Notes under the pieces: model-generated
Database searches by the model: none
The model's input: only the letters and a program-made list of their open reading frames with translations
Told to the model about the DNA's origin: nothing
Shown here: piece by piece, positions 1 through 64,000 of the stretch
How positions within the stretch are numbered: position 1 is the first letter of the stretch
How the letters are laid out: every line of letters begins with the position of its first letter
Assembly: GCF_014656095.1 (NCBI RefSeq)
Contig: NZ_BNBT01000004.1
Location: forward strand, 62,001 to 126,000
Source: Streptomyces longispororuber
GTDB lineage: Bacteria; Actinomycetota; Actinomycetes; Streptomycetales; Streptomycetaceae
Reading direction: 5' to 3'
Length of the DNA: 64,000 nt
Made by a program: the position numbers and the translations under genes

Positions 1-608
1 CAGGACAGGGAGGTCACCCCGCGCGTGGGGACCAGGCCGTGGCTCGGCTTGAGGCCGACCACGCCGTTGAGCGCCGCGGGGACGCGGATGGAGCCGCCGG
101 TGTCGGTGCCGATGGCGAAGGTCGCCGCGCCGGCCGCGACCGCGACGGCCGAGCCGCCGCTGGAGCCGCCCGCGACGCGGTCGGCGGCCCAGGCGTTGCG
201 GGTCTGCGGGGTGGTCAGGCCGTAGGCGAACTCGTGGGTGTGGGCCTTGCCGAGCAGCACCGCCCCGGCGGCCGCGAGCCGGGCGGCGACGACGCTGTCC
301 TCGGCCGCCAGGTGGCCGTCGCGGACCCGCGAACTGGCGCTGGTGGGCTGCCCCTTGACGTCGACGAGGTCCTTCAGGGCGAGCGGGATGCCGTGCAGGG
401 GGCCGCGTCCGCGCCCGGCGGCGAGCTCGCGCCCGGCCCGCTCGGCGGCGCGGCGGGCCTCCTCGTGCCGCAGGCTCACATAGGGGTTGAGGACGCCCGC
501 CACCTCGTCGGCACGGCGCAGGACGGAGTCCGTCAGCTCGGCCGGGGACAGCTCGCCCGCGGCGATCGCGGCGGCCGCCCCGGCGAGGGTCAGCTCATAC
601 GGCCGCAT
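1..608 (-). CDS. Amidase (amidase-signature family), N-terminal part, cut by the window edge
   Basis: About 202 residues of the N-terminal half of an amidase-signature hydrolase are present; the rest lies left of base 1. The family hydrolyses amide bonds with a Ser-cisSer-Lys triad. The Lys region (LALKDLVDVKG) and the glycine/serine-rich core (GGSSGGSAVAVAAGAA) followed by GTDTGGSIRVPAA are all visible, so both catalytic serine segments are intact. The ATG at 608 overlaps the end of the small upstream gene by 14 bases, which implies coupled translation. With an AtzG/GatC-like partner it most resembles the AtzF/AtzE-type hydrolases or the GatA fold; the substrate cannot be told. A true GatA is less likely because no gatB is beside it. 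Confidence 0.88.
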   Translation of the reverse strand, partial: MRPYELTLAGAAAAIAAGELSPAELTDSVLRRADEVAGVLNPYVSLRHEEARRAAERAGRELAAGRGRGPLHGIPLALKDLVDVKGQPTSASSRVRDGHLAAEDSVVAARLAAAGAVLLGKAHTHEFAYGLTTPQTRNAWAADRVAGGSSGGSAVAVAAGAATFAIGTDTGGSIRVPAALNGVVGLKPSHGLVPTRGVTSLS

Positions 609-795
609 CGCGCACCTCCGCCCCGGCGGGCGTGGGCTCCACACCGGTGAGGTCCAGCTCGCGCAGGGTGGCGACGACGGCGTGGATGTGGCGGGCGGTG
701 GCGGCCACCAGGTCGAGGCGCTCGTCGGGCAGGGGCAGCCCGGCGCGCGCGGCCCACCGGGCCGCGTCGCGGGGGCCGAACTCCAGGGAGGACAT
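595..795 (-). CDS. Small AtzG/GatC-like partner of the amidase
   Basis: A 66-residue acidic protein (MSSLEFGPRDAARW..., then AATARHIHAVVATLRELDLTGVEPTPAG). The pattern of two helices followed by a LxxLDLTGVEPTP-type tail is that of GatC and of the AtzG-like subunits (DUF4089) that clamp and stabilise amidase-signature enzymes. The ATG at 795 is preferred because an AAGGGA Shine-Dalgarno lies just upstream; a longer frame reaching 822 lacks one. It is the first gene of the operon, ends inside the amidase start, and reads from the regulatory region at 828-886. Function is inferred from context and shape rather than from catalytic residues. Confidence 0.72.
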   Translation of the reverse strand: MSSLEFGPRDAARWAARAGLPLPDERLDLVAATARHIHAVVATLRELDLTGVEPTPAGAEVRDAAV

Positions 796-827
796 GGGGG
801 TTCCCTTCGAGATGGGTGGCACGGGAG

Positions 828-886
828 ACGCAAAAGCTAAACGTTTGCGTTAGGCCACCATAGGGGCTAGCCTCCACTAACGCAAA
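828..886. promoter_or_regulatory. Three ACGCAAA half-sites between divergent genes
   Basis: ACGCAAA occurs at 828-834 and 880-886 on the plus strand and in inverted form (TTTGCGT) at 844-850. The last two are part of a 10-bp perfect inverted repeat, TTTGCGTTAG 844-853 and CTAACGCAAA 877-886. The block is markedly AT-richer than its surroundings and separates the minus-strand amidase pair from the plus-strand hydrolase. It looks like an operator for an unidentified regulator controlling one or both directions. Confidence 0.55.
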
Positions 887-1029
887 GCCATTGCTTTTAG
901 GTGCGCAGGGCTCCACGTGACCTCGCACGGCTTCACGCGGCCTCACCTGGCCCGGCCCCACGCGGGCCCCACGCGACCGCACACACGCGGAGGGCTCCCC
1001 CTCCCCCTCACCCCTCGGAGCACCCACCC

Positions 1030-1980
1030 ATGCACCACCACCCCACCCCTGCCCAAGAGCCGCACACCTCTCCCCGAACCCTCGGCACCACCCCGGCCTG
1101 GGCCGTCGGCAGCACGCCCGTCCACCGCGTCGACGAGATCGACTTCCCGCCCGAGACCGGCGCCTGGCTGCTGCCCGACGCCACCCCGGACGTCGTCGCC
1201 CGCGCGCCGTGGCTGACACCGGACTTCGCCGACGACGGGGGCGTCCTGCGCGCGTCGAGCCACAGCTTCGCGTTCACCGTCGACGGGCGGCGGGTCCTCG
1301 TCGACACGGGCATCGGCAACGGCAAGCAGCGCGCCATGCCCGCCTGGCACGAGCTGGACACCGACTACCTCGACCGGCTCACCGCGGCGGGGTATGCACC
1401 CGACTCCGTCGACCTGGTGATCCTCACGCACCTGCACGCCGACCACGTCGGCTGGAACACCCGCCTGGAGAACGGGACATGGGTGCCCACGTTCCCCCGC
1501 GCCCGGTACGTCACGACCCGTACCGAGTGGGACCACTGGGCGTCCGTGGACATGGAGGAGTCCCGCCGCCAGATGTTCCGCGACTCGGTGCACCCCGTCC
1601 GCGACGCGGGCCTGCTGGACGTCGTCGACATCACGGAGGGGCCGGTCGCCCTCGCGCCCGGCCTGCGGCTGCTGCCCACCCCCGGACACACCCCCGGCCA
1701 GGTCGCGGTCGAGCTGCGCGACTCCGGGGACACCGCGCTGATCACCGGCGACGCGGTCCACCACCCCGTCCAGCTCGCGCACCCGCACCTGGCGAGCTGC
1801 GCCGACACCGACAGCGCCCTGGCCCGCGCCACCCGTGCCGCCCTGCTCGCGTCCGCCGCAGGGAGCGGTGCGCTGCTGCTCGGCACGCACTTCGCCCCGC
1901 CGACGGCGGGCCGCCTCACCCGGGACGGCTCCGGCTACCGACTCACGCCCGTGCGCCCCGCATTGGCCCAGACCTATTGA
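1030..1980 (+). CDS. Metallo-beta-lactamase-fold hydrolase
   Basis: A 316-residue MBL-superfamily protein. The metal motif THLHADHVGWN (HxHxDH) is intact, with a downstream histidine in PTPGHTPGQ, the bridging aspartate in ITGDAVHHP and the last histidine in LGTHFAPP. This set is typical of lactonase-, glyoxalase II- and sulfatase-like members that bind two Zn ions; the substrate is not identifiable. The ATG at 1030 has GGAG 9 bases upstream; an in-frame GTG at 901 would add a low-complexity extension and lies on the putative operator, so it is rejected. The protein has no signal peptide, so it is likely cytoplasmic. Its stop codon overlaps the -35 box of the next gene. Confidence 0.85.
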   Translation: MHHHPTPAQEPHTSPRTLGTTPAWAVGSTPVHRVDEIDFPPETGAWLLPDATPDVVARAPWLTPDFADDGGVLRASSHSFAFTVDGRRVLVDTGIGNGKQRAMPAWHELDTDYLDRLTAAGYAPDSVDLVILTHLHADHVGWNTRLENGTWVPTFPRARYVTTRTEWDHWASVDMEESRRQMFRDSVHPVRDAGLLDVVDITEGPVALAPGLRLLPTPGHTPGQVAVELRDSGDTALITGDAVHHPVQLAHPHLASCADTDSALARATRAALLASAAGSGALLLGTHFAPPTAGRLTRDGSGYRLTPVRPALAQTY

Positions 1981-2005
1981 CGACAGGTCTATACCTACTT
2001 ACCGT
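1977..2005 (+). promoter_or_regulatory. Chitinase promoter with DasR-like site in the spacer
   Basis: TTGACG (1977-1982) and TACCGT (2000-2005) are separated by 17 bases, a good housekeeping-type promoter. Within the spacer lies AGGTCTATACCT (1985-1996), a near palindrome. It matches 9 of 12 positions of the TGGTCCAGACCT element of Streptomyces chitinase promoters and carries the GGTCTA-ACC core of DasR sites (both consensus sequences recalled from memory). A repressor bound there would block RNA polymerase directly. Confidence 0.6.
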
Positions 2006-2055
2006 CAGCCGCATCAGATCCCATCCGCAGCAAGGCCTCCTTGAGGGAGCACGCC

Positions 2056-3117
2056 ATGATCGGTCGGACGGTACGTCTGTTGGGAGCGGCCCTGGCGCTG
2101 GCCTGCGCGGCACAGTTGCCCGCCGCGGCGGCGCCGGACGCGCCGGGCACACCGCGGGAGGAGACCTGCGCGGTCAAGTCGAAGCCGGCGGGCAAGGTGC
2201 TCCAGGGCTACTGGGAGAACTGGGACGGCGCGGCGAACGGCGTGCACCCGCCCTTCGGCTGGACCCCGATCACCGACGCGCGCATCGGCGCGCACGGCTA
2301 CAACGTGATCAACGCCGCCTTCCCCGTCATCCGTTCCGACGGCACCGTGCTGTGGGAGGACGGCATGGACTCCACGGTGAAGGTCGCGACGCCGGCCGAG
2401 ATGTGTCAGGCCAAGGCCAACGGCGCCACGATCCTGATGTCCATCGGCGGCGCGGCCGCGGGCATCGACCTCAGCTCCCCGGCCGTGGCCGACCGGTTCG
2501 TCGAGACCGTCGTGCCGATCCTGAAGAAGTACAACTTCGACGGCATCGACATCGACATCGAGACCGGCCTCGTCGGCACCGGCAACATCAACCAGCTCTC
2601 GCCGTCCCAGTCGAACCTGATCCGCATCATCGACGGGGTGCTGGCCAAGATGCCGTCCAACTTCGGCCTGACGATGGCCCCGGAGACGGCGTACGTCACC
2701 GGCGGCAGCGTCGTGTATGGCTCCATCTGGGGCGCGTACCTGCCGATCGTCAAGAAGTACGCGGACAACGGCCGGCTGTGGTGGCTGAACATGCAGTACT
2801 ACAACGGCAGCATGTACGGCTGCTCCGGCGACTCCTACTCCGCGGGCACCGTCCAGGGCTTCGTCGCCCAGACCGACTGCCTCAACAAGGGGCTCGTGAT
2901 CCAGGGCACCACGATCAAGGTCCCGTACGACAAGCAGGTGCCGGGGCTGCCCGCCCAGCCGGGCGCCGGCGGCGGCCACATGGGCCCGAGCCTCGTCGCC
3001 CAGGCCTGGAACCACTACGCGGGCGCCCTCAAGGGCCTGATGACCTGGTCCATCAACTGGGACGGCTCGCGCAACTGGACGTTCGGCGACAACGTCAAGC
3101 GCCTCCAGGGGCGCTGA
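2056..3117 (+). CDS. Secreted chitinase, glycoside hydrolase family 18
   Basis: A 353-residue endochitinase-type protein. Residues 1-25 form a Sec signal peptide ending near AAAAP. The family 18 catalytic motif DxxDxDxE is visible as FDGIDIDIE, the last Glu being the acid/base residue; SIGGAAAG is the conserved beta-3 strand and WSINWDGS the C-terminal beta-8 Trp motif. There is no carbohydrate-binding module, so it is a single-domain enzyme. The ATG at 2056 has GAGGGAG 7 bases upstream; the in-frame TTG at 2041 falls on that Shine-Dalgarno. The promoter carries a DasR-like element, so repression lifted by glucosamine phosphates is likely. The product cleaves chitin outside the cell. Confidence 0.93.
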   Translation: MIGRTVRLLGAALALACAAQLPAAAAPDAPGTPREETCAVKSKPAGKVLQGYWENWDGAANGVHPPFGWTPITDARIGAHGYNVINAAFPVIRSDGTVLWEDGMDSTVKVATPAEMCQAKANGATILMSIGGAAAGIDLSSPAVADRFVETVVPILKKYNFDGIDIDIETGLVGTGNINQLSPSQSNLIRIIDGVLAKMPSNFGLTMAPETAYVTGGSVVYGSIWGAYLPIVKKYADNGRLWWLNMQYYNGSMYGCSGDSYSAGTVQGFVAQTDCLNKGLVIQGTTIKVPYDKQVPGLPAQPGAGGGHMGPSLVAQAWNHYAGALKGLMTWSINWDGSRNWTFGDNVKRLQGR

Positions 3118-3207
3118 GCCCGCACCGGGTGCCGCCCGGGGTGCGGACCCGTCACCGGGGTGCCTCCTGACCGCCGGAGTGCCGTCCGGGGCCGGGGTGG
3201 CCCCCGG

Positions 3208-3227
3208 GCGGCGCCGCGCGGCGCCGC
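3208..3227 (+). terminator. Hairpin after chitinase gene
   Basis: GCGGCGCC (3208-3215) and GGCGCCGC (3220-3227) form a perfect 8-bp stem with a GCGC loop, about 90 bases past the chitinase stop. There is no U tract, as is usual in Streptomyces. The space from 3118 to 3345 holds no gene. Confidence 0.45.
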
Positions 3228-3345
3228 TCCCCGGGCGGCGCCCCTGATCGGCCGCGCCCGACCGGCCCCGTCCCTCTTGCCCGCGCCCCGGCCCTCTGCT
3301 TGACTCCGCCCGCCGAACCGGCCACGCCCCCACGCGGAGGACCCC

Positions 3346-5865
3346 ATGGACCTCACCCGCAGACGTCTGCTCTCCGCCCTCGCCGCCGCCGGGCTGCTGA
3401 GCGCGGTCCCCGTGCGGGCGGCGAGCGCGGCCGACCGGGAGCGGCTGCTCGCCAACGTCGTGGCCGTCTTCGCCGGGACCGCGCGGTCCAACGCCCGGCC
3501 CGAGACCGCGGCCAGGCGCGCCGCCGTCGAACGGGCCGCGCGGGACCGGCTGAAGGCCATGGACGACGCCGGGCCGGGCGAGCTCTTCCACGGCCTGGTG
3601 CTCGGCACCGACGAGGCGCAGCTCAACACCGCCTTCCGCCACCTCTACGAGATCGCCCTCGCCACCCGCACCCCCGGCCTGCCCGGCGGCGACCTGTACG
3701 GGAACACCGCCGTGCGGCGCCGGGTCGTCGACGGCCTGGTGTGGCTGCACGAGCGGTACTACGGCGACCAGACGAAGGGCTACTACGGCAACTGGTTCCA
3801 CTGGGAGATCGGGATCTCCCAGCACGTCAGCAGGACCCTGGTGCTGCTCGCCGACACCGTGCGCGCGTACCGCCCCGACCTGGTCCGCACGTACGTGGCC
3901 TCCATGGACGCCTACCTGCGCAACGGCGTCGACGGGGACGTGAACCTGGACTCCCGCTTCCACACCGGCGCCAACCTCGCGGACATCACCACCAACCGCG
4001 TCCTGCAGGGCGCGCTGCTCGCCGACGACGCGCGGGTGCGCAAGGCGCTCACCGACCAGTTGACGGTCTTCGCCACCGTCGACCCCTACGACCTCAAGCA
4101 CGGCGTGACGGACGGCTACTACGCCGACGGGTCCTTCCTCCAGCACGCGTCCGTCGCCTACACCGGCGCCTACGGCAAGGGCCTGCTCACCCGGGTCGTG
4201 CAGACCCTCACGTTCCTCGACGGGACCGGCTTCGCGCACGGCGAGGACCTCGTCCCGGTCGTCCTGCGGTGGGTGCGCGACGGATTCGCCCCGGTGATCT
4301 TCGAGGGGTGGATGATGGAGATCGTCAAGGGGCGGGCGGTGTCCCGCACCGACAGCGGCTACACCGACGTGGCCGCCGTCGTGGAGGCCGTCACCGACCT
4401 CGCCCCGCTCGCGCGCGCCGCCGACGCCACGGCCCTGAAGGGCTATGTGAAGCACGTGCGCGAGACGTCCAGGACCGCCCTCGACCCGAGCCGGTTCGTC
4501 TCCCCCGTCAGCATCGTGCGCTACGCCGACATCGTCGCCGACGCCTCCGTCCCGGCCCGTGACCTCAACCCCGCCGCCCGGTGCGTCGCCTTCAACGCCA
4601 TGGACCGCACCGTGCACCGCAGACCCGGGTACGCCTTCGCGCTGGCGCGCAACTCCGACCGGATCAGCAAGTACGAGTACATGAACGGCGAGAACCTGCT
4701 GCCCTGGTTCCAGGGCGAGGGCGCCCACTACCTGTACCTGGCGGGGCAGGACCAGACGAGGGCCTTCGGCGTCGACTACTTCACCGCCGTCCCGCCGCAC
4801 GGGCTCGCCGGGGTGACGGCCCCGGTGGAGCGGCGCCGCTCCGTGCCGGAGCTGTACGGCAAGCCGTACTACGACAACCCGGGCCACCCGCTGAAGTTCA
4901 CCCCGTCCTCGGAGTCGCAGAACACCTATGTGTACTTTCCGCGCGGCACCCACCGGTTCTCCGGCGGCGCCGTCCTCGGGGCGTACGGCGTCGCGGGCAT
5001 GGTGCAGTCCGACGACGTCGCCCACCGCGACCGGGCGCTGCTGCCCGACGACTTCGTGACCCACCGCAACGCCACCGCCACCAAGTCGTGGTTCCTGCTC
5101 GACGAGGAGGTCGTGGTGCTCGCCGCCGGAGTCGGGGACGGGGCCGGCCGGGCGGTGGCCACGACCGTCGACGCACGCGTCTCCGCGCCCGGCGACCGGG
5201 TCTCCCTCACCGGGGCGCTGCGCGACGGACAGCCCTGGAGCGGGCCCGGCACCGGCCGGCTCGCCTGGCTGCGCTGGGCCGACGCCGGGCAGGGCACGGC
5301 GGTCGGGTACGTCTTCCTCGACACGCCCCCGGTGCGGGTCACCCTCGACGAGGTGACCCGCAGCCGCCGCGCCGTACGGACCGCGAACCCCGACACCCCC
5401 GTGACGCGCCAGGTGTTCGCCGCCCGGGTCGAGCAGGAGGCCGGCGCCGCCCCGGTGCGCCTGGCGTACGCGCTCCTGCCGCACGCGGGCGAGGCCCGGC
5501 TGCGGTCGTACGGGGCGGTCGAGGTCCTCACCAACTCCCGGGCGCTGCAAGCCGTCCGGCACGACGGGCTCGGCCTGACGGCGGCCAATTCCTTCACGCG
5601 CGGGCGCCACGACGTCGGGCACCTGCGCGTCGACGGGCCGGCCTCGGTCCTCGTGCGCGGACCGCGCGGCGGGCCCACCACCGTCGCCGTGTCCGACCCC
5701 ACCACGGCCCGCGACACCGTCACCGTGCTGCTGCGCGGACGCCCGCTGCGGCCGGTCGACGCCGACGCGGGGGTGCGGGTCCGGGCCGTGCCCGGCGGCA
5801 CGAGGATCGACGTCACCACGCACCACGCGTACGGACGGAGCTTCACGGTCACGCTGCGTCCGTGA
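3346..5865 (+). CDS. Secreted polysaccharide lyase family 8 (hyaluronate/chondroitin/xanthan lyase type)
   Basis: An 839-residue protein starting MDLTRRRLL with a Tat-like or Sec signal to about residue 28. The alpha/alpha-toroid domain contains the family hallmark NWFHWEIGISQH (near residue 145) and YYADGSFLQHASVAYTGAYGK (catalytic His/Tyr region, near 260-280), followed by NGENLLPW and the beta-sandwich C-terminal domains. PL8 enzymes cut uronic-acid-containing polymers by beta-elimination; whether this one prefers hyaluronan, chondroitin or xanthan cannot be told. The ATG at 3346 has GGAGG directly before it with ideal spacing. Full length for the family, no frameshift. It sits beside the chitinase and, with the GH109-like gene at 33.1 kb, suggests feeding on amino-sugar polymers. 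Confidence 0.92.
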   Translation: MDLTRRRLLSALAAAGLLSAVPVRAASAADRERLLANVVAVFAGTARSNARPETAARRAAVERAARDRLKAMDDAGPGELFHGLVLGTDEAQLNTAFRHLYEIALATRTPGLPGGDLYGNTAVRRRVVDGLVWLHERYYGDQTKGYYGNWFHWEIGISQHVSRTLVLLADTVRAYRPDLVRTYVASMDAYLRNGVDGDVNLDSRFHTGANLADITTNRVLQGALLADDARVRKALTDQLTVFATVDPYDLKHGVTDGYYADGSFLQHASVAYTGAYGKGLLTRVVQTLTFLDGTGFAHGEDLVPVVLRWVRDGFAPVIFEGWMMEIVKGRAVSRTDSGYTDVAAVVEAVTDLAPLARAADATALKGYVKHVRETSRTALDPSRFVSPVSIVRYADIVADASVPARDLNPAARCVAFNAMDRTVHRRPGYAFALARNSDRISKYEYMNGENLLPWFQGEGAHYLYLAGQDQTRAFGVDYFTAVPPHGLAGVTAPVERRRSVPELYGKPYYDNPGHPLKFTPSSESQNTYVYFPRGTHRFSGGAVLGAYGVAGMVQSDDVAHRDRALLPDDFVTHRNATATKSWFLLDEEVVVLAAGVGDGAGRAVATTVDARVSAPGDRVSLTGALRDGQPWSGPGTGRLAWLRWADAGQGTAVGYVFLDTPPVRVTLDEVTRSRRAVRTANPDTPVTRQVFAARVEQEAGAAPVRLAYALLPHAGEARLRSYGAVEVLTNSRALQAVRHDGLGLTAANSFTRGRHDVGHLRVDGPASVLVRGPRGGPTTVAVSDPTTARDTVTVLLRGRPLRPVDADAGVRVRAVPGGTRIDVTTHHAYGRSFTVTLRP

Positions 5866-5902
5866 GCCGCGCCGCCCGCCGTGCACGCCGCCCGCCGCGC
5901 CG

Positions 5903-7045
5903 TCAGGCCCCCGCCGCCACCGGCTGGTCCCGGCCGTCCCGGTGGATCGGGGCGCGCGTGCCGGTGAGTGGCGCGCCCGTGCCGCCGTGCCGTGCCGCCA
6001 CGATCTCGGCGGCGATGGACAGGGCCGTCTCCTCCGGGGTGCGGGCCCCGAGGTCGAGGCCGATCGGCGAGCGCAGCCGGGCCAGTTCGGCCTCCGTGAC
6101 GCCCGCCGCGCGCAGGCGGCGGGCACGGTCCTCGTGGGTCCGCCGCGAGCCCATCGCACCGACGAACGCGACCGGCAGCCGCAGCGCCACCTGAAGGACG
6201 GGCACGTCGAACTTGGCGTCGTGCGTCAGCACGCACAGCACCGTGCGGGCGTCCGTCGCGGTGGAGCGCAGATAGCGGTGCGGCCAGTCCACGACGACCT
6301 CGTCGGCCTCGGGAAAGCGGGCCCGTGTGGCGAAGACCGCCCGGGCGTCGCACACCGTCACGTGGTAGCCGAGCAGCTTGCCCGTGCGGACCAGCGCCGC
6401 GGCGAAGTCCACGGCGCCGAACACGATCATGCGCGGGGGCGGGGTGCTCGACTCGACGAGCAGGGTCACCCCGCCCGGGCAGCGCGAGCCGTCCTCGGAC
6501 ACCTCGACGGTGCCGGTGCGGCCCGCGTCGAGCAGCGCGCGGGCCTCGGCCACCGCCGTGCGGTCCAGGGCCGCGCCACCGCCGAGGCCGCCCGCCCACG
6601 AGCCGTCGGCCCGCACGAGCAGGGCCCGGCCGAGGAGTCCGGCGGGGCCCCGGGCCACCCGGACGAGCGCGGTCGGCTCGTCGCGGTCGGCCCGGGCCAG
6701 GGCCTCGGCGACCCGCGCCCGGTCCGGGGCGTCGGCGGGCACGGGCACGACCAGGACCTGGAGGGTGCCGCCGCAGGTGAGGCCGACGGCGAAGGCGTCC
6801 TCGTCGCTGTAGCCGAACTCCTCCACCACCGCCTCGCCGTCCTCCAGCGCCCGCAGGCACAGGTCGTACACCGCGCCTTCCACACAGCCGCCGGAGACCG
6901 AGCCGACGGCGGTGCCGTCGCTGTCGACGGCGAGGGCGGCGCCGGGGCCGCGCGGGGCGCTGCCGCCGACGGCCACCACGGTGGCCACGGCGAACGAGCG
7001 CCCCTCGTCGGTCCAGCGCCGCAGCGCCCCGGCGATGTCAAGCAC
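5903..7045 (-). CDS. XdhC/CoxI/PaoD-type molybdoenzyme maturation factor
   Basis: A 380-residue protein with an N-terminal XdhC/CoxI domain (ATVVAVGGSAPRGPGAALAV, then GSVSGGCVEGAV and LTCGGTLQVLV) and a C-terminal Rossmann domain (IVFGAVDFAAALVRTGKLLGY; VDWPHRYL; VLTHDAKFDVPVL; FVGAMGSRRTHEDR). Family members bind sulfurated molybdenum cofactor and insert it into xanthine-dehydrogenase-family enzymes; they are not part of the final enzyme. The GTG start at 7045 overlaps the end of the molybdopterin subunit by 8 bases, so it is the last gene of the operon and translationally coupled, as in paoABCD/xdhABC arrangements. It converges with the polysaccharide lyase gene, 37 bases apart. Confidence 0.9.
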   Translation of the reverse strand: MLDIAGALRRWTDEGRSFAVATVVAVGGSAPRGPGAALAVDSDGTAVGSVSGGCVEGAVYDLCLRALEDGEAVVEEFGYSDEDAFAVGLTCGGTLQVLVVPVPADAPDRARVAEALARADRDEPTALVRVARGPAGLLGRALLVRADGSWAGGLGGGAALDRTAVAEARALLDAGRTGTVEVSEDGSRCPGGVTLLVESSTPPPRMIVFGAVDFAAALVRTGKLLGYHVTVCDARAVFATRARFPEADEVVVDWPHRYLRSTATDARTVLCVLTHDAKFDVPVLQVALRLPVAFVGAMGSRRTHEDRARRLRAAGVTEAELARLRSPIGLDLGARTPEETALSIAAEIVAARHGGTGAPLTGTRAPIHRDGRDQPVAAGA

Positions 7046-9215
7046 GGTCCGGCCCGCCGTCGGCCGCGGCCCCGGCGCCTGGGGTGCCCGGGGCCCCTGC
7101 CGCGTCGAGGACCCGGTCCGGCCGGATGGGCAGGGTGCGGTGGCGGACGCCGGTGGCGTGCCACACGGCGTTGGCGATCGCCGCGGCCGCGCCGACGATG
7201 CCGATCTCGCCGATGCCCTTGATGCCGACGGGGTCCTCGTCGTCCGTGTCCTCGACCCAGTCCGCCTCGATGCGCGGTACGTCGGCGTGCGCGGCGAAGT
7301 GGTAGCCGGCCAGGTCGGCGCCGACGTGCGCGCCCGAGGCCGCGTCCCGGACCGCCTCCTCGTGCAGCGCCATCGACAGGCCCCACGTCATGCCGCCGAC
7401 CAACTGGCTGCGCGCGGTCAGCGGGTTCACGATCCTGCCCGCGGCGAAGATCCCGAGCATCCGGCGGACCCGTACCTCGCCGGTGGTGACGTCCACGGCG
7501 ACCTCGGCGAACTGCGCGCCGTAGGAGTGGCGCTCCTTCTGCGCGAGCGCGGCGAGGACGTCGCTGGTGTCCGACCGCGCCGTGAGGCCCTCCTCCGGTA
7601 CGGCGCCGCCGAGGGCCAGGCGTTCGCGCAGTTCGCGCGCCGCCAGGAGCACCGCCCAGCCCCAGGAGCGGGTGCCCATGGAGCCGCCGGCGAGCCAGGC
7701 CTGGCCGAAGTCGCTGTCGGCGATGCGGACGCGCACCCGGTCGGGCGTGACCTCAAGGGCGTCCGCGGCGATCTGGGTGAGCGCGGTGCGGGCGCCGGTG
7801 CCGACGTCCGCCGCGGTGATCCGTACGGTGAAGGTGCCGTCGGGCTCCGCCGTCACGGCCGCCGTGGTCGGGGCCGCGCCGACGAAGAACGTGGACGCCG
7901 CCATGCCGGTGCCGACGAGCCAGCGCCCGTCGCGGCGCGTGCCCGGGCGCGGGTCGCGGTCGGCCCAGCTGAAGCGGCGGGCGCCCTCGCGGTAGCAGGC
8001 GAGGAGGTTGCGGCTGCCGAAGGGCAGGCCGGAGACGGGCCCGACGGCGGGTTCGTTGCGCTCGCGCAGCGCGATCGGGTCGACGCCGCACTTCTCGGCG
8101 AGCTCGTCGAGGGCGCACTCCAGGGCGAAGGAGCCCGGGGCCTCGCCGGGTGCCCGCATCCAGGTGGGCGTGGGCACGTCGAGGGGCACGAGGCGGGTGA
8201 CGGAGTGGTGGGCGTCGGCGGCGTACATCGACCGCCCGAACCCGGCGCTCGGCTCGACGAACTCGAACAGCTTCGACGTGACGCCGTGGGCCTCGTGGCC
8301 GAGGGCGCGCAGCCGTCCGTCGGGGTCGGCGCCGAGCCGCACGCGCTGGGTCGTGGGGCTGCGGTAGCCGACCACCGAGAACATCTGCCGCCGCGTCAGG
8401 ACCACGCGCACCGGCCGGTCGAGGACGGTCGCGGCCATGGCGGCGCCCACCTGGTGCGGCCGTACGCCCTTGCAGCCGAAGGCGCCGCCGACGTGCTCGG
8501 ACCGCACCCGCACCGAGGCCAGGTCGAGCGAGAACAGGTGCGCCAGCTCCTCGGCGACCCACCGGCTGCCCTGGTTGGAGTCGACGACTTCGAGCCTGCC
8601 GCCGTCCCAGCGGGCGGTGGCCGCGTGCGGCTCCATCGTGTTGTGGTGCTCCTCGGGCGTGCCGTACCGCTCGTCCACCACGACGGCGGACGCCGCGAGT
8701 TCGGCCTCCAGGTCGCCCTTCACGGCCTCGTTGGGCTGGCCCATCACGCTCTCCGGCGTGTACGCCGCCGCGTGCTCCGGGTGGAAGCCGACGTCGTGCG
8801 GCTCCGTCTCGTACCGCACCTGGAGCGCCTCGGCGGCCTCCCTGGCCTGCTCGGACGTCTCGGCGACCACGAGGGCGACGGGCCAGCCCGCGTAGGGCAC
8901 GCGGTCGTGCTGGAAGAGGCCGACGACGGGGTCGGGCGGCCCGAGGCTGCCCACGTACTGGGTCTCGACGCGGGGCGCGTTGCCGTGGTGGAGGACGGCG
9001 AGCACGCCCGGCATCCCGAGCACCGGCCCGGTCTCCACGGCGACGACGCGGCCGCGGGCGACGGTGGAAAGGACGAGCCAGCCGTGGGCGAGGTCGCCGA
9101 AGGGGATCTCACCGGCGTAGCGGGCGGCGCCGGTAACCTTGTCCCGGCCCTCGATCCGGGTGTGCCCGGTGCCGACGGCTCCGGGCGCCGCCGTGCCGCG
9201 GGTGGCGGTGGTCAT
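7038..9215 (-). CDS. Molybdopterin-binding subunit of a xanthine-dehydrogenase-family (PaoC/YagR-like) oxidoreductase
   Basis: A 725-residue large subunit. The N-terminal a/b hammerhead domain is seen at IEGRDKVTGAARYAGEI, and the cofactor-binding region includes GGAFGCKGVRPHQ, RAPGEAPGSFALECALDE and GGSMGTRSWG. The catalytic glutamate expected near the C-terminus lies in IKGIGEIGIVGAAAAIANAV. Length and partner composition match the aldehyde-oxidising PaoC/YagR group better than purine-oxidising XdhA, so aromatic or other aldehydes are the likelier substrate; this is inference. The ATG overlaps the FAD gene stop (ATGA). No signal peptide, so the complex should be cytoplasmic unless carried by a partner. 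Confidence 0.9.
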   Translation of the reverse strand: MTTATRGTAAPGAVGTGHTRIEGRDKVTGAARYAGEIPFGDLAHGWLVLSTVARGRVVAVETGPVLGMPGVLAVLHHGNAPRVETQYVGSLGPPDPVVGLFQHDRVPYAGWPVALVVAETSEQAREAAEALQVRYETEPHDVGFHPEHAAAYTPESVMGQPNEAVKGDLEAELAASAVVVDERYGTPEEHHNTMEPHAATARWDGGRLEVVDSNQGSRWVAEELAHLFSLDLASVRVRSEHVGGAFGCKGVRPHQVGAAMAATVLDRPVRVVLTRRQMFSVVGYRSPTTQRVRLGADPDGRLRALGHEAHGVTSKLFEFVEPSAGFGRSMYAADAHHSVTRLVPLDVPTPTWMRAPGEAPGSFALECALDELAEKCGVDPIALRERNEPAVGPVSGLPFGSRNLLACYREGARRFSWADRDPRPGTRRDGRWLVGTGMAASTFFVGAAPTTAAVTAEPDGTFTVRITAADVGTGARTALTQIAADALEVTPDRVRVRIADSDFGQAWLAGGSMGTRSWGWAVLLAARELRERLALGGAVPEEGLTARSDTSDVLAALAQKERHSYGAQFAEVAVDVTTGEVRVRRMLGIFAAGRIVNPLTARSQLVGGMTWGLSMALHEEAVRDAASGAHVGADLAGYHFAAHADVPRIEADWVEDTDDEDPVGIKGIGEIGIVGAAAAIANAVWHATGVRHRTLPIRPDRVLDAAGAPGTPGAGAAADGGPDRA

Positions 9216-10204
9216 CGGCCGGCCTCCTCGGCGAGTTCGGTCAGGACGGCGACGACGAGGTTGCGCATCAGGGTCACCTTGTATCCGTTGTCGGGCAGCG
9301 GCTCGGCGGCCGCGAGTTCGGCGTCCGCGGCGGCGGCGTACGCCTCAGCGGTCGCCGGGCCGCCGGTCAGCGCCCGCTCGGCGGCCCGCGCCCGCCAGGG
9401 CCGGGAGGCCACCGCGCCGAAGGCGAGCCGGACGTCGTGCACGCGGCCGTCGCGCACGTCGAGCGCGGCGGCGAGCGAGCCGATCGCGAAGGCGTACGAG
9501 GCGCGTTCGCGCACCTTGCGGTAGCGGGAGCGGGCGGCGACCGGCGCGGGCGGCAGCGTGACGGCGGTGATCAGCGCCCCGGCGGGCAGGGCGGTCTCCG
9601 CGTGCGGGGTGTCCCCCACCGGCAGGTAGAAGTCCGCGAGCGGCACCTCGCCGGGGCCGTCGAGGGTCTCGTAGGCGACGACCGCGTCGAAGGCGGTGAG
9701 GGCCACGCCCATGTCCGAGGGGTGGACGGCCACGCAGTGCTCGCTGGCGCCGAGGATGGCGTGATTGCGGTGCTCGCCGCGCAGGGCGGCGCACCCGCTG
9801 CCGGGCGTCCGCTTGTTGCACGGCCGCGCCAGGTCGGTGAAGTAGGCGCAGCGGGTGCGCTGCAGGAGGTTGCCGCCGACCGTGGCCATGTTCCGCAACT
9901 GGCCGGAGGCGCCGGCGAGCACGGCCTGGGTCAACGCGGGGTAGCGGCGGCGGACTTCGGGGTGGGCGGCCAGGTCGCTGTTGCTGACGGTGGCGCCGAT
10001 CCGCAGGCCGCCGCCGGCGGTCTCCTCGATCCGGTCCAGCGGCAGCTCGGCGAGGTCGACGAGGCGCTCGGGGCGCTCCACGCCGGCCTTCATCAGGTCG
10101 ACGAGGTTGGTGCCGCCCGCGAGGAAGCGGGTGCCGTCGTCGGCGCCGTGCAGGGCGAGGGCGCCGGAGACGTCGGGCGCGCGCAGATAGCCGAACTCCC
10201 TCAC
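9212..10204 (-). CDS. FAD subunit with 4Fe-4S cluster loop (PaoB/YagS-like)
   Basis: A 330-residue CO-dehydrogenase-type flavoprotein. FLAGGTNLVDLMK is the FAD pyrophosphate loop and GASGQLRNMATVGGNLLQRTRC the second FAD motif. After it comes a four-cysteine loop (RCAYF, PCNKR, GSGCAA, ASEHCVAVHPSDM) that in E. coli PaoB holds a 4Fe-4S cluster and is missing from ordinary xanthine dehydrogenase FAD subunits. This is the best evidence that the operon is PaoABC-like. The GTG start at 10204 overlaps the stop of the upstream 2Fe-2S gene (GTGA), a 4-base coupling; earlier in-frame codons lie inside that gene. Confidence 0.9.
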   Translation of the reverse strand: MREFGYLRAPDVSGALALHGADDGTRFLAGGTNLVDLMKAGVERPERLVDLAELPLDRIEETAGGGLRIGATVSNSDLAAHPEVRRRYPALTQAVLAGASGQLRNMATVGGNLLQRTRCAYFTDLARPCNKRTPGSGCAALRGEHRNHAILGASEHCVAVHPSDMGVALTAFDAVVAYETLDGPGEVPLADFYLPVGDTPHAETALPAGALITAVTLPPAPVAARSRYRKVRERASYAFAIGSLAAALDVRDGRVHDVRLAFGAVASRPWRARAAERALTGGPATAEAYAAAADAELAAAEPLPDNGYKVTLMRNLVVAVLTELAEEAGR

Positions 10205-10815
10205 GCCACGGCCTCCTTGGAGGCGTCGGCGGGTATGTCGTCCCCGCCGCCGGGGGCGTCGGCGGCGCTCGCGTCCCGGTCGGCCGCGGCGGCGCGCTCG
10301 ACCGCCCGCACGATGGACACATAGGCGCCGCACCGGCAGAGGTTGCCGCTCATCCGCTCCCGGATCTCCTCGGGGGTCAGCGGCGGCACGCCCGCCTCGG
10401 GCCGTACGTCGTCGGTCGCGGCGCTGGGCCAGCCCGCCGCGTGCTCGTCGAGCACCGCGAGGGCCGAACAGATCTGTCCGGGCGTGCAGTACCCGCACTG
10501 GAAGCCGTCGAGGTCGAGGAAGGCCTGCTGCACCGGGTGCAGCCGGTCGCCCTCGGCGACGCCCTCGATGGTGGTGATCTCGCGGCCCTCGGCGGCCACC
10601 GCGAGCTGCAGGCAGGAGACGGCGCGGCGCCCGTCGACGAGGACCGTGCAGGCGCCGCACTGGCCCTGGTCGCAGCCCTTCTTCGTGCCGGTCAGGTCCA
10701 GGCGCTCGCGCAGCACGTCGAGCAGGGTGGTGCGGTGGTCGACGGGCAAGGTGTGTTTCTCGCCGTTGACGGTCAGTGTGACGACGCTGTGCGTCGCCGT
10801 GGGGGCTGGAGCCAT
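10201..10815 (-). CDS. 2Fe-2S subunit of the molybdoenzyme (PaoA/YagT-like)
   Basis: A 204-residue small subunit, first gene of the operon. The plant-ferredoxin domain carries GCDQGQCGACTVLVDG plus CLQL (first cluster), and the helical domain GFQCGYCTPGQI and SGNLCRCGAY (second cluster). Both clusters are complete, giving the electron route from molybdenum to FAD. Unlike E. coli PaoA, no twin-arginine signal is seen, so a cytoplasmic enzyme is expected. ATG 10815 has GAAGG six bases upstream; a TTG two codons earlier is less likely. A C-terminal extension rich in Asp/Ala follows the second cluster. Confidence 0.92.
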   Translation of the reverse strand: MAPAPTATHSVVTLTVNGEKHTLPVDHRTTLLDVLRERLDLTGTKKGCDQGQCGACTVLVDGRRAVSCLQLAVAAEGREITTIEGVAEGDRLHPVQQAFLDLDGFQCGYCTPGQICSALAVLDEHAAGWPSAATDDVRPEAGVPPLTPEEIRERMSGNLCRCGAYVSIVRAVERAAAADRDASAADAPGGGDDIPADASKEAVA

Positions 10816-11177
10816 GGTCAAGCCTTCTTTCGCGTACGCGGAGGTGGCGCGCGGCGCAGCGGGGCGCGCTGGAGCCGGTGGCGCTCGGCGTGCTGGGACG
10901 TGCTTCGACGTGCTCGGGCCGGGGCGTGCCCGGCCGGGTTGCTTCGGCGTGGTGCGAGGACGAGCTGGTCGGGCGCGTTCGAACGGGCGGGACGTGCTCG
11001 CGGTGGTGCGCGGTCACGGGTGCGGCCCGCGGGCGGAGGTGGCGCGCGGGCACCGGGCCGGCCACCGGTCCGGTCGAACGGGTCGTGCGAACAGGACGTA
11101 CGGGCAGGGCGTGCGGACGCCGGGCAGGCGCCGTCGGGGCGTCCGGCCGACCGGTGTCCCGCTATGGTGATCCCAAG
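10816..11177. other. Gene-free spacer between molybdoenzyme operon and TetR gene
   Basis: About 360 bases of G-rich DNA with scattered copies of GACGTGCT and GGTGCG-type words; no convincing frame with a ribosome binding site on either strand and no RNA gene recognised. It must hold the minus-strand promoter and 5' leader of the molybdoenzyme operon. Confidence 0.5.
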
Positions 11178-11221
11178 CGGACACCTGTCCGATGACTCCG
11201 AACCTAACGGACACCTGTCCG
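11178..11221. promoter_or_regulatory. Twin TetR operators
   Basis: The 14-bp sequence CGGACACCTGTCCG (CGGACA, two bases, TGTCCG; perfect palindrome) occurs twice, at 11178-11191 and 11208-11221, with 30-bp centre spacing (three helical turns). It lies 41 bases before the TetR start and upstream of the divergent molybdoenzyme operon, so TetR autoregulation and control of the operon are both likely. Confidence 0.75.
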
Positions 11222-11262
11222 CTTGAGCAAGGCCGGACGGCCCGGGCCCGGAAGGACGAGGG

Positions 11263-11838
11263 GTGCACGAGAAAAAGAACGCGCCACTGCGGTCGGACGC
11301 GCAGCGGAACCGCGAACGCATCCTGGAAGTCGCCCTCGTGGAGCTGACGCGGGCGGCGGACACCCCTCTGAGCGCCATCGCGAAGAAGGCGGGCGTGGGG
11401 CAGGGCACCTTGTACCGCAACTTCCCGAGCCGCGAGGCGCTCGTCCTGGAGGTCTACCGCTACGAGGTGGAGCAAGTGGCGGCCACGGCGGCCCAGTTGC
11501 TGGCGGACCGCGCCCCGGACCAGGCCCTGCGGGAGTGGATGGACCGCCTCGCCCGGTACTCCATGACGAAGGCGGGCCTGGCCGCGGCGATGGGCAAGGC
11601 CACCGCGTACGGCAGTTTCGCCGCCTGCGGCCACGGCCCGCTCACCGCGGCCATCACGCTCCTGCTGCGCGCCAACGACGAGGCGGGCACCATCCGCCCG
11701 GGCCTGACCCCCGACGACTTCCTGCTCGCCATCGCGGGCCTGTGGCACATCGACCCGCACAGCGACTGGCAGGCACGCGTGGACCAGCTCCTGGACATCG
11801 TCATGGACGGGCTGCGGGCGGGGGCGCCGGGGCGGTGA
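11263..11838 (+). CDS. TetR-family transcriptional repressor
   Basis: A 191-residue regulator. The helix-turn-helix is clear at residues 11-60: RERILEVALVELTRAADTPLSAIAKKAGVGQGTLYRNF in type, with the usual GTLYRNFPSREAL end. The C-terminal ligand domain (residues 65-185) resembles the SCO-type TetR_C domains with DQALREWMDRLARY. The GTG at 11263 has an AAGGACGAGGG ribosome site. It is divergent from the molybdoenzyme operon, with two identical palindromic operators in front, so it probably represses both itself and that operon, with an aldehyde or related metabolite as inducer (inference). Confidence 0.92.
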   Translation: MHEKKNAPLRSDAQRNRERILEVALVELTRAADTPLSAIAKKAGVGQGTLYRNFPSREALVLEVYRYEVEQVAATAAQLLADRAPDQALREWMDRLARYSMTKAGLAAAMGKATAYGSFAACGHGPLTAAITLLLRANDEAGTIRPGLTPDDFLLAIAGLWHIDPHSDWQARVDQLLDIVMDGLRAGAPGR

Positions 11839-11946
11839 ACGGGGGCGGCGCCCCGGCGCGCGGAGCGGGGCCGCCAGTCGCCCTGGCACCCCGGCACCCC
11901 GACACCCCAGCACCCCGAAGGGCGTCGCCCCGCCGCCCCCGGCCCG

Positions 11947-12369
11947 CTACCCCAGGAAGCTCAGCCGCACCTGGCGATCGGGGTTGTCCCGGTTCGTGTC
12001 CACCAGGCACACCGCTTGCCACGTGCCCAGCTCCAGCCTGCCGCCGATGACGGGGAGCGTGGCGTGCGGGGCGACCAGGGCGGGGAGCACGTGGTCGCGG
12101 CCGTGGCCGGGGCTGCCGTGCCGGTGCTGCCAGCGGTCGTCGGCCGGGAGCAGGGTGTGCAGGGCGGCGAGCAGGTCGCTGTCGCTGCCCGCGCCGGTCT
12201 CGAGCACGGCCACGCCCGCGGTGGCGTGGGGCACGAAGACGTTGAGCAGGCCGTCGCGGCCGCGGGCCACCTCGTCCAGGAAGCCGGCGCACGCGTCGGT
12301 GAGGTCGAGGACCGTCTCCTCGGAGCCGGTCGTGACGTTCAGGATGCGGGTGGTGAAGACGTCGGACAT
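11947..12369 (-). CDS. YjbQ-like protein (UPF0047, secondary thiamine-phosphate synthase type)
   Basis: A 140-residue protein. The family signature is visible: TDACAGFLDEV, then GLLNVFVPHATAGVAVLE, and near the C-terminus SPGHGRDHVLPALVAPHATLPVIGG and GTWQAVCLVDTN, with the conserved His/Asp/Glu metal-like cluster. E. coli YjbQ shows weak thiamine-phosphate synthase activity, but the physiological role of the family is not settled. ATG 12369 fits the family N-terminus MSDVFTTRILNV; an upstream extension to 12525 would run through the ssu leader region and is rejected. It is divergent from the ssu leader peptide. Confidence 0.85.
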   Translation of the reverse strand: MSDVFTTRILNVTTGSEETVLDLTDACAGFLDEVARGRDGLLNVFVPHATAGVAVLETGAGSDSDLLAALHTLLPADDRWQHRHGSPGHGRDHVLPALVAPHATLPVIGGRLELGTWQAVCLVDTNRDNPDRQVRLSFLG

Positions 12370-12465
12370 ACGACCCATCCTGCACCAACACGCGCCCGTG
12401 CAGCCCGTGGGACACTGCCCGGTCGTCCACACAGTGGGATGGCGTGTCCGACCTCCGAGACACCA

Positions 12466-12495
12466 TTGACCGTGCATCGTCGAGATCGCTACGTT
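12466..12495 (+). promoter_or_regulatory. Promoter of ssu leader transcript
   Basis: TTGACC (12466-12471) and TACGTT (12490-12495) with an 18-base spacer. The expected transcription start falls at about 12502-12503, practically on the leader-peptide ATG, so the leader mRNA may be leaderless. Confidence 0.5.
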
Positions 12496-12502
12496 CTGCC
12501 GC

Positions 12503-12586
12503 ATGTCGCGTTCAGCTCTGCTCACTTCGCGCGGTCACATCGACCTGCTGCGGGTGGCCTCCGCCGCGTGTCGCCGCGGCTGCTGA
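12503..12586 (+). CDS. 27-residue Cys-containing sulfur leader peptide
   Basis: Sequence reads MSRSALLTSRGHIDLLRVAS then AACRRGC and stop. The core HIDLLRVASAACRRG matches the actinobacterial leader peptides (pattern IDLxRVxSAxC) found upstream of sulfur-assimilation and sulfur-uptake genes, for which cysteine-responsive attenuation has been shown in mycobacteria. Here it carries Cys codons at 23 and 27, the last two residues before the end being Gly-Cys. It lies 277 bases before ssuC with no other gene between. Ribosome pausing at the Cys codons when cysteine is scarce would be the signal; the RNA switch itself is inferred. It is too short to be found by ordinary gene length cut-offs. Confidence 0.85.
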   Translation: MSRSALLTSRGHIDLLRVASAACRRGC

Positions 12587-12608
12587 CGCCCTCTCACCCG
12601 ACTGCTCC

Positions 12609-12625
12609 GCGTACGGACCGTACGC
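12609..12625. promoter_or_regulatory. GTACGG palindrome downstream of the leader peptide
   Basis: GCGTACGG, A, CCGTACGC: a perfect 8+1+8 inverted repeat, 23 bases past the leader stop. As DNA it could be a regulator site; as RNA a 7-bp stem with a 3-base loop that a stalled leader ribosome would leave intact. Confidence 0.45.
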
Positions 12626-12791
12626 CGTAGCGTCCGCCCCCGGTCCTACCGGTCCCCGCGTGCGTCCATGGACCACCGCGGCGCCCACCGGCCGGCGCCT
12701 GCGGCCTCTTCGAGCCCTTCGTGACGCCCGCGCTCCGCGGGTGCCGTCCGTACGCCGCCACCCCACTGCCGCGCACCGCGCACCGCCCCGG

Positions 12792-12821
12792 CCCGGCGCC
12801 GCCCTCCGCGGCCGTGCCGGG
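12792..12821 (+). terminator. Possible attenuator hairpin before ssuC
   Basis: CCCGGC (12792-12797) pairs with GCCGGG (12816-12821), enclosing GCCGC (12798-12802) and GCGGC (12808-12812), i.e. an 11-bp stem with a small bulge, 42 bases before the ssuC start. No U tract. Its position in the leader of a Cys-leader-peptide operon suits an attenuator. Confidence 0.4.
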
Positions 12822-12863
12822 TCGACCGCCCGGGCGCGCCCCCCGCCTCCCGCCAGGAGTGCC

Positions 12864-13760
12864 ATGAGCATCAGCCATGCCCCACCTCCGCCTCCCTCGC
12901 CCGACATATCCGGTGAAGCCACCGAAGAGATCCCGGAGACCGGCGCCGTCCCACCGCCCGAGCTCGTCCCCCTCGTGCCCGCCTCCGCCCGCCGCGCCCG
13001 TGTCCCCCGCTGGCTGCGCCGCACCACAGGACCCCTGCTGCTGCTCGTCCTGTGGCACCTGCTCAGCGTCACCGGCGTCCTGAGCGACGACGTGCTCGCC
13101 TCCCCGGGCACCATCGCGCGGGTCGCGGGGGACCTCGTCGAGGACGGTTCGCTGCCCTCGGCCATGGGGGTCTCCGTGCAGCGCGTCGCCGTCGGCCTGC
13201 TGCTCGGGACCCTCGTCGGAACCGGACTCGCCCTCGTCTCCGGGCTGTTCCGGATCGGCGAGGACCTCGTCGACGCGAGCGTACAGATGCTGCGGACCGT
13301 GCCGTTCGTCGGGCTCATCCCGCTGTTCATCATCTGGTTCGGCATCGGCGAGACGCCCAAGCTCGCCCTCATCACGCTCGGTGTCTCCTTCCCGCTGTAC
13401 CTCAACGTGTACGCGGGCATCCGCGGCGTCGACACCCAACTCATCGAGGCGGGCGAGTCGTTGGGGCTCTCCCGGTGGGGGCTCGTACGGCACGTGGTCC
13501 TGCCGGGCGCGCTGCCCGGCGCGCTGACCGGGCTGCGGTACTCCCTCGGCATCGCCTGGCTCGCCCTGGTCTTCGCCGAGCAGATCAACGCCGACGCGGG
13601 CATCGGCTTCCTGATGGTCCAGGCCCGGGACTTCCTGCGGACCGACGTCATCGTCGTCTGCCTGATCGTCTACGCCTTCCTCGGCCTCCTGGCCGACCTC
13701 GCCGTCCGCACTCTCGAAAGGCTGCTCCTTCAATGGCGACCGACGTTCACCGGCCGGTGA
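12864..13760 (+). CDS. ssuC: Aliphatic sulfonate ABC transporter permease SsuC
   Basis: A 298-residue inner-membrane permease of the SsuC/TauC type. After a cytoplasmic Pro-rich N-terminus (to about residue 55) there are six predicted membrane segments. The EAA loop contacting the ATPase is visible (EAGESLGLSRWGLVRHVVLP), preceded by FVGLIPLFIIWFGIGE, which is characteristic of nitrate/sulfonate/taurine permeases. ATG 12864 has AGGAG four bases upstream; the 140-codon open extension before it covers the leader region and is not a protein. First gene of ssuC-B-A-D, controlled from the leader peptide region; its end overlaps ssuB by 28 bases. Confidence 0.92.
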   Translation: MSISHAPPPPPSPDISGEATEEIPETGAVPPPELVPLVPASARRARVPRWLRRTTGPLLLLVLWHLLSVTGVLSDDVLASPGTIARVAGDLVEDGSLPSAMGVSVQRVAVGLLLGTLVGTGLALVSGLFRIGEDLVDASVQMLRTVPFVGLIPLFIIWFGIGETPKLALITLGVSFPLYLNVYAGIRGVDTQLIEAGESLGLSRWGLVRHVVLPGALPGALTGLRYSLGIAWLALVFAEQINADAGIGFLMVQARDFLRTDVIVVCLIVYAFLGLLADLAVRTLERLLLQWRPTFTGR

Positions 13761-14575
13761 CCTCCGCGGCGCCCGCCGCCGTCCGCGTCGACGGGCTCAT
13801 CCGCGCCTTCGACGGCCGCCCCGTCATCGACGGTCTCCGCCTCGACGTGCGGCCCGGCGAGTTCGTGGCGCTGCTCGGCCGCAGCGGCTGCGGCAAGTCC
13901 ACGCTGCTGCGCGTCCTCGCCGGGCTCGACCGCGAGATCGAGGGCACCGTCCTCGTGCCGCGCCGCAAGGCCGTGGCGTTCCAGGCACCGCGCCTGATGC
14001 CCTGGAAGCGGGTGTGGCGCAACGTCGTGCTCGGCCTGGACGGCAAGCCCGAGCGGGCCGTCGCCGAGCGGGCCCTGGACGAGGTCGGGCTCGGCCACCG
14101 CGCCCGCGCCTGGCCCAAGACGCTGTCGGGCGGCGAGGCCCAGCGCGCCTCCCTGGCCCGCGCGCTGGTGCGCGAGCCCGACCTGCTGCTCCTGGACGAG
14201 CCGTTCGGCGCCCTCGACGCGCTGACCCGGGTGCGGGCGCAGCGGCTCGTCGGCGAGCTGTGGCAGCGGCGGGGCTGCGCCGTGCTGCTCGTCACGCACG
14301 ACGTCGAGGAGGCGGTGCTGCTCGCCGACCGGGTCCTCGTCATGGACCGGGGCGTGATCGCGCACGAGCAGCGCGTCGACCTCGACCGGCCCCGCGACAT
14401 CACCGACCCCCGCTTCGCCGCCCTGCGCGCCGGGCTCCTGGAACGCCTCGGCGTCGAGGCGCCCACCCCCGCCTCCGCCTCCGCCTCCACCCCCGCCTCC
14501 GCTGCCGCCGCCACCTCCGCCTCCACTGCCGCCGCCTCCGCTGCCGCCACCGTCCCCGCCCGCACCGCCACCTGA
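13733..14575 (+). CDS. ssuB: Aliphatic sulfonate ABC transporter ATPase SsuB with Ala/Ser/Pro tail
   Basis: A 280-residue ABC ATPase. Walker A is GRSGCGKSTLLR, the Q-loop FQAPRLMPWKRV, the signature LSGGEAQRASLARAL, Walker B LLLLDEPFGALD and the H-loop VTHDVEEAV, all intact. LMPWKRVWRNV is typical of the sulfonate/nitrate/taurine subfamily. Residues from about 244 to the end are a low-complexity Ala/Ser/Thr/Pro tail encoded by repeats of GCCTCC and related triplets; this is not needed for catalysis and looks like repeat expansion. The ATG at 13733 lies inside the end of ssuC, giving translational coupling. Confidence 0.93.
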   Translation: MATDVHRPVTSAAPAAVRVDGLIRAFDGRPVIDGLRLDVRPGEFVALLGRSGCGKSTLLRVLAGLDREIEGTVLVPRRKAVAFQAPRLMPWKRVWRNVVLGLDGKPERAVAERALDEVGLGHRARAWPKTLSGGEAQRASLARALVREPDLLLLDEPFGALDALTRVRAQRLVGELWQRRGCAVLLVTHDVEEAVLLADRVLVMDRGVIAHEQRVDLDRPRDITDPRFAALRAGLLERLGVEAPTPASASASTPASAAAATSASTAAASAAATVPARTAT

Positions 14576-14627
14576 CCGCCTCGACCCCACCGAGCCCGTG
14601 ACGTACGCACAGAACGGATCCGTCCCC

Positions 14628-15671
14628 ATGCGACAACGCCTCGCCCCTGTCCTGCTCCTCCCCTTGGCGCTGGCCCTCGCCGCCTGCTCCGGGACGTCCT
14701 CGGCCACCTCGTCGACCGGCGGCGGAGGTACCGACGGCAAGGGGTCGCTGACCCTCGCCGTCGGTGACCAGCGCGGCGGTTCCAAGGCCGTGCTGCGCGC
14801 CGCCGGCGAGCTCGACGACCTGCCGTACCGGATCGAGTGGTCGACGTTCACGTCCGGGCCGCCGCTCCTGGAGGCCGTGAACGCCAAGGCCGTGGACATC
14901 GGCGCGGTCGGCAACACGCCGCCGGTGTTCGCCGCGGGCGCGGGCTCGAAGATCTCGGTGGTGGCCGCGACCCACGGCACCGCGCGCGGCGAGGCCATCG
15001 TCGTCCCGAAGGACTCCGGGCTGCGGCGGACCGCCGATCTGAAGGGCAGGTCGGTCGCCGTGGCGCAGGGGTCGTCCGCGCACTACCAGCTCGTCGCGTC
15101 GCTGAAGAAGGCCGGGCTCACGCTCAAGGACGTCGACGTCACGTACCTGCAACCCGCCGACGCACTCGCCGCGTTCACCGGCGGCACCGTGGACGCCTGG
15201 GCGGTGTGGGACCCGTACACGTCGCAGGTGCTGCGCGGCGGCAAGGCGCGGGTCCTCACCGACGGCGAGGGCCTCGTCAACGGCCTCAGCTTCCAGGTGG
15301 CGGCGCCCGGCGCACTGAAGGACAAGAAGAAGGCCGCCGCCGTCGGCGACTACCTGCGCAGGCTGCGCAAGGCCCAGAACTGGGTCTTCCGACACCCCGA
15401 GGCGTGGGCGAAGGTCTGGGCGAAGGACACCGGGCTGCCGTACGAGGTCGCCCTCGACGCGGTCAGGCGCACGCACGGCACGCGCGTCCCGGTCGCCGTG
15501 GACCGTGCCGCCATCGCCTCCGAGCAGGACATCGTCGACACCTTCGCCGAGCTGAAGCTCATCCCGCGCCGCGTCGACTTCGCCGACTTCACCGACGACC
15601 GGTTCAACGGCTCGCTGCCGCCCTCGACCACCAAGCCCCGCACCTACCCCCGCACGCCCGAGGAGTCCTGA
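14628..15671 (+). CDS. ssuA: Sulfonate-binding lipoprotein SsuA
   Basis: A 347-residue substrate-binding protein. The signal peptide ends in a lipobox (LALAAC, Cys at about 19), so the protein is anchored to the outer face of the membrane. The family pattern is seen in LTLAVGDQRGGSKAVLRAAGELDDLPYRIEW-type N-lobe sequence, VGNTPPVFAAGAGSKI, and AWAVWDPYTSQVL, which places it with SsuA/TauA-like periplasmic binding proteins (NMT1/THI5 fold). ATG 14628 is preferred; a GTG ten codons earlier lacks a hydrophobic start. It delivers sulfonates to SsuCB and ends 2 bases before ssuD. Confidence 0.92.
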   Translation: MRQRLAPVLLLPLALALAACSGTSSATSSTGGGGTDGKGSLTLAVGDQRGGSKAVLRAAGELDDLPYRIEWSTFTSGPPLLEAVNAKAVDIGAVGNTPPVFAAGAGSKISVVAATHGTARGEAIVVPKDSGLRRTADLKGRSVAVAQGSSAHYQLVASLKKAGLTLKDVDVTYLQPADALAAFTGGTVDAWAVWDPYTSQVLRGGKARVLTDGEGLVNGLSFQVAAPGALKDKKKAAAVGDYLRRLRKAQNWVFRHPEAWAKVWAKDTGLPYEVALDAVRRTHGTRVPVAVDRAAIASEQDIVDTFAELKLIPRRVDFADFTDDRFNGSLPPSTTKPRTYPRTPEES

Positions 15672-15673
15672 CC

Positions 15674-16882
15674 ATGACCGTCCACCTGCACTGGTTCCTG
15701 CCGACCGGCGGCGACGGCCGCACCCTCGTCGACCGGCACGCCTACACCGACGGCGGCATCACCCGCTCCCGCGTCACCCCGGTCAGCGGCGTGCGCGCCC
15801 CCGACATCGCCTACCTGGCGCAGATCGCCAAGGCCGCCGAGCAGCTCGGCTTCGAGGCCGTGCTGACGCCGACGGGCACCTGGTGCGAGGACGCCTGGCT
15901 GACGACGGTCGCCCTGGCCCAGCACACCGAGCGGCTCAAGTTCCTGGTGGCGTTCCGGCCCGGCGTGCTGTCCCCCGTGCTCGCCGCGCAGATGGCGGCG
16001 ACGTACCAGCGCGTCACGCGCGGGCGCCTGCTCCTGAACGTGGTGACGGGCGGCGACGCGACCGAGCAGCGGCGCTTCGGCGACCACGTGGACCACGACC
16101 GCCGCTACGCCCGCACCGACGAGTTCCTGTCGGTGGTCCGCGGGGTGTGGGGCGGCACGCCGTACGACTTCGACGGGACGTACTACCAGGTCGAGGGCGG
16201 TCTCACCGCGCTGCCGCCGGACCCGCTGCCGGAGGTCTTCTTCGGCGGCTCGTCGGCCGCGGCGGGCCCGGTCGCGGCCCGCCACGCGGATGTGTACCTG
16301 ACCTGGGGCGAGCCGCCGGAGCAGGTGAAGCGGAAGCTCGACTGGATCCGGGGGCTCGCCGAGGCGGAGGGGCGCACGGTCCGCTTCGGCATCCGGCTGC
16401 ACACCATCTCCCGCGACTCGGCGCGGGAGGCCTGGGCCACCGCGCGGCGCCTCCTCGACGACCTCGACGCCGACACGGTGGCCGCCGCGCAGGAGGCGCT
16501 CGGCCACAGCGAGTCGGTGGGCCAGCAGCGGATGCTCGCGCTGCACGGCGGCTCCCGCGACAACCTGGAGATCGCGCCGAACCTGTGGGCGGGCGTCGGC
16601 CTCGTGCGCGGCGGCGCGGGCACCGCGCTCGTGGGCAGCCACGCCGAGGTCGCCGACCGCGTCGAGGAGTACCACGCGCTCGGCGTGGAGCACTTCATCC
16701 TCTCCGGCTACCCGCACCTGGAGGAGGCGTACTGGTTCGGCGAGGGCGTCGTCCCGGAGCTCGCGGCGCGCGGCCTCCTGTCCCGCATCCCCGCCGCCCC
16801 GCTGGCCGGCGTCCCGGCCGCGAACGGCCGCCCGGCGTCGGCGCCGGGCGGGGCGCCGCTGCTGGTGGGCGGGGGTCGCTGA
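15674..16882 (+). CDS. ssuD: FMNH2-dependent alkanesulfonate monooxygenase SsuD
   Basis: A 402-residue luciferase-like monooxygenase, releasing sulfite and an aldehyde from imported alkanesulfonates. The start HLHWFLPTGGDGR, the middle LNVVTGGDATEQRRFGD and HDRRYARTDEFLSVVRGVW, and the C-terminal GYPHLEEAYWFGEGVVPEL are all family hallmarks; the essential Cys (PTGTWCEDAW) and Arg/His residues are present. The last 25 residues are an Ala/Gly/Pro tail. It needs a separate FMN reductase; none is adjacent. Starts 2 bases after ssuA. Confidence 0.94.
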   Translation: MTVHLHWFLPTGGDGRTLVDRHAYTDGGITRSRVTPVSGVRAPDIAYLAQIAKAAEQLGFEAVLTPTGTWCEDAWLTTVALAQHTERLKFLVAFRPGVLSPVLAAQMAATYQRVTRGRLLLNVVTGGDATEQRRFGDHVDHDRRYARTDEFLSVVRGVWGGTPYDFDGTYYQVEGGLTALPPDPLPEVFFGGSSAAAGPVAARHADVYLTWGEPPEQVKRKLDWIRGLAEAEGRTVRFGIRLHTISRDSAREAWATARRLLDDLDADTVAAAQEALGHSESVGQQRMLALHGGSRDNLEIAPNLWAGVGLVRGGAGTALVGSHAEVADRVEEYHALGVEHFILSGYPHLEEAYWFGEGVVPELAARGLLSRIPAAPLAGVPAANGRPASAPGGAPLLVGGGR

Positions 16883-16960
16883 GGCGGCGAGCCGCTGGAC
16901 CGCTGAGCTGCTGGGCCGCTGAGCCGCTGGACCGCTGAGCCGCTGAGCCGCTGAGCCGCG
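16883..16960. repeat. 9-bp tandem repeat GCCGCTGAG/GCCGCTGGA
   Basis: Between ssuD and the next gene about eight imperfect copies of a 9-bp word (GCCGCTGAG, GCCGCTGGAC, GCTGCTGGGC variants) run in tandem. No hairpin of terminator type is formed by them; purpose unknown. Confidence 0.7.
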
Positions 16961-16966
16961 GGAAGA

Positions 16967-17018
16967 TCCCGCACCCCGGCATGGTTGGTAGAAACGTGAA
17001 CGATATCGGGGTGCGGGA
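16967..17018. promoter_or_regulatory. 12-bp inverted repeat spanning the possible start codon
   Basis: TCCCGCACCCCG (16967-16978) and CGGGGTGCGGGA (17007-17018) are perfectly complementary and enclose 28 bases holding the ATG at 16981 and a TAGAAA box (16990-16995). Either an operator over the promoter, in which case the real start is the GTG at 17026, or an mRNA hairpin that hides the start. Confidence 0.55.
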
Positions 17019-18141
17019 CGCGGGCGTGACGGACGTGGACGTGGTGGTCGTGGGCGCCGGGCAGGCGGGTCTGTCCAGCGCCTACCACCTGCGGCGCAAG
17101 GGGTTCGAGCCAGGGCGGGACTTCGTCGTCCTCGACCACGCGCCCCGGCCGGGCGGCGCGTGGCAGTTCCGCTGGCCCTCGCTGACGTACGGCAAGGTGC
17201 ACGGCATGCACGCGCTGCCGGGCATGGAGCTGACCGGGGCGGACCCCGCCCGGCCGTCGTCGGAGGTGATCGGGGAGTACTTCGCCGCCTACGAGGACCG
17301 CTTCGGCCTGCACGTACGGCGCCCCGTGGACGTGCGACGCGTACGGGAGGGAGCCGGCGGGCGGCTGCTCGTGGAGACCTCGGCGGGTACCTGGGCCACG
17401 CGCGCCCTGATCAACGCGACCGGCACCTGGGACCGGCCCTTCTGGCCGCGCTACCCGGGCCAGGAGACGTTCCGCGGGCGGCAGGTGCACACAGCGGACT
17501 ACCCCGGGCCCGAGGCGTTCCGCGGGAAGCGCGTCGTCGTCGTGGGCGGCGGCGCCTCCGGCACCCAGCACCTGATGGAGATCGCCCCGTACGCCGCCGC
17601 GACGTGGTGGGTGACGCGGCGGCCGCCCGTGTTCGCCGACGGCCCCTTCGACGAGGAGCGCGGGCGGGCCGCCGTGGCCATGGTCGAGGAGCGGGTGCGG
17701 CGGGGCCTGCCGCCGCTGAGCGTGGTGTCGGTGACCGGGCTCGCCGTCACGGACGCGGTGCGCGAGGCGCGCGCGAACGGGGTCCTTGACCGCCTGCCGA
17801 TGTTCGACCGCATCACGCCGACCGGCGTGGAGTGGGACGACGGGCGGCGGATCGAGGCCGACGTGATCCTGTGGGCGACCGGCTTCCGCGCGGCCGTCGA
17901 CCACCTCGCGCCGCTGCGGCTGCGGGAGCCGGGCGGCGGCATCCGCCTGGACGGCACGCGGGCGGCCGCCGACCCGCGCGTGCACCTCGTCGGGTACGGC
18001 CCTTCGGCCAGCACGATCGGCGCGAACCGCGCGGGGCGCGCGGCGGTACGGGACATCGTGCGCCTCCTCGGGGACGAGGCGGTGGCCGTGCCCGCGCCGG
18101 AGGCCCGGGTGGCCGGCGCGGAGGTGCCGGTACCCGCCTGA
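16981..18141 (+). CDS. FAD-dependent monooxygenase-like oxidoreductase (YhdW/CzcO/FMO type)
   Basis: A 386-residue flavoprotein (371 if the GTG at 17026 is used). DVVVVGAGQAGLSSAYHL binds FAD; VVVVGGGASGTQHLMEI binds NAD(P)H; ILWATGF is the ATG motif common to FMO and Baeyer-Villiger enzymes. PRPGGAWQFRWPSLTYGKVHGM resembles the CzcO/YhdW group. It follows ssuD after a repeat spacer and may belong to sulfur scavenging or act alone; nothing fixes the substrate. The start is uncertain because the first ATG lies inside a 12-bp inverted repeat and has no Shine-Dalgarno. It converges with the lasso B2 gene, 42 bases apart. Confidence 0.85.
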   Translation: MVGRNVNDIGVRDAGVTDVDVVVVGAGQAGLSSAYHLRRKGFEPGRDFVVLDHAPRPGGAWQFRWPSLTYGKVHGMHALPGMELTGADPARPSSEVIGEYFAAYEDRFGLHVRRPVDVRRVREGAGGRLLVETSAGTWATRALINATGTWDRPFWPRYPGQETFRGRQVHTADYPGPEAFRGKRVVVVGGGASGTQHLMEIAPYAAATWWVTRRPPVFADGPFDEERGRAAVAMVEERVRRGLPPLSVVSVTGLAVTDAVREARANGVLDRLPMFDRITPTGVEWDDGRRIEADVILWATGFRAAVDHLAPLRLREPGGGIRLDGTRAAADPRVHLVGYGPSASTIGANRAGRAAVRDIVRLLGDEAVAVPAPEARVAGAEVPVPA

Positions 18142-18183
18142 GCCGTGAAAGGCCTGCGCTCCGCGGCCGCGACCCCGCGCGGG

Positions 18184-18612
18184 CTACGTGCGCTCCTCCG
18201 GCAGCGGTGCCACCGCGAGCAGCGTCCGGTAGTGGCCCGCCGGGTGCGGCTCCCCCACCGGTCGCCCCGCGACCTCGATCCACGCGTGGGCCTCGAAGGG
18301 GCTGGTGCGCACGCCCGTGCACCAGGTGGGCCAGGTGCCCCGGGCGCGGCACAGCAGGGCCGCGGCGATGGAGCGCTGGAGGCAGGCCTGGCCCGCGCAG
18401 CGCAGGCTGACGGAGACGACGTCCTTGCGGGCGGCCAGGGCCTCGTCGGCGGTGGCGGGCCGGGCGCCCCGGCGTACGGCTTCCAGGACCTTGCGGACCC
18501 GGGCGGGCTTGGCGCGGGCCAGCACGCGGGCCGCGGCCACGGCGAGCAGGGGCAGCGGTCTGCGGCGCACCGGCAGCCGGTCGCGGGCGGCCAGGGCGAC
18601 GGGGGCGCTCAC
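18184..18612 (-). CDS. Lasso peptide protease B2 (transglutaminase-like leader peptidase)
   Basis: A 142-residue cysteine peptidase. The lasso B2 pattern is present: ACLQRSIAAALLCRARG with the catalytic Cys at about 77, then PFEAHAWIEVAGRPVGEP with the catalytic His at about 109 and an acidic residue just after. It removes the precursor leader after the residue following the conserved Thr, in concert with the cyclase. The GTG start at 18612 overlaps the B1 stop by 4 bases. Last gene of the A-C-B1-B2 operon. Length is normal for stand-alone B2 proteins of actinomycetes. Confidence 0.9.
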   Translation of the reverse strand: MSAPVALAARDRLPVRRRPLPLLAVAAARVLARAKPARVRKVLEAVRRGARPATADEALAARKDVVSVSLRCAGQACLQRSIAAALLCRARGTWPTWCTGVRTSPFEAHAWIEVAGRPVGEPHPAGHYRTLLAVAPLPEERT

Positions 18613-18872
18613 CGGGGCTCCGCGAGGAGGTCTGCGGCGCGCAGGGAGTCCACGAGCCGGGCCACGTCGCGCCGGGCGGCCTCGGGCGCGGCCCGGTGGC
18701 GCTCCGTCAGCTCCTGGGCGGCCTGGTCGTGGGTGCGGCCGTCGAGGAGGTTCTTCAGGACGAGGACGCCGGTGGGGTTGAGCTGCCAGTAGCGGCCGGT
18801 GCGCTGGTGCAGCAGGACGGCTCCGTCGTCGGTCTCGGCGAGGGAGACGTCGGGGTGCAGGGTCAGGGGCAT
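18609..18872 (-). CDS. Lasso peptide recognition protein B1 (PqqD-like RRE)
   Basis: An 87-residue PqqD-fold protein: LHPDVSLAETDDGAVLLHQRTGRYWQLNPTG gives the three-stranded sheet and AAQELTERHRAAPEAARRDVARLVDSL the helices of the winged RIPP recognition element. In split lasso systems B1 binds the leader (Tyr and Pro of its motif) and brings it to B2. The ATG at 18872 is 2 bases after the cyclase stop; the end overlaps B2. Found only as the split form here, as usual in Streptomyces. Confidence 0.9.
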   Translation of the reverse strand: MPLTLHPDVSLAETDDGAVLLHQRTGRYWQLNPTGVLVLKNLLDGRTHDQAAQELTERHRAAPEAARRDVARLVDSLRAADLLAEPR

Positions 18873-18874
18873 CG

Positions 18875-20716
18875 TCACGTCCGAAGGGGTAGGGGGCGGC
18901 GGGCGGCGCGGGCCCAGGTCTCGCAGCCGAGGAGCTGTTCGACGGCGATGTCCCGGGCGGAGTCGGCCTGGGGGGCGAGGAGCCGGGCGCGGACGGCGTC
19001 GGCGTCGATCACTCCGAGCCGGGCCAGCTCGGAGTCGGCGAAGACGTCGAGCAGCGCACCGAGGTTGCGGCGGCGGCCCGTGCGCAGGTCGGCGCTGAAG
19101 TCGCCCTTGGTGGTGCGGTCCAGGACGAGGTCGGGGACGAGGCCGCGCAGGGAGCGGGCGAGGAGCGGTTTGTACCGCCACGGCGTGACGCGCTGGTCCA
19201 GACGCACGGCGAGGGCCGCCTCCACGACGCGGTCGTCGAGGAACGGCAGGTGCAGGCGCACGCCCTCGGCGGCGAAGAGCCGGGCGACCTGCCGGTACGC
19301 GGGCGACGTGACGCGCAGGGCGGTCAGGCACTGGTGCTGCCCCCGGTCCTCGGCGAAGGGCCGGGCGCTGTCGGCGGCCTCCAGGAGCGCGGCCCGGGCG
19401 GCGTCGACGGCGGCGTCGCTCGCCCAGGCCGGGGCGCGCAGCGGGGCGAGCCCCCAGCTCAGTGAGGGCAGCCGGGCGGGTGGCGGCGGACCGGTGAGCG
19501 CGGCGGCCTGGGCGCGCCACCAGTCGGACGGGGTGTCGGCGCGGGCGAGTTGGCCGAGGGTGGCCGCGAGCGGCCAGCGGCCGAGGGCGCGGTTGCCGCG
19601 CAGGTGGCGCAGCCCGGTCAGGGGGTGGCGGCGGACCAGGCGGTGCAGATAGCCGTACGTCCGGCCGAGGAGCTCGTCGGCGCCGTGGCCCGCGAGGTGG
19701 TGGCGGGAGCCGTGGGCGGCCAGGACGCGGGCGGTGTGCCGCATGCGGGCGTGGGTGCGCGCGTACAGGTACGGCCGCTCGGTGTCGGCGAGGGCCTCGG
19801 GGTCGGCGAAGACGGGCGGCAGCTCCTCCTGGGGCAGGACGAGGTGGTGCGCGTCGGGGAGGCGTGCCGCGGCGTGGGCGGCGTAGCGGGCGTCGTCGTT
19901 GCCCGCCTCCGCCTCGGCCCAGCGGAAGGCCAGCAGGTCCGGGGTGTGCCGGGCGGCGAGGAACGCCAGGGAGGTGGAGTCCATGCCGCCGGACAGGTCG
20001 CTGCTGAGGCTTCCGGCGGACGGGCCGGGCGCGCTCGTGCCGTCGGGGCGGCGTGCGTCGACCGCCGTGACCAGGGCCTGGCGCAGGGCCACCGCGCCGT
20101 CGTCCAGGGGGAGTTCGGGGTCGGGCGGACGCCACCGGAGCACTTCGCGGGCGCGGTCGGCCTCCAGGACGAGGCAGTGGTCGTGCGGCACCGTCGCCAC
20201 GCCCGCCCAGGGGCTGCGGTCGGCGAGCGGGGGCGGCAGCATGCCGCCGCACGCGACGCGCACCGCCAGCACGTCCTCGTCGACGCCCGCGCCGGTGAGC
20301 GCGGCGAGCACGTCGGCGCGGTCCGCGGCGAGCGGCGTCCCGTCGACGAGACGGGCGTGGAAGACCTGCCGCAGCCCGGTCAGGCCGCCCTGGACCCGTG
20401 TGGCGCCGTCGTCCGTGGCGGCCACCAGGTGGAAGCTGCCGGGCAACTCCCGCGCCACGGCGTCCACGTCGGCGAGCGTACGCAGGCCCCGGGCCAGCCG
20501 CTCCAGGCGGTCGGTGGTGACCGGGCAGTGCCCGATCACCACCAGGCGCACCGGACCCGCCGTCGTGCGGCGGACCTCGTCCGGGTCCCAACCGCCCACC
20601 ACCCAGGGGCGGCCCGAGGGGTGGGCAAGCACCCGGGCGGCCGGGAAGGGGTACGCGTCCGGGGTCCGCGGGGCTGCCCCTGGCGCGTCCGACAGGACGA
20701 CGAATCCGGCGCTCAT
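18875..20716 (-). CDS. Lasso peptide cyclase C (asparagine-synthase-like)
   Basis: A 613-residue ATP-dependent macrolactam synthetase. The N-terminal glutaminase-like domain has lost its nucleophile Cys2, as in all lasso cyclases; the synthetase domain carries the ATP pyrophosphate loop SSDLSGGMDSTSLAFLA (SGGMDS at 242-247), GHGADELLGRTYGYL and LPFLDDRVVEAAL. The enzyme adenylates the side chain of a ring-forming Asp/Glu and joins it to the new N-terminal amine of the core. The ATG at 20716 has AGGTGAG upstream and lies 56 bases after the precursor stop, so the two are co-transcribed. Full length, no missing motif. Confidence 0.93.
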   Translation of the reverse strand: MSAGFVVLSDAPGAAPRTPDAYPFPAARVLAHPSGRPWVVGGWDPDEVRRTTAGPVRLVVIGHCPVTTDRLERLARGLRTLADVDAVARELPGSFHLVAATDDGATRVQGGLTGLRQVFHARLVDGTPLAADRADVLAALTGAGVDEDVLAVRVACGGMLPPPLADRSPWAGVATVPHDHCLVLEADRAREVLRWRPPDPELPLDDGAVALRQALVTAVDARRPDGTSAPGPSAGSLSSDLSGGMDSTSLAFLAARHTPDLLAFRWAEAEAGNDDARYAAHAAARLPDAHHLVLPQEELPPVFADPEALADTERPYLYARTHARMRHTARVLAAHGSRHHLAGHGADELLGRTYGYLHRLVRRHPLTGLRHLRGNRALGRWPLAATLGQLARADTPSDWWRAQAAALTGPPPPARLPSLSWGLAPLRAPAWASDAAVDAARAALLEAADSARPFAEDRGQHQCLTALRVTSPAYRQVARLFAAEGVRLHLPFLDDRVVEAALAVRLDQRVTPWRYKPLLARSLRGLVPDLVLDRTTKGDFSADLRTGRRRNLGALLDVFADSELARLGVIDADAVRARLLAPQADSARDIAVEQLLGCETWARAARRPLPLRT

Positions 20717-20772
20717 CTCACCTGGCCTCGGCTCGTACGGTCCGACTGGTCACTGGTCCGGTACGGCCGCCC

Positions 20773-20916
20773 CTACCAGCCCTGCTCGCCGAGGACGTCG
20801 TTGTACTTGTTGCCGAAGCCCAGCGTGTCCTCGGAGAACTCGCCGACGGCCACGAGGGCCGGCGGCTCGTAGCCCGTGGCGGCGTCCTGCTCGTCGGTGC
20901 CCGTGTGCTGTTCCAT
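20773..20916 (-). CDS. Lasso peptide precursor A, predicted core GFGNKYNDVLGEQGW
   Basis: A 47-residue precursor. The leader contains Y16-x2-P19-x-L21-x3-G25-x-F27-x3-T31, exactly the YxxPxLxxxGxFxxxT pattern read by B1 and B2. With Thr at -2, cleavage after Leu32 gives the 15-residue core GFGNKYNDVLGEQGW. Gly1 and Asp8 should form an 8-residue macrolactam ring; Glu12 is too far. The tail (VLGEQGW) would thread the ring. No cysteine, so a class II lasso. The GFGxKxxD start recalls sungsanpin and chaxapeptin, but the rest differs. The ATG at 20916 has AGGAGGC at ideal spacing; earlier in-frame starts have none. Calculated neutral monoisotopic mass of the lasso: 1664.76 Da. Confidence 0.9.
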   Translation of the reverse strand: MEQHTGTDEQDAATGYEPPALVAVGEFSEDTLGFGNKYNDVLGEQGW

Positions 20917-20967
20917 GGGTGCCTCCTGATGAGTCCTGACGGGTACGGGAAGTGCCTGGACAGACGC

Positions 20968-20991
20968 GTGCGCCCCCGGGCAGGGGCGCAC
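20968..20991 (-). promoter_or_regulatory. Hairpin in the lasso operon 5' leader
   Basis: GTGCGCCCC (20968-20976) and GGGGCGCAC (20983-20991) form a 9-bp stem with a 6-base loop, 52 bases upstream of the precursor ATG in the transcribed leader. It could protect the mRNA or act as an attenuator. Confidence 0.45.
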
Positions 20992-21014
20992 ACGACGCGC
21001 GGCGATGATCCGAA

Positions 21015-21043
21015 CTCATTGCCGAACACGCCCTACCCGTCAA
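21015..21043 (-). promoter_or_regulatory. Candidate promoter of the lasso operon
   Basis: Read on the minus strand: TTGACG (21043-21038), 17-base spacer, AATGAG (21020-21015). The -35 box is strong, the -10 weak. Transcription would begin near 21008 and give a leader of about 90 bases. Confidence 0.45.
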
Positions 21044-21154
21044 TCACACGCCATACACCGCCACTTGGGCTCGCTTGCGCACCACGCACCCCTTGCCTCA
21101 CGCCTCGACGACGACCGCACGGCCGGGGTCAGGCGTGCCGAGGGGGCGGCCGGG

Positions 21155-21553
21155 TCAGGCGTGGGACGGGGCCGGGGGCCTGCGGCGGGGGCCTCCGCCC
21201 GGCGGCACCGCGAGCGCGTCGCGCAGGCGGGGCACGACGGCGAAGCAGTCGGCCACGCCCGCGAGGCGCATCACCTTGCGGTGGAAGGGGTCCTGCAGAA
21301 CCACGGTGAGGCGCAGCTCCCGGCGGCGGGTGGCGTTGCGCGCCTGGCAGAGCAGGGACAGGCCGCCGCAGTCCAGGAACGTCACGTCGCTCAGGTCGAG
21401 GACCACGTCGTGGCGGCAGGTGAGCGTCAGCTCGGCGAGGCGGCCCGTGAGCCGCTCGGTGGCGTAGATGTCGAGCTCTCCCCAGAGCGTGATGACCAGC
21501 CGCTCCTGCCGCACCCGGGCGTGGAGACCGAAGGGAGGACTGTCGTCGTGCAT
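21155..21553 (-). CDS. STAS-domain anti-sigma factor antagonist
   Basis: A 132-residue single STAS domain (SpoIIAA/BldG-like). LVITLWGELDIYATERLTGRLAEL and HDVVLDLSDVTFLDCGGLSLL show the beta-strand and helix order; the phosphorylatable position after Asp-Val-Thr-Phe-Leu-Asp is Cys (DCGGL) where Ser or Thr is usual, so regulation by kinase may be absent. ATG 21553 has GAGGGGG upstream; the long in-frame extension to 21826 is rejected. The C-terminus is Pro/Arg-rich. No anti-sigma kinase gene is adjacent. It is downstream of, and on the same strand as, the S8 protease. Confidence 0.85.
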   Translation of the reverse strand: MHDDSPPFGLHARVRQERLVITLWGELDIYATERLTGRLAELTLTCRHDVVLDLSDVTFLDCGGLSLLCQARNATRRRELRLTVVLQDPFHRKVMRLAGVADCFAVVPRLRDALAVPPGGGPRRRPPAPSHA

Positions 21554-21737
21554 CGTTCCCCCTCGTGGCGCCCTGTGCGCGGATCCGGGGTGTGGCGGCC
21601 CGGCGCCGCCGACCCGGGTCGGTCCGGGCGGAGCACGCGGACGCACCACCGTGATTGCGGTCTGTGCGGTGAACTGTCTCGCCACCGGGGGCACGAGCGG
21701 CGCGGTGGTGCCTATGGCATACCCGACAGGCGCAAGA

Positions 21738-21758
21738 TAATGCAACTCCTCTGCATTA
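21738..21758. promoter_or_regulatory. AT-rich inverted repeat upstream of the STAS gene
   Basis: TAATGCA (21738-21744) and TGCATTA (21752-21758), spaced by 7 bases, in the 348-base gap between STAS gene and protease. The block is unusually AT-rich for this genome and lies 185 bases ahead of the STAS start. Nothing else is visible in the gap. Confidence 0.5.
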
Positions 21759-21901
21759 AACCGGGGTTGGCTGATTCGGCCGGGCTCCGGCGCACGCTGC
21801 CGGACGGGGGCGCCGACCGCCGTCACGGCACCGGTGTCGTGGCTGGTCCGCGCCGGGTCACCGGTCGGCCGGGCGGTGCGGCGCCGCCGTCGGCGGAGGT
21901 G

Positions 21902-23131
21902 TCACAGCGTGTACAGAAGTTTGTCGGGCACCACCGGCGGGGTGCCCTGCAGGACTCCGGTGGTGGCGTTGTCGATCAGGTGCCGCTTCACCTGGGCGGG
22001 GGTGTCCGCGGGCCGGAGGGCGAGGTGGAGCGCCGCCGCGCCGGCCGCGTGGGCCGCCGCCATCGACGTACCGCTGACGGTACGGACGGAGGTGTCGCCG
22101 TCGTACCACATGGAGGGGATCTGCACGCCGGGTGCGAACAGGGACACGCAGGAACCGTGGTTCGAGGAGGAGGCCCGCCGGTCGTTGCGGTCGCTGGCGC
22201 CGACGGTGATCACCTCGGGGAGCCGCGCGGGGGACGTGGAGCAGGCGCCGGTGGAGGTGCCCGCGCTGCCGGCCGCCGCGGTGTAGGTGACGCCGGAGCG
22301 GACCGAGGCGCGGACGGCGTTGTCGAGGACGCCGTCGGCCGGGCCGCCGAGGCTCATGTTCGCCACGGCCGGCCGCGCGGCGTGCGCCGTCACCCAGTCG
22401 ACCCCGGCGACGACGCCCGACGTGGTGCCGGAGCCCTGGCAGTCGAGGACCCGCACGGCGATCAGCCGGGCCTCCTTGGCGACGCCGTGGGTGCGGCCGG
22501 CCGCGATGCCGCCGACGTGGGTGCCGTGGCCGTTGCAGTCGGCACCGTTCCGGCCGTCGCCCACGGTGTCGACACCGACCGAGGCGCGCCCGCCGAAGTC
22601 CTGGTGCGTGGTGCGCAGCCCGGTGTCGATGACGTGGACGCGGACGTCGGGCGCGGTCGTGCGGTACGTGTAGCTGCCGGACAGTGGCAGGGTGCGCTGG
22701 TCGACGCGGTCCAGGCCCCAGGGCGGGTTCGGCTGCGTCCCGTCGGCGGCGGCCCGGGCGAGGCGCACGCGGGTGTCCTGGTGGACGGACGCGACCCGCG
22801 GGTCGGCGGCGACGCGTGCGGCCCGCGCCCGGCTCATCGTGGCGGAGAAGCCGTGCAGCGCGGCCCGGTACACGTGCCCGAGGCGCGTACCGCCGTCGCC
22901 CCGCCCGAGCAGCTCGCGCGCCACGCCGGGCACGTCGCGGCCCCGGGTGTCCTTCAGGACGACGATCCACCCGTCCGGCACGGCGCTCTCCCCGGCCGCG
23001 GCAAGGCGCAGCGCACCCGCAGGGCCCGCCGGGGCGGCCCCGGCCGCGGACGCGCCGCCGGCCTGGAGACCGGCGGCGACGACGAGCGCGGACAGCACCG
23101 CGACGGCACGGGTGCGGGAGGGACGTGTCAT
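21902..23131 (-). CDS. Secreted subtilisin-like serine protease (S8) with I9 propeptide
   Basis: A 409-residue secreted protease. Residues 1-30 are a Sec signal; about 45-125 an inhibitor I9 propeptide (GWIVVLKDTRGRDV, HGFSATMSRARAARVAADPRVASV). The catalytic triad is complete: Asp in VHVIDTGLR, His in GHGTHVGGIAAG, Ser in SGTSMAAAHAAGAAALHL; the oxyanion region is around AAAGSAGTSTGACSTSPA. Overall a proteinase K/aqualysin-like arrangement with paired cysteines, no C-terminal extra domain. ATG 23131 fits the signal peptide; the open frame upstream to 23533 has no signal-like sequence. Confidence 0.93.
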   Translation of the reverse strand: MTRPSRTRAVAVLSALVVAAGLQAGGASAAGAAPAGPAGALRLAAAGESAVPDGWIVVLKDTRGRDVPGVARELLGRGDGGTRLGHVYRAALHGFSATMSRARAARVAADPRVASVHQDTRVRLARAAADGTQPNPPWGLDRVDQRTLPLSGSYTYRTTAPDVRVHVIDTGLRTTHQDFGGRASVGVDTVGDGRNGADCNGHGTHVGGIAAGRTHGVAKEARLIAVRVLDCQGSGTTSGVVAGVDWVTAHAARPAVANMSLGGPADGVLDNAVRASVRSGVTYTAAAGSAGTSTGACSTSPARLPEVITVGASDRNDRRASSSNHGSCVSLFAPGVQIPSMWYDGDTSVRTVSGTSMAAAHAAGAAALHLALRPADTPAQVKRHLIDNATTGVLQGTPPVVPDKLLYTL

Positions 23132-23590
23132 GGCTGCACCTGCTTCCTCGTGGGGGTGAGGGCCCCGGGAGGCGGGAGCGGTGGGGATTGCCGCCCGGGG
23201 ACGGGGGTACCCGGCAACGGTGGCCCGCCGGATGGTCGGCCGGCGGGCCACCTCGGAGACATACCGCCGGAGCCGGGCGAGGCGGTCCGCTGGCCACCAC
23301 GCTGGCGAGGGTCCGCCGAAAACGGCAGGTGCAGCGACACCGCACCGCGCCGCCGCACCGGACACCCCGCCCCGCTCCGCCGTGGTTCCTTCCTCTTCCG
23401 CCCCGCCTTCACGGTGTCGGCGCATCCGCCCCCCTCCCCTCGTCCGCCCTCCCGGCCGGGCTGCCGAGTACCGCCCGGGAGAGCCATGGAAGCGGCGATG
23501 CGGCGCGCCATCAACGGGTCCCGCGCGCCCCAAGACGACTTCCGGCCTACCTGGACCCCACTGCCGCCTCGCCCACGCCGCCGCCCCCGG
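23132..23590. other. Gene-free spacer before the protease
   Basis: No coding frame with a ribosome site and no RNA gene recognised in about 460 bases. It contains the 12-bp hairpin listed separately and should carry the protease promoter. Confidence 0.45.
23220..23251 (-). terminator. Strong 12-bp hairpin upstream of the protease gene
   Basis: GTGGCCCGCCGG (23220-23231) and CCGGCGGGCCAC (23240-23251), perfect 12-bp stem, 8-base loop. It stands between the MltG-like gene and the protease on the same strand and probably ends the former's transcript; no U tract. Confidence 0.5.
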
Positions 23591-24421
23591 TCACCGGTTC
23601 CTGTTGAACTCCGCCACGTTGCGCCGCTGTTCCTCGTAGCTCGCGGTGAAGCGGGTGTCCCCGCGCTTCACGGTCACGAAGTAGAGCCAGTTCCCCGGTG
23701 TCGGGTTCGTGGCGGCGCGCATGGCGTCCTCGCCGGGGTTGTTGATGGGGGTGGGGGGCAGGCCCATGCGGGCGTAGGTGTTGTAGGGGCTCTTGAGCTT
23801 GGTGTCGCTCGCGGCGGTTCTGAGGGTGGAGCGGTTCAGGGCGTAGTTGATCGTGGAGTCCATCTGGAGGGGCATGCCCCGGTCGAGGCGGTTGTAGATG
23901 ACGCGGGCCACCTTGCCCATGTCCGCCTTGGTGTCCGCCTCGGCCTCGATCATGCTCGCGATGGTGACGGTCTGGTAGATGTTCACGGCGTTGCGGTCGG
24001 CGCCCGCGGTGACGTGGCCGCCGCTGAACTTCTTGTTCGCGGTGTTCACCATGTACGACAGGACGGACGCCGGGGTCGACTGGGACCCGATGGGATACGT
24101 GGCCGGGAAGAGGTAGCCCTCGGGGTTGCCGCCGGCGTCGCCGGGCAGTTTGAGGTCCGCCCGGCCGACCGCCTTCTTCGTGGTGCCCTCGGCGACTCCG
24201 AGGGCCTTGTCGATGGCCTTGTAGACCTGGCCGGAGCGCCAGCCCTCCGGGATCGTCAGCGTCTTGGGCCGCGGTTCTTCGTCGTCGTCGGGGAGCAGCA
24301 GCGGGACCGCCACGGCGGTGGCCGCGGCGACGGCTCCGGACGTGATCAGGGCGATCCGGCCCCGGCGCGTCAGCCGGACCGCTGTGCGTTTCGTGCCCCC
24401 TGGCGGTGTGGTGGTGTGCAT
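23591..24421 (-). CDS. mltG: MltG/YceG-like endolytic transglycosylase
   Basis: A 276-residue protein with one N-terminal membrane segment (about residues 23-43) and an extracellular YceG domain. LTIPEGWRSGQVYKAIDKALG is the LysM-like part; NPEGYLFPATYPI and TIASMIEAEADTKADMGKVARVIYNRLDRGMPLQMDSTINYAL hold the catalytic Glu and substrate groove; SPYNTYARMGLPPTPINNPG is the conserved C-terminal motif. MltG cleaves nascent peptidoglycan. In Streptomyces the principal mltG sits in the aroE-ruvX region and is longer; this compact copy stands alone, so it is probably a paralogue. Confidence 0.9.
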   Translation of the reverse strand: MHTTTPPGGTKRTAVRLTRRGRIALITSGAVAAATAVAVPLLLPDDDEEPRPKTLTIPEGWRSGQVYKAIDKALGVAEGTTKKAVGRADLKLPGDAGGNPEGYLFPATYPIGSQSTPASVLSYMVNTANKKFSGGHVTAGADRNAVNIYQTVTIASMIEAEADTKADMGKVARVIYNRLDRGMPLQMDSTINYALNRSTLRTAASDTKLKSPYNTYARMGLPPTPINNPGEDAMRAATNPTPGNWLYFVTVKRGDTRFTASYEEQRRNVAEFNRNR

Positions 24422-24480
24422 GCGGGCACGGTAACCCGGCTTTTGTCATATTTCAGGGCAAATGTCGGCGGATCGGACCC

Positions 24481-26364
24481 CTACGGCGCGGGTTCCAGGA
24501 GCGTGTCCCTGCGCACGAGCGCGGCGTACCGGCCGTTGCCGGCGAGGAGTTCCTCGTGGGTGCCCCGCTCCACGGCCCGCCCGCCGTCGAGGACCACGAT
24601 CTGGTCGGCGCCGCGCACGGTGGACAGCCGGTGGGCGATGGTGAGCGTGGTCCGGTCGGCCGACAGGGCGTCGATGGCCCGCTGCACGGCGTGCTCCGTC
24701 CGGGTGTCGAGGGCGCTGGTGGCCTCGTCCAGGATGAGCACGGGAGGGTCGCGCAGGATCGTGCGGGCGATGGCGAGGCGCTGCTTCTCGCCGCCGGAGA
24801 AGCGGTGGCCGCGCTCGCCCACCACGGTGTCGTAGCCGTCGGGGAGGGCCGCGATGTGGTCGTGGATCTGCGCGGCCCGTGCGGCGGCGTGCAGTTCCTC
24901 GTCGGTGGCGTCCGGCTTGGCGAAGCGGAGGTTGTCGGCGACGGACGCGTGGAACAGGTACGTCTCCTGGGAGACGACGCCGACGGCGCGCGCGAGGGTG
25001 TCGAAGTCCAGGTCGCGCACGTCGACGCCGTCGAGGGTGACGCGCCCGGCCGTCACGTCGTACAGCCGGGGGACCAGGTAGCTGAGCGTGGACTTGCCGG
25101 AGCCCGTGGGCCCGACGACGGCCAGGCTGCCGCCCGCGGGCACGGTGATGTCGATCCCTTCGAGGACGGGGGCGCCCTCGGGGTCGTAGCGGAACTCCAC
25201 GCCCTCGAACCGGACCTCGCCCTTGACCCGCTCCAGGGACACCGGCCGGTCCCGCTCGGTGATGTCGACGGGCAGGTCGAGGTACTCGAAGATGCGCTGG
25301 AAGAGCGCGAGCGAGGTCTGGATCTGCACCCCGGTGGAGAGCAGGCTGACCGCGGGCCGGAACAGGCCCTGCTGGAGCGAGACGAACGCGACGAGCGTGC
25401 CGATGGAGACGGTGGGCCCGCCCATCTGGAAGGTGAGCCCGGCGCTCCAGTACAGGACGGCGGGCATGGCGGCCATGACGATGGTGATCACGGCCATGCG
25501 CCAGCGCCCGGCCATGTTGGAGCGGACCTCCAGGCGCACCAGCTCCGCGGACTCGTCGGCGAACGAGCGCGTCAGCGAGTCGGCGCGGCCCATCGTGCGG
25601 CCGAGCAGGATGCCGCTGACGGACAGCGACTCGGTGACCGTGGCGGCCATCGCGGCCATCTGCTTCTGCCGCTCGGTGGCGATCTTCTTGCGCTCGCGGC
25701 CGACCCGGCGACTGATCCACACGAACAGCGGAAGCAGCAGGAGGGACACGACGGTCAGGCGCCAGTCGAGGGCGAGCATGGCGACGACGGTGGCGATGAC
25801 GCTCGTGCTGTTCGACACGAGGGAGGTCGCCGTGGAGGTGACGGTCGCCTGCATGCCGCCGATGTCGTTGGCGATGCGGGACTGGACCTCGCCGGTGCGG
25901 GTGCGGGTGAAGAAGGCGAGCGACATGCGCTGGAGGCGGCCGTAGACGGCGGTGCGCAGGTCGTGCATGACCTGCTGGCCGACGGTCGTGGAGATCAGCG
26001 TCTGGAGGACGCCGAAGACGCTGGTGACGACCGCGCTGAGGACCATGCCGAGCGCGAGCAGGGTCAGCAGGCCCGTGCGTCCCTGCGGGATGGCGGTGTC
26101 CAGGATCTCCTTGAGGAGGAAGGGGGTCGCCACCGAGACCAGGGACGCGGCGCACACCAGCAGGCCGACGACGGCGAGGCGGGCGCGGTACGGGCGGAAG
26201 AGGCGGAGGATGCGGCGTAGCTGGCGGGGCTCCTCCGGGCCCTCGGCCGGGCGGGGCTCCCCCGGGTCCTTGGCCAAGCGGGGCTCCCTCGGGTCCTTGG
26301 CCGGGCGGGGCTCCCCCGGGCTCGCGTCCGAGGGCGTCCAGGTGGGCGGGGTGTCGTGAGGCAT
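24481..26364 (-). CDS. ABC exporter, fused permease and ATPase (multidrug/lipid type)
   Basis: A 627-residue half-transporter. After a repetitive charged N-terminus (9-residue repeats GEPRPAKDP/REPRLAKDP/GEPRPAEGP) come six membrane helices (about 60-345) and an ATPase domain with Walker A VGPTGSGKSTLSYL, signature FSGGEKQRLAIARTIL, Walker B VLILDEATSALDTRTE and H-loop IAHRLSTV. All catalytic residues are present, so it can work as a homodimer. It faces a MarR gene with a palindromic operator between them, the usual layout for regulated efflux. ATG 26364 chosen; substrate unknown. It could also serve the lasso peptide, which lacks its own exporter, but that is speculation. Confidence 0.92.
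   Translation of the reverse strand: MPHDTPPTWTPSDASPGEPRPAKDPREPRLAKDPGEPRPAEGPEEPRQLRRILRLFRPYRARLAVVGLLVCAASLVSVATPFLLKEILDTAIPQGRTGLLTLLALGMVLSAVVTSVFGVLQTLISTTVGQQVMHDLRTAVYGRLQRMSLAFFTRTRTGEVQSRIANDIGGMQATVTSTATSLVSNSTSVIATVVAMLALDWRLTVVSLLLLPLFVWISRRVGRERKKIATERQKQMAAMAATVTESLSVSGILLGRTMGRADSLTRSFADESAELVRLEVRSNMAGRWRMAVITIVMAAMPAVLYWSAGLTFQMGGPTVSIGTLVAFVSLQQGLFRPAVSLLSTGVQIQTSLALFQRIFEYLDLPVDITERDRPVSLERVKGEVRFEGVEFRYDPEGAPVLEGIDITVPAGGSLAVVGPTGSGKSTLSYLVPRLYDVTAGRVTLDGVDVRDLDFDTLARAVGVVSQETYLFHASVADNLRFAKPDATDEELHAAARAAQIHDHIAALPDGYDTVVGERGHRFSGGEKQRLAIARTILRDPPVLILDEATSALDTRTEHAVQRAIDALSADRTTLTIAHRLSTVRGADQIVVLDGGRAVERGTHEELLAGNGRYAALVRRDTLLEPAP
26225..26329. repeat. 27-bp in-frame repeat in exporter N-terminus
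   Basis: Units at 26225-26251, 26252-26278, 26279-26305 and a partial one from 26306, each beginning CGGGGCTCC; they encode 9-residue Glu/Pro/Arg/Lys repeats ahead of the first membrane helix. Confidence 0.8.
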
Positions 26365-26806
26365 GGGCTCCTACGGGACCTAGCGGGACGTCGGCGGTGT
26401 CGGCCGACGACCGTGCGGAGGAGCGGCGGTACGGGACCGCCGCCCGGGGGCGTGCGGATGGTGCGGGCCGACGGTGCGGGTCGGCCGCGCGGGGCCGGGC
26501 CGCCGGTGCCGAGGCGGCGGCGCCGGATGGGCGCTGTCGGGTCGGCGGTGTCGGGTCGGCTGTGTCTGGCTGTCGGTGCCGGGTCGGTGACGGCGTGGCG
26601 CCGGCGGTCGCCCGGCCCGGGGTGTCGGCGACCGTACGGCCTGCGCCGTCGGCAGCCGTGCGGCCCGGGCTTTCGGTGTGCTCGGGCTTTCGGTGTGGCC
26701 GTACGGCTGCGCTGTCGGCGCGCGCGGTCGCACGGCCTGAGTGCGGTGGCCTGCCGCCGAGGACGGACGTGGGTGGGCCGGCGCCGACGACCTCAGGAGG
26801 ATAGCT
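26365..26806. other. Repetitive G-rich spacer between exporter and MarR gene
   Basis: About 440 bases built from loose copies of GTCGGGTCG, GGTGTCGG and GGGCTTTCGGTGTG. No frame on either strand shows a ribosome site plus a recognisable protein; open frames here are repeat artefacts. Confidence 0.5.
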
Positions 26807-26829
26807 CATTGTTACCTATACTCACAATG
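26807..26829. promoter_or_regulatory. MarR-type operator
   Basis: CATTGT (26807-26812) and ACAATG (26824-26829) with an 11-base AT-rich centre (TACCTATACTC). The 23-bp palindrome lies 25 bases before the MarR start and upstream of the divergent exporter. Confidence 0.65.
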
Positions 26830-26854
26830 CACATGGTCCTGCTACTGTTCCGGC

Positions 26855-27295
26855 ATGAGCACACCGGACACCGACGGACTTCTCGCCGAGCAACTGCTGC
26901 GGCTGACCCGTCGGCTGCACCGCATCCAGAAGCGCCACCTGGAGCCCATCGGCATCACCCCCGCGCAGTCCCGGCTGCTGCGCACCCTGGCGCACTGCGA
27001 CACGCCCCCGCGCATGGCCGATCTGGCGCAGCGCCTGGAGGTCGTACCGCGCGCCGTGACCAGCGTGGTCGACGCCCTGGAGGCGAGCGGCCGGGTGCGC
27101 CGCGCCCCGGACCCGACCAACCGCCGCGTCATCCGCATCGAGCTCACCGACGGCGGGCACGAGGCGCTCCGGTTGCTGCACGGCGCGCGCCGCGCCGCCG
27201 CGGAGGACATCCTGGCTCCCCTGGACACCGCCCAGCGCGCGCAGTTGGGCGGCTTGCTCGACGCGTTGTTCGAGGTGCCTGAGGGCGGGGGGTGA
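26855..27295 (+). CDS. MarR-family regulator
   Basis: A 146-residue winged-helix regulator: HLEPIGITPAQSRLLRTLAH, MADLAQRLEVVPRAVTSVVDALEASGRVRRAPDPTNRRVIRIELTDGG gives recognition helix and wing (DxRxxxxxLT variant). ATG 26855 follows the operator; the open extension to 26741 has no ribosome site. It is divergent from the ABC exporter, which it very likely represses until a toxic ligand binds. Confidence 0.92.
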   Translation: MSTPDTDGLLAEQLLRLTRRLHRIQKRHLEPIGITPAQSRLLRTLAHCDTPPRMADLAQRLEVVPRAVTSVVDALEASGRVRRAPDPTNRRVIRIELTDGGHEALRLLHGARRAAAEDILAPLDTAQRAQLGGLLDALFEVPEGGG

Positions 27296-27482
27296 GGCGG
27301 GGGGCTCGGTGTCACGGGGGCTTGCTTGTCCGCCAGGGCAGACCTGTGTCGCCCACCTGTGTCACGGAGGCGTGGCGCCTCGGCGGCGGTGTGCCCTCGC
27401 GGGTGGGACCCTGGCGGCGGAGAGCCGGTGGCGGTGCACCGGCCGCCCCGGCCCGCGCCGCCGAGACCGCTGAGGAGAGGCC

Positions 27483-30425
27483 ATGCCCCTGCTGGAGCCC
27501 GACCCCGACGCCCTGCGCCCCGCCCCGCACGGCCGCAGGCCCGCGCCCGACCGGGTCCCCGAGGGGCAGGCGGGCGGCACGCCCCGGCCGCTGCGCGACG
27601 ACCTCACCGCGCTCCTCGGCGCCGACAAGGTCCTCACGAGCGTGTCCGACCTGGTCCGCTACGCCTCGGACGCGAGCCCGTACCGCTTCGTGCCGCGCGT
27701 GGTGGTCGTCGCCGAGGACATCGACGACGTGTCCGCCGTCCTGTCGTACGCCCACGGCAAGGGCCGCGAGGTCGTCTTCCGCGCGGCGGGCACCTCCCTC
27801 AACGGCCAGGCGCAGGGCGAGGACATCCTCGTCGACGTCCGCCGGCACTGGGCGGGCGTCGAGGTGCTCGACGGCGGGCGGCGGGCGCGGATCGCCCCCG
27901 GCACGACGGTGGCGCGCGCGAACGTCACCCTCGCGCGGCACGGGCGCGTGCTCGGCCCGGACCCGGCCAGCGCGATCGCCTGCACCGTCGGCGGGGTCGT
28001 GGCGAACAACGCCTCCGGCATGACGGCGGGCACCACCCGCAACTCCTACCGCACGGTGGCGTCCCTGACGTGCGTCCTGCCGTCCGGCACGGTCGTCGAC
28101 ACCGCCGACCCCGACGCCGACGCGCTGCTCGCCCGGGCCGAACCCGCCCTGTGCGCGGGCCTGCTCGCCCTCAAGCGCGAGATCGAGGCGGACGCGGGGC
28201 TCACCGCCCGCATCCGCGCGAAGTACGAGCTGAAGAACACCAACGGCTACCGCCTGGACGCCTTTCTGGACGGCGCCACGCCCGTGGAGATCCTGCGCGG
28301 CCTCATGGTCGGCTCCCAGGGCACCTTCGGTTTCATCTCCGAGGTCGTCTTCGACACGCTGCCGCTCGACCGGTACGTGTCGACGGCGCTGCTCTTCTTC
28401 CCCGCGCTGCCCGCCGCTGCCGCCGCCGTGCCGCTGTTCACCGCCGCGGGTGCGCGGGCCGTCGAGCTGATGGACGGCAACACCCTGCGCGCGTCGGTGC
28501 GCGTGCCGGGCGTGCCGCAGGACTGGGCGCGGCTGCCGAAGGACGCCACCGCCCTGCTCGTGGAGTTCCGCGCACCGGACGAGGCGGGCCGGGACGCGTA
28601 CGAGTCGGCGGCCGCCGAGGTGCTGCGCGGCCTCGACCTCGTCGCCCCGGTGCCGTCGGTGACGAACCGCTTCACCCGGGAGCCCGGGGAGATCGGCGCC
28701 TACTGGACGGCCCGCAAGGCGTTCGTGACGGCCGTCGGTGGCTCGCGTCCCGCAGGGACGACGCTCATCACCGAGGACTTCGCGGTGCCGCCCGCCCGGC
28801 TCGCGGAGGCCTGCGAGGAACTGCTCGCCCTCCAGACGCGGCACGGCTTCGACGCCGCCGTGGCCGGCCACGCCGCCCACGGCAACCTCCACTTCCTGCT
28901 CGCCTTCGACGCGGCCGACCCCGCGGACGTGGAGCGGTACGCCGCCTTCATGGACGACTTCTGCCGGCTCACCGTCGAGCACTTCGACGGCTCCCTGAAG
29001 GCCGAGCACGCCACCGGCCGCAACCTCGCGCCGTTCCTGGAACTCGAATGGGGGCCGCGGGCCACGGAGTTGATGTGGCGCACCAAGCAGGTCATCGACC
29101 CGGACGGCGTGCTCGCGCCGCGCGTCGTCCTTGACCGCGACCCGCAGGCCCATCTGCGGGGCCTGAAGACGATCCCCACGGTGGAGCCGATCGCCGACCC
29201 GTGCATCGAGTGCGGCTTCTGCGAACCGACCTGCCCCAGCGAGGACCTCACGACCACGCCGCGCCAGCGCATCGTGCTGCGCCGCGAGATGATGCGCCAG
29301 GCCCCGGGCTCCGCCGTCGAGGACGGGCTCGTGGCGGCGTACGGGTACGACGCCGTGGACACCTGCGCGGGCGACTCGACGTGCAAGCTGGCCTGTCCCG
29401 TCGGCATCGACACCGGCGCGCTGATGAAGTCCTTCCGGCACGGCCGGCACTCCCCGCGCGAGGAGCGGGTCGCCGAGCTGGCCGCACGGAGGTTCAAGCA
29501 GGTGGAGGCCTCCGCGCGGCTCGCCGTGGCCGCCGCCGGGACGCTCCGCGCGGTGGCCGGCGCCCGGACCGGCGACCGGGTCCTGTCCGCCGTCACCCGG
29601 GCCGCCCGCAGGGTCGCCGGCCCCGAACTCGTCCCCGCGTGGCTGCCGCGGCTTCCCGGCGCGGCGCCCCGGCGCCTCCCCCGCACCACGCGCCGGGGCG
29701 CCGCCGCCGTCTACTACCCGGCCTGTGTGAACCGCGTCTTCGCGAGCCCCGGCGCCCTGCCCCTGGCCCACGCCGTCGTCGCCGTGTCGGCGCGCGCGGG
29801 CAAGCCCGTGTGGGTCCCCGACGACGTGGCCGGAACGTGCTGCGCCACGATCTGGCACTCCAAGGGGTACGCCGCCGGGAACGCCGTCATGGCCAACCGC
29901 GTCGTCGAGGCCGCCTGGGGCTGGACGGCGGGCGGCGCGCTGCCGCTCGTCGTGGACGCCTCGTCGTGCGCGCTCGGCCTCGCGCGCGACGTCGTGCCGT
30001 ACCTGTCGGACGACAACCGCGCCCTGCACGCGGAGCTGACCGTCGTCGACTCCGTGGTGTGGGCCGCCGAGCACCTGCTCCCCCACCTCACGGTGCGCCG
30101 CACCGTGGGCTCCGCCGTCCTCCACCCGACCTGCTCCACGCGCCACTTGGGCGACGAACCGCAGCTCCGGGCCGTCGCCGAGGCCTGCGCCGACGAGGTC
30201 GTCGTCCCCGACGACGCGGGGTGCTGCGCGTTCGCGGGCGACCGGGGCATGCTGCACCCGGAGCTCACCGCGTCGGCGACCCGCGCGGAGGCGGCGGAGG
30301 TGACCTCCCGCCCCTTCGACGCGCACCTCTCGGCGAACCGCATGTGCGAGGTGGGGATGGAGGAGGCGACGGGCAGGGAGTACCGGTCGGTCCTCCTGGA
30401 GCTGGAGCGCGCGACGCGGCCGTAG
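27483..30425 (+). CDS. FAD-linked oxidase / Fe-S protein, D-lactate or glycolate dehydrogenase type (Dld-II/YdiJ-like)
   Basis: A 980-residue fusion of GlcD-like and GlcF-like parts. The FAD-binding 4 domain includes FRAAGTSLNGQAQGEDILVDV and VGGVVANNASGMTAGTTRNSY; the FAD C-terminal domain includes GHAAHGNLHFLL. Then two 4Fe-4S motifs (CIECGFCEPTCP and CAGDSTCKLACP) and CCG-type cysteine motifs (YYPACVNR, GTCCATIWHSKGY, LHPTCSTRHLG, DAGCCAFAGDRG). Such enzymes oxidise D-lactate or related 2-hydroxyacids and pass electrons to the membrane. ATG 27483 has GAGGAGAGG upstream. It stands as a single gene with a terminator at its end. Confidence 0.92.
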   Translation: MPLLEPDPDALRPAPHGRRPAPDRVPEGQAGGTPRPLRDDLTALLGADKVLTSVSDLVRYASDASPYRFVPRVVVVAEDIDDVSAVLSYAHGKGREVVFRAAGTSLNGQAQGEDILVDVRRHWAGVEVLDGGRRARIAPGTTVARANVTLARHGRVLGPDPASAIACTVGGVVANNASGMTAGTTRNSYRTVASLTCVLPSGTVVDTADPDADALLARAEPALCAGLLALKREIEADAGLTARIRAKYELKNTNGYRLDAFLDGATPVEILRGLMVGSQGTFGFISEVVFDTLPLDRYVSTALLFFPALPAAAAAVPLFTAAGARAVELMDGNTLRASVRVPGVPQDWARLPKDATALLVEFRAPDEAGRDAYESAAAEVLRGLDLVAPVPSVTNRFTREPGEIGAYWTARKAFVTAVGGSRPAGTTLITEDFAVPPARLAEACEELLALQTRHGFDAAVAGHAAHGNLHFLLAFDAADPADVERYAAFMDDFCRLTVEHFDGSLKAEHATGRNLAPFLELEWGPRATELMWRTKQVIDPDGVLAPRVVLDRDPQAHLRGLKTIPTVEPIADPCIECGFCEPTCPSEDLTTTPRQRIVLRREMMRQAPGSAVEDGLVAAYGYDAVDTCAGDSTCKLACPVGIDTGALMKSFRHGRHSPREERVAELAARRFKQVEASARLAVAAAGTLRAVAGARTGDRVLSAVTRAARRVAGPELVPAWLPRLPGAAPRRLPRTTRRGAAAVYYPACVNRVFASPGALPLAHAVVAVSARAGKPVWVPDDVAGTCCATIWHSKGYAAGNAVMANRVVEAAWGWTAGGALPLVVDASSCALGLARDVVPYLSDDNRALHAELTVVDSVVWAAEHLLPHLTVRRTVGSAVLHPTCSTRHLGDEPQLRAVAEACADEVVVPDDAGCCAFAGDRGMLHPELTASATRAEAAEVTSRPFDAHLSANRMCEVGMEEATGREYRSVLLELERATRP

Positions 30426-30427
30426 CG

Positions 30428-30455
30428 GGCGGGGCTGCGGCGCTCAGGCCCCGCC
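30428..30455. terminator. Convergent terminator
   Basis: GGCGGGGC (30428-30435) and GCCCCGCC (30448-30455), loop of 12, just past the oxidase stop and before the end of the minus-strand gene. Confidence 0.55.
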
Positions 30456-30524
30456 GCGGAACCGTGCGTCGGCGCACCCGGCGGCTTCCAGCGCCGTCGC
30501 TACGCGGATCGCGCCCCGGGAGTA

Positions 30525-31022
30525 CTAGGCATATCCGAGCGTCCGCCTGGCCGCTTCGCGGAACGCGGCCAGCGCTCGTGCCCTCCGCTGCTCGGCGTCC
30601 ACCGTACGGTCCATGGGACCTCCGGAGCCCCATTCCATGACCATCAGGTCCCCGGCCTTGCGCAGTTCGCGGGCCGCCTCCAGTACGTCGGGCGGCCCGC
30701 ACAGTTCGATCAGGGACTCAGCGGCGACCGCCTCGTAATGCGCCTCGTGCTGCCTCGCCCTCACCTCGGGCGGCCAGTCGTCGTCTTCACGGTGCCCGAG
30801 CACCGTATAGGCGGCCTCCGTCTGCATCATGTCCGCGCGGATCATGGCGTGATAGGCCGCCTGCCGCTGCTCGCGCATCCACCGCGCGTCGTCGTGCCGG
30901 CGCTGCAGCGCCAAGGCTTCGCGGCCGGCCCTGGCCGACCGGGCGGCGCCCCACACGGCGGCTCCAGCTCCCACTCCCGCACCGAGGAGGCCGATCACGG
31001 CCGTCAGCCACTCGTTCACCAC
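30525..31022 (-). CDS. Small membrane-anchored protein of unknown function
   Basis: A 165-residue protein not recognised as a named family. Residues 5-25 (WLTAVIGLLGAGVGAGAAVWGAA) form one membrane helix, followed by a long charged alpha-helix (ARAGREALALQRRHDDARWMREQRQAAYHAMI) likely to be a coiled coil, and a conserved-looking acidic C-terminal half. The layout is common among actinobacterial proteins annotated only as hypothetical. Start is GTG at 31022 or GTG at 31019. Lies convergent with the oxidase and upstream of nothing in its direction. Confidence 0.7.
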   Translation of the reverse strand: MVNEWLTAVIGLLGAGVGAGAAVWGAARSARAGREALALQRRHDDARWMREQRQAAYHAMIRADMMQTEAAYTVLGHREDDDWPPEVRARQHEAHYEAVAAESLIELCGPPDVLEAARELRKAGDLMVMEWGSGGPMDRTVDAEQRRARALAAFREAARRTLGYA

Positions 31023-31086
31023 GCCATTGTGGTCGTTCGTTCGTCGTACTCGCGCGGCATGCGCGTCCGGTGAACGAACGGTGTGC

Positions 31087-31608
31087 TCATGCGGGCGCGG
31101 CTTCCTGGGTCTCGGCGGGCTGAGGTCCGGCGATGGGCTCGATGCGTGGTTGGGCGAGTCGGGCGTAGTCGGAACCGGAGATGGCCGCTGACCGGTCGAG
31201 GCGGGCGGCGTTGAAGTAGAGCTGCGGCCGGGCGACGACCGCGGGGTCGGCGACGAGTTCGAGGTCGGGATCGAAGGCGAAGGGCAGGACGGTTCCGGGA
31301 ACGGCGTGGGCCAGCCGTTCGGCGGTGGCGGCGTCGCTGAACCCGACGTAGCGGGCGTTGAACAGGGTGCGGACGGCGTCCAGGTCGACGCGCCGGTCGC
31401 CGGGGACGACCGCCAGCACGTGGCGGGTGGTCTTCCTGTCTGTTTTGACTCTGAGGATGATGCACTTCGCCGCCTGGGAAACGGGGTGTCCGCGCAGGGC
31501 GCTGACCGAGTCCGTGGTGCCGTCCGGTTCGTGATCGATGAGCCGATAGGGCGTCCGGGTGGTGTCGAGCAGGGTGATCAGGCGCTGGTAGGTGTCATGG
31601 TCGGACAC
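31087..31608 (-). CDS. YbaK/ProX-like aminoacyl-tRNA deacylase domain protein
   Basis: A 173-residue protein with the YbaK/EbsC fold: HEPDGTTDSVSALRGHPVSQAAKCIILRV, then VLAVVPGDRRVDLDAVRTLF and AVPGTVLPFAFDPDLELVADPAV. The conserved Lys in QAAKCIILR is the residue important for editing mischarged tRNA in the family. The GTG at 31608 is chosen since AGGAGG sits just before it; a frame open to 31758 runs through a 16-bp tandem repeat. Divergent from a LysR gene, which may control it; the exact tRNA or other substrate is unknown. Confidence 0.88.
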   Translation of the reverse strand: MSDHDTYQRLITLLDTTRTPYRLIDHEPDGTTDSVSALRGHPVSQAAKCIILRVKTDRKTTRHVLAVVPGDRRVDLDAVRTLFNARYVGFSDAATAERLAHAVPGTVLPFAFDPDLELVADPAVVARPQLYFNAARLDRSAAISGSDYARLAQPRIEPIAGPQPAETQEAAPA

Positions 31609-31617
31609 GTTTCCTCC

Positions 31618-31681
31618 TTCTTCTCGGTTCGCGTTCTTCTCAGTTCGCGTTCTTCTCAGTTCGCGTTCTTCTCGGTTGACG
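31618..31681. repeat. Four 16-bp tandem repeats, unit TTCTTCTCRGTTCGCG
   Basis: Units at 31618-31633, 31634-31649, 31650-31665 and 31666-31681, differing at one A/G and at the last unit's end. They lie immediately upstream of the YbaK-like gene's ribosome site, in the divergent promoter region. Confidence 0.92.
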
Positions 31682-31807
31682 TTGCGGTGGTGCGGGGGGC
31701 GCGTTCGACGGCCTGGCCCCCGTAGGTTCCGGCGCTCAGGCAGCGGGCACGCCCCCACGCTGCCCCAACCACCACGTTGAAGGCCATGACCAACTTCTTA
31801 ATCCAAG

Positions 31808-31824
31808 GTGTAGCAGTCCTACAC
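31808..31824. promoter_or_regulatory. LysR-type binding site
   Basis: GTGTAG (31808-31813) and CTACAC (31819-31824) with 5 bases between, which fits the T-N11-A type. It ends 7 bases before the LysR start, as expected for autoregulation and divergent control. Confidence 0.6.
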
Positions 31825-31831
31825 TGTCGGG

Positions 31832-32737
31832 GTGGATGAACGGCAGCTACGCATCCTGCGTGAACTGGGGGAACTCGGCAGCGTCAGCGCGGTCGCCGAG
31901 GCCCTGCACGTGACGCCCTCCGCGATCTCGCAGCAACTGCGGCTGCTGCAACGCTCGATCCCCGTACCGCTCACCGAACGCGCCGGACGCCGCGTGGTCC
32001 TGACCGACGCCGGGCAGGCCCTGGCCGCGGCGGCCGTCAAGGTCGAGACCGCCCTGGCACAAGCCCGGCACACGATCGCCGACTTCGTCGAGCAGCCCGA
32101 CGGCGACGTATCGGTGGCCGCGTTCCACAGCGCGGCATCCGCGTTCTTCCCGCTCCTGCTGCGCGGCCTCGCGGGCCCCGGCCGCCCCCGCCTGTCGCTC
32201 GCGGACGAGGACGTCGCCCAAGACCGCTTCCCCGCCCTCACCCGGCACTACGACCTGGTGCTCGCCCACCGCCTCGACCACGGTCCGGCGTGGCCGCGCA
32301 GCGTGACCTGTACGACGCTGCTGTGCGAGCCCCTCGACGTAGCCCTGCCGGCCGACCATCCGCTGGCCTCCAGGCCGCTGCTCACGCCGCGGGACGTGGC
32401 GGACCAGCCGTGGATCACGGTGCACGACGGCTTCCCGCTGATGTCCACCATCGAGGCCATCGCCGGCGCCGCCAACCGCCGCCTCGACATCGTCCACCGC
32501 ATCAACGAGTTCGCGGTGGTCGCCGAGGCCGTCGCCGCCGGCGGCGGCCTCGCGCTGATGCCCCGTTGGACCGCCCGACCGCACCCCGACGTCGTCCTCA
32601 GGCCGCTCAGCGGAGTACACGCCCGCCGCGACATCGACGTCCTCCACCGCCCCGAACGCACCGCCCGCAACGCCGTCCGCACCGTCCTCGCCGAGTTGCG
32701 CCGCGCCGCCGCACACATCCAGGGCCGAGACCGCTGA
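31832..32737 (+). CDS. LysR-family transcriptional regulator
   Basis: A 301-residue LTTR. HTH: LRELGELGSVSAVAEALHVTPSAISQQLRLLQRSI, then LTERAGRRVVLTDAGQAL. The effector domain (about residues 90-295) follows, with PADHPLASRPLL and VAEAVAAGGGLALMPRW. GTG start at 31832 (no internal ATG in frame close by). An imperfect palindrome of the LTTR kind directly precedes it. Divergent to the YbaK-like gene, its probable target. Confidence 0.92.
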   Translation: MDERQLRILRELGELGSVSAVAEALHVTPSAISQQLRLLQRSIPVPLTERAGRRVVLTDAGQALAAAAVKVETALAQARHTIADFVEQPDGDVSVAAFHSAASAFFPLLLRGLAGPGRPRLSLADEDVAQDRFPALTRHYDLVLAHRLDHGPAWPRSVTCTTLLCEPLDVALPADHPLASRPLLTPRDVADQPWITVHDGFPLMSTIEAIAGAANRRLDIVHRINEFAVVAEAVAAGGGLALMPRWTARPHPDVVLRPLSGVHARRDIDVLHRPERTARNAVRTVLAELRRAAAHIQGRDR

Positions 32738-32852
32738 GACCCCCCCGCACTCAGGGCCTTTCGGCGCGGCTCCGTTTCTCCGTCCGGCGCGGCCCGCTCC
32801 GGCTCGGCGTACAGCGGCTCGGCGTCCTGCGACTCCGCGCACGCCCGGAGCT

Positions 32853-32931
32853 GCGTACGCCCGAGTCCGCGTACGCGCGAATCCGCGTCTCGCGAATCTG
32901 CGTACGCGCGAATCCGCGTACGCCCGCGCGC
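32853..32931. repeat. About five tandem units of 16 bp, GCGTACGCGCGAATCC
   Basis: Units begin at 32853, 32869, 32885 (15 bp), 32900 and 32916; GCGTACGCGCGAATCC is exact at 32869 and 32900. They occupy the 366-base gap between LysR and GH109-like genes (32738-33103), which holds no gene otherwise. Many CGTACG and CGCGAATC words make local palindromes. Confidence 0.85.
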
Positions 32932-33103
32932 CCACGGCTCCGCGCACCGCGCACCGCAGCCCCCGTCGGGGCAGGCGACCGCCCTCCACGTCACGGTGTG
33001 GAAAAGTCCAACCCCCTGGCCACGTCCGCCCCTTGCGTCCCGTCGGCGCCCGCCCGCAAGGTGGGCGCGCCCAGTGACAAGGCACCGTGACTACGGAGGT
33101 CCG

Positions 33104-34579
33104 ATGCACGACGAGGACGCGTACGCGCAGCACACGACACCGGCACCTGACGACTCCCCCGACGGTCACTCCCGGCGCGCGGTCCTCCGCACGGCCGGTA
33201 TCGCCGGGGCCGGGCTCGGCCTCGGCGCGTTCGCGGGCGGCCCCGCCGCCCACGCGGACACTGCGGACCTCGCGGGGGCAGCGCCCGCCGAAGCCCCCGA
33301 GGACGCGCCCGCCGCGCCCGCCCGCAAGGGCAGGACAATGATCGGGGTACCGTTCGCGGCCCGCTCCACCGTGCGCGTCGGCATCATCGGCCTCGGCAAC
33401 CGCGGCGGCAGCATGATCGACCTGTTCCTGGCGCTCCCCGGCGTACGCGTCGTCGCCCTGTGCGACCCGGTCAAGGACAAGACCGCGGCGGCCGCGAAGA
33501 AGGTCGTCGCCGCGGGGCAGCCCGCCCCGGCGACGTACACCAAGGGGGAGCACGACTTCGAGAAGCTCTGCGAGCGCGGGGACGTCGACTTCGTGTACGT
33601 GGCGACGCCTTGGGACTGGCACTTCGAGATGGCCAGATCGGCGATGCTGAACGGCAAGCACGTCGGCGTGGAGTGTCCCCTCGCCTTGCGCCTGGACGAG
33701 CTGTGGGCGCTGGTCGACCTGTCGGAGCGCACCCGCAGACACTGCATGCAACTGGAGAACTGCTGCTACGGCAGGAACGAGATGCGCGTCCTGCGGATGG
33801 CGCACGCGGGCAAGTTCGGGGACCTCCTGCACGGAGCGGGCGCGTACAACCACGACCTGCGCGGCCTCATGTTCGACCCCGACTACTACGAGGGTCCCTG
33901 GCGGCGCCTGTGGCACACGCGGCTGCGCGGCGACCTCTACCCCAACCACGGCTTCGGCCCCGTCGCCAACTACATGGACGTCAACCGCGGCGACCGCGCC
34001 ACGCACATCTCCAGCTTCGGCACCCCCGCCCTCGGCCTCGCCGAGTACCGCAAGGAGCACATGCCGCCGGGCGACCCGAGCTGGAAGGAGACGTACATCG
34101 AGAGCGACCGGACCATCAGCCTGGTGCAGACCGCCAAGGGCCGGGTCATCCGCCTGGAGCACGACGTCTCGACACCCCATCCCTACAGCCGTATCAACAG
34201 CCTCGGCGGCACGAAGGGCGTCTTCGAGGACTACCCCGCCCGCATCTACATCGAGCCCGACCACACCGACGACCGCTGGGGCGACTTCTCGAAGTACGCG
34301 GCGGAGTACGACCACTGGCTGTGGAAGGAACACGCCAACCCGCCCGGCGGACACGGCGGCATGGACTACCTCATGGTGTTCCGCCTGATGCAGTGCATGC
34401 GCCTCGGCCTCGTACCGGACTTCGACGTGTACGACGGCGCGACCTGGACCGCGCCGGTACCGCTGAGCCACGCCTCGATCAAGGCGAAGGGCGCCCCGCA
34501 GGCCATCCCGGACTTCACCCGGGGCGGGTGGAAGAAGGCACGCCCGGGCGTGGACTCGGAGAAGCCCGAGGAGTCCTGA
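33104..34579 (+). CDS. Tat-secreted Gfo/Idh/MocA oxidoreductase, GH109 (alpha-N-acetylgalactosaminidase) type
   Basis: A 491-residue protein. The Tat signal is [22 protein letters not shown]. The Rossmann domain has [15 protein letters not shown] and [11 protein letters not shown]; the catalytic domain has [41 protein letters not shown] and [36 protein letters not shown] plus LYPNHG are typical of GH109, which removes terminal GalNAc by an NAD-dependent redox mechanism; plain oxidoreductases lack this combination. The typical VGVEVP stretch is VGVECP here. ATG 33104 has GGAGG upstream. Export already folded with NAD explains the Tat signal. Confidence 0.85.
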
Positions 34580-34599
34580 GCGGCGGGGTTTCTGGACGG

Positions 34600-34740
34600 C
34601 ACGGTTCCGGAGGGGGCGAGCCCCGGAGGGCACGGTTTCCGGACGGGGCGGTTTCCGGACGGGGCGGTTTCCGGACGGGGCGGTTTCCGGAGGGGGCGAG
34701 CCCCGGAGAGCACGGTTTTCGGACGGGCGGGCCCCGGATG
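34600..34740. repeat. Tandem 16-bp repeats CGGTTTCCGGACGGGG within a degenerate array
   Basis: Exact units at 34633-34648, 34649-34664 and 34665-34680 and a one-mismatch unit at 34681-34696, flanked by further degenerate CGGTTCCGG and CCCCGGAGGG copies. The remainder of the gap to 34821 is GGGCGGGCCCCGG-type simple sequence; no gene. Confidence 0.92.
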
Positions 34741-34821
34741 GCGGGCCAGTGACGGAGCGGGCGGGCCCGGGCAGCGGGCGGGCCCCGGCAGCAGGCGGGC
34801 CCGAGGGGGGCGGGGCGGCTC

Positions 34822-35562
34822 TCAGGCCTTGAGGGCCGCCCTGTCCCCCATCACCACGACCGGGTGCTGCTTCGGGTCGAGCGCCCGCAGCAGGCGGCGC
34901 ATGCCCGCCTTCGACAGGCTCACGCAGCCCGACGTGCCGCTGCCGTGGTCCATGTGCAGCCAGATGCTGCCGCCCTTGGCCTGCCCCTGCGGGCGCGTGG
35001 GATCGTTGGGCGGGGTGCCGGGCACGCGGTTGTAGTCGATCGCGATGACGTAGTCGAAGTCGTGCCAGTGCGTCCTCGGCCAGTAGCGCGGCGCTTGGAG
35101 GGACGCGGTCCGCGTGTACGGGAGGCCGCTCCCCGGGTCGGCGAGGACACCGCCCGCGTCCGTGAGCGTGAACACGCCGACCGGACTGCGCTTGTCGTTC
35201 TCCCGGTGGTCGCGCGTCCAGCCCTTCTTGCCGTTGTGGGCGGGCCAGCTCCGTTCCTTCTTCCAGGTCTCGCCCCGCTTCGTGTACAGGACGACCGTGG
35301 ACGCCGCCGAGTTCTCGCCCTCGCCGTAGACGGCGACGACCTGGCGCGCGTTCTTCGGGATGCGGGACCGGAGGCGGTCGCCGACGTCGGGGATGCGCTT
35401 GAAGTCGGTGGTGGGCCGGTCCGCTGCCCGGCCACCGCCCTGCGGCGAGTGCGCGGCTCCGCCCCTGCCGTCCCCCGCACCGCCGCAGGAGGTCAGGACG
35501 GCTGAGCAGGCGACGGCCACGGCCGCCGTTCGAACCACACCGGCTACGCGCATGCGCCCCAT
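34822..35562 (-). CDS. L,D-transpeptidase-family lipoprotein (YkuD-like)
   Basis: A 246-residue lipoprotein: signal peptide with lipobox VLTSC (Cys at about 26), then a low-complexity linker and an ErfK/YbiS/YcfS/YnhG-type domain. The catalytic motif is IWLHMDHGSGTSGCVSLSKAGM (His, then Ser-Gly-Cys with the nucleophile Cys), and KRSPVGVFTLTDAGG is the conserved upstream strand. This fold makes 3-3 peptidoglycan cross-links or anchors proteins. The Gly-Cys-Val instead of Gly-Cys-(I/V)-R is a variation seen in secreted relatives. Start at 35562 or the ATG three codons later. Confidence 0.85.
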   Translation of the reverse strand: MGRMRVAGVVRTAAVAVACSAVLTSCGGAGDGRGGAAHSPQGGGRAADRPTTDFKRIPDVGDRLRSRIPKNARQVVAVYGEGENSAASTVVLYTKRGETWKKERSWPAHNGKKGWTRDHRENDKRSPVGVFTLTDAGGVLADPGSGLPYTRTASLQAPRYWPRTHWHDFDYVIAIDYNRVPGTPPNDPTRPQGQAKGGSIWLHMDHGSGTSGCVSLSKAGMRRLLRALDPKQHPVVVMGDRAALKA

Positions 35563-35662
35563 GCTCGCATCAGCCCCGTGCGCCCCCTGACCGACGGCCC
35601 CTCGGCGCCCGCAGCGATGGCGGACTCTTTACCCGGCCCCGGAAAATCGTTTGCCTCCTGCC

Positions 35663-35688
35663 ACCGTGCGAGGTGAACCTTGCACGGT
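35663..35688. promoter_or_regulatory. 26-bp near-perfect palindrome upstream of the ABC exporter pair
   Basis: ACCGTGCGAGGT (35663-35674), GA, ACCTTGCACGGT (35677-35688): 11 of 12 positions match. It lies about 130 bases before the first ABC gene and has the size of a TetR- or GntR-family operator. No regulator gene is adjacent. Confidence 0.65.
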
Positions 35689-35818
35689 TTGTTACCGCCG
35701 TTCGGTCGGCGCCCGCTCGGCGCCCCGGCGGCACGCGGCCGTCACTCCGGGCGTGACCGCTCCACACACCACCGCTGCCCACCGCTGCCGAGAACCACCG
35801 CTCCGATCCTGGGACGTC

Positions 35819-38278
35819 ATGCAGATTCGCGATCTTCCGTACGCCGATCCGGGCGAGCCCGACGCCCGCTCCGGCCCCCGCTTCCTGCTGTGGCTGGGCC
35901 GTATGCAACTGGGCGGCCAGCTCAAGTCGTTGTGCTGGGGCCTGCTGCACTTCCTCGGCATCGCCGCCCTGCCGTACATGGTGGGCACCGCCGTGGAGGC
36001 CGTCATCGACCGCTCCGGCACCCGGCTCGCCCTCTCCGGCGGCCTCATCCTGCTGGCGGGGGTCGCCATCGCGGCCGGTGACACGATGCTGCACCGCACC
36101 GCCGTCACCAACTGGATCACGGCGGCGGCCCGGGTCCAGCAGTTGCTCGCCCGCAAGACCGCCCGGCTGGGCGCCGCGCTCACCCGGCGGGTGGCCGCCG
36201 GTGAGGTCGTCGCGGTGTCCACGGGCGACGTGGAGAAGATCGGCTGGTTCGTGGAGGCCCTGTCGCGGTTCGCGGCGGCCGCCCTGACGGTCCTCGCCGT
36301 CTGCGTCGGTCTCGTGGTCTACCAGCCCGCCCTCGGCATCGTCGTCGCCGTCGGCATCCCGGTCCTGGCACTCGCGGTCCTGCCCCTGCTGCCGCGCGCG
36401 ACCCGCCGGGCCGACCTGCAACGCGAGAAGGCGGGCCGGGCCACCGAACTGGCCTCGGACACCGTCGCGGGCCTGCGGGTACTGCGCGGCATCGGCGGCG
36501 AGGAACTGTTCCTGGAACGCTATCGCCGCGCATCCCAGGAGGTACGGGTCGCCGCCGTGCGCAGCGCACGCATGTGGGCAGTGATCTCCGCCGTCCAAGT
36601 GCTGCTCCCCGGGCTGCTGTTGATCGTCCTGGTCTGGCACGGTGTGCACCTCGCCCACGAAGGCCGCATCACGGTCGGCGAGCTGGTCACCGTGTACAGC
36701 GCGGTGATGCTGCTCAACTACCCGCTACGGCACTTCGAGGAGATCGCCATGGCGTACTCCTTCTCCCGCCCGTCGGCGAAGCGCGCGGCACGGGTGCTGT
36801 CCCTGCAACGCACGGAGGCGGCCGGGGCCGCAGGGCCGGTCGACGACCGGGGGACACGTGGGGGCGCGCGGGCTGCCGAGGACGCTGGGACGACTGGCGG
36901 CGGCGGGTCCGCCGGTAGCAGCGAATCCGCTGGTGGCCGCGAGGACACCGGTAGCGGCGAGGCCGCTGGTGGCAGCCAGGCCACTGGTGCCAGGCAGGGC
37001 TCTGGTGGCGGCGAGGCCATTGGTCGCAGCGAACGTGTTGGTAGCGGCGAGGCCGTTGGTGGCAGCCGTGGCGTCGGTGGCAGCGGGACGGCTGACCGTG
37101 GCGAGTCGGCTGGTGGCAGGGCCCGGGCGGACGCTGGTGAGACCTCCGACAGCACGCGGACGGCCGATGACCAGCAGACGGCCGTCGACAGGGGGACGAC
37201 CGATGGCGAGCCGACGGTCGTCGACAGGGGGACGGCCGACGGCGAGCAGACGGCCGTCAGCAAGGGGACGGCCGACGGCGAGCAGGCGGTCGTCGGCACG
37301 GGGAGGGCCGTGGGGAAGGCGAGCGCGGGCGCCCCCGACGGTGTCCTCGCCGCCACACCGCCCGCCGGTGACCTGTACGACCCGGCGACGGGTCTGCTCG
37401 CCCCGGCCGGGCGCCTCACGGCCGTGGTGTGCGGGGACCCGGACGCGGCGGGGCGGCTCGCCGAGCGCCTCGGCGGCCACCCGGCGTACACCACGGATCT
37501 GCCGTCGGTGCGGCTCGGCGGCGTACCGCTCGACGACCTGCCGCTCGACACCGCCCGCACCGCCGTCCTCGTCCAGGACAAGGACCCGGTGCTGCTCTCC
37601 GGAACCCTGGCCGCCCTGCTCGACGTACCGGCGTCGGGCGCCGTGAGTCCGGAACGGGCCCTGGCCGCGGCCCAGTGCGGCGACGTCCTCGCCGCGCTCG
37701 TACAAGGTTCCACTGCCGACGATCCCATGGACGCGCACCTCACCGAGCGCGGCCGGTCCCTGTCCGGCGGCCAGCGCCAGCGCCTCGCCCTGGCGCGGTC
37801 GCTGGTCACCGACCCGGAGGCACTGGTCCTGGACGAGCCGACGTCCGCCGTCGACTCCCACACGGAGGCCCGGATCGCCGACGGCCTGCGGGAACTCCGC
37901 GCGGGCCGCACCACGGTCGTTTTCACCTCGTCGCCGCTGCTCCTGGACCGCGCCGACCGCGTCGTGTTCCTGCACGACGGAGAGGTCGCCGCCGTCGGCG
38001 AGCACCGCGAACTCGTGGTGACCCATGCGGCATACCGGGCGGTCGTGACGCGGGAGACGGAGGAGGAACACACCGGCGCGGAGCAGCACGCTCGCGCGCA
38101 GGACGGCTCCCACGACTGCGGGCGCGCGGACGACCCCGGCCACGCGCACCACTCCAGCCACTCGGACGACCCCGAGTCAGGCCACTCCAACCGCTCGGGC
38201 CGCACCGGCCGCCCGGGGGACCGGGGCCAAGCGAGCGGCATCCCCGTGCGAACCATCGACATCGAGGAGACGGCATGA
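35819..38278 (+). CDS. ABC exporter half-subunit 1 with degenerate Walker A and long repeat linker
   Basis: An 819-residue protein. Six membrane helices (about 20-320) are followed by a linker of about 175 residues rich in Gly, Ser, Thr and Asp (residues 335-510), then an ATPase domain. That domain has no usable Walker A: the expected GxxGxGKST position reads VVCGDPDAAGRLAERLGG. Signature LSGGQRQRLALARSL and Walker B ALVLDEPTSAVDS are intact. The His-rich tail (GHAHHSSHSDDPESGHSN) precedes the stop. It partners the next gene (stop and start overlap in ATGA). ATG 35819 is picked as the first start after the palindrome; the earlier frame lies on it. Confidence 0.85.
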   Translation: MQIRDLPYADPGEPDARSGPRFLLWLGRMQLGGQLKSLCWGLLHFLGIAALPYMVGTAVEAVIDRSGTRLALSGGLILLAGVAIAAGDTMLHRTAVTNWITAAARVQQLLARKTARLGAALTRRVAAGEVVAVSTGDVEKIGWFVEALSRFAAAALTVLAVCVGLVVYQPALGIVVAVGIPVLALAVLPLLPRATRRADLQREKAGRATELASDTVAGLRVLRGIGGEELFLERYRRASQEVRVAAVRSARMWAVISAVQVLLPGLLLIVLVWHGVHLAHEGRITVGELVTVYSAVMLLNYPLRHFEEIAMAYSFSRPSAKRAARVLSLQRTEAAGAAGPVDDRGTRGGARAAEDAGTTGGGGSAGSSESAGGREDTGSGEAAGGSQATGARQGSGGGEAIGRSERVGSGEAVGGSRGVGGSGTADRGESAGGRARADAGETSDSTRTADDQQTAVDRGTTDGEPTVVDRGTADGEQTAVSKGTADGEQAVVGTGRAVGKASAGAPDGVLAATPPAGDLYDPATGLLAPAGRLTAVVCGDPDAAGRLAERLGGHPAYTTDLPSVRLGGVPLDDLPLDTARTAVLVQDKDPVLLSGTLAALLDVPASGAVSPERALAAAQCGDVLAALVQGSTADDPMDAHLTERGRSLSGGQRQRLALARSLVTDPEALVLDEPTSAVDSHTEARIADGLRELRAGRTTVVFTSSPLLLDRADRVVFLHDGEVAAVGEHRELVVTHAAYRAVVTRETEEEHTGAEQHARAQDGSHDCGRADDPGHAHHSSHSDDPESGHSNRSGRTGRPGDRGQASGIPVRTIDIEETA
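36850..37320. repeat. Minisatellite encoding the linker of ABC subunit 1
   Basis: Three 36-bp units (37190-37225, 37226-37261, 37262-37297) encode RGTTDGEPTVVD-type 12-residue repeats, and upstream a looser array of GGCGAGGCCGTTGGTGGCAG-like units encodes GSGEAVGGS-type repeats. Confidence 0.85.
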
Positions 38279-40056
38279 TCGGCCTGGCGCCGCCGCAGTA
38301 CGATCCGGCGGCCCCGACCACCGCGGAGACCCTGCCCGTCGGCGCCCCTGCGACGGTACGGGCCTATGTGCGCGAGCTGCTGCGGCGGCATCGCGGCGCC
38401 TTCGCCCTGCTGATCGCGGTGAACACCCTCGCCGTGGTGGCCTCCATGGTGGGCCCCGCCCTCCTCGGCGGCCTCGTCGAGGACCTGTCGGACGATGCGC
38501 GCGAGCTCCATCTGGAGCGCACCGTGGGCCTGTTCTCCCTCGCCCTGGTGGCGCAGGCGGTCTTCGTGCACCAGGTGCGGCTGCGCGGCGCGATGCTCGG
38601 CGAACGGATGCTCGCCGATCTGCGGGAGGACTTCCTCGTCCGGTCGGTCGGCCTGCCGCCGGGTGTCCTGGAGCGCGCCGGCACCGGTGACCTGCTGTCC
38701 CGCATCACCACCGACATCGACCGGCTGGCCAACGCGATGCGCGAGGCCGTGCCGCAGCTCGCCATCGGCGTGGTCTGGGTGGCGCTCCTCGTGGCCGGCC
38801 TCACCGTGACCGCGCCGCCGCTGGCGCCCGCGCTGCTGGTCGCCGTGCCGCTGCTCGTGGTCGCCTGCCGCTGGTACTTCAAGCGGGCGCCGTCCGCGTA
38901 CCGTTCCGAGGCCGCTGGGTACGCCGCCGTCGCCGCCGCGCTCGCGGAGACCGTCGACGCGGGCCGCACCGTGGAGGCGCACCGGCTCGGCGCGCGCCGC
39001 GTGGAACTCTCGGAGCGCCGCATCGCCGAGTGGACGGCCTGGGAACGCTACACGCTCTACCTGCGGTCGGTCCTCTTCCCCTTCATCAACGCCACCCACG
39101 TCATCGTGCTGTGCTCGGTGCTGATGATCGGCGGCGTGTTCGTCCTCCAGGGCTGGATCGGCGTGGGCCAGCTCACCACGGGCACGCTGATCGCGCAGAT
39201 GCTCGTCGACCCGATCGGCATCGTCCTGCGCTGGTACGACGAGCTGCAGGTGGCCCAGGTGTCGCTGGCCCGGCTCGTGGGCGTGCGCGACATCGAGCCC
39301 GCCGCCGGTGACGCCTCCGTGGCGCCGGAGGGCCGCGACGTCCTCGCCGACGACGTGCACTTCGGCTACCACAGCGGCGTCGACGTGCTCCGCGAGGTGT
39401 CGCTGGCCGTCGCACCGGGCTCCCGCGTGGCGCTCGTCGGCCCGTCCGGCGCGGGCAAGTCCACGCTCGGCCGCCTCCTCGCCGGGATCTACGGACCGCG
39501 TACGGGTCAGGTGACACTCGGCGGCGCCGAACTGGCGCGGATGCCCGCGGAAGACGTACGCGCGCACGTCGCGCTCGTCAACCAGGAGCACCACGTCTTC
39601 GTGGGCTCCCTCCGCGACAACCTGCGGCTGGCCCGGGCCGGCGCCGAGGACGCCGAGCTGTGGGCCGCCCTCAGCGCGGTCGACGCGGACACCTGGGCAC
39701 GCGACCTCGACGAGGGGCTGGACACGGAGGTCGGCTCGGGCGGCCTGAGCCTGACCCCGGCCCAGGCCCAGCAGGTCGCCCTGGCCCGGCTCGTCCTCGC
39801 CGACCCGCACACCCTGGTCCTCGACGAGGCCACCTCGCTCCTGGACCCGCGCGCGGCCCGCCACCTGGAGCGTTCGCTGTCCCGCGTCCTGGAGGGCCGG
39901 ACGGTGGTCGCCATCGCACACCGTCTGCACACCGCGCACGACGCCGACGTCATCGCCGTGGTGGAGAACGGCCGCATCAGCGAACTCGGCAGCCACGACG
40001 AACTGGTCCGCGCCCACGGCGCCTACGCGGCGCTCTGGAAGTCCTGGCACGGCTGA
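38275..40056 (+). CDS. ABC exporter half-subunit 2 with degenerate signature
   Basis: A 593-residue half-transporter: membrane domain about residues 35-320, then an ATPase with good Walker A GPSGAGKSTLGRLL, Q-loop VNQEHHVFVGSLRDN, Walker B LVLDEATSLLDPR and H-loop IAHRLHT. The signature is broken: instead of LSGGQ it reads LSLTPAQAQQVALARLV. With subunit 1 lacking Walker A, both faults fall on the same composite ATP site of the heterodimer, leaving one good site. This is the classical heterodimeric exporter design. Start overlaps the first gene by 4 bases (ATGA). Confidence 0.9.
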   Translation: MIGLAPPQYDPAAPTTAETLPVGAPATVRAYVRELLRRHRGAFALLIAVNTLAVVASMVGPALLGGLVEDLSDDARELHLERTVGLFSLALVAQAVFVHQVRLRGAMLGERMLADLREDFLVRSVGLPPGVLERAGTGDLLSRITTDIDRLANAMREAVPQLAIGVVWVALLVAGLTVTAPPLAPALLVAVPLLVVACRWYFKRAPSAYRSEAAGYAAVAAALAETVDAGRTVEAHRLGARRVELSERRIAEWTAWERYTLYLRSVLFPFINATHVIVLCSVLMIGGVFVLQGWIGVGQLTTGTLIAQMLVDPIGIVLRWYDELQVAQVSLARLVGVRDIEPAAGDASVAPEGRDVLADDVHFGYHSGVDVLREVSLAVAPGSRVALVGPSGAGKSTLGRLLAGIYGPRTGQVTLGGAELARMPAEDVRAHVALVNQEHHVFVGSLRDNLRLARAGAEDAELWAALSAVDADTWARDLDEGLDTEVGSGGLSLTPAQAQQVALARLVLADPHTLVLDEATSLLDPRAARHLERSLSRVLEGRTVVAIAHRLHTAHDADVIAVVENGRISELGSHDELVRAHGAYAALWKSWHG

Positions 40057-40623
40057 CCCAATGCCCTGGAGCGGGGACGGGACGGTGACCGACGAGAAAC
40101 GGCCGGCCACCGTCCCTCCTCCTCCAGAACGGTGTGCCGTCCCGTCACCGGCCGGCCCGGCGGAAGCCGCACTCCGGTACCGGCGCCTCGGCGGACAGCC
40201 CAGGAACGAGCCCGACAGCTCGGGAACCTGGTACGCAGCCGATCGCTGAAGCGCTGTCCCCGACTCATGCGGACACCTCAGGATCTTCGCAATCCCGACT
40301 TTCCACCTTTTGGGCGTCCTGCCGTTACAGGCGTGAAGGGGCTGTTCGAGTGAATCGCTGCCCGTTACGGTGATGCCGTCCCGGCCGCCCGTTGAGCGGC
40401 CTTCAGGGCAGCGCCCTTCTGTGCGGCGCCCGCTTTCTCTTCTTGCACGCTCCTCTTCTTCAGCAGCAGCGCGCTCTGTCAGCGGAGCGCCCTTCGGCTG
40501 CGCACCTTCCCCCGCCCTCCAGCACCACAGCCGCCGCACGCCCGTGCGACGGCGCCCCGGGCGCGTCGCGTACGCGCGGCGCAACGGGCGGGACAGCACC
40601 GTGCGGACAGGGAGGCCGGAACG
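40057..40623. other. Gene-free stretch before the MFS pseudogene
   Basis: About 570 bases with no recognisable gene. 40270-40330 is AT-richer and could be a promoter; 40430-40470 is a pyrimidine-rich tract (CTCTTCTTGC, CTCCTCTTCTTC). Copies of GCCGTTACAGG and CCCGTTACGGTG lie at about 40320 and 40365. It may be decayed regulator DNA for the neighbouring wreck. Confidence 0.4.
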
Positions 40624-41892
40624 ATGGACCAGGTGCCACAGGTGTCGCAAGAGCCACAGACACCTCAGGTCAGCGGCACTGTGGTGGCCGCGTCGCCCGC
40701 CGCCCGGAGATGGGCGCTCAGCGCCGTGGCCGTGGGCGTGTTCTGCGTCCAGCTCGACTCGTTCAGCCTCAACCTGGCGCGGTCCCGTATCGGCCGCGAC
40801 CTGTACGCGACCGAGGACGCCCTGGAGTGGGTGATCAGCGCCTACCTGCCGTCCACCGGCACGCTGATGCTCGGCGCCGGTCGCCTCGGTCACCCGTTCG
40901 GCAGACGTCGGCTGCTGGTCGCGGGGCTCGTGCTCTTCGGCGCGGCGTCGCTGGTGTGCGCCCTCGCCCCGCCGCTGCCCGTCCTGGTCGGCGCCCGTGT
41001 GGCGCAGGGCGGAGGCGCAACCTTGCTCATGCCGGTGGGCCTGTCGCTGCTGACCAATGTCTACCCGAGCCCGCTGCGGGGCCGCGCCACCGGCTGAGCC
41101 CTCGGCATCGGCGGAGTCGCCACCGCGTGTGGCCCTTTCAACGGTGGCGTCCTCACCGAGGCGGTGTCCTGGCGGGCGCTCTTCTGGCTGAACGCTCCCC
41201 TCGCCGCCCTGGGCGCGCTCTGTGCCTCGCGCACCGTCGAGAACCGTGACCGCGGTGCCGCCCGTACCGTCGGCTGGGCGGGCCTCTGCAACGCGACGGC
41301 CGCGCTCGCCGCGCTCGCCTCGCTCAGCATCCTCGTCGACCGCGGCATCGGCCACGGTCCGTTCCTGTGATAGCCGATGATCTTCGGTGCCGTGGTCGTG
41401 GCGGTCCTGTCGATCCTGTTCGTACGGCGTGAGCGGACCGCCGCCCGGCCACGGGTGCGGCTCGCGCTGTTCCGCAACCGGCCGTACATGGCGTTGACGC
41501 TCGCCGGAGCCGCGGCCAACACCGCGACAGTGCTTCTCCTGCTCGCCGTCCCCCTCGCGCTGCAAGGACAGCGGGGACTCCCGACCCCCGTGGCGGGCGT
41601 CACGTTCATGGCTCCGGCTGCAGCCATGGCGGTCATGGGACCGCTCGCCGGGCGCGTCCCTCCGCACGCCGCGGTGCGACTGATGCTGGGCTGCCTGGCC
41701 GTGGGCGCGCTCGTCCTGTGCCGGCTGTCCGTCGCCGTGTCGCTGCCGGTCTTCCTGGCCGTGGCCACCGTGGGCGGCGCGGCGCTCGGGCTCGCCAACG
41801 CGCTGACCCTCATCGCCACCCAGGGCACCTGGGTGGGCAGAGCACGCCGGAAGGCACCCGTCGACGGCGTCCACCTGGACATCGAGCCGTGA
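40624..41892 (+). pseudogene. Broken DHA2-type MFS efflux transporter
   Basis: One frame carries an MFS drug:H+ antiporter (EmrB/QacA-like): the N-terminal segment with LDSFSLNLARSRIGRDL and WVISAYLPSTGTLMLGAGRLGHPFGRRRLLVAG, continuing as VSWRALFWLNAPLAAL and then LFRNRPYMALTLAGAAANTATVLLLL. It is interrupted in frame by TGA at 41095-41097 and TGA-TAG at 41368-41373, without frameshift, and ends early at 41892, some 60-100 residues short of the usual length. Thus at least two nonsense events plus loss of the C-terminus. The remaining sequence keeps hydrophobic periodicity, so decay is recent. Sequencing error is possible for one site but not for all. Confidence 0.85.
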
Positions 41893-41979
41893 CCCGGCCT
41901 GGCTCCCGGCTCCTGAGTGGGCAGAGCGCGCCGGGAAGGACCCGTGGACGGCGTCCGCCCGGGGGGCGAGCCGTGACCC
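41833..41979. repeat. 63-bp imperfect direct repeat at the pseudogene end
   Basis: 41833-41895 and 41917-41979 both run from GTGGGCAGAGC to GAGCCGTGACCC and are equal in length with about ten differences. The first copy encodes the aberrant C-terminus of the pseudogene, so the duplication seems tied to its truncation. Confidence 0.8.
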
Positions 41980-42059
41980 GTGCCCGCTCCGCCCCGGCTC
42001 GGTGTGTCGTCCTGCCCTGGCTGCGGCGGTTCCCTGTAGGAGCAGCCGCCACCACCGGC

Positions 42060-42854
42060 TCAGAAGAAGTTGAGCGCGGCCGCGCCGCCCACTCCCCCGA
42101 GCAGCATGAACACCGGCATCAGTACCTTCAGCTCGATCCAGCTCCCGGCCCGGAACCGCAGCGCCCGGGGCGGCCCGATCGGGTACCAGCGCTTGCGGCC
42201 GATCGGTATGGGCCACAGGATCGGACAGCCGGACACGGTCAGCGCGTCGCCGATGTCGTGCACCAGCGCCCCGAGCACCACCGGCAGCCCCAGCCACAGG
42301 TACTCCTGGCCATCCCCGGTGAACAGCCAGTCCGAACCGTTGCCCGGCTTGTCCAGCACCCCGGCCATGATCCAGGCGCTCGCCGCCGCGAGCAGCCACA
42401 CCAGCACGTCGCTGCTCGACCCGCGCGCCGCCCTCCACAGCAGCCCCTCGATGGCGAGCACCATGTGCACGAACAAGATCGCGAGGACGGCCCAGCGGCC
42501 TCCGGCGATCGCGAGCACCGACGCGCCGACGCCGATCAGCACCGCCCACACCCAGGTGTGCGTGAGCGTCCGGTGCCCGCCCGAACGACGCGGGTCGCCC
42601 GGCTTGCGGGTGGAGCGGTAGACGGCGTACGAGAGCTTGTCGACGATCTCGCACAGGCCGCGGGAGAGCGGGCCGAAGGCGCGCGAGATGGTCGCCGACT
42701 TGTGGTCGAGGTCCGGAGCCAGTGCCGCACCGGCACAAATCAGGGCACCGACGACGAGAACGGGCCAGGGCATCGAGTGTCCCGCGGCCGTCGCCGCCGC
42801 GCCGACCCCCAGCCAGGCCGCTGCCCCCGACAGTGAGTGTGCCGGTCCCATCAT
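42060..42854 (-). CDS. YdjM/DUF457-like membrane-bound metal-dependent hydrolase
   Basis: A 264-residue membrane protein (start MMGPAHSLSGAAAW). APDLDHKSATISRAFGPLSR and GGHRTLTHTWVWAV are the two conserved His/Asp motifs of the YdjM family (LexA-controlled inner-membrane protein in E. coli); hydrophobic segments at about 8-45, 105-145 and 165-185. ATG 42854 has GGGGA at good spacing; an in-frame ATG at 42917 is possible but would overlap the divergent helicase promoter. Enzymatic role unproven in the family. Confidence 0.85.
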   Translation of the reverse strand: MMGPAHSLSGAAAWLGVGAAATAAGHSMPWPVLVVGALICAGAALAPDLDHKSATISRAFGPLSRGLCEIVDKLSYAVYRSTRKPGDPRRSGGHRTLTHTWVWAVLIGVGASVLAIAGGRWAVLAILFVHMVLAIEGLLWRAARGSSSDVLVWLLAAASAWIMAGVLDKPGNGSDWLFTGDGQEYLWLGLPVVLGALVHDIGDALTVSGCPILWPIPIGRKRWYPIGPPRALRFRAGSWIELKVLMPVFMLLGGVGGAAALNFF

Positions 42855-42975
42855 CGCTGTTCCCCGCCCCATTTCCGGTGTTGTGACGCCCCCTTGACGG
42901 CTCAGCGTAGCGTTCATGATCTTCGTGCGGCCGTCCGGTTCCCGGATCGGGACGCCGGGAAGGCAAGATGGGGGT

Positions 42976-45489
42976 GTGACCCTTATCGATCAGCTCCCGC
43001 AGGACGCCGACCCCGATGCCCTCTACGAAGCCTTCGAAGGCTGGGCCCAGGAGCGCGGCATCACCCTCTATCCCCACCAGGAGGAGGCGCTGATCGAGGC
43101 GGTCTCGGGCGCGAACGTGATCGTGTCGACGCCCACCGGCTCCGGCAAGAGCATGATCGCCGCCGGTGCGCACTTCGCGGCCCTGGCCCGCGACGAGGTC
43201 ACCTTCTACACCGCCCCGATCAAGGCCCTGGTGTCCGAGAAGTTCTTCGAGCTGTGCAAGCTCTTCGGCACCGAGAACGTCGGCATGCTCACGGGCGACG
43301 CCTCCGTGAACGCCGACGCGCCCGTCATCTGCTGCACCGCCGAGGTCCTCGCGTCCATCGCGCTGCGCGACGGCAAGCAGGCCGACGTCGGCCAGGTCGT
43401 CATGGACGAGTTCCACTTCTACGCCGAGCCCGACCGGGGCTGGGCCTGGCAGATCCCGCTGCTCGAACTGCCGCAGGCCCAGTTCATCCTCATGTCCGCG
43501 ACGCTCGGCGACGTCTCGATGTTCGAGAAGGACCTCACGCGCCGCACCGGCCGTCCCACGTCCGTCGTCCGCTCGGCGACGCGCCCCGTGCCGCTCTCGT
43601 ACGAGTACCGCCTGACGCCCATCACGGAGACCCTCACCGAGCTGCTCGAGACCAAGCAGGCCCCGGTGTACATCGTGCACTTCACGCAGGCCCAGGCCGT
43701 GGAGCGGGCGCAGTCGCTGATGAGCATCAACATGTGCACCCGGGCCGAGAAGGACCAGATCGCCGAGCTGATCGGCAACTTCCGCTTCACCACCAAGTTC
43801 GGCCGCAACCTCTCCCGCTACGTGCGGCACGGCATCGGCGTCCACCACGCCGGCATGCTGCCCAAGTACCGGCGCCTCGTGGAGAAGCTCGCCCAGGCCG
43901 GTCTCCTGAAGGTCATCTGCGGCACGGACACCCTCGGCGTCGGGGTGAACGTCCCCATCCGCACCGTGCTCTTCACGGCGCTCACCAAGTACGACGGCAA
44001 CCGCGTGCGTACGCTGCGTGCCCGGGAGTTCCACCAGATCGCGGGCCGTGCCGGGCGCGCGGGCTTCGACACGGCGGGCTTTGTCGTGGCGCAGGCGCCC
44101 GAGCACGTCATCGAGAACGAGAAGGCGCTGGCGAAGGCGGGCGACGACGCCAAGAAGCGGCGCAAGGTGGTGCGCAAGAAGGCGCCCGAGGGCTTCGTGG
44201 GCTGGACGGAGAACACCTTCGAGAAACTCATCGCCTCGGAGCCCGAGCCCCTGACCTCCCGCTTCCGCGTCACCCACACCATGCTCCTGTCGGTGATCGC
44301 CCGGCCGGGCAATGCCTTCGAAGCGATGCGCCACCTTCTCGAGGACAACCACGAGCCGCGCAAGCAGCAACTGCGGCACATCCGCCGCGCCATCGCCATC
44401 TATCGCTCGCTGCTCGACGGCGGTGTCGTGGAGAAGCTCGACGAGCCCGACGCCACCGGCCGCATCGTGCGCCTGACCGTCGACCTCCAGCAGGACTTCG
44501 CGCTGAACCAGCCGCTGTCCACCTTCGCCCTCGCCGCGTTCGAACTGCTCGACCCGGAGTCGCCCTCGTACGCCCTCGACATGGTCTCGGTCGTCGAGTC
44601 CACGCTCGACGACCCGCGCCAGATCCTCGCCGCCCAGCAGAACAAGGCGCGCGGCGAGGCCGTGGCGCTCATGAAGGCCGACGGCGTCGAGTACGAGGAG
44701 CGCATGGAGCGGCTGCAGGACATCACCTACCCCAAGCCCCTGGAGGAGCTCCTCTTCCAGGCCTACAACACCTACCGCACCAGTCACCCGTGGGTCGGCG
44801 ACCACCCGCTGTCCCCGAAGTCGGTCATCCGGGACATGTACGAGCGGGCGCTGTCCTTCACCGAGTTCACCTCCTTCTACGAGCTCGCCCGCACCGAGGG
44901 CATCGTGCTGCGCTACCTGGCGAGCGCGTACAAGGCGCTGGAGCACACCATCCCGGACGACCTGAAGTCCGACGACCTCGAGGACCTGATCGCCTGGCTC
45001 GGCGAGATGGTCCGCCAGGTCGACTCCAGCCTCCTGGACGAGTGGGAGCAGCTCGCCAACCCGGAGGTCATGACGGCCGAGGAGGCGCAGGAGAAGGCCG
45101 ACGAGGTCAAGCCGGTCACGGCCAACGCCCGCGCCTTCCGTGTGCTCGTCCGCAACGCCCTCTTCCGCCGGGTGGAGCTCGCCGCCCTCGACCAGGTGGA
45201 GGAGCTGGGCGAGATGGACGCCGAGTCCGGCTGGGACGCGGACGCGTGGGGCGAGGCCATGGACAAGTACTGGGACGAGTACGAAGACCTGGGCACCGGA
45301 CCGGACGCGCGCGGCCCGAAGCTGCTGCGCATCGAGGAGGATCCCGAGCACGGTCTGTGGCGCGTCCGCCAGACGTTCGCCGACCCCAACGGCGACCATG
45401 ACTGGGGCATCAGCGCGGAGGTCGATCTCGCGGCCTCCGACGCGGAGGGCCGCGCCGTCGTCCGCGTCACCGACGTCGGCCAGGTCTGA
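42976..45489 (+). CDS. DEAD/DEAH-box helicase with DUF3516 (Ski2-like)
   Basis: An 837-residue superfamily 2 helicase. Motif I STPTGSGKSM, motif II as DEFH (VVMDEFHFYAEPDRGW), motif III SATLGD, motif IV region VYIVHFTQAQA, motif V GTDTLGVGVNVPIRTV and motif VI HQIAGRAGRAG, then a long C-terminal DUF3516 domain with RKKAPEGFVGWTENTFEKL. This family is common in actinobacteria and believed to act on RNA; the natural substrate is not known. GTG at 42976 (MTLIDQLPQD) fits the family N-terminus; an ATG at 42916 in frame would overlap the YdjM region. Upstream of tesB, 37 bases apart. Confidence 0.92.
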   Translation: MTLIDQLPQDADPDALYEAFEGWAQERGITLYPHQEEALIEAVSGANVIVSTPTGSGKSMIAAGAHFAALARDEVTFYTAPIKALVSEKFFELCKLFGTENVGMLTGDASVNADAPVICCTAEVLASIALRDGKQADVGQVVMDEFHFYAEPDRGWAWQIPLLELPQAQFILMSATLGDVSMFEKDLTRRTGRPTSVVRSATRPVPLSYEYRLTPITETLTELLETKQAPVYIVHFTQAQAVERAQSLMSINMCTRAEKDQIAELIGNFRFTTKFGRNLSRYVRHGIGVHHAGMLPKYRRLVEKLAQAGLLKVICGTDTLGVGVNVPIRTVLFTALTKYDGNRVRTLRAREFHQIAGRAGRAGFDTAGFVVAQAPEHVIENEKALAKAGDDAKKRRKVVRKKAPEGFVGWTENTFEKLIASEPEPLTSRFRVTHTMLLSVIARPGNAFEAMRHLLEDNHEPRKQQLRHIRRAIAIYRSLLDGGVVEKLDEPDATGRIVRLTVDLQQDFALNQPLSTFALAAFELLDPESPSYALDMVSVVESTLDDPRQILAAQQNKARGEAVALMKADGVEYEERMERLQDITYPKPLEELLFQAYNTYRTSHPWVGDHPLSPKSVIRDMYERALSFTEFTSFYELARTEGIVLRYLASAYKALEHTIPDDLKSDDLEDLIAWLGEMVRQVDSSLLDEWEQLANPEVMTAEEAQEKADEVKPVTANARAFRVLVRNALFRRVELAALDQVEELGEMDAESGWDADAWGEAMDKYWDEYEDLGTGPDARGPKLLRIEEDPEHGLWRVRQTFADPNGDHDWGISAEVDLAASDAEGRAVVRVTDVGQV

Positions 45490-45526
45490 GCCCCCCATGC
45501 TCCCGAACAGAGGTTGAGGACTTCCC

Positions 45527-46426
45527 ATGGACAATCCCGCGGACCGCCTGGTCGACCTGCTGGACCTCGAGCAGATCGAGGTGAACATCTTCCGCGGCCG
45601 CAGCCCGCAGGAGTCCCTGCAGCGCGTCTTCGGCGGGCAGGTCGCCGGGCAGGCGCTGGTCGCGGCCGGGCGCACCACGGAGGGCGATCGCCCGGTGCAC
45701 TCGCTGCACGCGTACTTCCTGCGCCCGGGCCGCCCGGGCGTGCCCATCGTGTACCAGGTCGAGCGGGTCCGGGACGGGCGCTCCTTCACCACGCGCCGCG
45801 TCACGGCCGTCCAGCAGGGCCGCACGATCTTCAACCTCACCGCCTCCTTCCACCAGCCCGAACAGGGCGCCTTCGAACATCAGCTCCCACCGCGACTCGA
45901 CGCCCCCGACCCCGAGTCGCTGCCGACGGTCGCCGAAGAGATCAAGGAGCACCTGGGCGCGCTCCCCGAGCAACTGGAGCGCATGGCCCGGCGCCAGCCC
46001 TTCGACATCCGTTACGTGGACCGGCTGCGCTGGACCCCGGACGAGATCAAGGACGCCGAGCCCCGCAGCGCGGTGTGGATGCGCGCGGTCGGCCCGCTGG
46101 GCGACGATCCGCTCGTGCACACCTGCGCACTCACGTACGCGAGCGACATGACCCTCCTGGACGCCGTCCGCATCCCCGTGGAGCCGCTGTGGGGTCCGCG
46201 GGGCTTCGACATGGCCTCGCTGGACCACGCCATGTGGTTCCACCGCCCCTTCCGGGCCGACGAGTGGTTCCTGTACGACCAGGAGTCACCGATCGCGACG
46301 GGGGGCCGCGGCCTGGCACGGGGCCGGATCTACGATCGTGAGGGGCGGCTGCTCGTCTCGGTCGTGCAGGAGGGGCTGTTCCGCCCGCACGCTCCGCGCC
46401 ACCTGGGCAGCCGGACGGACGGCTGA
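45527..46426 (+). CDS. tesB: Acyl-CoA thioesterase II (TesB)
   Basis: A 299-residue double hot-dog thioesterase. FRGRSPQESLQRVFGGQVAGQALVAA and SLHAYFLRPGRPGVPIVYQVERVRDGRSFTTRRVTAVQ are the first hot-dog; ASLDHAMWFHRPFRADEWFLYDQESPIATGGRGLARGRI the second, with the catalytic Asp in SLDHAMW. It hydrolyses acyl-CoA to free acid and CoA. GAGGA before ATG 45527. Follows the helicase on the same strand with 37 bases between, so co-transcription is possible. Confidence 0.94.
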   Translation: MDNPADRLVDLLDLEQIEVNIFRGRSPQESLQRVFGGQVAGQALVAAGRTTEGDRPVHSLHAYFLRPGRPGVPIVYQVERVRDGRSFTTRRVTAVQQGRTIFNLTASFHQPEQGAFEHQLPPRLDAPDPESLPTVAEEIKEHLGALPEQLERMARRQPFDIRYVDRLRWTPDEIKDAEPRSAVWMRAVGPLGDDPLVHTCALTYASDMTLLDAVRIPVEPLWGPRGFDMASLDHAMWFHRPFRADEWFLYDQESPIATGGRGLARGRIYDREGRLLVSVVQEGLFRPHAPRHLGSRTDG

Positions 46427-46532
46427 GCCACGCGGCGGGCACTGCCACTGCCGCGTCGGCGGCGGAATGGTTCGGTCGACGGGACACGGGGCCTCCTGTT
46501 CATGGAGCGTCTGAGGGGAGCAGGTCGGGGAC

Positions 46533-47225
46533 ATGGGCGACACGAGGGGCATCAGTGGCATCGGTGATGCCGATGACATCGGTGACATGGGTGGCATAGG
46601 TGACGCCGGGCAGGTCGGCGACACCGGGCTGAGCGATGGTCCGGGGCAGGCCGGTGACGCGGGAGGGGCCGACGACGCAGCACGGGCGGAGGACGCGGGA
46701 CGCGCCGACGGCAGCTCGGGCGGTGAGACGCTCGGAGGGCGGGACGCGTTGCTGGCCCGAGCCGTACGCCTGCGCGAGAGCGGCCACCGCGAGGAGGCCC
46801 GGACGCTGCTGCTCACCCTGAGCGAGCGCTGCCCCGACGACGCCGAAGTGGCCTACCAGACGGCCTGGGTGCACGACACGCTGGGTCTTGAGGCCGAGGC
46901 GCTGCCGCACTACGTACGTGCGATCCAGCTCCCGGGCCTCTCCGACGACGACCGCCGCGGAGCGCTCCTCGGCCTCGGCAGTACGTACCGGATCCTCGGC
47001 AAGTACCCGGAGGCCGTCGCCACCCTGCGGGACGCGTCGGCGGAGTACCCCGACGACGGAGCGCTGCGTGCCTTCCTCGCCATGGCGCTGTACAACACGG
47101 GCCGGTCGCGCGACGCGATGGAGATCCTGTTGCACCAGCTGGCCACCACCAGCCAGGACCCGGAGATCGCGCGGTACCGCCCCGCCATCGAGCACTACGC
47201 CACAGACCTCGACGCAACCGTCTAG
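46533..47225 (+). CDS. Tetratricopeptide-repeat protein with Gly/Asp repeat N-terminus
   Basis: A 230-residue protein. Residues 1-65 are a low-complexity stretch of Gly-Asp pairs encoded by a loose 9-base repeat (GGTGACATG, GGTGGCATA, GGTGACGCC). Residues 75-225 hold three to four TPR units: ALLARAVRLRESGHREEARTLLLTLSERCPDDAEVAYQTAWV, then GLGSTYRILGKYPEAVATLRDASAEYPDD, and FLAMALYNTGRSRDAMEILLHQL. TPRs bind peptides; the partner is unknown. Members of this group are conserved in Streptomyces. The true start may be a later codon, since the repeats look expanded. Confidence 0.8.
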   Translation: MGDTRGISGIGDADDIGDMGGIGDAGQVGDTGLSDGPGQAGDAGGADDAARAEDAGRADGSSGGETLGGRDALLARAVRLRESGHREEARTLLLTLSERCPDDAEVAYQTAWVHDTLGLEAEALPHYVRAIQLPGLSDDDRRGALLGLGSTYRILGKYPEAVATLRDASAEYPDDGALRAFLAMALYNTGRSRDAMEILLHQLATTSQDPEIARYRPAIEHYATDLDATV

Positions 47226-47267
47226 CGGAGCTGAGCGTCACCGTCTGGCGAACGGGCCTGGCCGCTT

Positions 47268-47299
47268 CGGAGCGGCTGGGCCAGGGCCCAGCCGCTCCG
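47268..47299. terminator. Very strong bidirectional hairpin between convergent genes
   Basis: CGGAGCGGCTGGGCC (47268-47282) and GGCCCAGCCGCTCCG (47285-47299) are a perfect 15-bp inverted repeat with only AG between (effectively 14 bp plus 4-base loop). It stands between the TPR gene and the minus-strand gene at 47373. Confidence 0.85.
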
Positions 47300-47372
47300 A
47301 CCCAGCCGCGCGGGAGTCGGTCGCCCCCGCGTGGCTTCGTCGGCTGCCCTCACTGCCGTCGGCCTGCCCCTC

Positions 47373-48503
47373 TCAGTCCTCCGGCCGCCCTCTCCTGCGC
47401 CGCAGCCACCCCAGCAGGCCACGCGGCTCGTGGCGCTGGTCCGCGGCACGTATCGGAGGGACTGCCTCCGGCGCGGGTGGCGCCGGGGTGCCGACCACCG
47501 AGGTCACATCCGCCCCGCTGCCACCTTCGGTGACGGATGCCCGCAGCCGCTCCGCACGCGGTGCCGCGACTACGGGTGGCATACCCGGCCTGGGCGCCGG
47601 CCGGTGCCGTCGTGCCTCCGCCAGCCCCAGGCTCATATTGACGCGCAGCCAACTGATCTCGTCCGGGTCGTCGGCCGTGGTGATCCGCTCGACGAGGTGG
47701 GTCGTCGGTGACTCCGGCGCGGCCTGTGTCAACGGGTCGGGCCTGAGACGGTGCAGATAGGCCCGCTCGTACGGATCCGGGACCAGGTGGGCGAGCCGCA
47801 CCGGGTCGAGGAAGGACGCCGTGATCGCGGCACGCTCCCACGGGTCCTGCGACTGCCGCAGCAGGAACTCCACGTGACGGCGGCGCCAGTTACGGGCGCG
47901 CAGGTCCGCCCCGCTCGCCAGCAGCGCCCGCACCGTGTCCGGCGCGCGGCCGGTGAGCAACGGGGCGTTGGCCTCACACGCCGCGAACTCCCGCAACTCT
48001 TGGGCGAGGTACAGCCACACGATGGTCCGGTAGCGGTTCAGATAGAACTTGACGGGTGTCAGCAGCCCGGCGCGGGCGAGGCGGGTGAAACGGGGCTGCG
48101 GGATGTCCAGCAGCGCCGCGCCGTCCGCGGTTCCGACGGTTTCGATGGCATCCCGCAGCGACTTCGGGAAGCCGGGTGTCTCGCGGAGGCGGTCGATCTC
48201 CTCACGGCTGACGCGTCGGCGCACGCCCGCCGGGTCGGCGACGGTCCGCACGTGGCCGAGCATGACGGCCAGCTCGAACTCCCCGCGCTTCAGCTCCAGT
48301 TCACGCGCGGCCCGGCTGCGCGCGAACGACGACGGCCGACTGGCCGGGACAGGCGGGGTGGTCGGGGCCGCTGAGCCGGTCAGGGCTGTTGAGGCGGTCG
48401 TGCCCGCTGAGTCGGTGGGGATCGCTGAGCCGGTCGGGGCCGTACCCGGCGGCGCGGGCCCGGCGGTGACGGGTTGCGAGATGGTCTGCGTGTCGCCGGT
48501 CAT
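47373..48503 (-). CDS. Conserved actinomycete protein of unknown function (DUF6397-like)
   Basis: A 376-residue basic protein. Residues 1-60 are a Thr/Ala/Pro-rich disordered region; the rest is alpha-helical with ELELKRGEFELAVMLGHVRTV, VSREEIDRLRETPGFPKSLRDAIETVGTADGAALLDI and PVKFYLNRYRTIVWLYLAQELREFAA. This organisation resembles the Streptomyces-specific family that I recall as DUF6397, but I cannot confirm the number. The C-terminal end is Arg-rich. ATG 48503 chosen. Convergent with the TPR gene; no other neighbour gives a clue. Confidence 0.7.
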   Translation of the reverse strand: MTGDTQTISQPVTAGPAPPGTAPTGSAIPTDSAGTTASTALTGSAAPTTPPVPASRPSSFARSRAARELELKRGEFELAVMLGHVRTVADPAGVRRRVSREEIDRLRETPGFPKSLRDAIETVGTADGAALLDIPQPRFTRLARAGLLTPVKFYLNRYRTIVWLYLAQELREFAACEANAPLLTGRAPDTVRALLASGADLRARNWRRRHVEFLLRQSQDPWERAAITASFLDPVRLAHLVPDPYERAYLHRLRPDPLTQAAPESPTTHLVERITTADDPDEISWLRVNMSLGLAEARRHRPAPRPGMPPVVAAPRAERLRASVTEGGSGADVTSVVGTPAPPAPEAVPPIRAADQRHEPRGLLGWLRRRRGRPED

Positions 48504-48623
48504 GGCGGTTCTCCCCCGTGCTTGGTCAGTGCTTCCGGGAAAAACCGTAGCCCGCCAGGCCCTTCTCCCGCTCGGCCTGTGGATAACTCCGTGTGCGCCC
48601 GCGTTCGCGCAGGTCAGAGAAGG

Positions 48624-49037
48624 TCAGAGATCTACGACCGGCGTGCGCTCCGGGTGCCGGGCACCTACGCCGAGGTGCTCCCCGACGCGGTTCACCAGCA
48701 GGGTCATCTCGTACGCGACCTGGCCCATGTCGGCTTGTGCCGAGCTCAGGACGCACAGACAGCTACCCTCGCCCGCCGCCGTCACGAACAGGACGGCGTC
48801 GTCGAACTCGATCATCGTCTGCCGTACGCTCCCGGCGCGGAAGTGGCGCCCGGAGCCCTTGGCCAGGCTGTGCAGCCCGGACGACACCGCCGCCAGGTGC
48901 TCCGCGTCCTCGCGCGGCAGGGCCGAACTCGCCGCCGTCACCAGTCCGTCGTTGGACAGCACCAGCGCGTGCCGTACGTGTTCCACACGCCTCGTCAGGT
49001 CGTCGAGCAGCCAGTCCAGGCCCGAATTCTGCGCCAT
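48624..49037 (-). CDS. Roadblock/LC7 domain protein
   Basis: A 137-residue MglB-type protein: SGLDWLLDDLTRRVEHVRHALVLSNDGLVTAASSALPREDAEHLAAVSSGLHSLA and MIEFDDAVLFVTAAGEGSCLCVLSS. In Streptomyces such proteins belong to conservons (kinase, roadblock, DUF742, GTPase); here neither GTPase nor kinase is adjacent, so it is a solitary copy. Roadblock proteins act as GTPase-activating partners of small Ras-like GTPases. ATG 49037 has GAAGGGA upstream. Divergent from the F420-type gene. Confidence 0.92.
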   Translation of the reverse strand: MAQNSGLDWLLDDLTRRVEHVRHALVLSNDGLVTAASSALPREDAEHLAAVSSGLHSLAKGSGRHFRAGSVRQTMIEFDDAVLFVTAAGEGSCLCVLSSAQADMGQVAYEMTLLVNRVGEHLGVGARHPERTPVVDL

Positions 49038-49130
49038 GTTCCCTTCTCCCCGTGCGTCGCTCCCCCTGGCTGGAGGATCTGACCTGCCAGCCTTCCCCAC
49101 CTCCGGCGTCCCGGCAAGCATGATGGGGAC

Positions 49131-49559
49131 ATGGCACAGAAGATGACCGACGAGCAGTGGCGGGCCTTCGTCTCGCAGGGCACCCGCACCGGCAAGCTGT
49201 CGACCGTCCGCGCGGACGGCAGCCCTCACATCGCACCGATCTGGTTCCTCCTCGACGGTGATGACCTGGTGTTCAACACGGGGAAGGACACTGTCAAGGG
49301 GCGCAACCTGGCACGCGACGGGCGCGTGGCGCTGTGCGTGGACGACGACGAGCCTCCGTTCGCCTTCGTCGTCCTCCAGGGCCAAGCCGCACTGTCCGAG
49401 GATCTGGAGCAGGTGCGGCACTGGGCGACCCGCATCGGCGGTCGCTACATGGGCGAGGACCGGGCCGAGGAGTTCGGTGCGCGTAACGGCGTACCGGGCG
49501 AACTCCTCGTTCGGGTCAGGATCGACAAGGTACTCGCGTACGCGGCCGTCTCCGACTGA
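49131..49559 (+). CDS. PPOX-class F420-dependent oxidoreductase
   Basis: A 142-residue split-barrel flavin/deazaflavin protein: TGKLSTVRADGSPHIAPIWFLLDGDDLVFNTG and VKGRNLARDGRVALCVDDDEPPFAFVVLQG are the family motifs (F420-dependent Rv1155-like group). It probably reduces an unknown substrate with F420H2. Full length. Start ATG 49131 follows directly the divergent roadblock promoter region; a GC-rich hairpin ends it. Confidence 0.9.
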   Translation: MAQKMTDEQWRAFVSQGTRTGKLSTVRADGSPHIAPIWFLLDGDDLVFNTGKDTVKGRNLARDGRVALCVDDDEPPFAFVVLQGQAALSEDLEQVRHWATRIGGRYMGEDRAEEFGARNGVPGELLVRVRIDKVLAYAAVSD

Positions 49560-49568
49560 CTGCGCCGC

Positions 49569-49596
49569 CCCGCGCCCCGTCAGCATGGGGCGCGGG
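49569..49596 (+). terminator. Terminator of the PPOX gene
   Basis: CCCGCGCCCC (49569-49578) and GGGGCGCGGG (49587-49596), 10-bp stem, 8-base loop, ten bases after the stop. Confidence 0.7.
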
Positions 49597-49780
49597 CTGG
49601 CCAACCGCGCGGATGGGGCAGCCGAGCAGGTAGGACGGCCGAGCCCACCGTCGCCCGGACCGTGACCGCCCCGCCCATACGCTCGAAGCTCACCACGATC
49701 CGCGCCGCGCTGCTGGCTGCCCGCGCTCCGCTCGAACTCGTGCGCCCCGGCGCTCCCGTTCCCTGCCATACCGTGCGGGA

Positions 49781-49794
49781 TCATGACGTCATGA
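49781..49794. promoter_or_regulatory. 14-bp palindrome over the methyltransferase start
   Basis: TCATGACGTCATGA is a perfect palindrome; the ATG start at 49791 lies inside it. It may be an operator or mere chance. Confidence 0.4.
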
Positions 49795-50390
49795 GCGATG
49801 ACCACACACGGGTTCAGGAGTTCTTCACCGCGCGCGCCGCCGACTGGGACAGCCGCTTCCCCGACGACGGCCCCGCGTACCGCGCGGCGGTTGCGGCACT
49901 CGGCCTGGGGCCAGGCGCCACAGTCCTGGACGCGGGCTGCGGCACGGGGCGGGCCCTGCCGGCGCTCAGGGATGCTGTCGGCCCTTCCGGAACGGTCCTG
50001 GGAGTGGACCTCACGCCCGCCATGCTGGAGGCCGCCGTACGGGCGGGCAGACAGGACCATGGCGCACTCCTCCTCGCCGACGTGGCACGGCTGCCTGTCC
50101 GGACGCAGGCGCTGGACGCCGTATTCGGCGCGGGTCTCATCTCCCACCTCCCCCGACCCGCCGAGAATCTGCGGGAGTTGGCTCGGGTGGTGCGGCCCGG
50201 TGGGTTGCTCGCACTGTTCCACCCCGTCGGACGCGCCGCGCTGGCGGCACGCCAGGGTCGGCAGATCACGCCGGACGACCTGCGCGCCGAGGCGAACCTC
50301 CGCCCCCTGCTGGCTGCTTCCGGATGGCGGATGACGTCGTACGTCGACGAGGACACTCAGTTCCTCGCGCTGGCGGCACGCGAGAACTGA
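49791..50390 (+). CDS. Class I SAM-dependent methyltransferase
   Basis: A 199-residue methyltransferase of the Methyltransf_11 type. VLDAGCGTGRALPALRDAVG (SAM motif I), GVDLTPAMLEAAV (motif II), DVARLPVRTQALDAVFGAGLISHLPRPAENLRELARVVRPGGLLALFHP (motifs III-IV) all read cleanly. Substrate cannot be predicted. ATG 49791 (MSDDHTRVQEFF) agrees with family starts; the frame is open further up to 49662 but without ribosome site. Convergent with the alpha/beta hydrolase gene. Confidence 0.9.
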   Translation: MSDDHTRVQEFFTARAADWDSRFPDDGPAYRAAVAALGLGPGATVLDAGCGTGRALPALRDAVGPSGTVLGVDLTPAMLEAAVRAGRQDHGALLLADVARLPVRTQALDAVFGAGLISHLPRPAENLRELARVVRPGGLLALFHPVGRAALAARQGRQITPDDLRAEANLRPLLAASGWRMTSYVDEDTQFLALAAREN

Positions 50391-50429
50391 CCCTTTCAGG
50401 CCGGACGAGCACCCCCTGAGCGCACCCGC

Positions 50430-51191
50430 TCAGTACCGCCCGGCGAGCACCGCGGCGAAGGCGTCCGGGTTGTCCAGCATGACGTTGTGCCCGGCGTCCG
50501 GGACCGTCACCACCCGTACACCGGACAGCGCCAGGTCGTCGGCGCCCGCGAGTCCACCGCTCAGCTCCCCCTGGACGTACACGCGCTCCACAGGAATTTC
50601 CTTGAGCATCGCGCGCATGGTGGGATGCGTCCCGCGCACGAGCCCGGTGGCGCTGCGGTGCAGTGCGCGCGGGTCGGCCAGGCGCATGGTCGCCGCCCAC
50701 ACCGGTCCGACGCGCTCCAGCACGCGCACGTGGCCGTCGCGGAGGAAGTCATCCTCTTCGTAGAGGGCGATTCCGCTGCTGCCCGCCGTGCTCGGCGGGT
50801 GCGGGTCCAGGTTGGCCTCGGTGACGACGAGCCGACCGACCAGGTCAGGTCTGCGCCGGGCCAGGACGATGGCCACGGAACCGCCCATGCTGTGTGCGAC
50901 GATCTCCGCGCCACGCACGGCGGCCGCGTCCAGCGCCGCCGCCAGTGCGTCCGCGTGGTCCTCCAGGGTGTAGCCGAAGTCGACGGGGCGGTCACTCAGG
51001 CCGTGACCCGGCAGATCCACGAACAGCGACCGACGACCGGCCAGCTCCGGCCGGGCAGCGATGTGTGCGTAGTAGGGCGCCGATGCCGCTCCGAGCCCGT
51101 GCACGTACACCCGCGCCGGCTCGGCACCGCCGACCTCGGTCCAGCGGATCCGGCTGCCTTCCCCGTCGAACCGCGCGTCCCGCATCGCCAT
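50430..51191 (-). CDS. Alpha/beta hydrolase
   Basis: A 253-residue alpha/beta-fold hydrolase. The oxyanion strand is VYVHGLGAASAP, the nucleophile elbow VAHSMGGSVAI (Ser), and the catalytic His is in VPDAGHNVMLDNPDAFAAVL. LFVDLPGHGLSDRP is the usual loop before the lid. Substrate unknown (esterase, lactonase or hydrolase of a ring-cleavage product). ATG 51191 has GGGGGAGG at 7 bases; a second ATG two codons later has AGGAG. Faces the PadR gene, with a PadR-type palindrome between, so it is the likely PadR target. Confidence 0.88.
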   Translation of the reverse strand: MAMRDARFDGEGSRIRWTEVGGAEPARVYVHGLGAASAPYYAHIAARPELAGRRSLFVDLPGHGLSDRPVDFGYTLEDHADALAAALDAAAVRGAEIVAHSMGGSVAIVLARRRPDLVGRLVVTEANLDPHPPSTAGSSGIALYEEDDFLRDGHVRVLERVGPVWAATMRLADPRALHRSATGLVRGTHPTMRAMLKEIPVERVYVQGELSGGLAGADDLALSGVRVVTVPDAGHNVMLDNPDAFAAVLAGRY

Positions 51192-51289
51192 GCTCCTGCC
51201 TCCCCCTGCGCGTGACCGCCGCCCGTACCGCCTGTACCACGCGCCCACGTCCCGTATCCCGTTCCATAGGCACTATACATCGGCCACGT

Positions 51290-51335
51290 AGTACAGCGAC
51301 ATCGATGCATATGCATACCTCGCATTCGATGTACT
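51290..51335. promoter_or_regulatory. PadR-type operator region
   Basis: AGTACA (51290-51295) and TGTACT (51330-51335) enclose a 12-bp perfect palindrome ATGCATATGCAT (51305-51316); ACATCGATGC and GCATTCGATGT make a further imperfect pair. PadR sites are built around ATGT/ACAT arms. AT-rich and directly upstream of the padR start. Confidence 0.6.
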
Positions 51336-51359
51336 GCGCTGATGCGGCAGAATGTGGGC

Positions 51360-51881
51360 ATGCTGGAGCTCGCCATCCTTGGTTTCCTGTACGACTGCTC
51401 GCTGCACGGGTACGAGTTGCGCAAGCGCATCGCCGCCCTGACCGGGCATGTCCGACCGGTCGCGGAGAGCACGCTGTATCCGGCCATCAAACGGCTCGAG
51501 AAGGCGGGTCTGGTGGTCCGCGAGACGCAGCCCGGCGCCGTCGCCGCCCCGCGCCACGTGCTGAGCCTCACGGCCGACGGCGAGCGCGAGCTGCGTCGGC
51601 GCCTCGCCGAGCCGGCCCCGGCGGACATCACCGACGAGAACCGATGGTTCACGGTGCTCGCCTTCCTGCGCCATCTGCAGGACACGGATGCCCAGGCCGC
51701 CGTGTTGCGGCGGCGGCTCGACTTCCTCCAGGAGCCCGTCAGCTTCTTCTACGAGGGCGACCGGCCGCTGCGGGCGGAAGAAGTGGAGGATCCATTCCGC
51801 CAGGGCATTCTCACCATCGCGCGGGCGACCAGCCGCGCCGAGCTCACCTGGCTGCGCAAGACCCTCGCGTCACTCGGCTGA
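51360..51881 (+). CDS. PadR-family regulator
   Basis: A 173-residue regulator (179 if read from the ATG at 51342). LELAILGFLYDCSLHGYELRKRIAAL starts the winged helix; ESTLYPAIKRLEKAGLVVRE is the recognition helix and wing of PadR type; the C-terminal PadR helical dimer region follows (ERELRRRLAEPAPADITDENRWFTVLAFL). MLELAILG is the usual beginning, so 51360 is chosen. It overlaps the convergent oxygenase gene by 12 bases. Probably represses itself and the divergent hydrolase. Confidence 0.92.
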   Translation: MLELAILGFLYDCSLHGYELRKRIAALTGHVRPVAESTLYPAIKRLEKAGLVVRETQPGAVAAPRHVLSLTADGERELRRRLAEPAPADITDENRWFTVLAFLRHLQDTDAQAAVLRRRLDFLQEPVSFFYEGDRPLRAEEVEDPFRQGILTIARATSRAELTWLRKTLASLG

Positions 51882-52775
51882 GGCCCCCGCGGGAGGGCCC
51901 GTGTGCCGCACCGGGCAGCCACGGAGCCCGGGTTTCGGGAACGTGCCGAGCTCGGCGACCCGGTAGCCGTTCCGGTAGCCCTTGATCTCCCAGTTCTGCC
52001 GGCCGTGGTGCGGCGCTGTGCGTGGCGGCAGCAGTCGCACCGCGCGCCCGCGCAGCCGCACCGCGCGCCGGACCAGTGTCCGGGTCAAGGCGGAGGGCCG
52101 GTCGTAGCGGAAAGCCCGTAGGAGGGGGTCGTCGAGCAGCGCGAGGGTCGCCGCCCGCAGGACGGGCGCCAAGGGACGCGGGTACCACGAGGCCATCAGG
52201 GCGAGGGTGGCGTCCGAGACGCGGCGCGCTCCGTCGTCCCAGGCAAAATGGGCCTCTTCGTAGGCGTCGAGGCACTCAGTGAACTCTTCGTAGGTGCCGG
52301 GGATGTCCTTGATTCCCATGTGCTCACCCAGGGTGCGGTAGTACACCGCCGAGGCAGCCCTCTCGTGATCTGACAGCCTGCGCCACCCGTAGGCGTCGAT
52401 CCACCGCTTGGGCACCACCACGAACGTGCACAACACGTAGCGCATGTCGTCATTGCTGATGTCGTAGCTCCGGTGCATCTGGTTGATGCGTCGGATCGCC
52501 GTCCGTCCCTCCCCCTCGCCGAAGCCGTGCTCGACCACCGCGTCCAGGAGCAGCGCCGTGTCGTCGTACCGCTTCTGCGTACGGTCGGTGAACTCGCCGG
52601 TCTCGGCGAGGAGGGCGCCGATGCTCGGCACGGCGTAGGTGCGGTACAGCGCGAGCTCCAGTGCGCGCGCGTGGTCCCAGGGGAACTCGTAGGTGGTCGA
52701 CAGCCGGTAGATCTCCAGGAAGTCCTTCTCCGGGTCCAGGCTCCGGATCCGCTGAAGCCGCTCGTAGCGTCGCAC
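51870..52775 (-). CDS. MpaB-family oxygenase-like protein (DUF2236)
   Basis: A 301-residue all-alpha protein. Features fitting the family: EIYRLSTTYEFPWDHARALELALYRTYAVPSIGALLAETGEF near the N-terminus, INQMHRSYDISNDDMRYVLCTFVVVPKRWIDAYGWRRL in the middle and a conserved His-containing middle part. MpaB-like enzymes are haem-dependent oxygenases in fungi and in latex clearing; in actinomycetes the role is unknown. GTG 52775 has AAGGGGA upstream; the earlier frame to 53027 overlaps the next gene and is rejected. Confidence 0.82.
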   Translation of the reverse strand: MRRYERLQRIRSLDPEKDFLEIYRLSTTYEFPWDHARALELALYRTYAVPSIGALLAETGEFTDRTQKRYDDTALLLDAVVEHGFGEGEGRTAIRRINQMHRSYDISNDDMRYVLCTFVVVPKRWIDAYGWRRLSDHERAASAVYYRTLGEHMGIKDIPGTYEEFTECLDAYEEAHFAWDDGARRVSDATLALMASWYPRPLAPVLRAATLALLDDPLLRAFRYDRPSALTRTLVRRAVRLRGRAVRLLPPRTAPHHGRQNWEIKGYRNGYRVAELGTFPKPGLRGCPVRHTGPPAGASAE

Positions 52776-52873
52776 CGCACTGTTCCCCTTCTGCAGCCGA
52801 GGCTTCAACTTTACTTTGAGGTACGGACGATGAGCACTTCGTAGCAGTGCACGCGCGGGGAAAGGTGGCCTGA

Positions 52874-53149
52874 ATGTTCGACAAGATACGCAAGGTCTGG
52901 GGCGCCGGCAGGGCGCCGTCGGACGACAAGCGCTCGCACAACCTCTTCGAGGCGGCCGCCGTCTACGTGGCGGCGTGCGCCGACGACGACCAGGAACAGA
53001 TCGACGAAGCCTCCGGATGGGTCTCACCGGAGGCCTTGTCCTTCGGCGTGAGCGAACTGGCCTGCCGCGCGGTCATCGCCCTCGCCCGGGAACGCGACGA
53101 GTCCCCGAGCGTCGTGGCGCGTACGCTCCTCGGCCTGCCCGCCGCTTGA
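52874..53149 (+). CDS. Small acidic helical protein, unknown function
   Basis: A 91-residue protein not recognised. It reads MFDKIRKVWGAG then an Ala-rich helical body with DDQEQIDEASGWVSPEALSFGVSELACRAVIALARERDESPSVVARTLLG. No membrane segment. Its 3' end overlaps the antisense zinc-ribbon gene by 77 bases, unusual for two real genes. Codon bias is normal throughout, and the ATG at 52874 has a weak AAAGGTGG site, so it is probably real. Confidence 0.65.
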   Translation: MFDKIRKVWGAGRAPSDDKRSHNLFEAAAVYVAACADDDQEQIDEASGWVSPEALSFGVSELACRAVIALARERDESPSVVARTLLGLPAA

Positions 53150-53495
53150 CGTCGGTGTGGGTGGGATCGGCGCAGACGAGGGCCACACTCACCGGCACAC
53201 CCGTCTCGGCGGCGTGGCGAAGACGCTCCCGCACCTCGCGCGGTGTGCGCGGGCGGTAGCCCGGGCCACAGCCGCAGCAGGCTTGGCGGAAGCGCACGCC
53301 CGCGGTCAGGACCGCCGTCAAGGCCCGCCAGCCGGCGGCGTCCCGCCGCTTGGGCACAGCGAGCGCCGAGCCCGCGTTGAGCAACTGCTCGCCGCAGCAC
53401 GGGCAGACATCGCGACGCACGCGCGCGTAGTCAGTCGGCTTCTTGTACGACACGCGACACGTGAGGCAGACGAAGTGCGATGCGGCCCGAGACAT
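53073..53495 (-). CDS. Zinc-ribbon protein of Streptomyces, unknown function
   Basis: A 140-residue protein starting MSRAASHFVCLTCRVSYKKP with one Cys-x2-Cys and a second in VCPCCGEQLLNAG, which together form a zinc ribbon; then RRDAAGWRALTAVLTAGVRFRQACCGCGPGYRPRTPREVRERLRHA. Homologues are widespread in Streptomyces, sometimes wrongly labelled as deoxyxylulose phosphate synthase. The C-terminal 25 codons overlap the preceding gene on the other strand, so the true end may be less conserved. ATG 53495 chosen. Binding to nucleic acid or protein is plausible but unproven. Confidence 0.78.
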   Translation of the reverse strand: MSRAASHFVCLTCRVSYKKPTDYARVRRDVCPCCGEQLLNAGSALAVPKRRDAAGWRALTAVLTAGVRFRQACCGCGPGYRPRTPREVRERLRHAAETGVPVSVALVCADPTHTDVKRRAGRGAYAPRRSGTRRVPGRGR

Positions 53496-53710
53496 GGCAG
53501 TGCAGCCTACAGAGCCTCGCATCGGTGTACGACTGTGTTTGGGGGACGTCCACCTGAGGCGCCCGCTCCGGCTAAGGCGGCGGTCGGCCTGGCGGTACGG
53601 CTGCCGGGCCCCGGAGCGGCAGCGCGCTTCGCTTCACCGGGCTCACTGGTCTCAACCGCCTCACCGGGGCACACGACTGCTCTTGCGGTGGCCGGGGCCC
53701 GGTCGGCCCC

Positions 53711-53893
53711 TCAGCGGCCGAGTTCCTTTCGGGTGACGCGGCGCAGCCTGCGTCGCTGTCCCGAGTCGAGCGTCAAGTAGGCCGCCGCCGGAACGCCCAG
53801 CACGATCAGGAGGGCGGCCCACCAGGGCAGCCAGATCAGCAGGATGATGCCGGCGGCCACGCCACCCGCGGCGATCTTCGCATTCTTCGACAT
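53711..53893 (-). CDS. Small membrane protein
   Basis: A 60-residue protein: MSKNAKIAAGGVAAGIILLIW, then LPWWAALLIVLGVPAAAYLTL giving two hydrophobic segments, and an Arg-rich end (RRRLRRVTRKELGR). ATG 53893 has a very good AAGGAGG site 8 bases away. Such short two-helix proteins are common in Streptomyces and have no assigned role. The 215 bases to the zinc-ribbon gene hold nothing else visible. Confidence 0.75.
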   Translation of the reverse strand: MSKNAKIAAGGVAAGIILLIWLPWWAALLIVLGVPAAAYLTLDSGQRRRLRRVTRKELGR

Positions 53894-54109
53894 GTCCGTC
53901 GCCTCCTTCGCGGCTGTTGCCGCTCTCTGCCTGGAAAACGGGTCGGGCCCGTGCCCTGTTCCGGCACACGACCCTGTCCGATCCCTGAGATGCGACCCCG
54001 AGGAAACCCTGAGGCATGGCGCCTGGCGCCGCGGCATCAGGGCCACCGGCATCTCCAGCGGCCCTGACCGTGACTGGCTCCGCCATGTCCGCGTCACCCG
54101 CGCCTCGCC

Positions 54110-55183
54110 TCAGCCTGCCCTGAGCGGCTCGCCGACCTCGCGCAGGTGTCGCAGCACCTGCCGGTAGGAATCCATCAGACCGGTTTCCGCGTAGGGCATA
54201 CCCACAGCATGGCAGTGCGCGCGGACCAGTGGTTGGGCGAGCCGGAGATGCGGGCGCGGCATGCTCGGGAAGAGGTGGTGCTCGATCTGGTAGTTGAGAC
54301 CGCCGAGGAACCAGTCGGTGACCGCGCCGCCGCGGATGTTGCGGGAGGTCAGCACCTGCCGCTGGAGATGCCCCCAGCGAGCGCCCTCCGGGTCGGGCAT
54401 CTCCATGCCCTTGTGGTTCGGGGCGAAGGCCAGTCCCAGATGCAGGCCGAACAGGCTCTGGTGGACGGCAGCGAAGACGAGCGCGTGCCCCAGGGGCATC
54501 GCGGTCAGCAGCAGGGTCACGTAGCCCGCGAGGTGAGCCGTCAGGAGGGTTGCTTCCACGGCGCGTTCGCGCGGCCTCTGGCGGCGCAGGTCGCGGAAGC
54601 CGTAGACCTTCATGGCGATGCCCTGCAGAAGCGTCAGCGGGAAGAACAACCACGCCTGGTGACGGGTGAGCCAGCGCCGGAAACCGACACGGACGCGGGC
54701 CTGCTTGCTGGTGAAGACCAGGATGTCGGCCGCGACGTCCGGGTCCTTCTCGATGTGGTTGGGGTTGGCGTGGTGGCGGTTGTGCTTGTCGTTCCACCAG
54801 CTCACGCTCATCCCCAGGAGCAGGTTGCCGTGGACGAGCCCGATGAGCCGGGCGAGCGCCCGGTTATCGGTGATCTGGGAGTGCCCGGCATCGTGGCCGA
54901 TGAACGCGGTACGGGTACACAGCACGGAGAGAGCGGGGGCCAGCAGTAGCACCCACCAGGTGTGTCCGAGAGCGAAGATCCCCATACCCACGGCCGACAG
55001 CGCCAGAGCGTTCACGACCATGCCGCCGACGTACCAGGCAGTGCGCCGCTCCAGGAGCCCCTGCGCTTTGACCATGCGCAACAGGGGAGCGAAATCACTG
55101 CCGCCGGACCGCCCCGGGTGCGCTTCTGGCGACGGGCTCGCTACCGTGAAACGGTCCGCGACGGCGGTGGTGGCCTGGGGCAT
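54110..55183 (-). CDS. Membrane fatty-acid desaturase
   Basis: A 357-residue desaturase of the acyl-lipid/acyl-CoA type. The three histidine boxes are complete: GHDAGHSQ, DKHNRHHANPN and YQIEHHLFPSMPR; four membrane helices in two pairs (about 48-90 and 195-240) surround them. QIEHH is typical of the front-end (DesA3/delta-6-like) group with Gln replacing the first His. It introduces a double bond using oxygen and two electrons from ferredoxin; no reductase is next to it. ATG 55183 fits the family (MPQATTAVADRF). Divergent from the SNF2 gene with a 250-base promoter region between. Confidence 0.93.
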   Translation of the reverse strand: MPQATTAVADRFTVASPSPEAHPGRSGGSDFAPLLRMVKAQGLLERRTAWYVGGMVVNALALSAVGMGIFALGHTWWVLLLAPALSVLCTRTAFIGHDAGHSQITDNRALARLIGLVHGNLLLGMSVSWWNDKHNRHHANPNHIEKDPDVAADILVFTSKQARVRVGFRRWLTRHQAWLFFPLTLLQGIAMKVYGFRDLRRQRPRERAVEATLLTAHLAGYVTLLLTAMPLGHALVFAAVHQSLFGLHLGLAFAPNHKGMEMPDPEGARWGHLQRQVLTSRNIRGGAVTDWFLGGLNYQIEHHLFPSMPRPHLRLAQPLVRAHCHAVGMPYAETGLMDSYRQVLRHLREVGEPLRAG

Positions 55184-55433
55184 GGTCGAGTCTCCGGTCT
55201 TCGGAAAAGGGGTTGACCTCAGGAAACGTACGGAGGAGCGGCCCTTGCCGACCATGACGCCATCACCCGTATCCGGTGGGGGGCCAGCAGGGGAGCGAAG
55301 GGGTGCTGAGTACACCCCCACCCCGGAGAGCGTGACCGGGATCACGGCGACCACCCCTCCGCTCAGCCGAAGAGTGTTGTACTCTCGGCCGCTCCCGGTC
55401 TCATTAGTCAAATTTGAGGAATGCGCCATCGCT

Positions 55434-58304
55434 GTGCACAGGCTGCCCGCTGTCACCCCCTCCGAGATCTCCGAACTCTCCCGCTGCTCCGTCGTCTTCG
55501 TCCCCGGCGACCCCGGACGCACCGGGCGCATCGCCTTCTGGCATCCCGACGCGGACGCTCCGCCCCCCACTGCCGCGGGTGACGTCGAGAACCTGACAGT
55601 GGCCCTGCCCAGCGAGGAGGGCATCGCGCGGCACGTCGTACCGGCGGTTCTGCTTCCGGTGAGGGTCGCGCTGCCCCTTCTCACCCGTGCACGGACCGTC
55701 TCCGGGGCCCATCCGACCGCCGCCTTCTGGGGGACGGCAGCCGTACTCGCCCTGCAACTGGCAGCCCGCGGGCTGCTGCTGCCGGGTTTGACCGACAGCG
55801 ACCACGACGCCTGGCGTGCGGGTCCCCTGGCCGCCGGAGATCTTGAACGGCTGCGCGAACTCGCCGCCGCGATGCCGCCGGAGGCACACGCGGTTCCGCT
55901 CGACGACGCCGCCGCGCCCCGGCTGCCGGCGCCGGAACGGCTCCTGCGCCAGTTCCTGGACGCGGTTGCCGACACCCTGCCCCGCTCCCCCGCCGCGGTC
56001 CATGCGGCGGGCCACCGGGCCTTCGCCGCGCCCGAGCCGCAGCGCGTGCCGGAACTGCGCCCCTGGGCCGCGGACGTGGCGGCCGGGCACGACGCGGGGG
56101 TGCGGGTCTCGCTGCGCGTCGAGGCGCCCGGGCTGTTGGCGGAGGCATCCGAGGAGACGCGGTTGCCGTTCCGTGCCGTGGTGCAGATCCACAGTGTCAG
56201 CGACCCGTCGCTCGTCGCCGACGCCGCGGAGGTGTGGGCCGGTTCCGGTGCCGCGGCCGGAGCCTTCGGAGCCCCTGCCCGCATGGACGCCCTGCTGGCC
56301 CTGCGCCGTGCCACGCGCGCGTGGGCGCCGCTCGCACCCTTGCTGCAGGCGACGGTGCCCGACGCCATCGAGCTGGCCGACGAGGAGGTCACCGGACTCC
56401 TCGGCGAGGGGGCACGCGCGCTCGCCGTCGCGGGCGTCGACGTCCACTGGCCCAAGGAGCTGGCACGCAGCCTCACCGCCCGTGCCGTCATCGGCCCGGC
56501 GGACGACGAGGAGAGCAAGGGCCCGGACAGACTGGCGTCCGACACGCCGTCGTACCTCTCCGCGGACGCCCTGCTCGCCTTCAACTGGCGGTTCGCGCTG
56601 GGCGACCAGGAGCTGAGCCGCGCCGAGCTCGACCGCCTCGCGGAGTCGAACCGCCCCGTGGTCAGGCTGCGTGACCAGTGGGTCCTCATCGACCCTGAGG
56701 AGGCCCGTCGCGCCCTCGCGCGTCAGGACCGCAAGGTCACCCCGGTCGACGCGCTGAGCGCCGCCCTGACGGGCACCACGGACGTGGACGGCGACCGCGT
56801 CGACGTTCAGCCCACGGGCTGGCTCGCGACGCTGCGCGAACGGCTGGCCGACCCGGAGGCCATGGAACCCGTCGGGCAGCCCGCGGCACTCGCCGCGGAA
56901 CTGCGCGACTACCAGGTGCGCGGCCTGAACTGGCTGGCCCGGATGACCTCGTTGGGGCTCGGCGGCTGCCTCGCCGACGACATGGGTCTCGGCAAGACCA
57001 TCACGCTGATCTCCCTGCACCTGCACCGCCAGCAGGACGAGGCGACGGGCGGCCCGACCCTCGTCGTCTGCCCGACGTCCCTGATGGGCAACTGGCAGCG
57101 CGAGATCGAGAAGTTCGCGCCGGGCACGGCGGTACGCCGCTTCCACGGCGCCCAGCGCGACCTGGACGACGTGGCGGACAGCGGGTTCGTCCTCACCACG
57201 TACGGGACGATGCGGCGCGACGCGGAGCGGCTCGCGGCCGTCGACTGGGGCCTGGTCGTCGCCGACGAGGCACAGCACGTCAAGAACCCCTACTCCGCGA
57301 CCGCCAAGCAGTTGCGCGGCATCAAGGCACGCGCGCGCGTGGCCCTCACCGGCACCCCGGTGGAGAACAACCTCTCCGAGCTGTGGGCGATCCTCGACTG
57401 GACCACACCGGGGCTGCTGGGCAAGCTCAGCACCTTCCGCACCCGGTACGCCCAAGCCGTCGAGGGCGGCACCGACCCGGCGGCGGCCGAGCGACTCGCC
57501 AAGCTGGTGCGCCCGTTCCTGCTGCGTCGCCGCAAGTCGGACCCCGGCATCGCCCCGGAGCTGCCGCCCAAGACCGAGACGGACCGCGCGGTGTCGCTCA
57601 GCACCGAACAGGCCGGCCTCTACGAGGCGGTGGTACGCGAGGCGCTCGCGGACATCTCCGGTGCGGACGGCTTCGCCCGCCGAGGCCTGATCGTCAAGCT
57701 CCTCACCGGCCTGAAGCAGATCTGCAACCACCCCGCGCAGTACCTCAAGGAGGACAAGCCGCGGCTCACCGGCCGGTCGGGGAAGCTGGAACTCCTGGAC
57801 GAGCTGCTCGACACCATTCTGGCCGAGGACGCGAGCGTGCTCGTGTTCACCCAGTACGTGCAGATGGCCCGGCTCATCGAACAGCATCTGTCGGCGCGCG
57901 GGGTGCCTTCCCAGTTCCTGCACGGCGGTACGCCCGTGACCGAGCGCGAGGCGATGGTGCAGCGCTTCCAGGACGGCGACGTCCCGGTCTTCCTGCTGTC
58001 GTTGAAGGCGGCCGGCACCGGCCTGAACCTGACACGGGCCGAGCACGTCGTGCACTACGACCGCTGGTGGAACCCGGCGGTCGAGGCACAGGCCACGGAC
58101 CGCGCCTACCGCATCGGGCAGACACAGCCCGTGCAGGTGCACCGCCTGATCGCGGAGGGCACGATTGAGGACCGCATCGCCGAGATGCTGCTGCGCAAGC
58201 GCGAGTTGGCCGACGCCGTCCTCGGCACCGGCGAGGCGGCACTCACCGAGCTGACCGACGCCGAACTGGCCGATCTGGTGGAGCTGCGAGGGGGCGCACG
58301 TTGA
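55434..58304 (+). CDS. SNF2-family DEAD/DEAH helicase (HepA/RapA-like)
   Basis: A 956-residue protein. A 300-residue N-terminal domain of its own family (DUF3670-like helicase N-terminal) is followed by the SNF2 core: DYQVRGLNWLARMTSLGLGGCLADDMGLGKTITLI (motif I), VVCPTSLMGNWQREIEKF (Ia), VVADEAQHVKNPYSATAKQLRG (DEAQ, motif II), ALTGTPVENNLSELWAI (III), and the C-terminal half VLVFTQYVQMARLIEQHL, FLLSLKAAGTGLNLTRAEHVVHYDRWWNPAVEAQATDRAYRIGQ (V, VI). It translocates on DNA. The start is uncertain: GTG 55434 is the best in-frame codon, no clear ribosome site. Coupled to the SWIM gene. Confidence 0.9.
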   Translation: MHRLPAVTPSEISELSRCSVVFVPGDPGRTGRIAFWHPDADAPPPTAAGDVENLTVALPSEEGIARHVVPAVLLPVRVALPLLTRARTVSGAHPTAAFWGTAAVLALQLAARGLLLPGLTDSDHDAWRAGPLAAGDLERLRELAAAMPPEAHAVPLDDAAAPRLPAPERLLRQFLDAVADTLPRSPAAVHAAGHRAFAAPEPQRVPELRPWAADVAAGHDAGVRVSLRVEAPGLLAEASEETRLPFRAVVQIHSVSDPSLVADAAEVWAGSGAAAGAFGAPARMDALLALRRATRAWAPLAPLLQATVPDAIELADEEVTGLLGEGARALAVAGVDVHWPKELARSLTARAVIGPADDEESKGPDRLASDTPSYLSADALLAFNWRFALGDQELSRAELDRLAESNRPVVRLRDQWVLIDPEEARRALARQDRKVTPVDALSAALTGTTDVDGDRVDVQPTGWLATLRERLADPEAMEPVGQPAALAAELRDYQVRGLNWLARMTSLGLGGCLADDMGLGKTITLISLHLHRQQDEATGGPTLVVCPTSLMGNWQREIEKFAPGTAVRRFHGAQRDLDDVADSGFVLTTYGTMRRDAERLAAVDWGLVVADEAQHVKNPYSATAKQLRGIKARARVALTGTPVENNLSELWAILDWTTPGLLGKLSTFRTRYAQAVEGGTDPAAAERLAKLVRPFLLRRRKSDPGIAPELPPKTETDRAVSLSTEQAGLYEAVVREALADISGADGFARRGLIVKLLTGLKQICNHPAQYLKEDKPRLTGRSGKLELLDELLDTILAEDASVLVFTQYVQMARLIEQHLSARGVPSQFLHGGTPVTEREAMVQRFQDGDVPVFLLSLKAAGTGLNLTRAEHVVHYDRWWNPAVEAQATDRAYRIGQTQPVQVHRLIAEGTIEDRIAEMLLRKRELADAVLGTGEAALTELTDAELADLVELRGGAR

Positions 58305-59671
58305 GCGACGCGCACGACGAAACGTATCCCTTCAGGGGTGGGGGCGGCATGGACGGCAACGACGGGAGCGAGCACGTGACGACGCACGGCGGCGAGTCCG
58401 CGGCACCTGACGGCGAGCGGACGTTCGCCGCGCTGCCGCCCGCGCGCGGGCGCGGCTTCGCGGAGACCTGGTGGGGTCGCGCCTGGCTGCAGGCGCTGGA
58501 GGACACGGCGCTGGACACGGCGCAGCTCAAGGCGGGCCGCAGGCTCGCGCGTGCGGGAGCCGTGGGTGCCGTATCGGTGCGCCCCGGCCGCATCACGGCG
58601 GTCGTCCAGGACAAGGACGGCACAGCACACCGCTCCGACGTGCTGCTCCAGCGCCTGAGCCCGCAGGAGTGGGACCACTTCCTGGGCATGACCGTCGAGC
58701 GGGCCGGGCACATCGCCGCGCTGCTCGACCGGGACATGCCGCCCCACTTGGTGGAGGACGCCGCGGCAGCGGGCGTGGACCTGCTCCCCGGGATCGGCGA
58801 CCTGGAGCCGGAGTGCGACTGCGAGGCGTGGGACCACTGCGGGCACACGGCCGCGCTGTGCTACCAGATGGCACGGCTGCTCGACCAGGACCCGTTCGTC
58901 CTGCTCCTGATGCGGGGCCGTGGCGAGCGCGAGCTCCTGGACGAGTTGCAGGTCCGCAGCGTGGCGCGGCAGGACGCCGAGGGCACCGTGCCGGCGGAGC
59001 CTCGGGCCGCCGCACCGGAGGGCGTGGACGCCGCCGAGGCGTACGCGGAGGGCGTCATCCTGCCGCCTCTGCCCGAGGCGCCTCCGCTGCCGTCGGAGCC
59101 GGGACCGCCGCCGTCGCTGGACACGGAGACGGAACCGGCTGGCGAGGTCGACGTGGCGGGGCTGGCGTTCCTCGCGGCCCGCGCGGCTGCCGAGGCGCAC
59201 CGGCTGCTCGCCGAGGCCCTCTCCCCCGGCCACGCGCACCAGCCCGTCGAGGCCGAATTGACGCTTTCCGAGGATGCCGCGCGTCTGGCCGCGGCCGCCC
59301 CGGACGCCGCGACGGCCGCCCGCCTGGCGGAAGCCTCGGGCAGGGACGAGGACGGTCTCGCGGGTGCGGTGCGGGCCTGGGGGTACGGCGGGCGGGCCGC
59401 GCTCGCCGTACTGGAGAAGGAGTGGACGCCCCGGGGCGACGTGCTGGCACGCGCGCGGGCCGCGCTCGACGCGGCGTGGGACGAGGACGAGCGACCGGTG
59501 CTGCGGGCCGCCCGCAACCACTGGACGGTGGCGGGCGCCGACGCGCAGCTCCGCCACGGTACCGACGGCCGGTGGTGGCCGTACCGCAAGGAGCGCGGCC
59601 GCTGGGTGCCCGCGGGCCCCGCGGCGCACGACCCGGCGACGGCCCTGGCGATGGTCACAGGAGCCGAGTGA
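58301..59671 (+). CDS. SWIM zinc-finger protein
   Basis: A 456-residue protein. The SWIM finger is ECDCEAWDHCGHTAALCYQM (Cys172, Cys174, Cys180, His182, CxCxnCxH). ERTFAALPPARGRGFAETWWGRAWLQALEDTALD upstream is the conserved segment of the actinobacterial family that accompanies SNF2 helicases. The Pro/Glu-rich middle is a disordered linker, and the C-terminal part is helical and Ala-rich. TTG at 58301 with GAGGGGG six bases ahead overlaps the SNF2 stop in TTGA; ATG 58349 is the alternative start. The pair SNF2 plus SWIM presumably forms one DNA-acting machine; its task is unknown. Confidence 0.87.
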   Translation: MSDAHDETYPFRGGGGMDGNDGSEHVTTHGGESAAPDGERTFAALPPARGRGFAETWWGRAWLQALEDTALDTAQLKAGRRLARAGAVGAVSVRPGRITAVVQDKDGTAHRSDVLLQRLSPQEWDHFLGMTVERAGHIAALLDRDMPPHLVEDAAAAGVDLLPGIGDLEPECDCEAWDHCGHTAALCYQMARLLDQDPFVLLLMRGRGERELLDELQVRSVARQDAEGTVPAEPRAAAPEGVDAAEAYAEGVILPPLPEAPPLPSEPGPPPSLDTETEPAGEVDVAGLAFLAARAAAEAHRLLAEALSPGHAHQPVEAELTLSEDAARLAAAAPDAATAARLAEASGRDEDGLAGAVRAWGYGGRAALAVLEKEWTPRGDVLARARAALDAAWDEDERPVLRAARNHWTVAGADAQLRHGTDGRWWPYRKERGRWVPAGPAAHDPATALAMVTGAE

Positions 59672-59747
59672 CACGGTGCGCGACGGGTGAGGACGCCGTG
59701 GCTGAAACGTGTAGGGCGGCCCCCGGCGTATCCACTCGTGCATCCTG

Positions 59748-59768
59748 CGCGCCGGGAACACCGGCGCG
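59748..59768 (+). terminator. Hairpin downstream of SWIM gene
   Basis: CGCGCCGG (59748-59755) and CCGGCGCG (59761-59768) with a 5-base loop, 77 bases past the SWIM stop. Confidence 0.5.
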
Positions 59769-59907
59769 CGCACTCGCCCCGCCCAGCGATTGAGCAAGGT
59801 CATGACATCAAGGACCGTGGAGCGCGCCGGTTCAGTTGTGCGGATCGACCCGAGAGGGGATGACACGGCAGGTGCCTCACCGCTGCTGATGGTCCGGTGA
59901 TGGCCGG

Positions 59908-59938
59908 CGGCGCCTCCTGCCCCTCGCGGGAGGCGCCG
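59908..59938 (+). terminator. Second hairpin in the same spacer
   Basis: CGGCGCCTCC (59908-59917) and GGAGGCGCCG (59929-59938), 10-bp stem, 11-base loop, followed by TTGG. Terminator-like. Confidence 0.55.
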
Positions 59939-60119
59939 TTGGCACGGGGAGGCGAGTCGGGGCGGACAGCGTGAGACGAGTGCCGCCTCCGGTAGCAGGC
60001 ATACACAAGGCGTGCGGTTCACCCGGAGGAGTGCTGACCGTTCACCACTGCGACACCTGGTGTTCGCAACAGCGGCGAAAAGTGGCGCCGTCACCGAAAT
60101 CGTGTCCCAGGAGGTACCG

Positions 60120-61481
60120 ATGTCCGCGCCTGTCGCCGGTCAGCGCCGTGTCCGCCGGTCCGCCGCTGTCGGCGTACCGCTCGCCCTGTTCGCCGCGATC
60201 GCGGTCACCGGCACCGCCCTCGGTGCTCCTGCCGACACGAAACAGCGCCCCGGAGACACGGCACGCGTCACCGCCACGGCCACTCTGGGAGACATCCCGC
60301 TGGGCACGTTCAGCAACGGCCTGCTCCCCGGGACCGTGCGCGACGACCGGGGCGTGGACCTCGGCGGCATCGGCAGCGACCTCTATCCCGCGGACCGTAG
60401 GGGCGAGTTCTGGACGGTCACCGACCGGGGGCCGAACGGACAGATCAAGGTCGCGGGGAAGAAGCGCCGGACCTTCCCGGTGCCCGGCTTCGACCCGGCG
60501 ATCGTGAGGATCCGGGTGACCGGGGACGCCGTCAAGGTCGTCGACGCACGGCCCGTCACCACGCGTTCCGGCAAGCCGGTCACCGGCCTGCCCAACCAGG
60601 AGGGACGCGACGAGGCCCCGTACTCCTACGACGCCACCAAGCCTCTGCCCTACGATCCGAACGGCCTGGACACCGAAGGCATCGTGCGGGCCGATGACGG
60701 CAGCTTCTGGCTGGCCGACGAGTACGGTCCGTCGCTGGTGCACGTCTCCGCGCGCGGGAAGGTCCTCAAGCGCTACGTCCCGCGCGGGCTGAAGCTGCGC
60801 GGCGCGGACTACCCGGTCGTCGAGGCGCTGCCGCGCGTGCTGCTGCACCGCAAGGTCAACCGCGGTTTCGAAGGGCTGGCCCAACTGCCCGGCGGTGACC
60901 TGGTGATGGCGGTGCAGAGTCCGCTGTCCCTGCCGGACGAGGAAGCGGGAGAACGCTCTCGCACGGTCCGGCTGCTGCGGTTCTCCCCGTCCAGGCAGGC
61001 GGTGACCGCCGAGTACGCGTACCGCTTCGACCCGGTGGGGGTCGTCGACCCGGGAGAGGACGACACGTCCGAGCTGAAGACGTCGTCCGTGGTCGCCGTG
61101 GGCCGGGACCGCCTGCTGGTGCAGGAGAGGACCGACAAGGCGGCCCGGCTGCACCTGGTGCGCCTCGACCGGCGCGCGAACATCCTCGGCGAGCGCTGGG
61201 ACGACGTCGCGACGCGTCCGTCCTTGGAGGAGCTCGACGATCCCGGAGCCTCCGGTGTTCCGGTGCTGCGCAAGCGCTTGGTCGTGGACCTCGGCACACT
61301 CAAGGGCGTCCCCGGAAAGATCGAAGGGGTCGCCCGGGTCGACCGCCGCACACTGGCGCTCATCAACGACAACGACTTCGGGATGACCGACGGTCCTGAC
61401 GCGTTCGACAAGAACGGCCGACTGGTGGACAGCGGAGTGGAGACGACCGTCACGTACGTGCGGTTGCCGAAGAAGCTGTAG
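60120..61481 (+). CDS. Secreted phytase-like (esterase-like activity) protein
   Basis: A 453-residue secreted beta-propeller protein. Signal peptide to about residue 35 (VPLALFAAIAVTGTALGAPA). NGLDTEGIVRADDGSFWLADEYGPSLVHV and GFEGLAQLPGGDLVMAVQSPL are conserved repeats of the phytase-like domain; IGSDLYPADRRGEFWTVTDRGPNG is its first blade and INDNDFGMTDG its last. The family binds calcium and shows esterase or phosphodiesterase activity on some substrates. GGAGG before ATG 60120 at 5 bases. Stand-alone gene with convergent terminator after it. Confidence 0.85.
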   Translation: MSAPVAGQRRVRRSAAVGVPLALFAAIAVTGTALGAPADTKQRPGDTARVTATATLGDIPLGTFSNGLLPGTVRDDRGVDLGGIGSDLYPADRRGEFWTVTDRGPNGQIKVAGKKRRTFPVPGFDPAIVRIRVTGDAVKVVDARPVTTRSGKPVTGLPNQEGRDEAPYSYDATKPLPYDPNGLDTEGIVRADDGSFWLADEYGPSLVHVSARGKVLKRYVPRGLKLRGADYPVVEALPRVLLHRKVNRGFEGLAQLPGGDLVMAVQSPLSLPDEEAGERSRTVRLLRFSPSRQAVTAEYAYRFDPVGVVDPGEDDTSELKTSSVVAVGRDRLLVQERTDKAARLHLVRLDRRANILGERWDDVATRPSLEELDDPGASGVPVLRKRLVVDLGTLKGVPGKIEGVARVDRRTLALINDNDFGMTDGPDAFDKNGRLVDSGVETTVTYVRLPKKL

Positions 61482-61501
61482 CGGAGCCAGCGGTGCCCGC
61501 G

Positions 61502-61532
61502 GAGGTGCTGCCGGGCACGCCGGGAGCACCTC
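61502..61532. terminator. Convergent terminator
   Basis: GAGGTGCT (61502-61509) and AGCACCTC (61525-61532), 15-base GC-rich loop, between the phytase-like gene and the minus-strand gene. Confidence 0.6.
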
Positions 61533-61599
61533 TCGCCGGCTGTACACCGGTCTCCCGTCTCGGCGGGGGAACGACTCCCTGGGGACCGAGCGGCACGCC

Positions 61600-62190
61600 T
61601 TACGGCGCGTCGTCGCCCGCGGGCGACGGCAGGAGCGACGCGAGGCCGCTCGGCAGCGCCGTCGGTAGCGAGGGGATACCGCTGGGCAGCTCGCTGGGCA
61701 GTTCGCTCGGGAGCTCGGTCGGCAGACCGCTCGGCAGGCTCGTAGGGATCTGTGTCGGGATGCTGAGCGAAGGCGTGGGACGGGGACCGCTGCTTCTGCT
61801 GCTCTCCGAAGGACGCTTCTTGTCCGGGGAGTCGTCGCTTCCGGTGGCCACGAAGACCACGGCGGCGACCACCCCGACAGCCACGAGCACGGCCAGCAGG
61901 GTGAACAGCCCGTTGCGCCGCCCGGGCGGGCCTCCACCGGGCGGCGGCTGCCACCCCGCGTCTCCGGGAGGTGGACCGTACCCGCCGGGCGGCGGACCGT
62001 ATCCGCCACCCGGAGGCCCGTACCCGCCAGCTCCTGGCGGCCCGTATCCGCCGTCCGAGGGAGGTCCGTACCCGCCTCCTGGAGGTGGACCGGCAGCACC
62101 ACCTCCTGGCGGCGGGCCGACATCACCGAACCCAGGCGGGACGTCACCGGGCGGACGAGGGGGCTGCGGCGGTTCGGGCGGCGTGGCCAT
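61600..62190 (-). CDS. Pro/Gly-rich single-pass membrane protein
   Basis: A 196-residue protein. Residues 1-105 are Pro/Gly repeats (PPGGGYGPPSDGGYGPPG type), cytoplasmic by charge; a membrane helix follows (LFTLLAVLVAVGVVAAVVFVA, about 115-135), then an acidic Ser-rich exit and a Leu-Pro-Ser repeat region (LPSGLPTELPSELPSELPSG). This build (DUF4190/DUF4352-like N-termini) is common among actinomycete cell-surface proteins; the family is unknown. ATG 62190 has no strong ribosome site. Repeats could vary between strains. Confidence 0.72.
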   Translation of the reverse strand: MATPPEPPQPPRPPGDVPPGFGDVGPPPGGGAAGPPPGGGYGPPSDGGYGPPGAGGYGPPGGGYGPPPGGYGPPPGDAGWQPPPGGGPPGRRNGLFTLLAVLVAVGVVAAVVFVATGSDDSPDKKRPSESSRSSGPRPTPSLSIPTQIPTSLPSGLPTELPSELPSELPSGIPSLPTALPSGLASLLPSPAGDDAP

Positions 62191-62310
62191 GCGGTCAAGC
62201 GTCACCACGAACCGGACAGGGCGCGACCCCCGAGCGGCAGTTGGTACACGTCCGCAGGACGGACCGGACGATTCCGGCACGAGCCCGCGACGTCCTCCCG
62301 GACGGGGCCA

Positions 62311-63477
62311 TCAGCCCCGGACCCCCAGGAGGTGGTCCATGGCCAGTTGGTCCAGCCGTTCGAAGGCCATGCCGCGCGCTGCGGCCGCCGCCACGTCGAA
62401 GTCCTCGTAGGCACCACGGTCGGCAAGCAGTCCGTCGAGGCCGTCCTCGGCCGTGGGCTGTGCCAGCTCGTGCAGACGCGCGTCCTGGAGTGCGTCCCGC
62501 ACCTCCGGGTCGGCGCGGAAGGCGGCGGCACGCTCACGCAGGATCAGGTAGTTGCGCATGCAGCCAGCAGCGGATGCCCACACCCCTTCGTAGTCCTCGG
62601 TTCGTGGGGGCTTGAAGTCGAAGTGGCGCGGGCCGTCGTAACCGCCGCTCTCCAGGAGGTCGACCAGCCAGAAGGCACTGCGCAGGTCTCCCGCGCCGAA
62701 CCGCAGGTCCTGGTCGTACTTGATGCCGTTCTGACCGTTGAGGTCGATGTGGAAGAGCTTGTCCGACCACAGGGCCTGCGCGATGCCGTGCGGGAAGTTC
62801 AGGCCGGCCATCTGCTCGTGGCCCACCTCGGGGTTCACGCCGTACAGCTCGGGCCGCTCCAGTCTCTCGATGAACGCGAGGGCGTGGCCCACGGTGGGCA
62901 GCAGGATGTCGCCTCGCGGTTCGTTGGGCTTGGGCTCGATCGCGAAGCGCAGGTCGTAGCCCTGCTCGGTCACGTAGGCGCCGAGCAGGTCGAACGCCTC
63001 CTTCATGCGGTCGAGTGCGGCGCGCACGTCCTTGGCCGCTCCGGATTCGGCGCCCTCGCGGCCGCCCCAGGCGACGTAGGTTCGGGCGCCGAGCTCGGCC
63101 GCGAGGTCGATGTTGCGGATCGTCTTGCGCAGCGCGTACCGACGGACGTCCCGGTCGTTGGCCGTGAACGCGCCGTCTTTGAACACGGGGTGGGTGAACA
63201 GGTTGGTGGTCGCCATGGGCACGACCAGCCCCGTGGCGTCGAGAGCTGATCGGAAGCGCTTGACGTGGGCGTCACGGTCGGCGTCCGAGGAGCCGAACGG
63301 GATGAGGTCGTCGTCGTGGAAGGTCACTCCGTAGGCGCCCAGTTCCGCGAGGCGGCGGACCGCCTCGGCCGGTTCCAGTGGCGCCCGGGTCGCGTCGCCG
63401 AAGGGGTCTCTGCCCTGCCAGCCGACGGTCCACAGTCCGAAGCTGAACCGGTCCTCCGGAGTGGGTCGATAGTTCAT
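62311..63477 (-). CDS. xylA: Xylose isomerase XylA
   Basis: A 388-residue D-xylose (glucose) isomerase of Streptomyces class I. Active-site strings: [14 protein letters not shown] (His54 base, Asp57), [49 protein letters not shown] (metal site) and [19 protein letters not shown] (metal/Lys site), all intact. It converts D-xylose to D-xylulose for the pentose phosphate route; cytoplasmic tetramer with two Mg/Co. AAGGAG lies at 6 bases before ATG 63477. Divergent from xylB with the regulatory region at 63478-63721, as known for other Streptomyces. Confidence 0.97.
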
Positions 63478-63721
63478 GCGGGGCTCCTTGCCAGCTCCGA
63501 GACTATTTCGTCATGGCAGTTAACAAATTAGTGTCCACCCCTGCCTGCTGAGAAGAGCGAGGACCGTATCGAGGGCTTTCTGGAGGCAAGCTTGCAGGGA
63601 ACAGCACACCTCAGGGCGTACACATCCGTCCGGGAGCGGGCACATGTGCCTGGAGGTGGGCAGAGTGCCTGGTGAGGCCGGGGGTGCACCCGGGAAGCGC
63701 AGAGCGGGAACGGAGACGCCG
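63478..63721. promoter_or_regulatory. xylA-xylB divergent control region
   Basis: 244 bases. An AT-rich patch at 63505-63535 holds GTTAAC (63519-63524) in AGTTAACAAATTAGT, the only AT-rich word here, and is the likely operator/-10 area for a xylose-sensing ROK-type repressor. The half nearer to xylB is rich in purines (GAGAAGAGCGAGGA) without further motifs seen. Confidence 0.5.
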
Positions 63722-64000
63722 ATGTCGTCAGCGCCAGCTACCGAGGGTCCCCTGGTCGTCGGGGTGGACAGTTCCACACAGTCCACCAAGGTCCTGGTCG
63801 TCGACACCGCCACCGGGAGGGTCGTCGCGCGTGGACAGGCTCCGCACACGGTGACCTCGGGCTCCATGCGCGAGAGCGACCCGGAACAGTGGTGGAGCGC
63901 CCTGGGCGAGGCACTGCGCCAGTGCGGCACCGCCGCGCACGAAGCCGCCGCCGTGTCGATCGCCGGGCAGCAGCACGGGCTCGTGACCCTGGATGCCCGG
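63722..64000 (+). CDS. xylB: Xylulokinase XylB, N-terminal part, cut by the window edge
   Basis: The first 93 residues of a FGGY-family kinase; the rest lies past base 64000. LVVGVDSSTQSTKVLVVDTATGRVVARG is the N-terminal phosphate-binding segment and AAAVSIAGQQHGLVTLDAR the second family motif (GQxH) typical of xylulokinases. It would phosphorylate D-xylulose made by XylA. GGGAACGGAGAC lies just before ATG 63722. Divergent from xylA. Confidence 0.93.
   Translation, partial: MSSAPATEGPLVVGVDSSTQSTKVLVVDTATGRVVARGQAPHTVTSGSMRESDPEQWWSALGEALRQCGTAAHEAAAVSIAGQQHGLVTLDAR

Follow-up and report, generated by a model that had tools for sequence, protein, structure and literature searches.

The ring of class II lasso peptides joins the N-terminal residue to an acidic one at position 7, 8 or 9. 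In sungsanpin the ring joins Gly1 to Asp8, and chaxapeptin and sungsanpin both have the ring size that is predicted for the peptide described here. The absence of a disulfide is given as a mark of class II in a passage of PMC12427821, where a table lists chaxapeptin as GFGSKPLDSFGLNFF and sungsanpin, of 15 residues, as GFGSKPIDSFGLSWL. The chaxapeptin cluster (cxp, locus L080), carried on plasmid pSLE2 of S. leeuwenhoekii, has the gene order A-C-B1-B2 and no transporter gene. According to passages of PMC6856326, the peptide was nevertheless produced in S. coelicolor and was present in the culture supernatant of S. albus, a non-specific transporter was suggested for its export, and a homologous cluster of S. 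cinnamoneus does have a transporter.

Our analysis of a 64 kb stretch of Streptomyces DNA (hereafter the window) revealed a cluster with the same gene order as that of chaxapeptin. We regard it with high confidence as an intact cluster for a class II lasso peptide, without a transporter gene of its own, whose product would have a Gly1-Asp8 ring. On the sequence comparisons given below, it looks like a relative of chaxapeptin and sungsanpin and not a new kind of system.

Organization of the gene cluster

The preliminary description had placed four lasso parts at 18184-20916 on the minus strand. All four were found there, with intact frames and tightly packed. The precursor gene lasA (20773..20916, minus strand) starts with ATG and encodes 47 amino acids, MEQHTGTDEQDAATGYEPPALVAVGEFSEDTL followed by GFGNKYNDVLGEQGW; the predicted core and the stop codon take up 20773..20820. 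The other three genes are on the same strand: lasC (18875..20716, ATG start) encodes an asparagine-synthase-like lasso cyclase of 613 amino acids, lasB1 (18609..18872, ATG start) a PqqD-like RRE of 87 amino acids, which by its family is a leader-binding protein, and lasB2 (18184..18612) a transglutaminase-like Cys protease of 142 amino acids, whose GTG start overlaps the lasB1 stop by 4 bases.

An exact YxxPxLxxxGxFxxxT motif had been claimed for the leader and is indeed present, reading YEPPALVAVGEFSEDT. A six-frame search of the window gave a single occurrence of the strict motif, and in combination with a short core it was found in none of 40 dinucleotide shuffles, while a relaxed form of the motif gave 2 matches summed over the same 40 shuffles. 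LasA also passed the lasso leader model NF033521 (33.8 bits, cut-off 19), its homologues are present at 12 other loci, and an AGGAGG sequence lies within 20 bases 5' of its ATG. No sigma-70 site was recognised 5' of the operon on its own strand by a simple scan, which covers few Streptomyces promoters, and an Rfam search gave nothing at gathering score.

Biosynthetic enzymes

LasC matched PF00733 (Asn_synthase) with an E value of 2.8e-39. Its best NCBIfam model, NF033561, gave 259.6 bits, under the cut-off of 300, but this shortfall says little because the chaxapeptin cyclase (241.3 bits) also falls short. LasB1 passed NF033530 (114.8 bits, cut-off 70) and matched PF05402 (E 2e-16), and so did LasB2 with NF033537 (112.6 bits, cut-off 33) and PF13471 (E 1.2e-26). 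When solved structures were searched by sequence, LasB1 matched TfuB1 (6jx3, E 1.3e-16), TbiB1 and, weakly, designed proteins, and none was found for C or B2. A passage of PMC5067487 describes PadeB1, the B1 protein of another lasso cluster, as binding the leader and handing it to B2.

The alignments of the enzymes each contained 17 proteins: those of the window, of its 12 relatives, of L009-L011 and of chaxapeptin (L080). The PP-loop SGGxDS of the cyclase (S242, G243, G244, D246 and S247) was invariant in all 17, as were Cys77 and His109 of LasB2. From knowledge of these families, we take the loop residues and Cys77/His109 to be catalytic. The dN/dS of C, B1 and B2, estimated by the Nei-Gojobori method against L002, L004 and L007, was 0.20-0.38. 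This indicates that the three genes appear to be kept by purifying selection.

Core peptides of the family

Twelve further loci (L002-L008, L012 and L083-L086) contain the same four genes, all in the order A-C-B1-B2, which is also that of the chaxapeptin locus. Adding the window gives 13 loci with 9 distinct cores fitting GFGxxxxDxLxxQ. Overlapping draws were merged, so that L013/L014 were counted as L002/L003 and L017 as L012. S. aurantiacus JA 4570, S. aureoverticillatus JCM 4347 and S. lasiicapitis CGMCC 4.7349 are among the members, with 9 other loci. The cores are GFGNKYNDVLGEQGW, GFGNRYNDVLGEQGW (2 loci), GFGTRHNDVLGEQGW, GFGHRYEDVLGEQGWG (3 loci), GFGNDYSDFLGEQR, GFGSDHSDFLAKQGW, GFGSDHTDVLGKQGW (2 loci), GFGSDHSDVLGKQGW and GFGHDHSDFLARQGF.

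Gly1, Phe2, Gly3, Asp8, Leu10 and Gln13 are invariant in all nine cores, whereas positions 4-7 are variable. Position 12 is Glu in 5 of the 9 and Lys or Arg in the other 4, and six cores end in GW. The cores of S. aurantiacus and S. aureoverticillatus (L002 and L003, from public genomes) differ from that of the window only by the change of Lys5 to Arg.

When contigs were scanned with the cyclase, 11 loci were obtained, of which 8 (L002-L008 and L012) had a GFGxxxxDxLxxQ core and 3 (L009-L011) did not. In the genus, a precursor search at E <= 0.01 was positive in 26 of 392 genomes, and 7 of these 26, the window's own genome included, had a core of the family. Searches with an alignment (A1) were positive in 19 of 394 genomes of the taxonomic family, where such a core was present in two (G000, the genome of the window, and G598), and in 2 of 394 genomes of the class, where G000 alone had one.

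In S. milbemycinicus a second, divergent set of lasso cyclase, B1 and a precursor ending AGSIFGFQYDGGFYPYSQYG was observed (L005:15-2218). It lies on the other strand, about 1.4 kb from the GFGxxxxDxLxxQ cluster. The genome of the window has further lasso loci as well. One of them (L082, G000:C19:443-2233) is at a contig end and has a second lasso cyclase and a citrulassin-like precursor with GFLQRNGNDRLILSKN after the leader Thr; the stretch gave no B2 match, and the contig begins just beyond B1. The other (L081, G000:C51:30234-32051) is a third lasso cluster, with a precursor that ends MAFGPCVENDWLLGTAWIC and has two cysteines; downstream of its B2 lies an ABC ATPase-like stretch.

Phylogeny of the cyclases

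The tree contained 30 cyclases, and its midpoint root serves for drawing only. L021, in which the cyclase found no match, was left out, and the L063-L079 rows are truncated sequences. The window cyclase grouped with those of L002, L003 and L007 (100/99), and then fell in a group of 9 rows (98/99). The 13-row clade of the GFGxxxxDxLxxQ family was not starred and has moderate support (85/95). Beside it stands a pair formed by the chaxapeptin cyclase and L009 (88/88), and these 15 rows were joined at 93/94. The cyclases of L002, L003 and L007 are about 35-75 residues longer than that of the window (rows of 649, 686 and 683 against 613). The labels anantin, siamycin, SRO15 and citrulassin-like are our own assignments.

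A separate starred clade (100/98) is made up of eight rows whose cores are of the ulleungdin, the huascopeptin or another type. The ulleungdin- and huascopeptin-type clusters (L064 and L065) resemble the present one in the leader end GEFSEDT-LG and in their related cyclases, but they differ in their cores, GFIGWGKDIFGHYGG and GYGNAWDSKNGLF, and in their place within that clade. The two names were assigned by core identity with the table in PMC12427821.

Comparison with chaxapeptin and sungsanpin

The proteins of the cluster are 55% (cyclase), 48% (B1) and 67% (B2) identical to those of chaxapeptin. Both precursors have the leader end GEFSEDT-L (processing junction SEDT-L-GFG, with EDT-L-GFG common to lasA and the chaxapeptin precursor) and a 15-residue core. 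On the other hand, the tail is SFGLNFF in chaxapeptin and VLGEQGW here, ring residues 4, 6 and 7 are unlike, and the chaxapeptin cyclase falls in another group of the tree. It had been stated that chaxapeptin and sungsanpin share only GFGxKxxD with this core. This understates the likeness, for six of the 15 positions (1, 2, 3, 5, 8 and Gly11) actually agree. Sungsanpin, likened here by its peptide alone, agrees at the same six positions and has a different tail in the sequence tabulated in PMC12427821.

With these 6 of 15 positions and a cyclase outside the chaxapeptin pair, the core is not a near-identical member of the chaxapeptin/sungsanpin group, GFGSKP(I/L)DSFGL. No NCBIfam model named for chaxapeptin/sungsanpin fired on chaxapeptin's own precursor, and a search of plasmid records gave one match, chaxapeptin itself.

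Predicted product and pathway

The core GFGNKYNDVLGEQGW has no Cys, as had been said, and has Gly1 and Asp8, both invariant in the nine cores; these are the features of class II. Its side-chain acids are Asp8 and Glu12, with none at position 5 or 7, where some relatives have a further acid inside the ring. The Gly1-Asp8 ring of 8 residues proposed earlier is supported by the homologues. Asp8 is by far the likeliest ring acceptor, and not Glu12, because Asp8 is present in 9 of 9 cores and Glu12 is not. Cutting after Leu(-1) gives a computed linear mass of 1682.769 and, minus water, 1664.758 Da. Recomputation for the predicted lactam thus returned the earlier values (1664.758 Da, MH+ 1665.766, 2+ 833.386).

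The analysis shows the genes, their motifs and conservation and the arithmetic of the mass, whereas expression of the cluster, the site of cleavage, closure of the ring, threading, export and activity are our inferences. B1 would bind the YEPPALVAVGEFSEDT leader, and B2 would cleave after Leu(-1), the residue directly C-terminal to the conserved Thr. The cyclase would then adenylate the side chain of Asp8 and, with the tail already threaded, bond it to the amine of Gly1. The lasso expected at the end has 15 residues, eight in the ring and seven in the loop and tail (VLGEQGW), and the MH+ given above. It would probably leave the cell through a general Streptomyces transporter, as proposed for chaxapeptin.

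The cluster is probably functional. That it is silent or decaying and gives no product is improbable: the simple scan recognised no promoter and there is no transporter gene, but the four frames are open and full-length compared with the relatives, the presumed catalytic residues are invariant, the dN/dS values are low in the range reported above, and a core differing in one residue is kept in other species.

A different start of the core is very unlikely. A cut right after Thr, which closes the leader motif, would give LGFGNKYNDVLGEQGW with a 9-residue Leu1-Asp9 ring. In streptomonomicin the ring is Ser1-Asp9. Such 9-residue rings exist, and streptomonomicin (SLGSSPYNDILG...) is tabulated in PMC12427821. 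The same table, however, gives the chaxapeptin product from Gly, although its precursor has the same T-L-GFG junction. Leu(-1) is as invariant as Gly1 in the GFGxxxxDxLxxQ family, so conservation does not decide the start residue.

We retain Gly1 as the first residue and a threaded lasso as the product; a branched macrolactam that never threads or that unthreads is hardly to be expected, for although Trp15, at the extreme end, is the one clearly bulky residue of the predicted tail, and the L008 homologue ends GEQR with no terminal Trp, LasC is 55% identical to the chaxapeptin cyclase over 604 residues, and the total length equals that of chaxapeptin and sungsanpin as tabulated in PMC12427821.

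Export and neighbouring genes

No ABC exporter is present in the A-C-B1-B2 operon. An ABC exporter gene at 24481-26364 was considered as a dedicated exporter and rejected, since it is located 3.6 kb upstream of A, with a STAS gene, a subtilase gene and another gene in between. A tblastn search (E 1e-4) with this exporter and with the SsuB-like ATPase detected no ABC exporter in the available flanks of the 12 relatives; these flanks are unequal (L004 ends 60 bases past B2, L005 has 3.7 kb upstream, and L083-L086 have about 3-5 kb per side). The flank matches were confined to L002, L003 and L007, and every one of them fell on the SsuB-like ATPase, at roughly 12.4-13.5 kb in the locus. As a positive control, the search found the ABC ATPase stretch beside the other lasso cluster of the genome, L081.

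Conserved tailoring genes were also looked for by comparing the ORFs of 12 loci (the window and L002-L012) and were rejected, as the ORF groups common to 12 of 12 all fell inside A-C-B1-B2, antisense shadow frames included. Upstream of A, L002 has an M4 metallopeptidase and a sigma region 4 protein, which grouped with proteins of L003 and L007 and had no counterpart among the window ORFs at 8-36 kb.

On the other side, window positions 13667-18138 contain what looks like an uptake operon of the sulfonate type, including an ArsO-like flavin monooxygenase, which scored 323.8 bits with NF040505, below the cut-off of 425. The sulfonate and LLM-monooxygenase labels are our reading of the translations. 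Within the fetched flanks, uptake-type neighbours were common to L002, L003 and L007 only, and they look like a reflection of common genomic location.

Novelty and significance

The core had been described as unknown. The text of 5.39 million PMC papers gave no match to GFGNKYNDVLGEQGW (supplements, subscription papers, MIBiG and antiSMASH lie outside this scope), no match to fragments covering all nine cores (at least one for each), and no product of any GFGxxxxDxLxxQ relative. As far as PMC article text shows, the core is therefore unpublished. The novelty is nevertheless smaller than suggested, given characterised relatives, near-identical cores in public genomes and, as cited in a passage of PMC7369419, more than 1,400 lasso clusters from the RODEO survey alone. 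In the same source, S. aurantiacus is mentioned for aurantizolicin, a cyclic peptide that contains azolines. DeepRiPP yielded the lasso peptide deepstreptin, which may be a relative of the present peptide.

The cluster leaves the knowledge of lasso biosynthesis unchanged. It is one more lasso cluster without a transporter gene, and how such a peptide leaves the cell has been a question since chaxapeptin (discussed in a passage of PMC6856326). Small, complete and testable, it predicts a single exact mass that can be sought. It also anchors a family of nine cores that can be compared for ring tolerance, as positions 4-7 vary, and for the conserved tail. A tentative idea, which we hold to be possible but doubtful, is that the 13 loci form a distinct lasso family without dedicated transporter, in which the invariant Leu10 and Gln13, and not a bulky plug, might keep the thread in place or serve to bind a common target.
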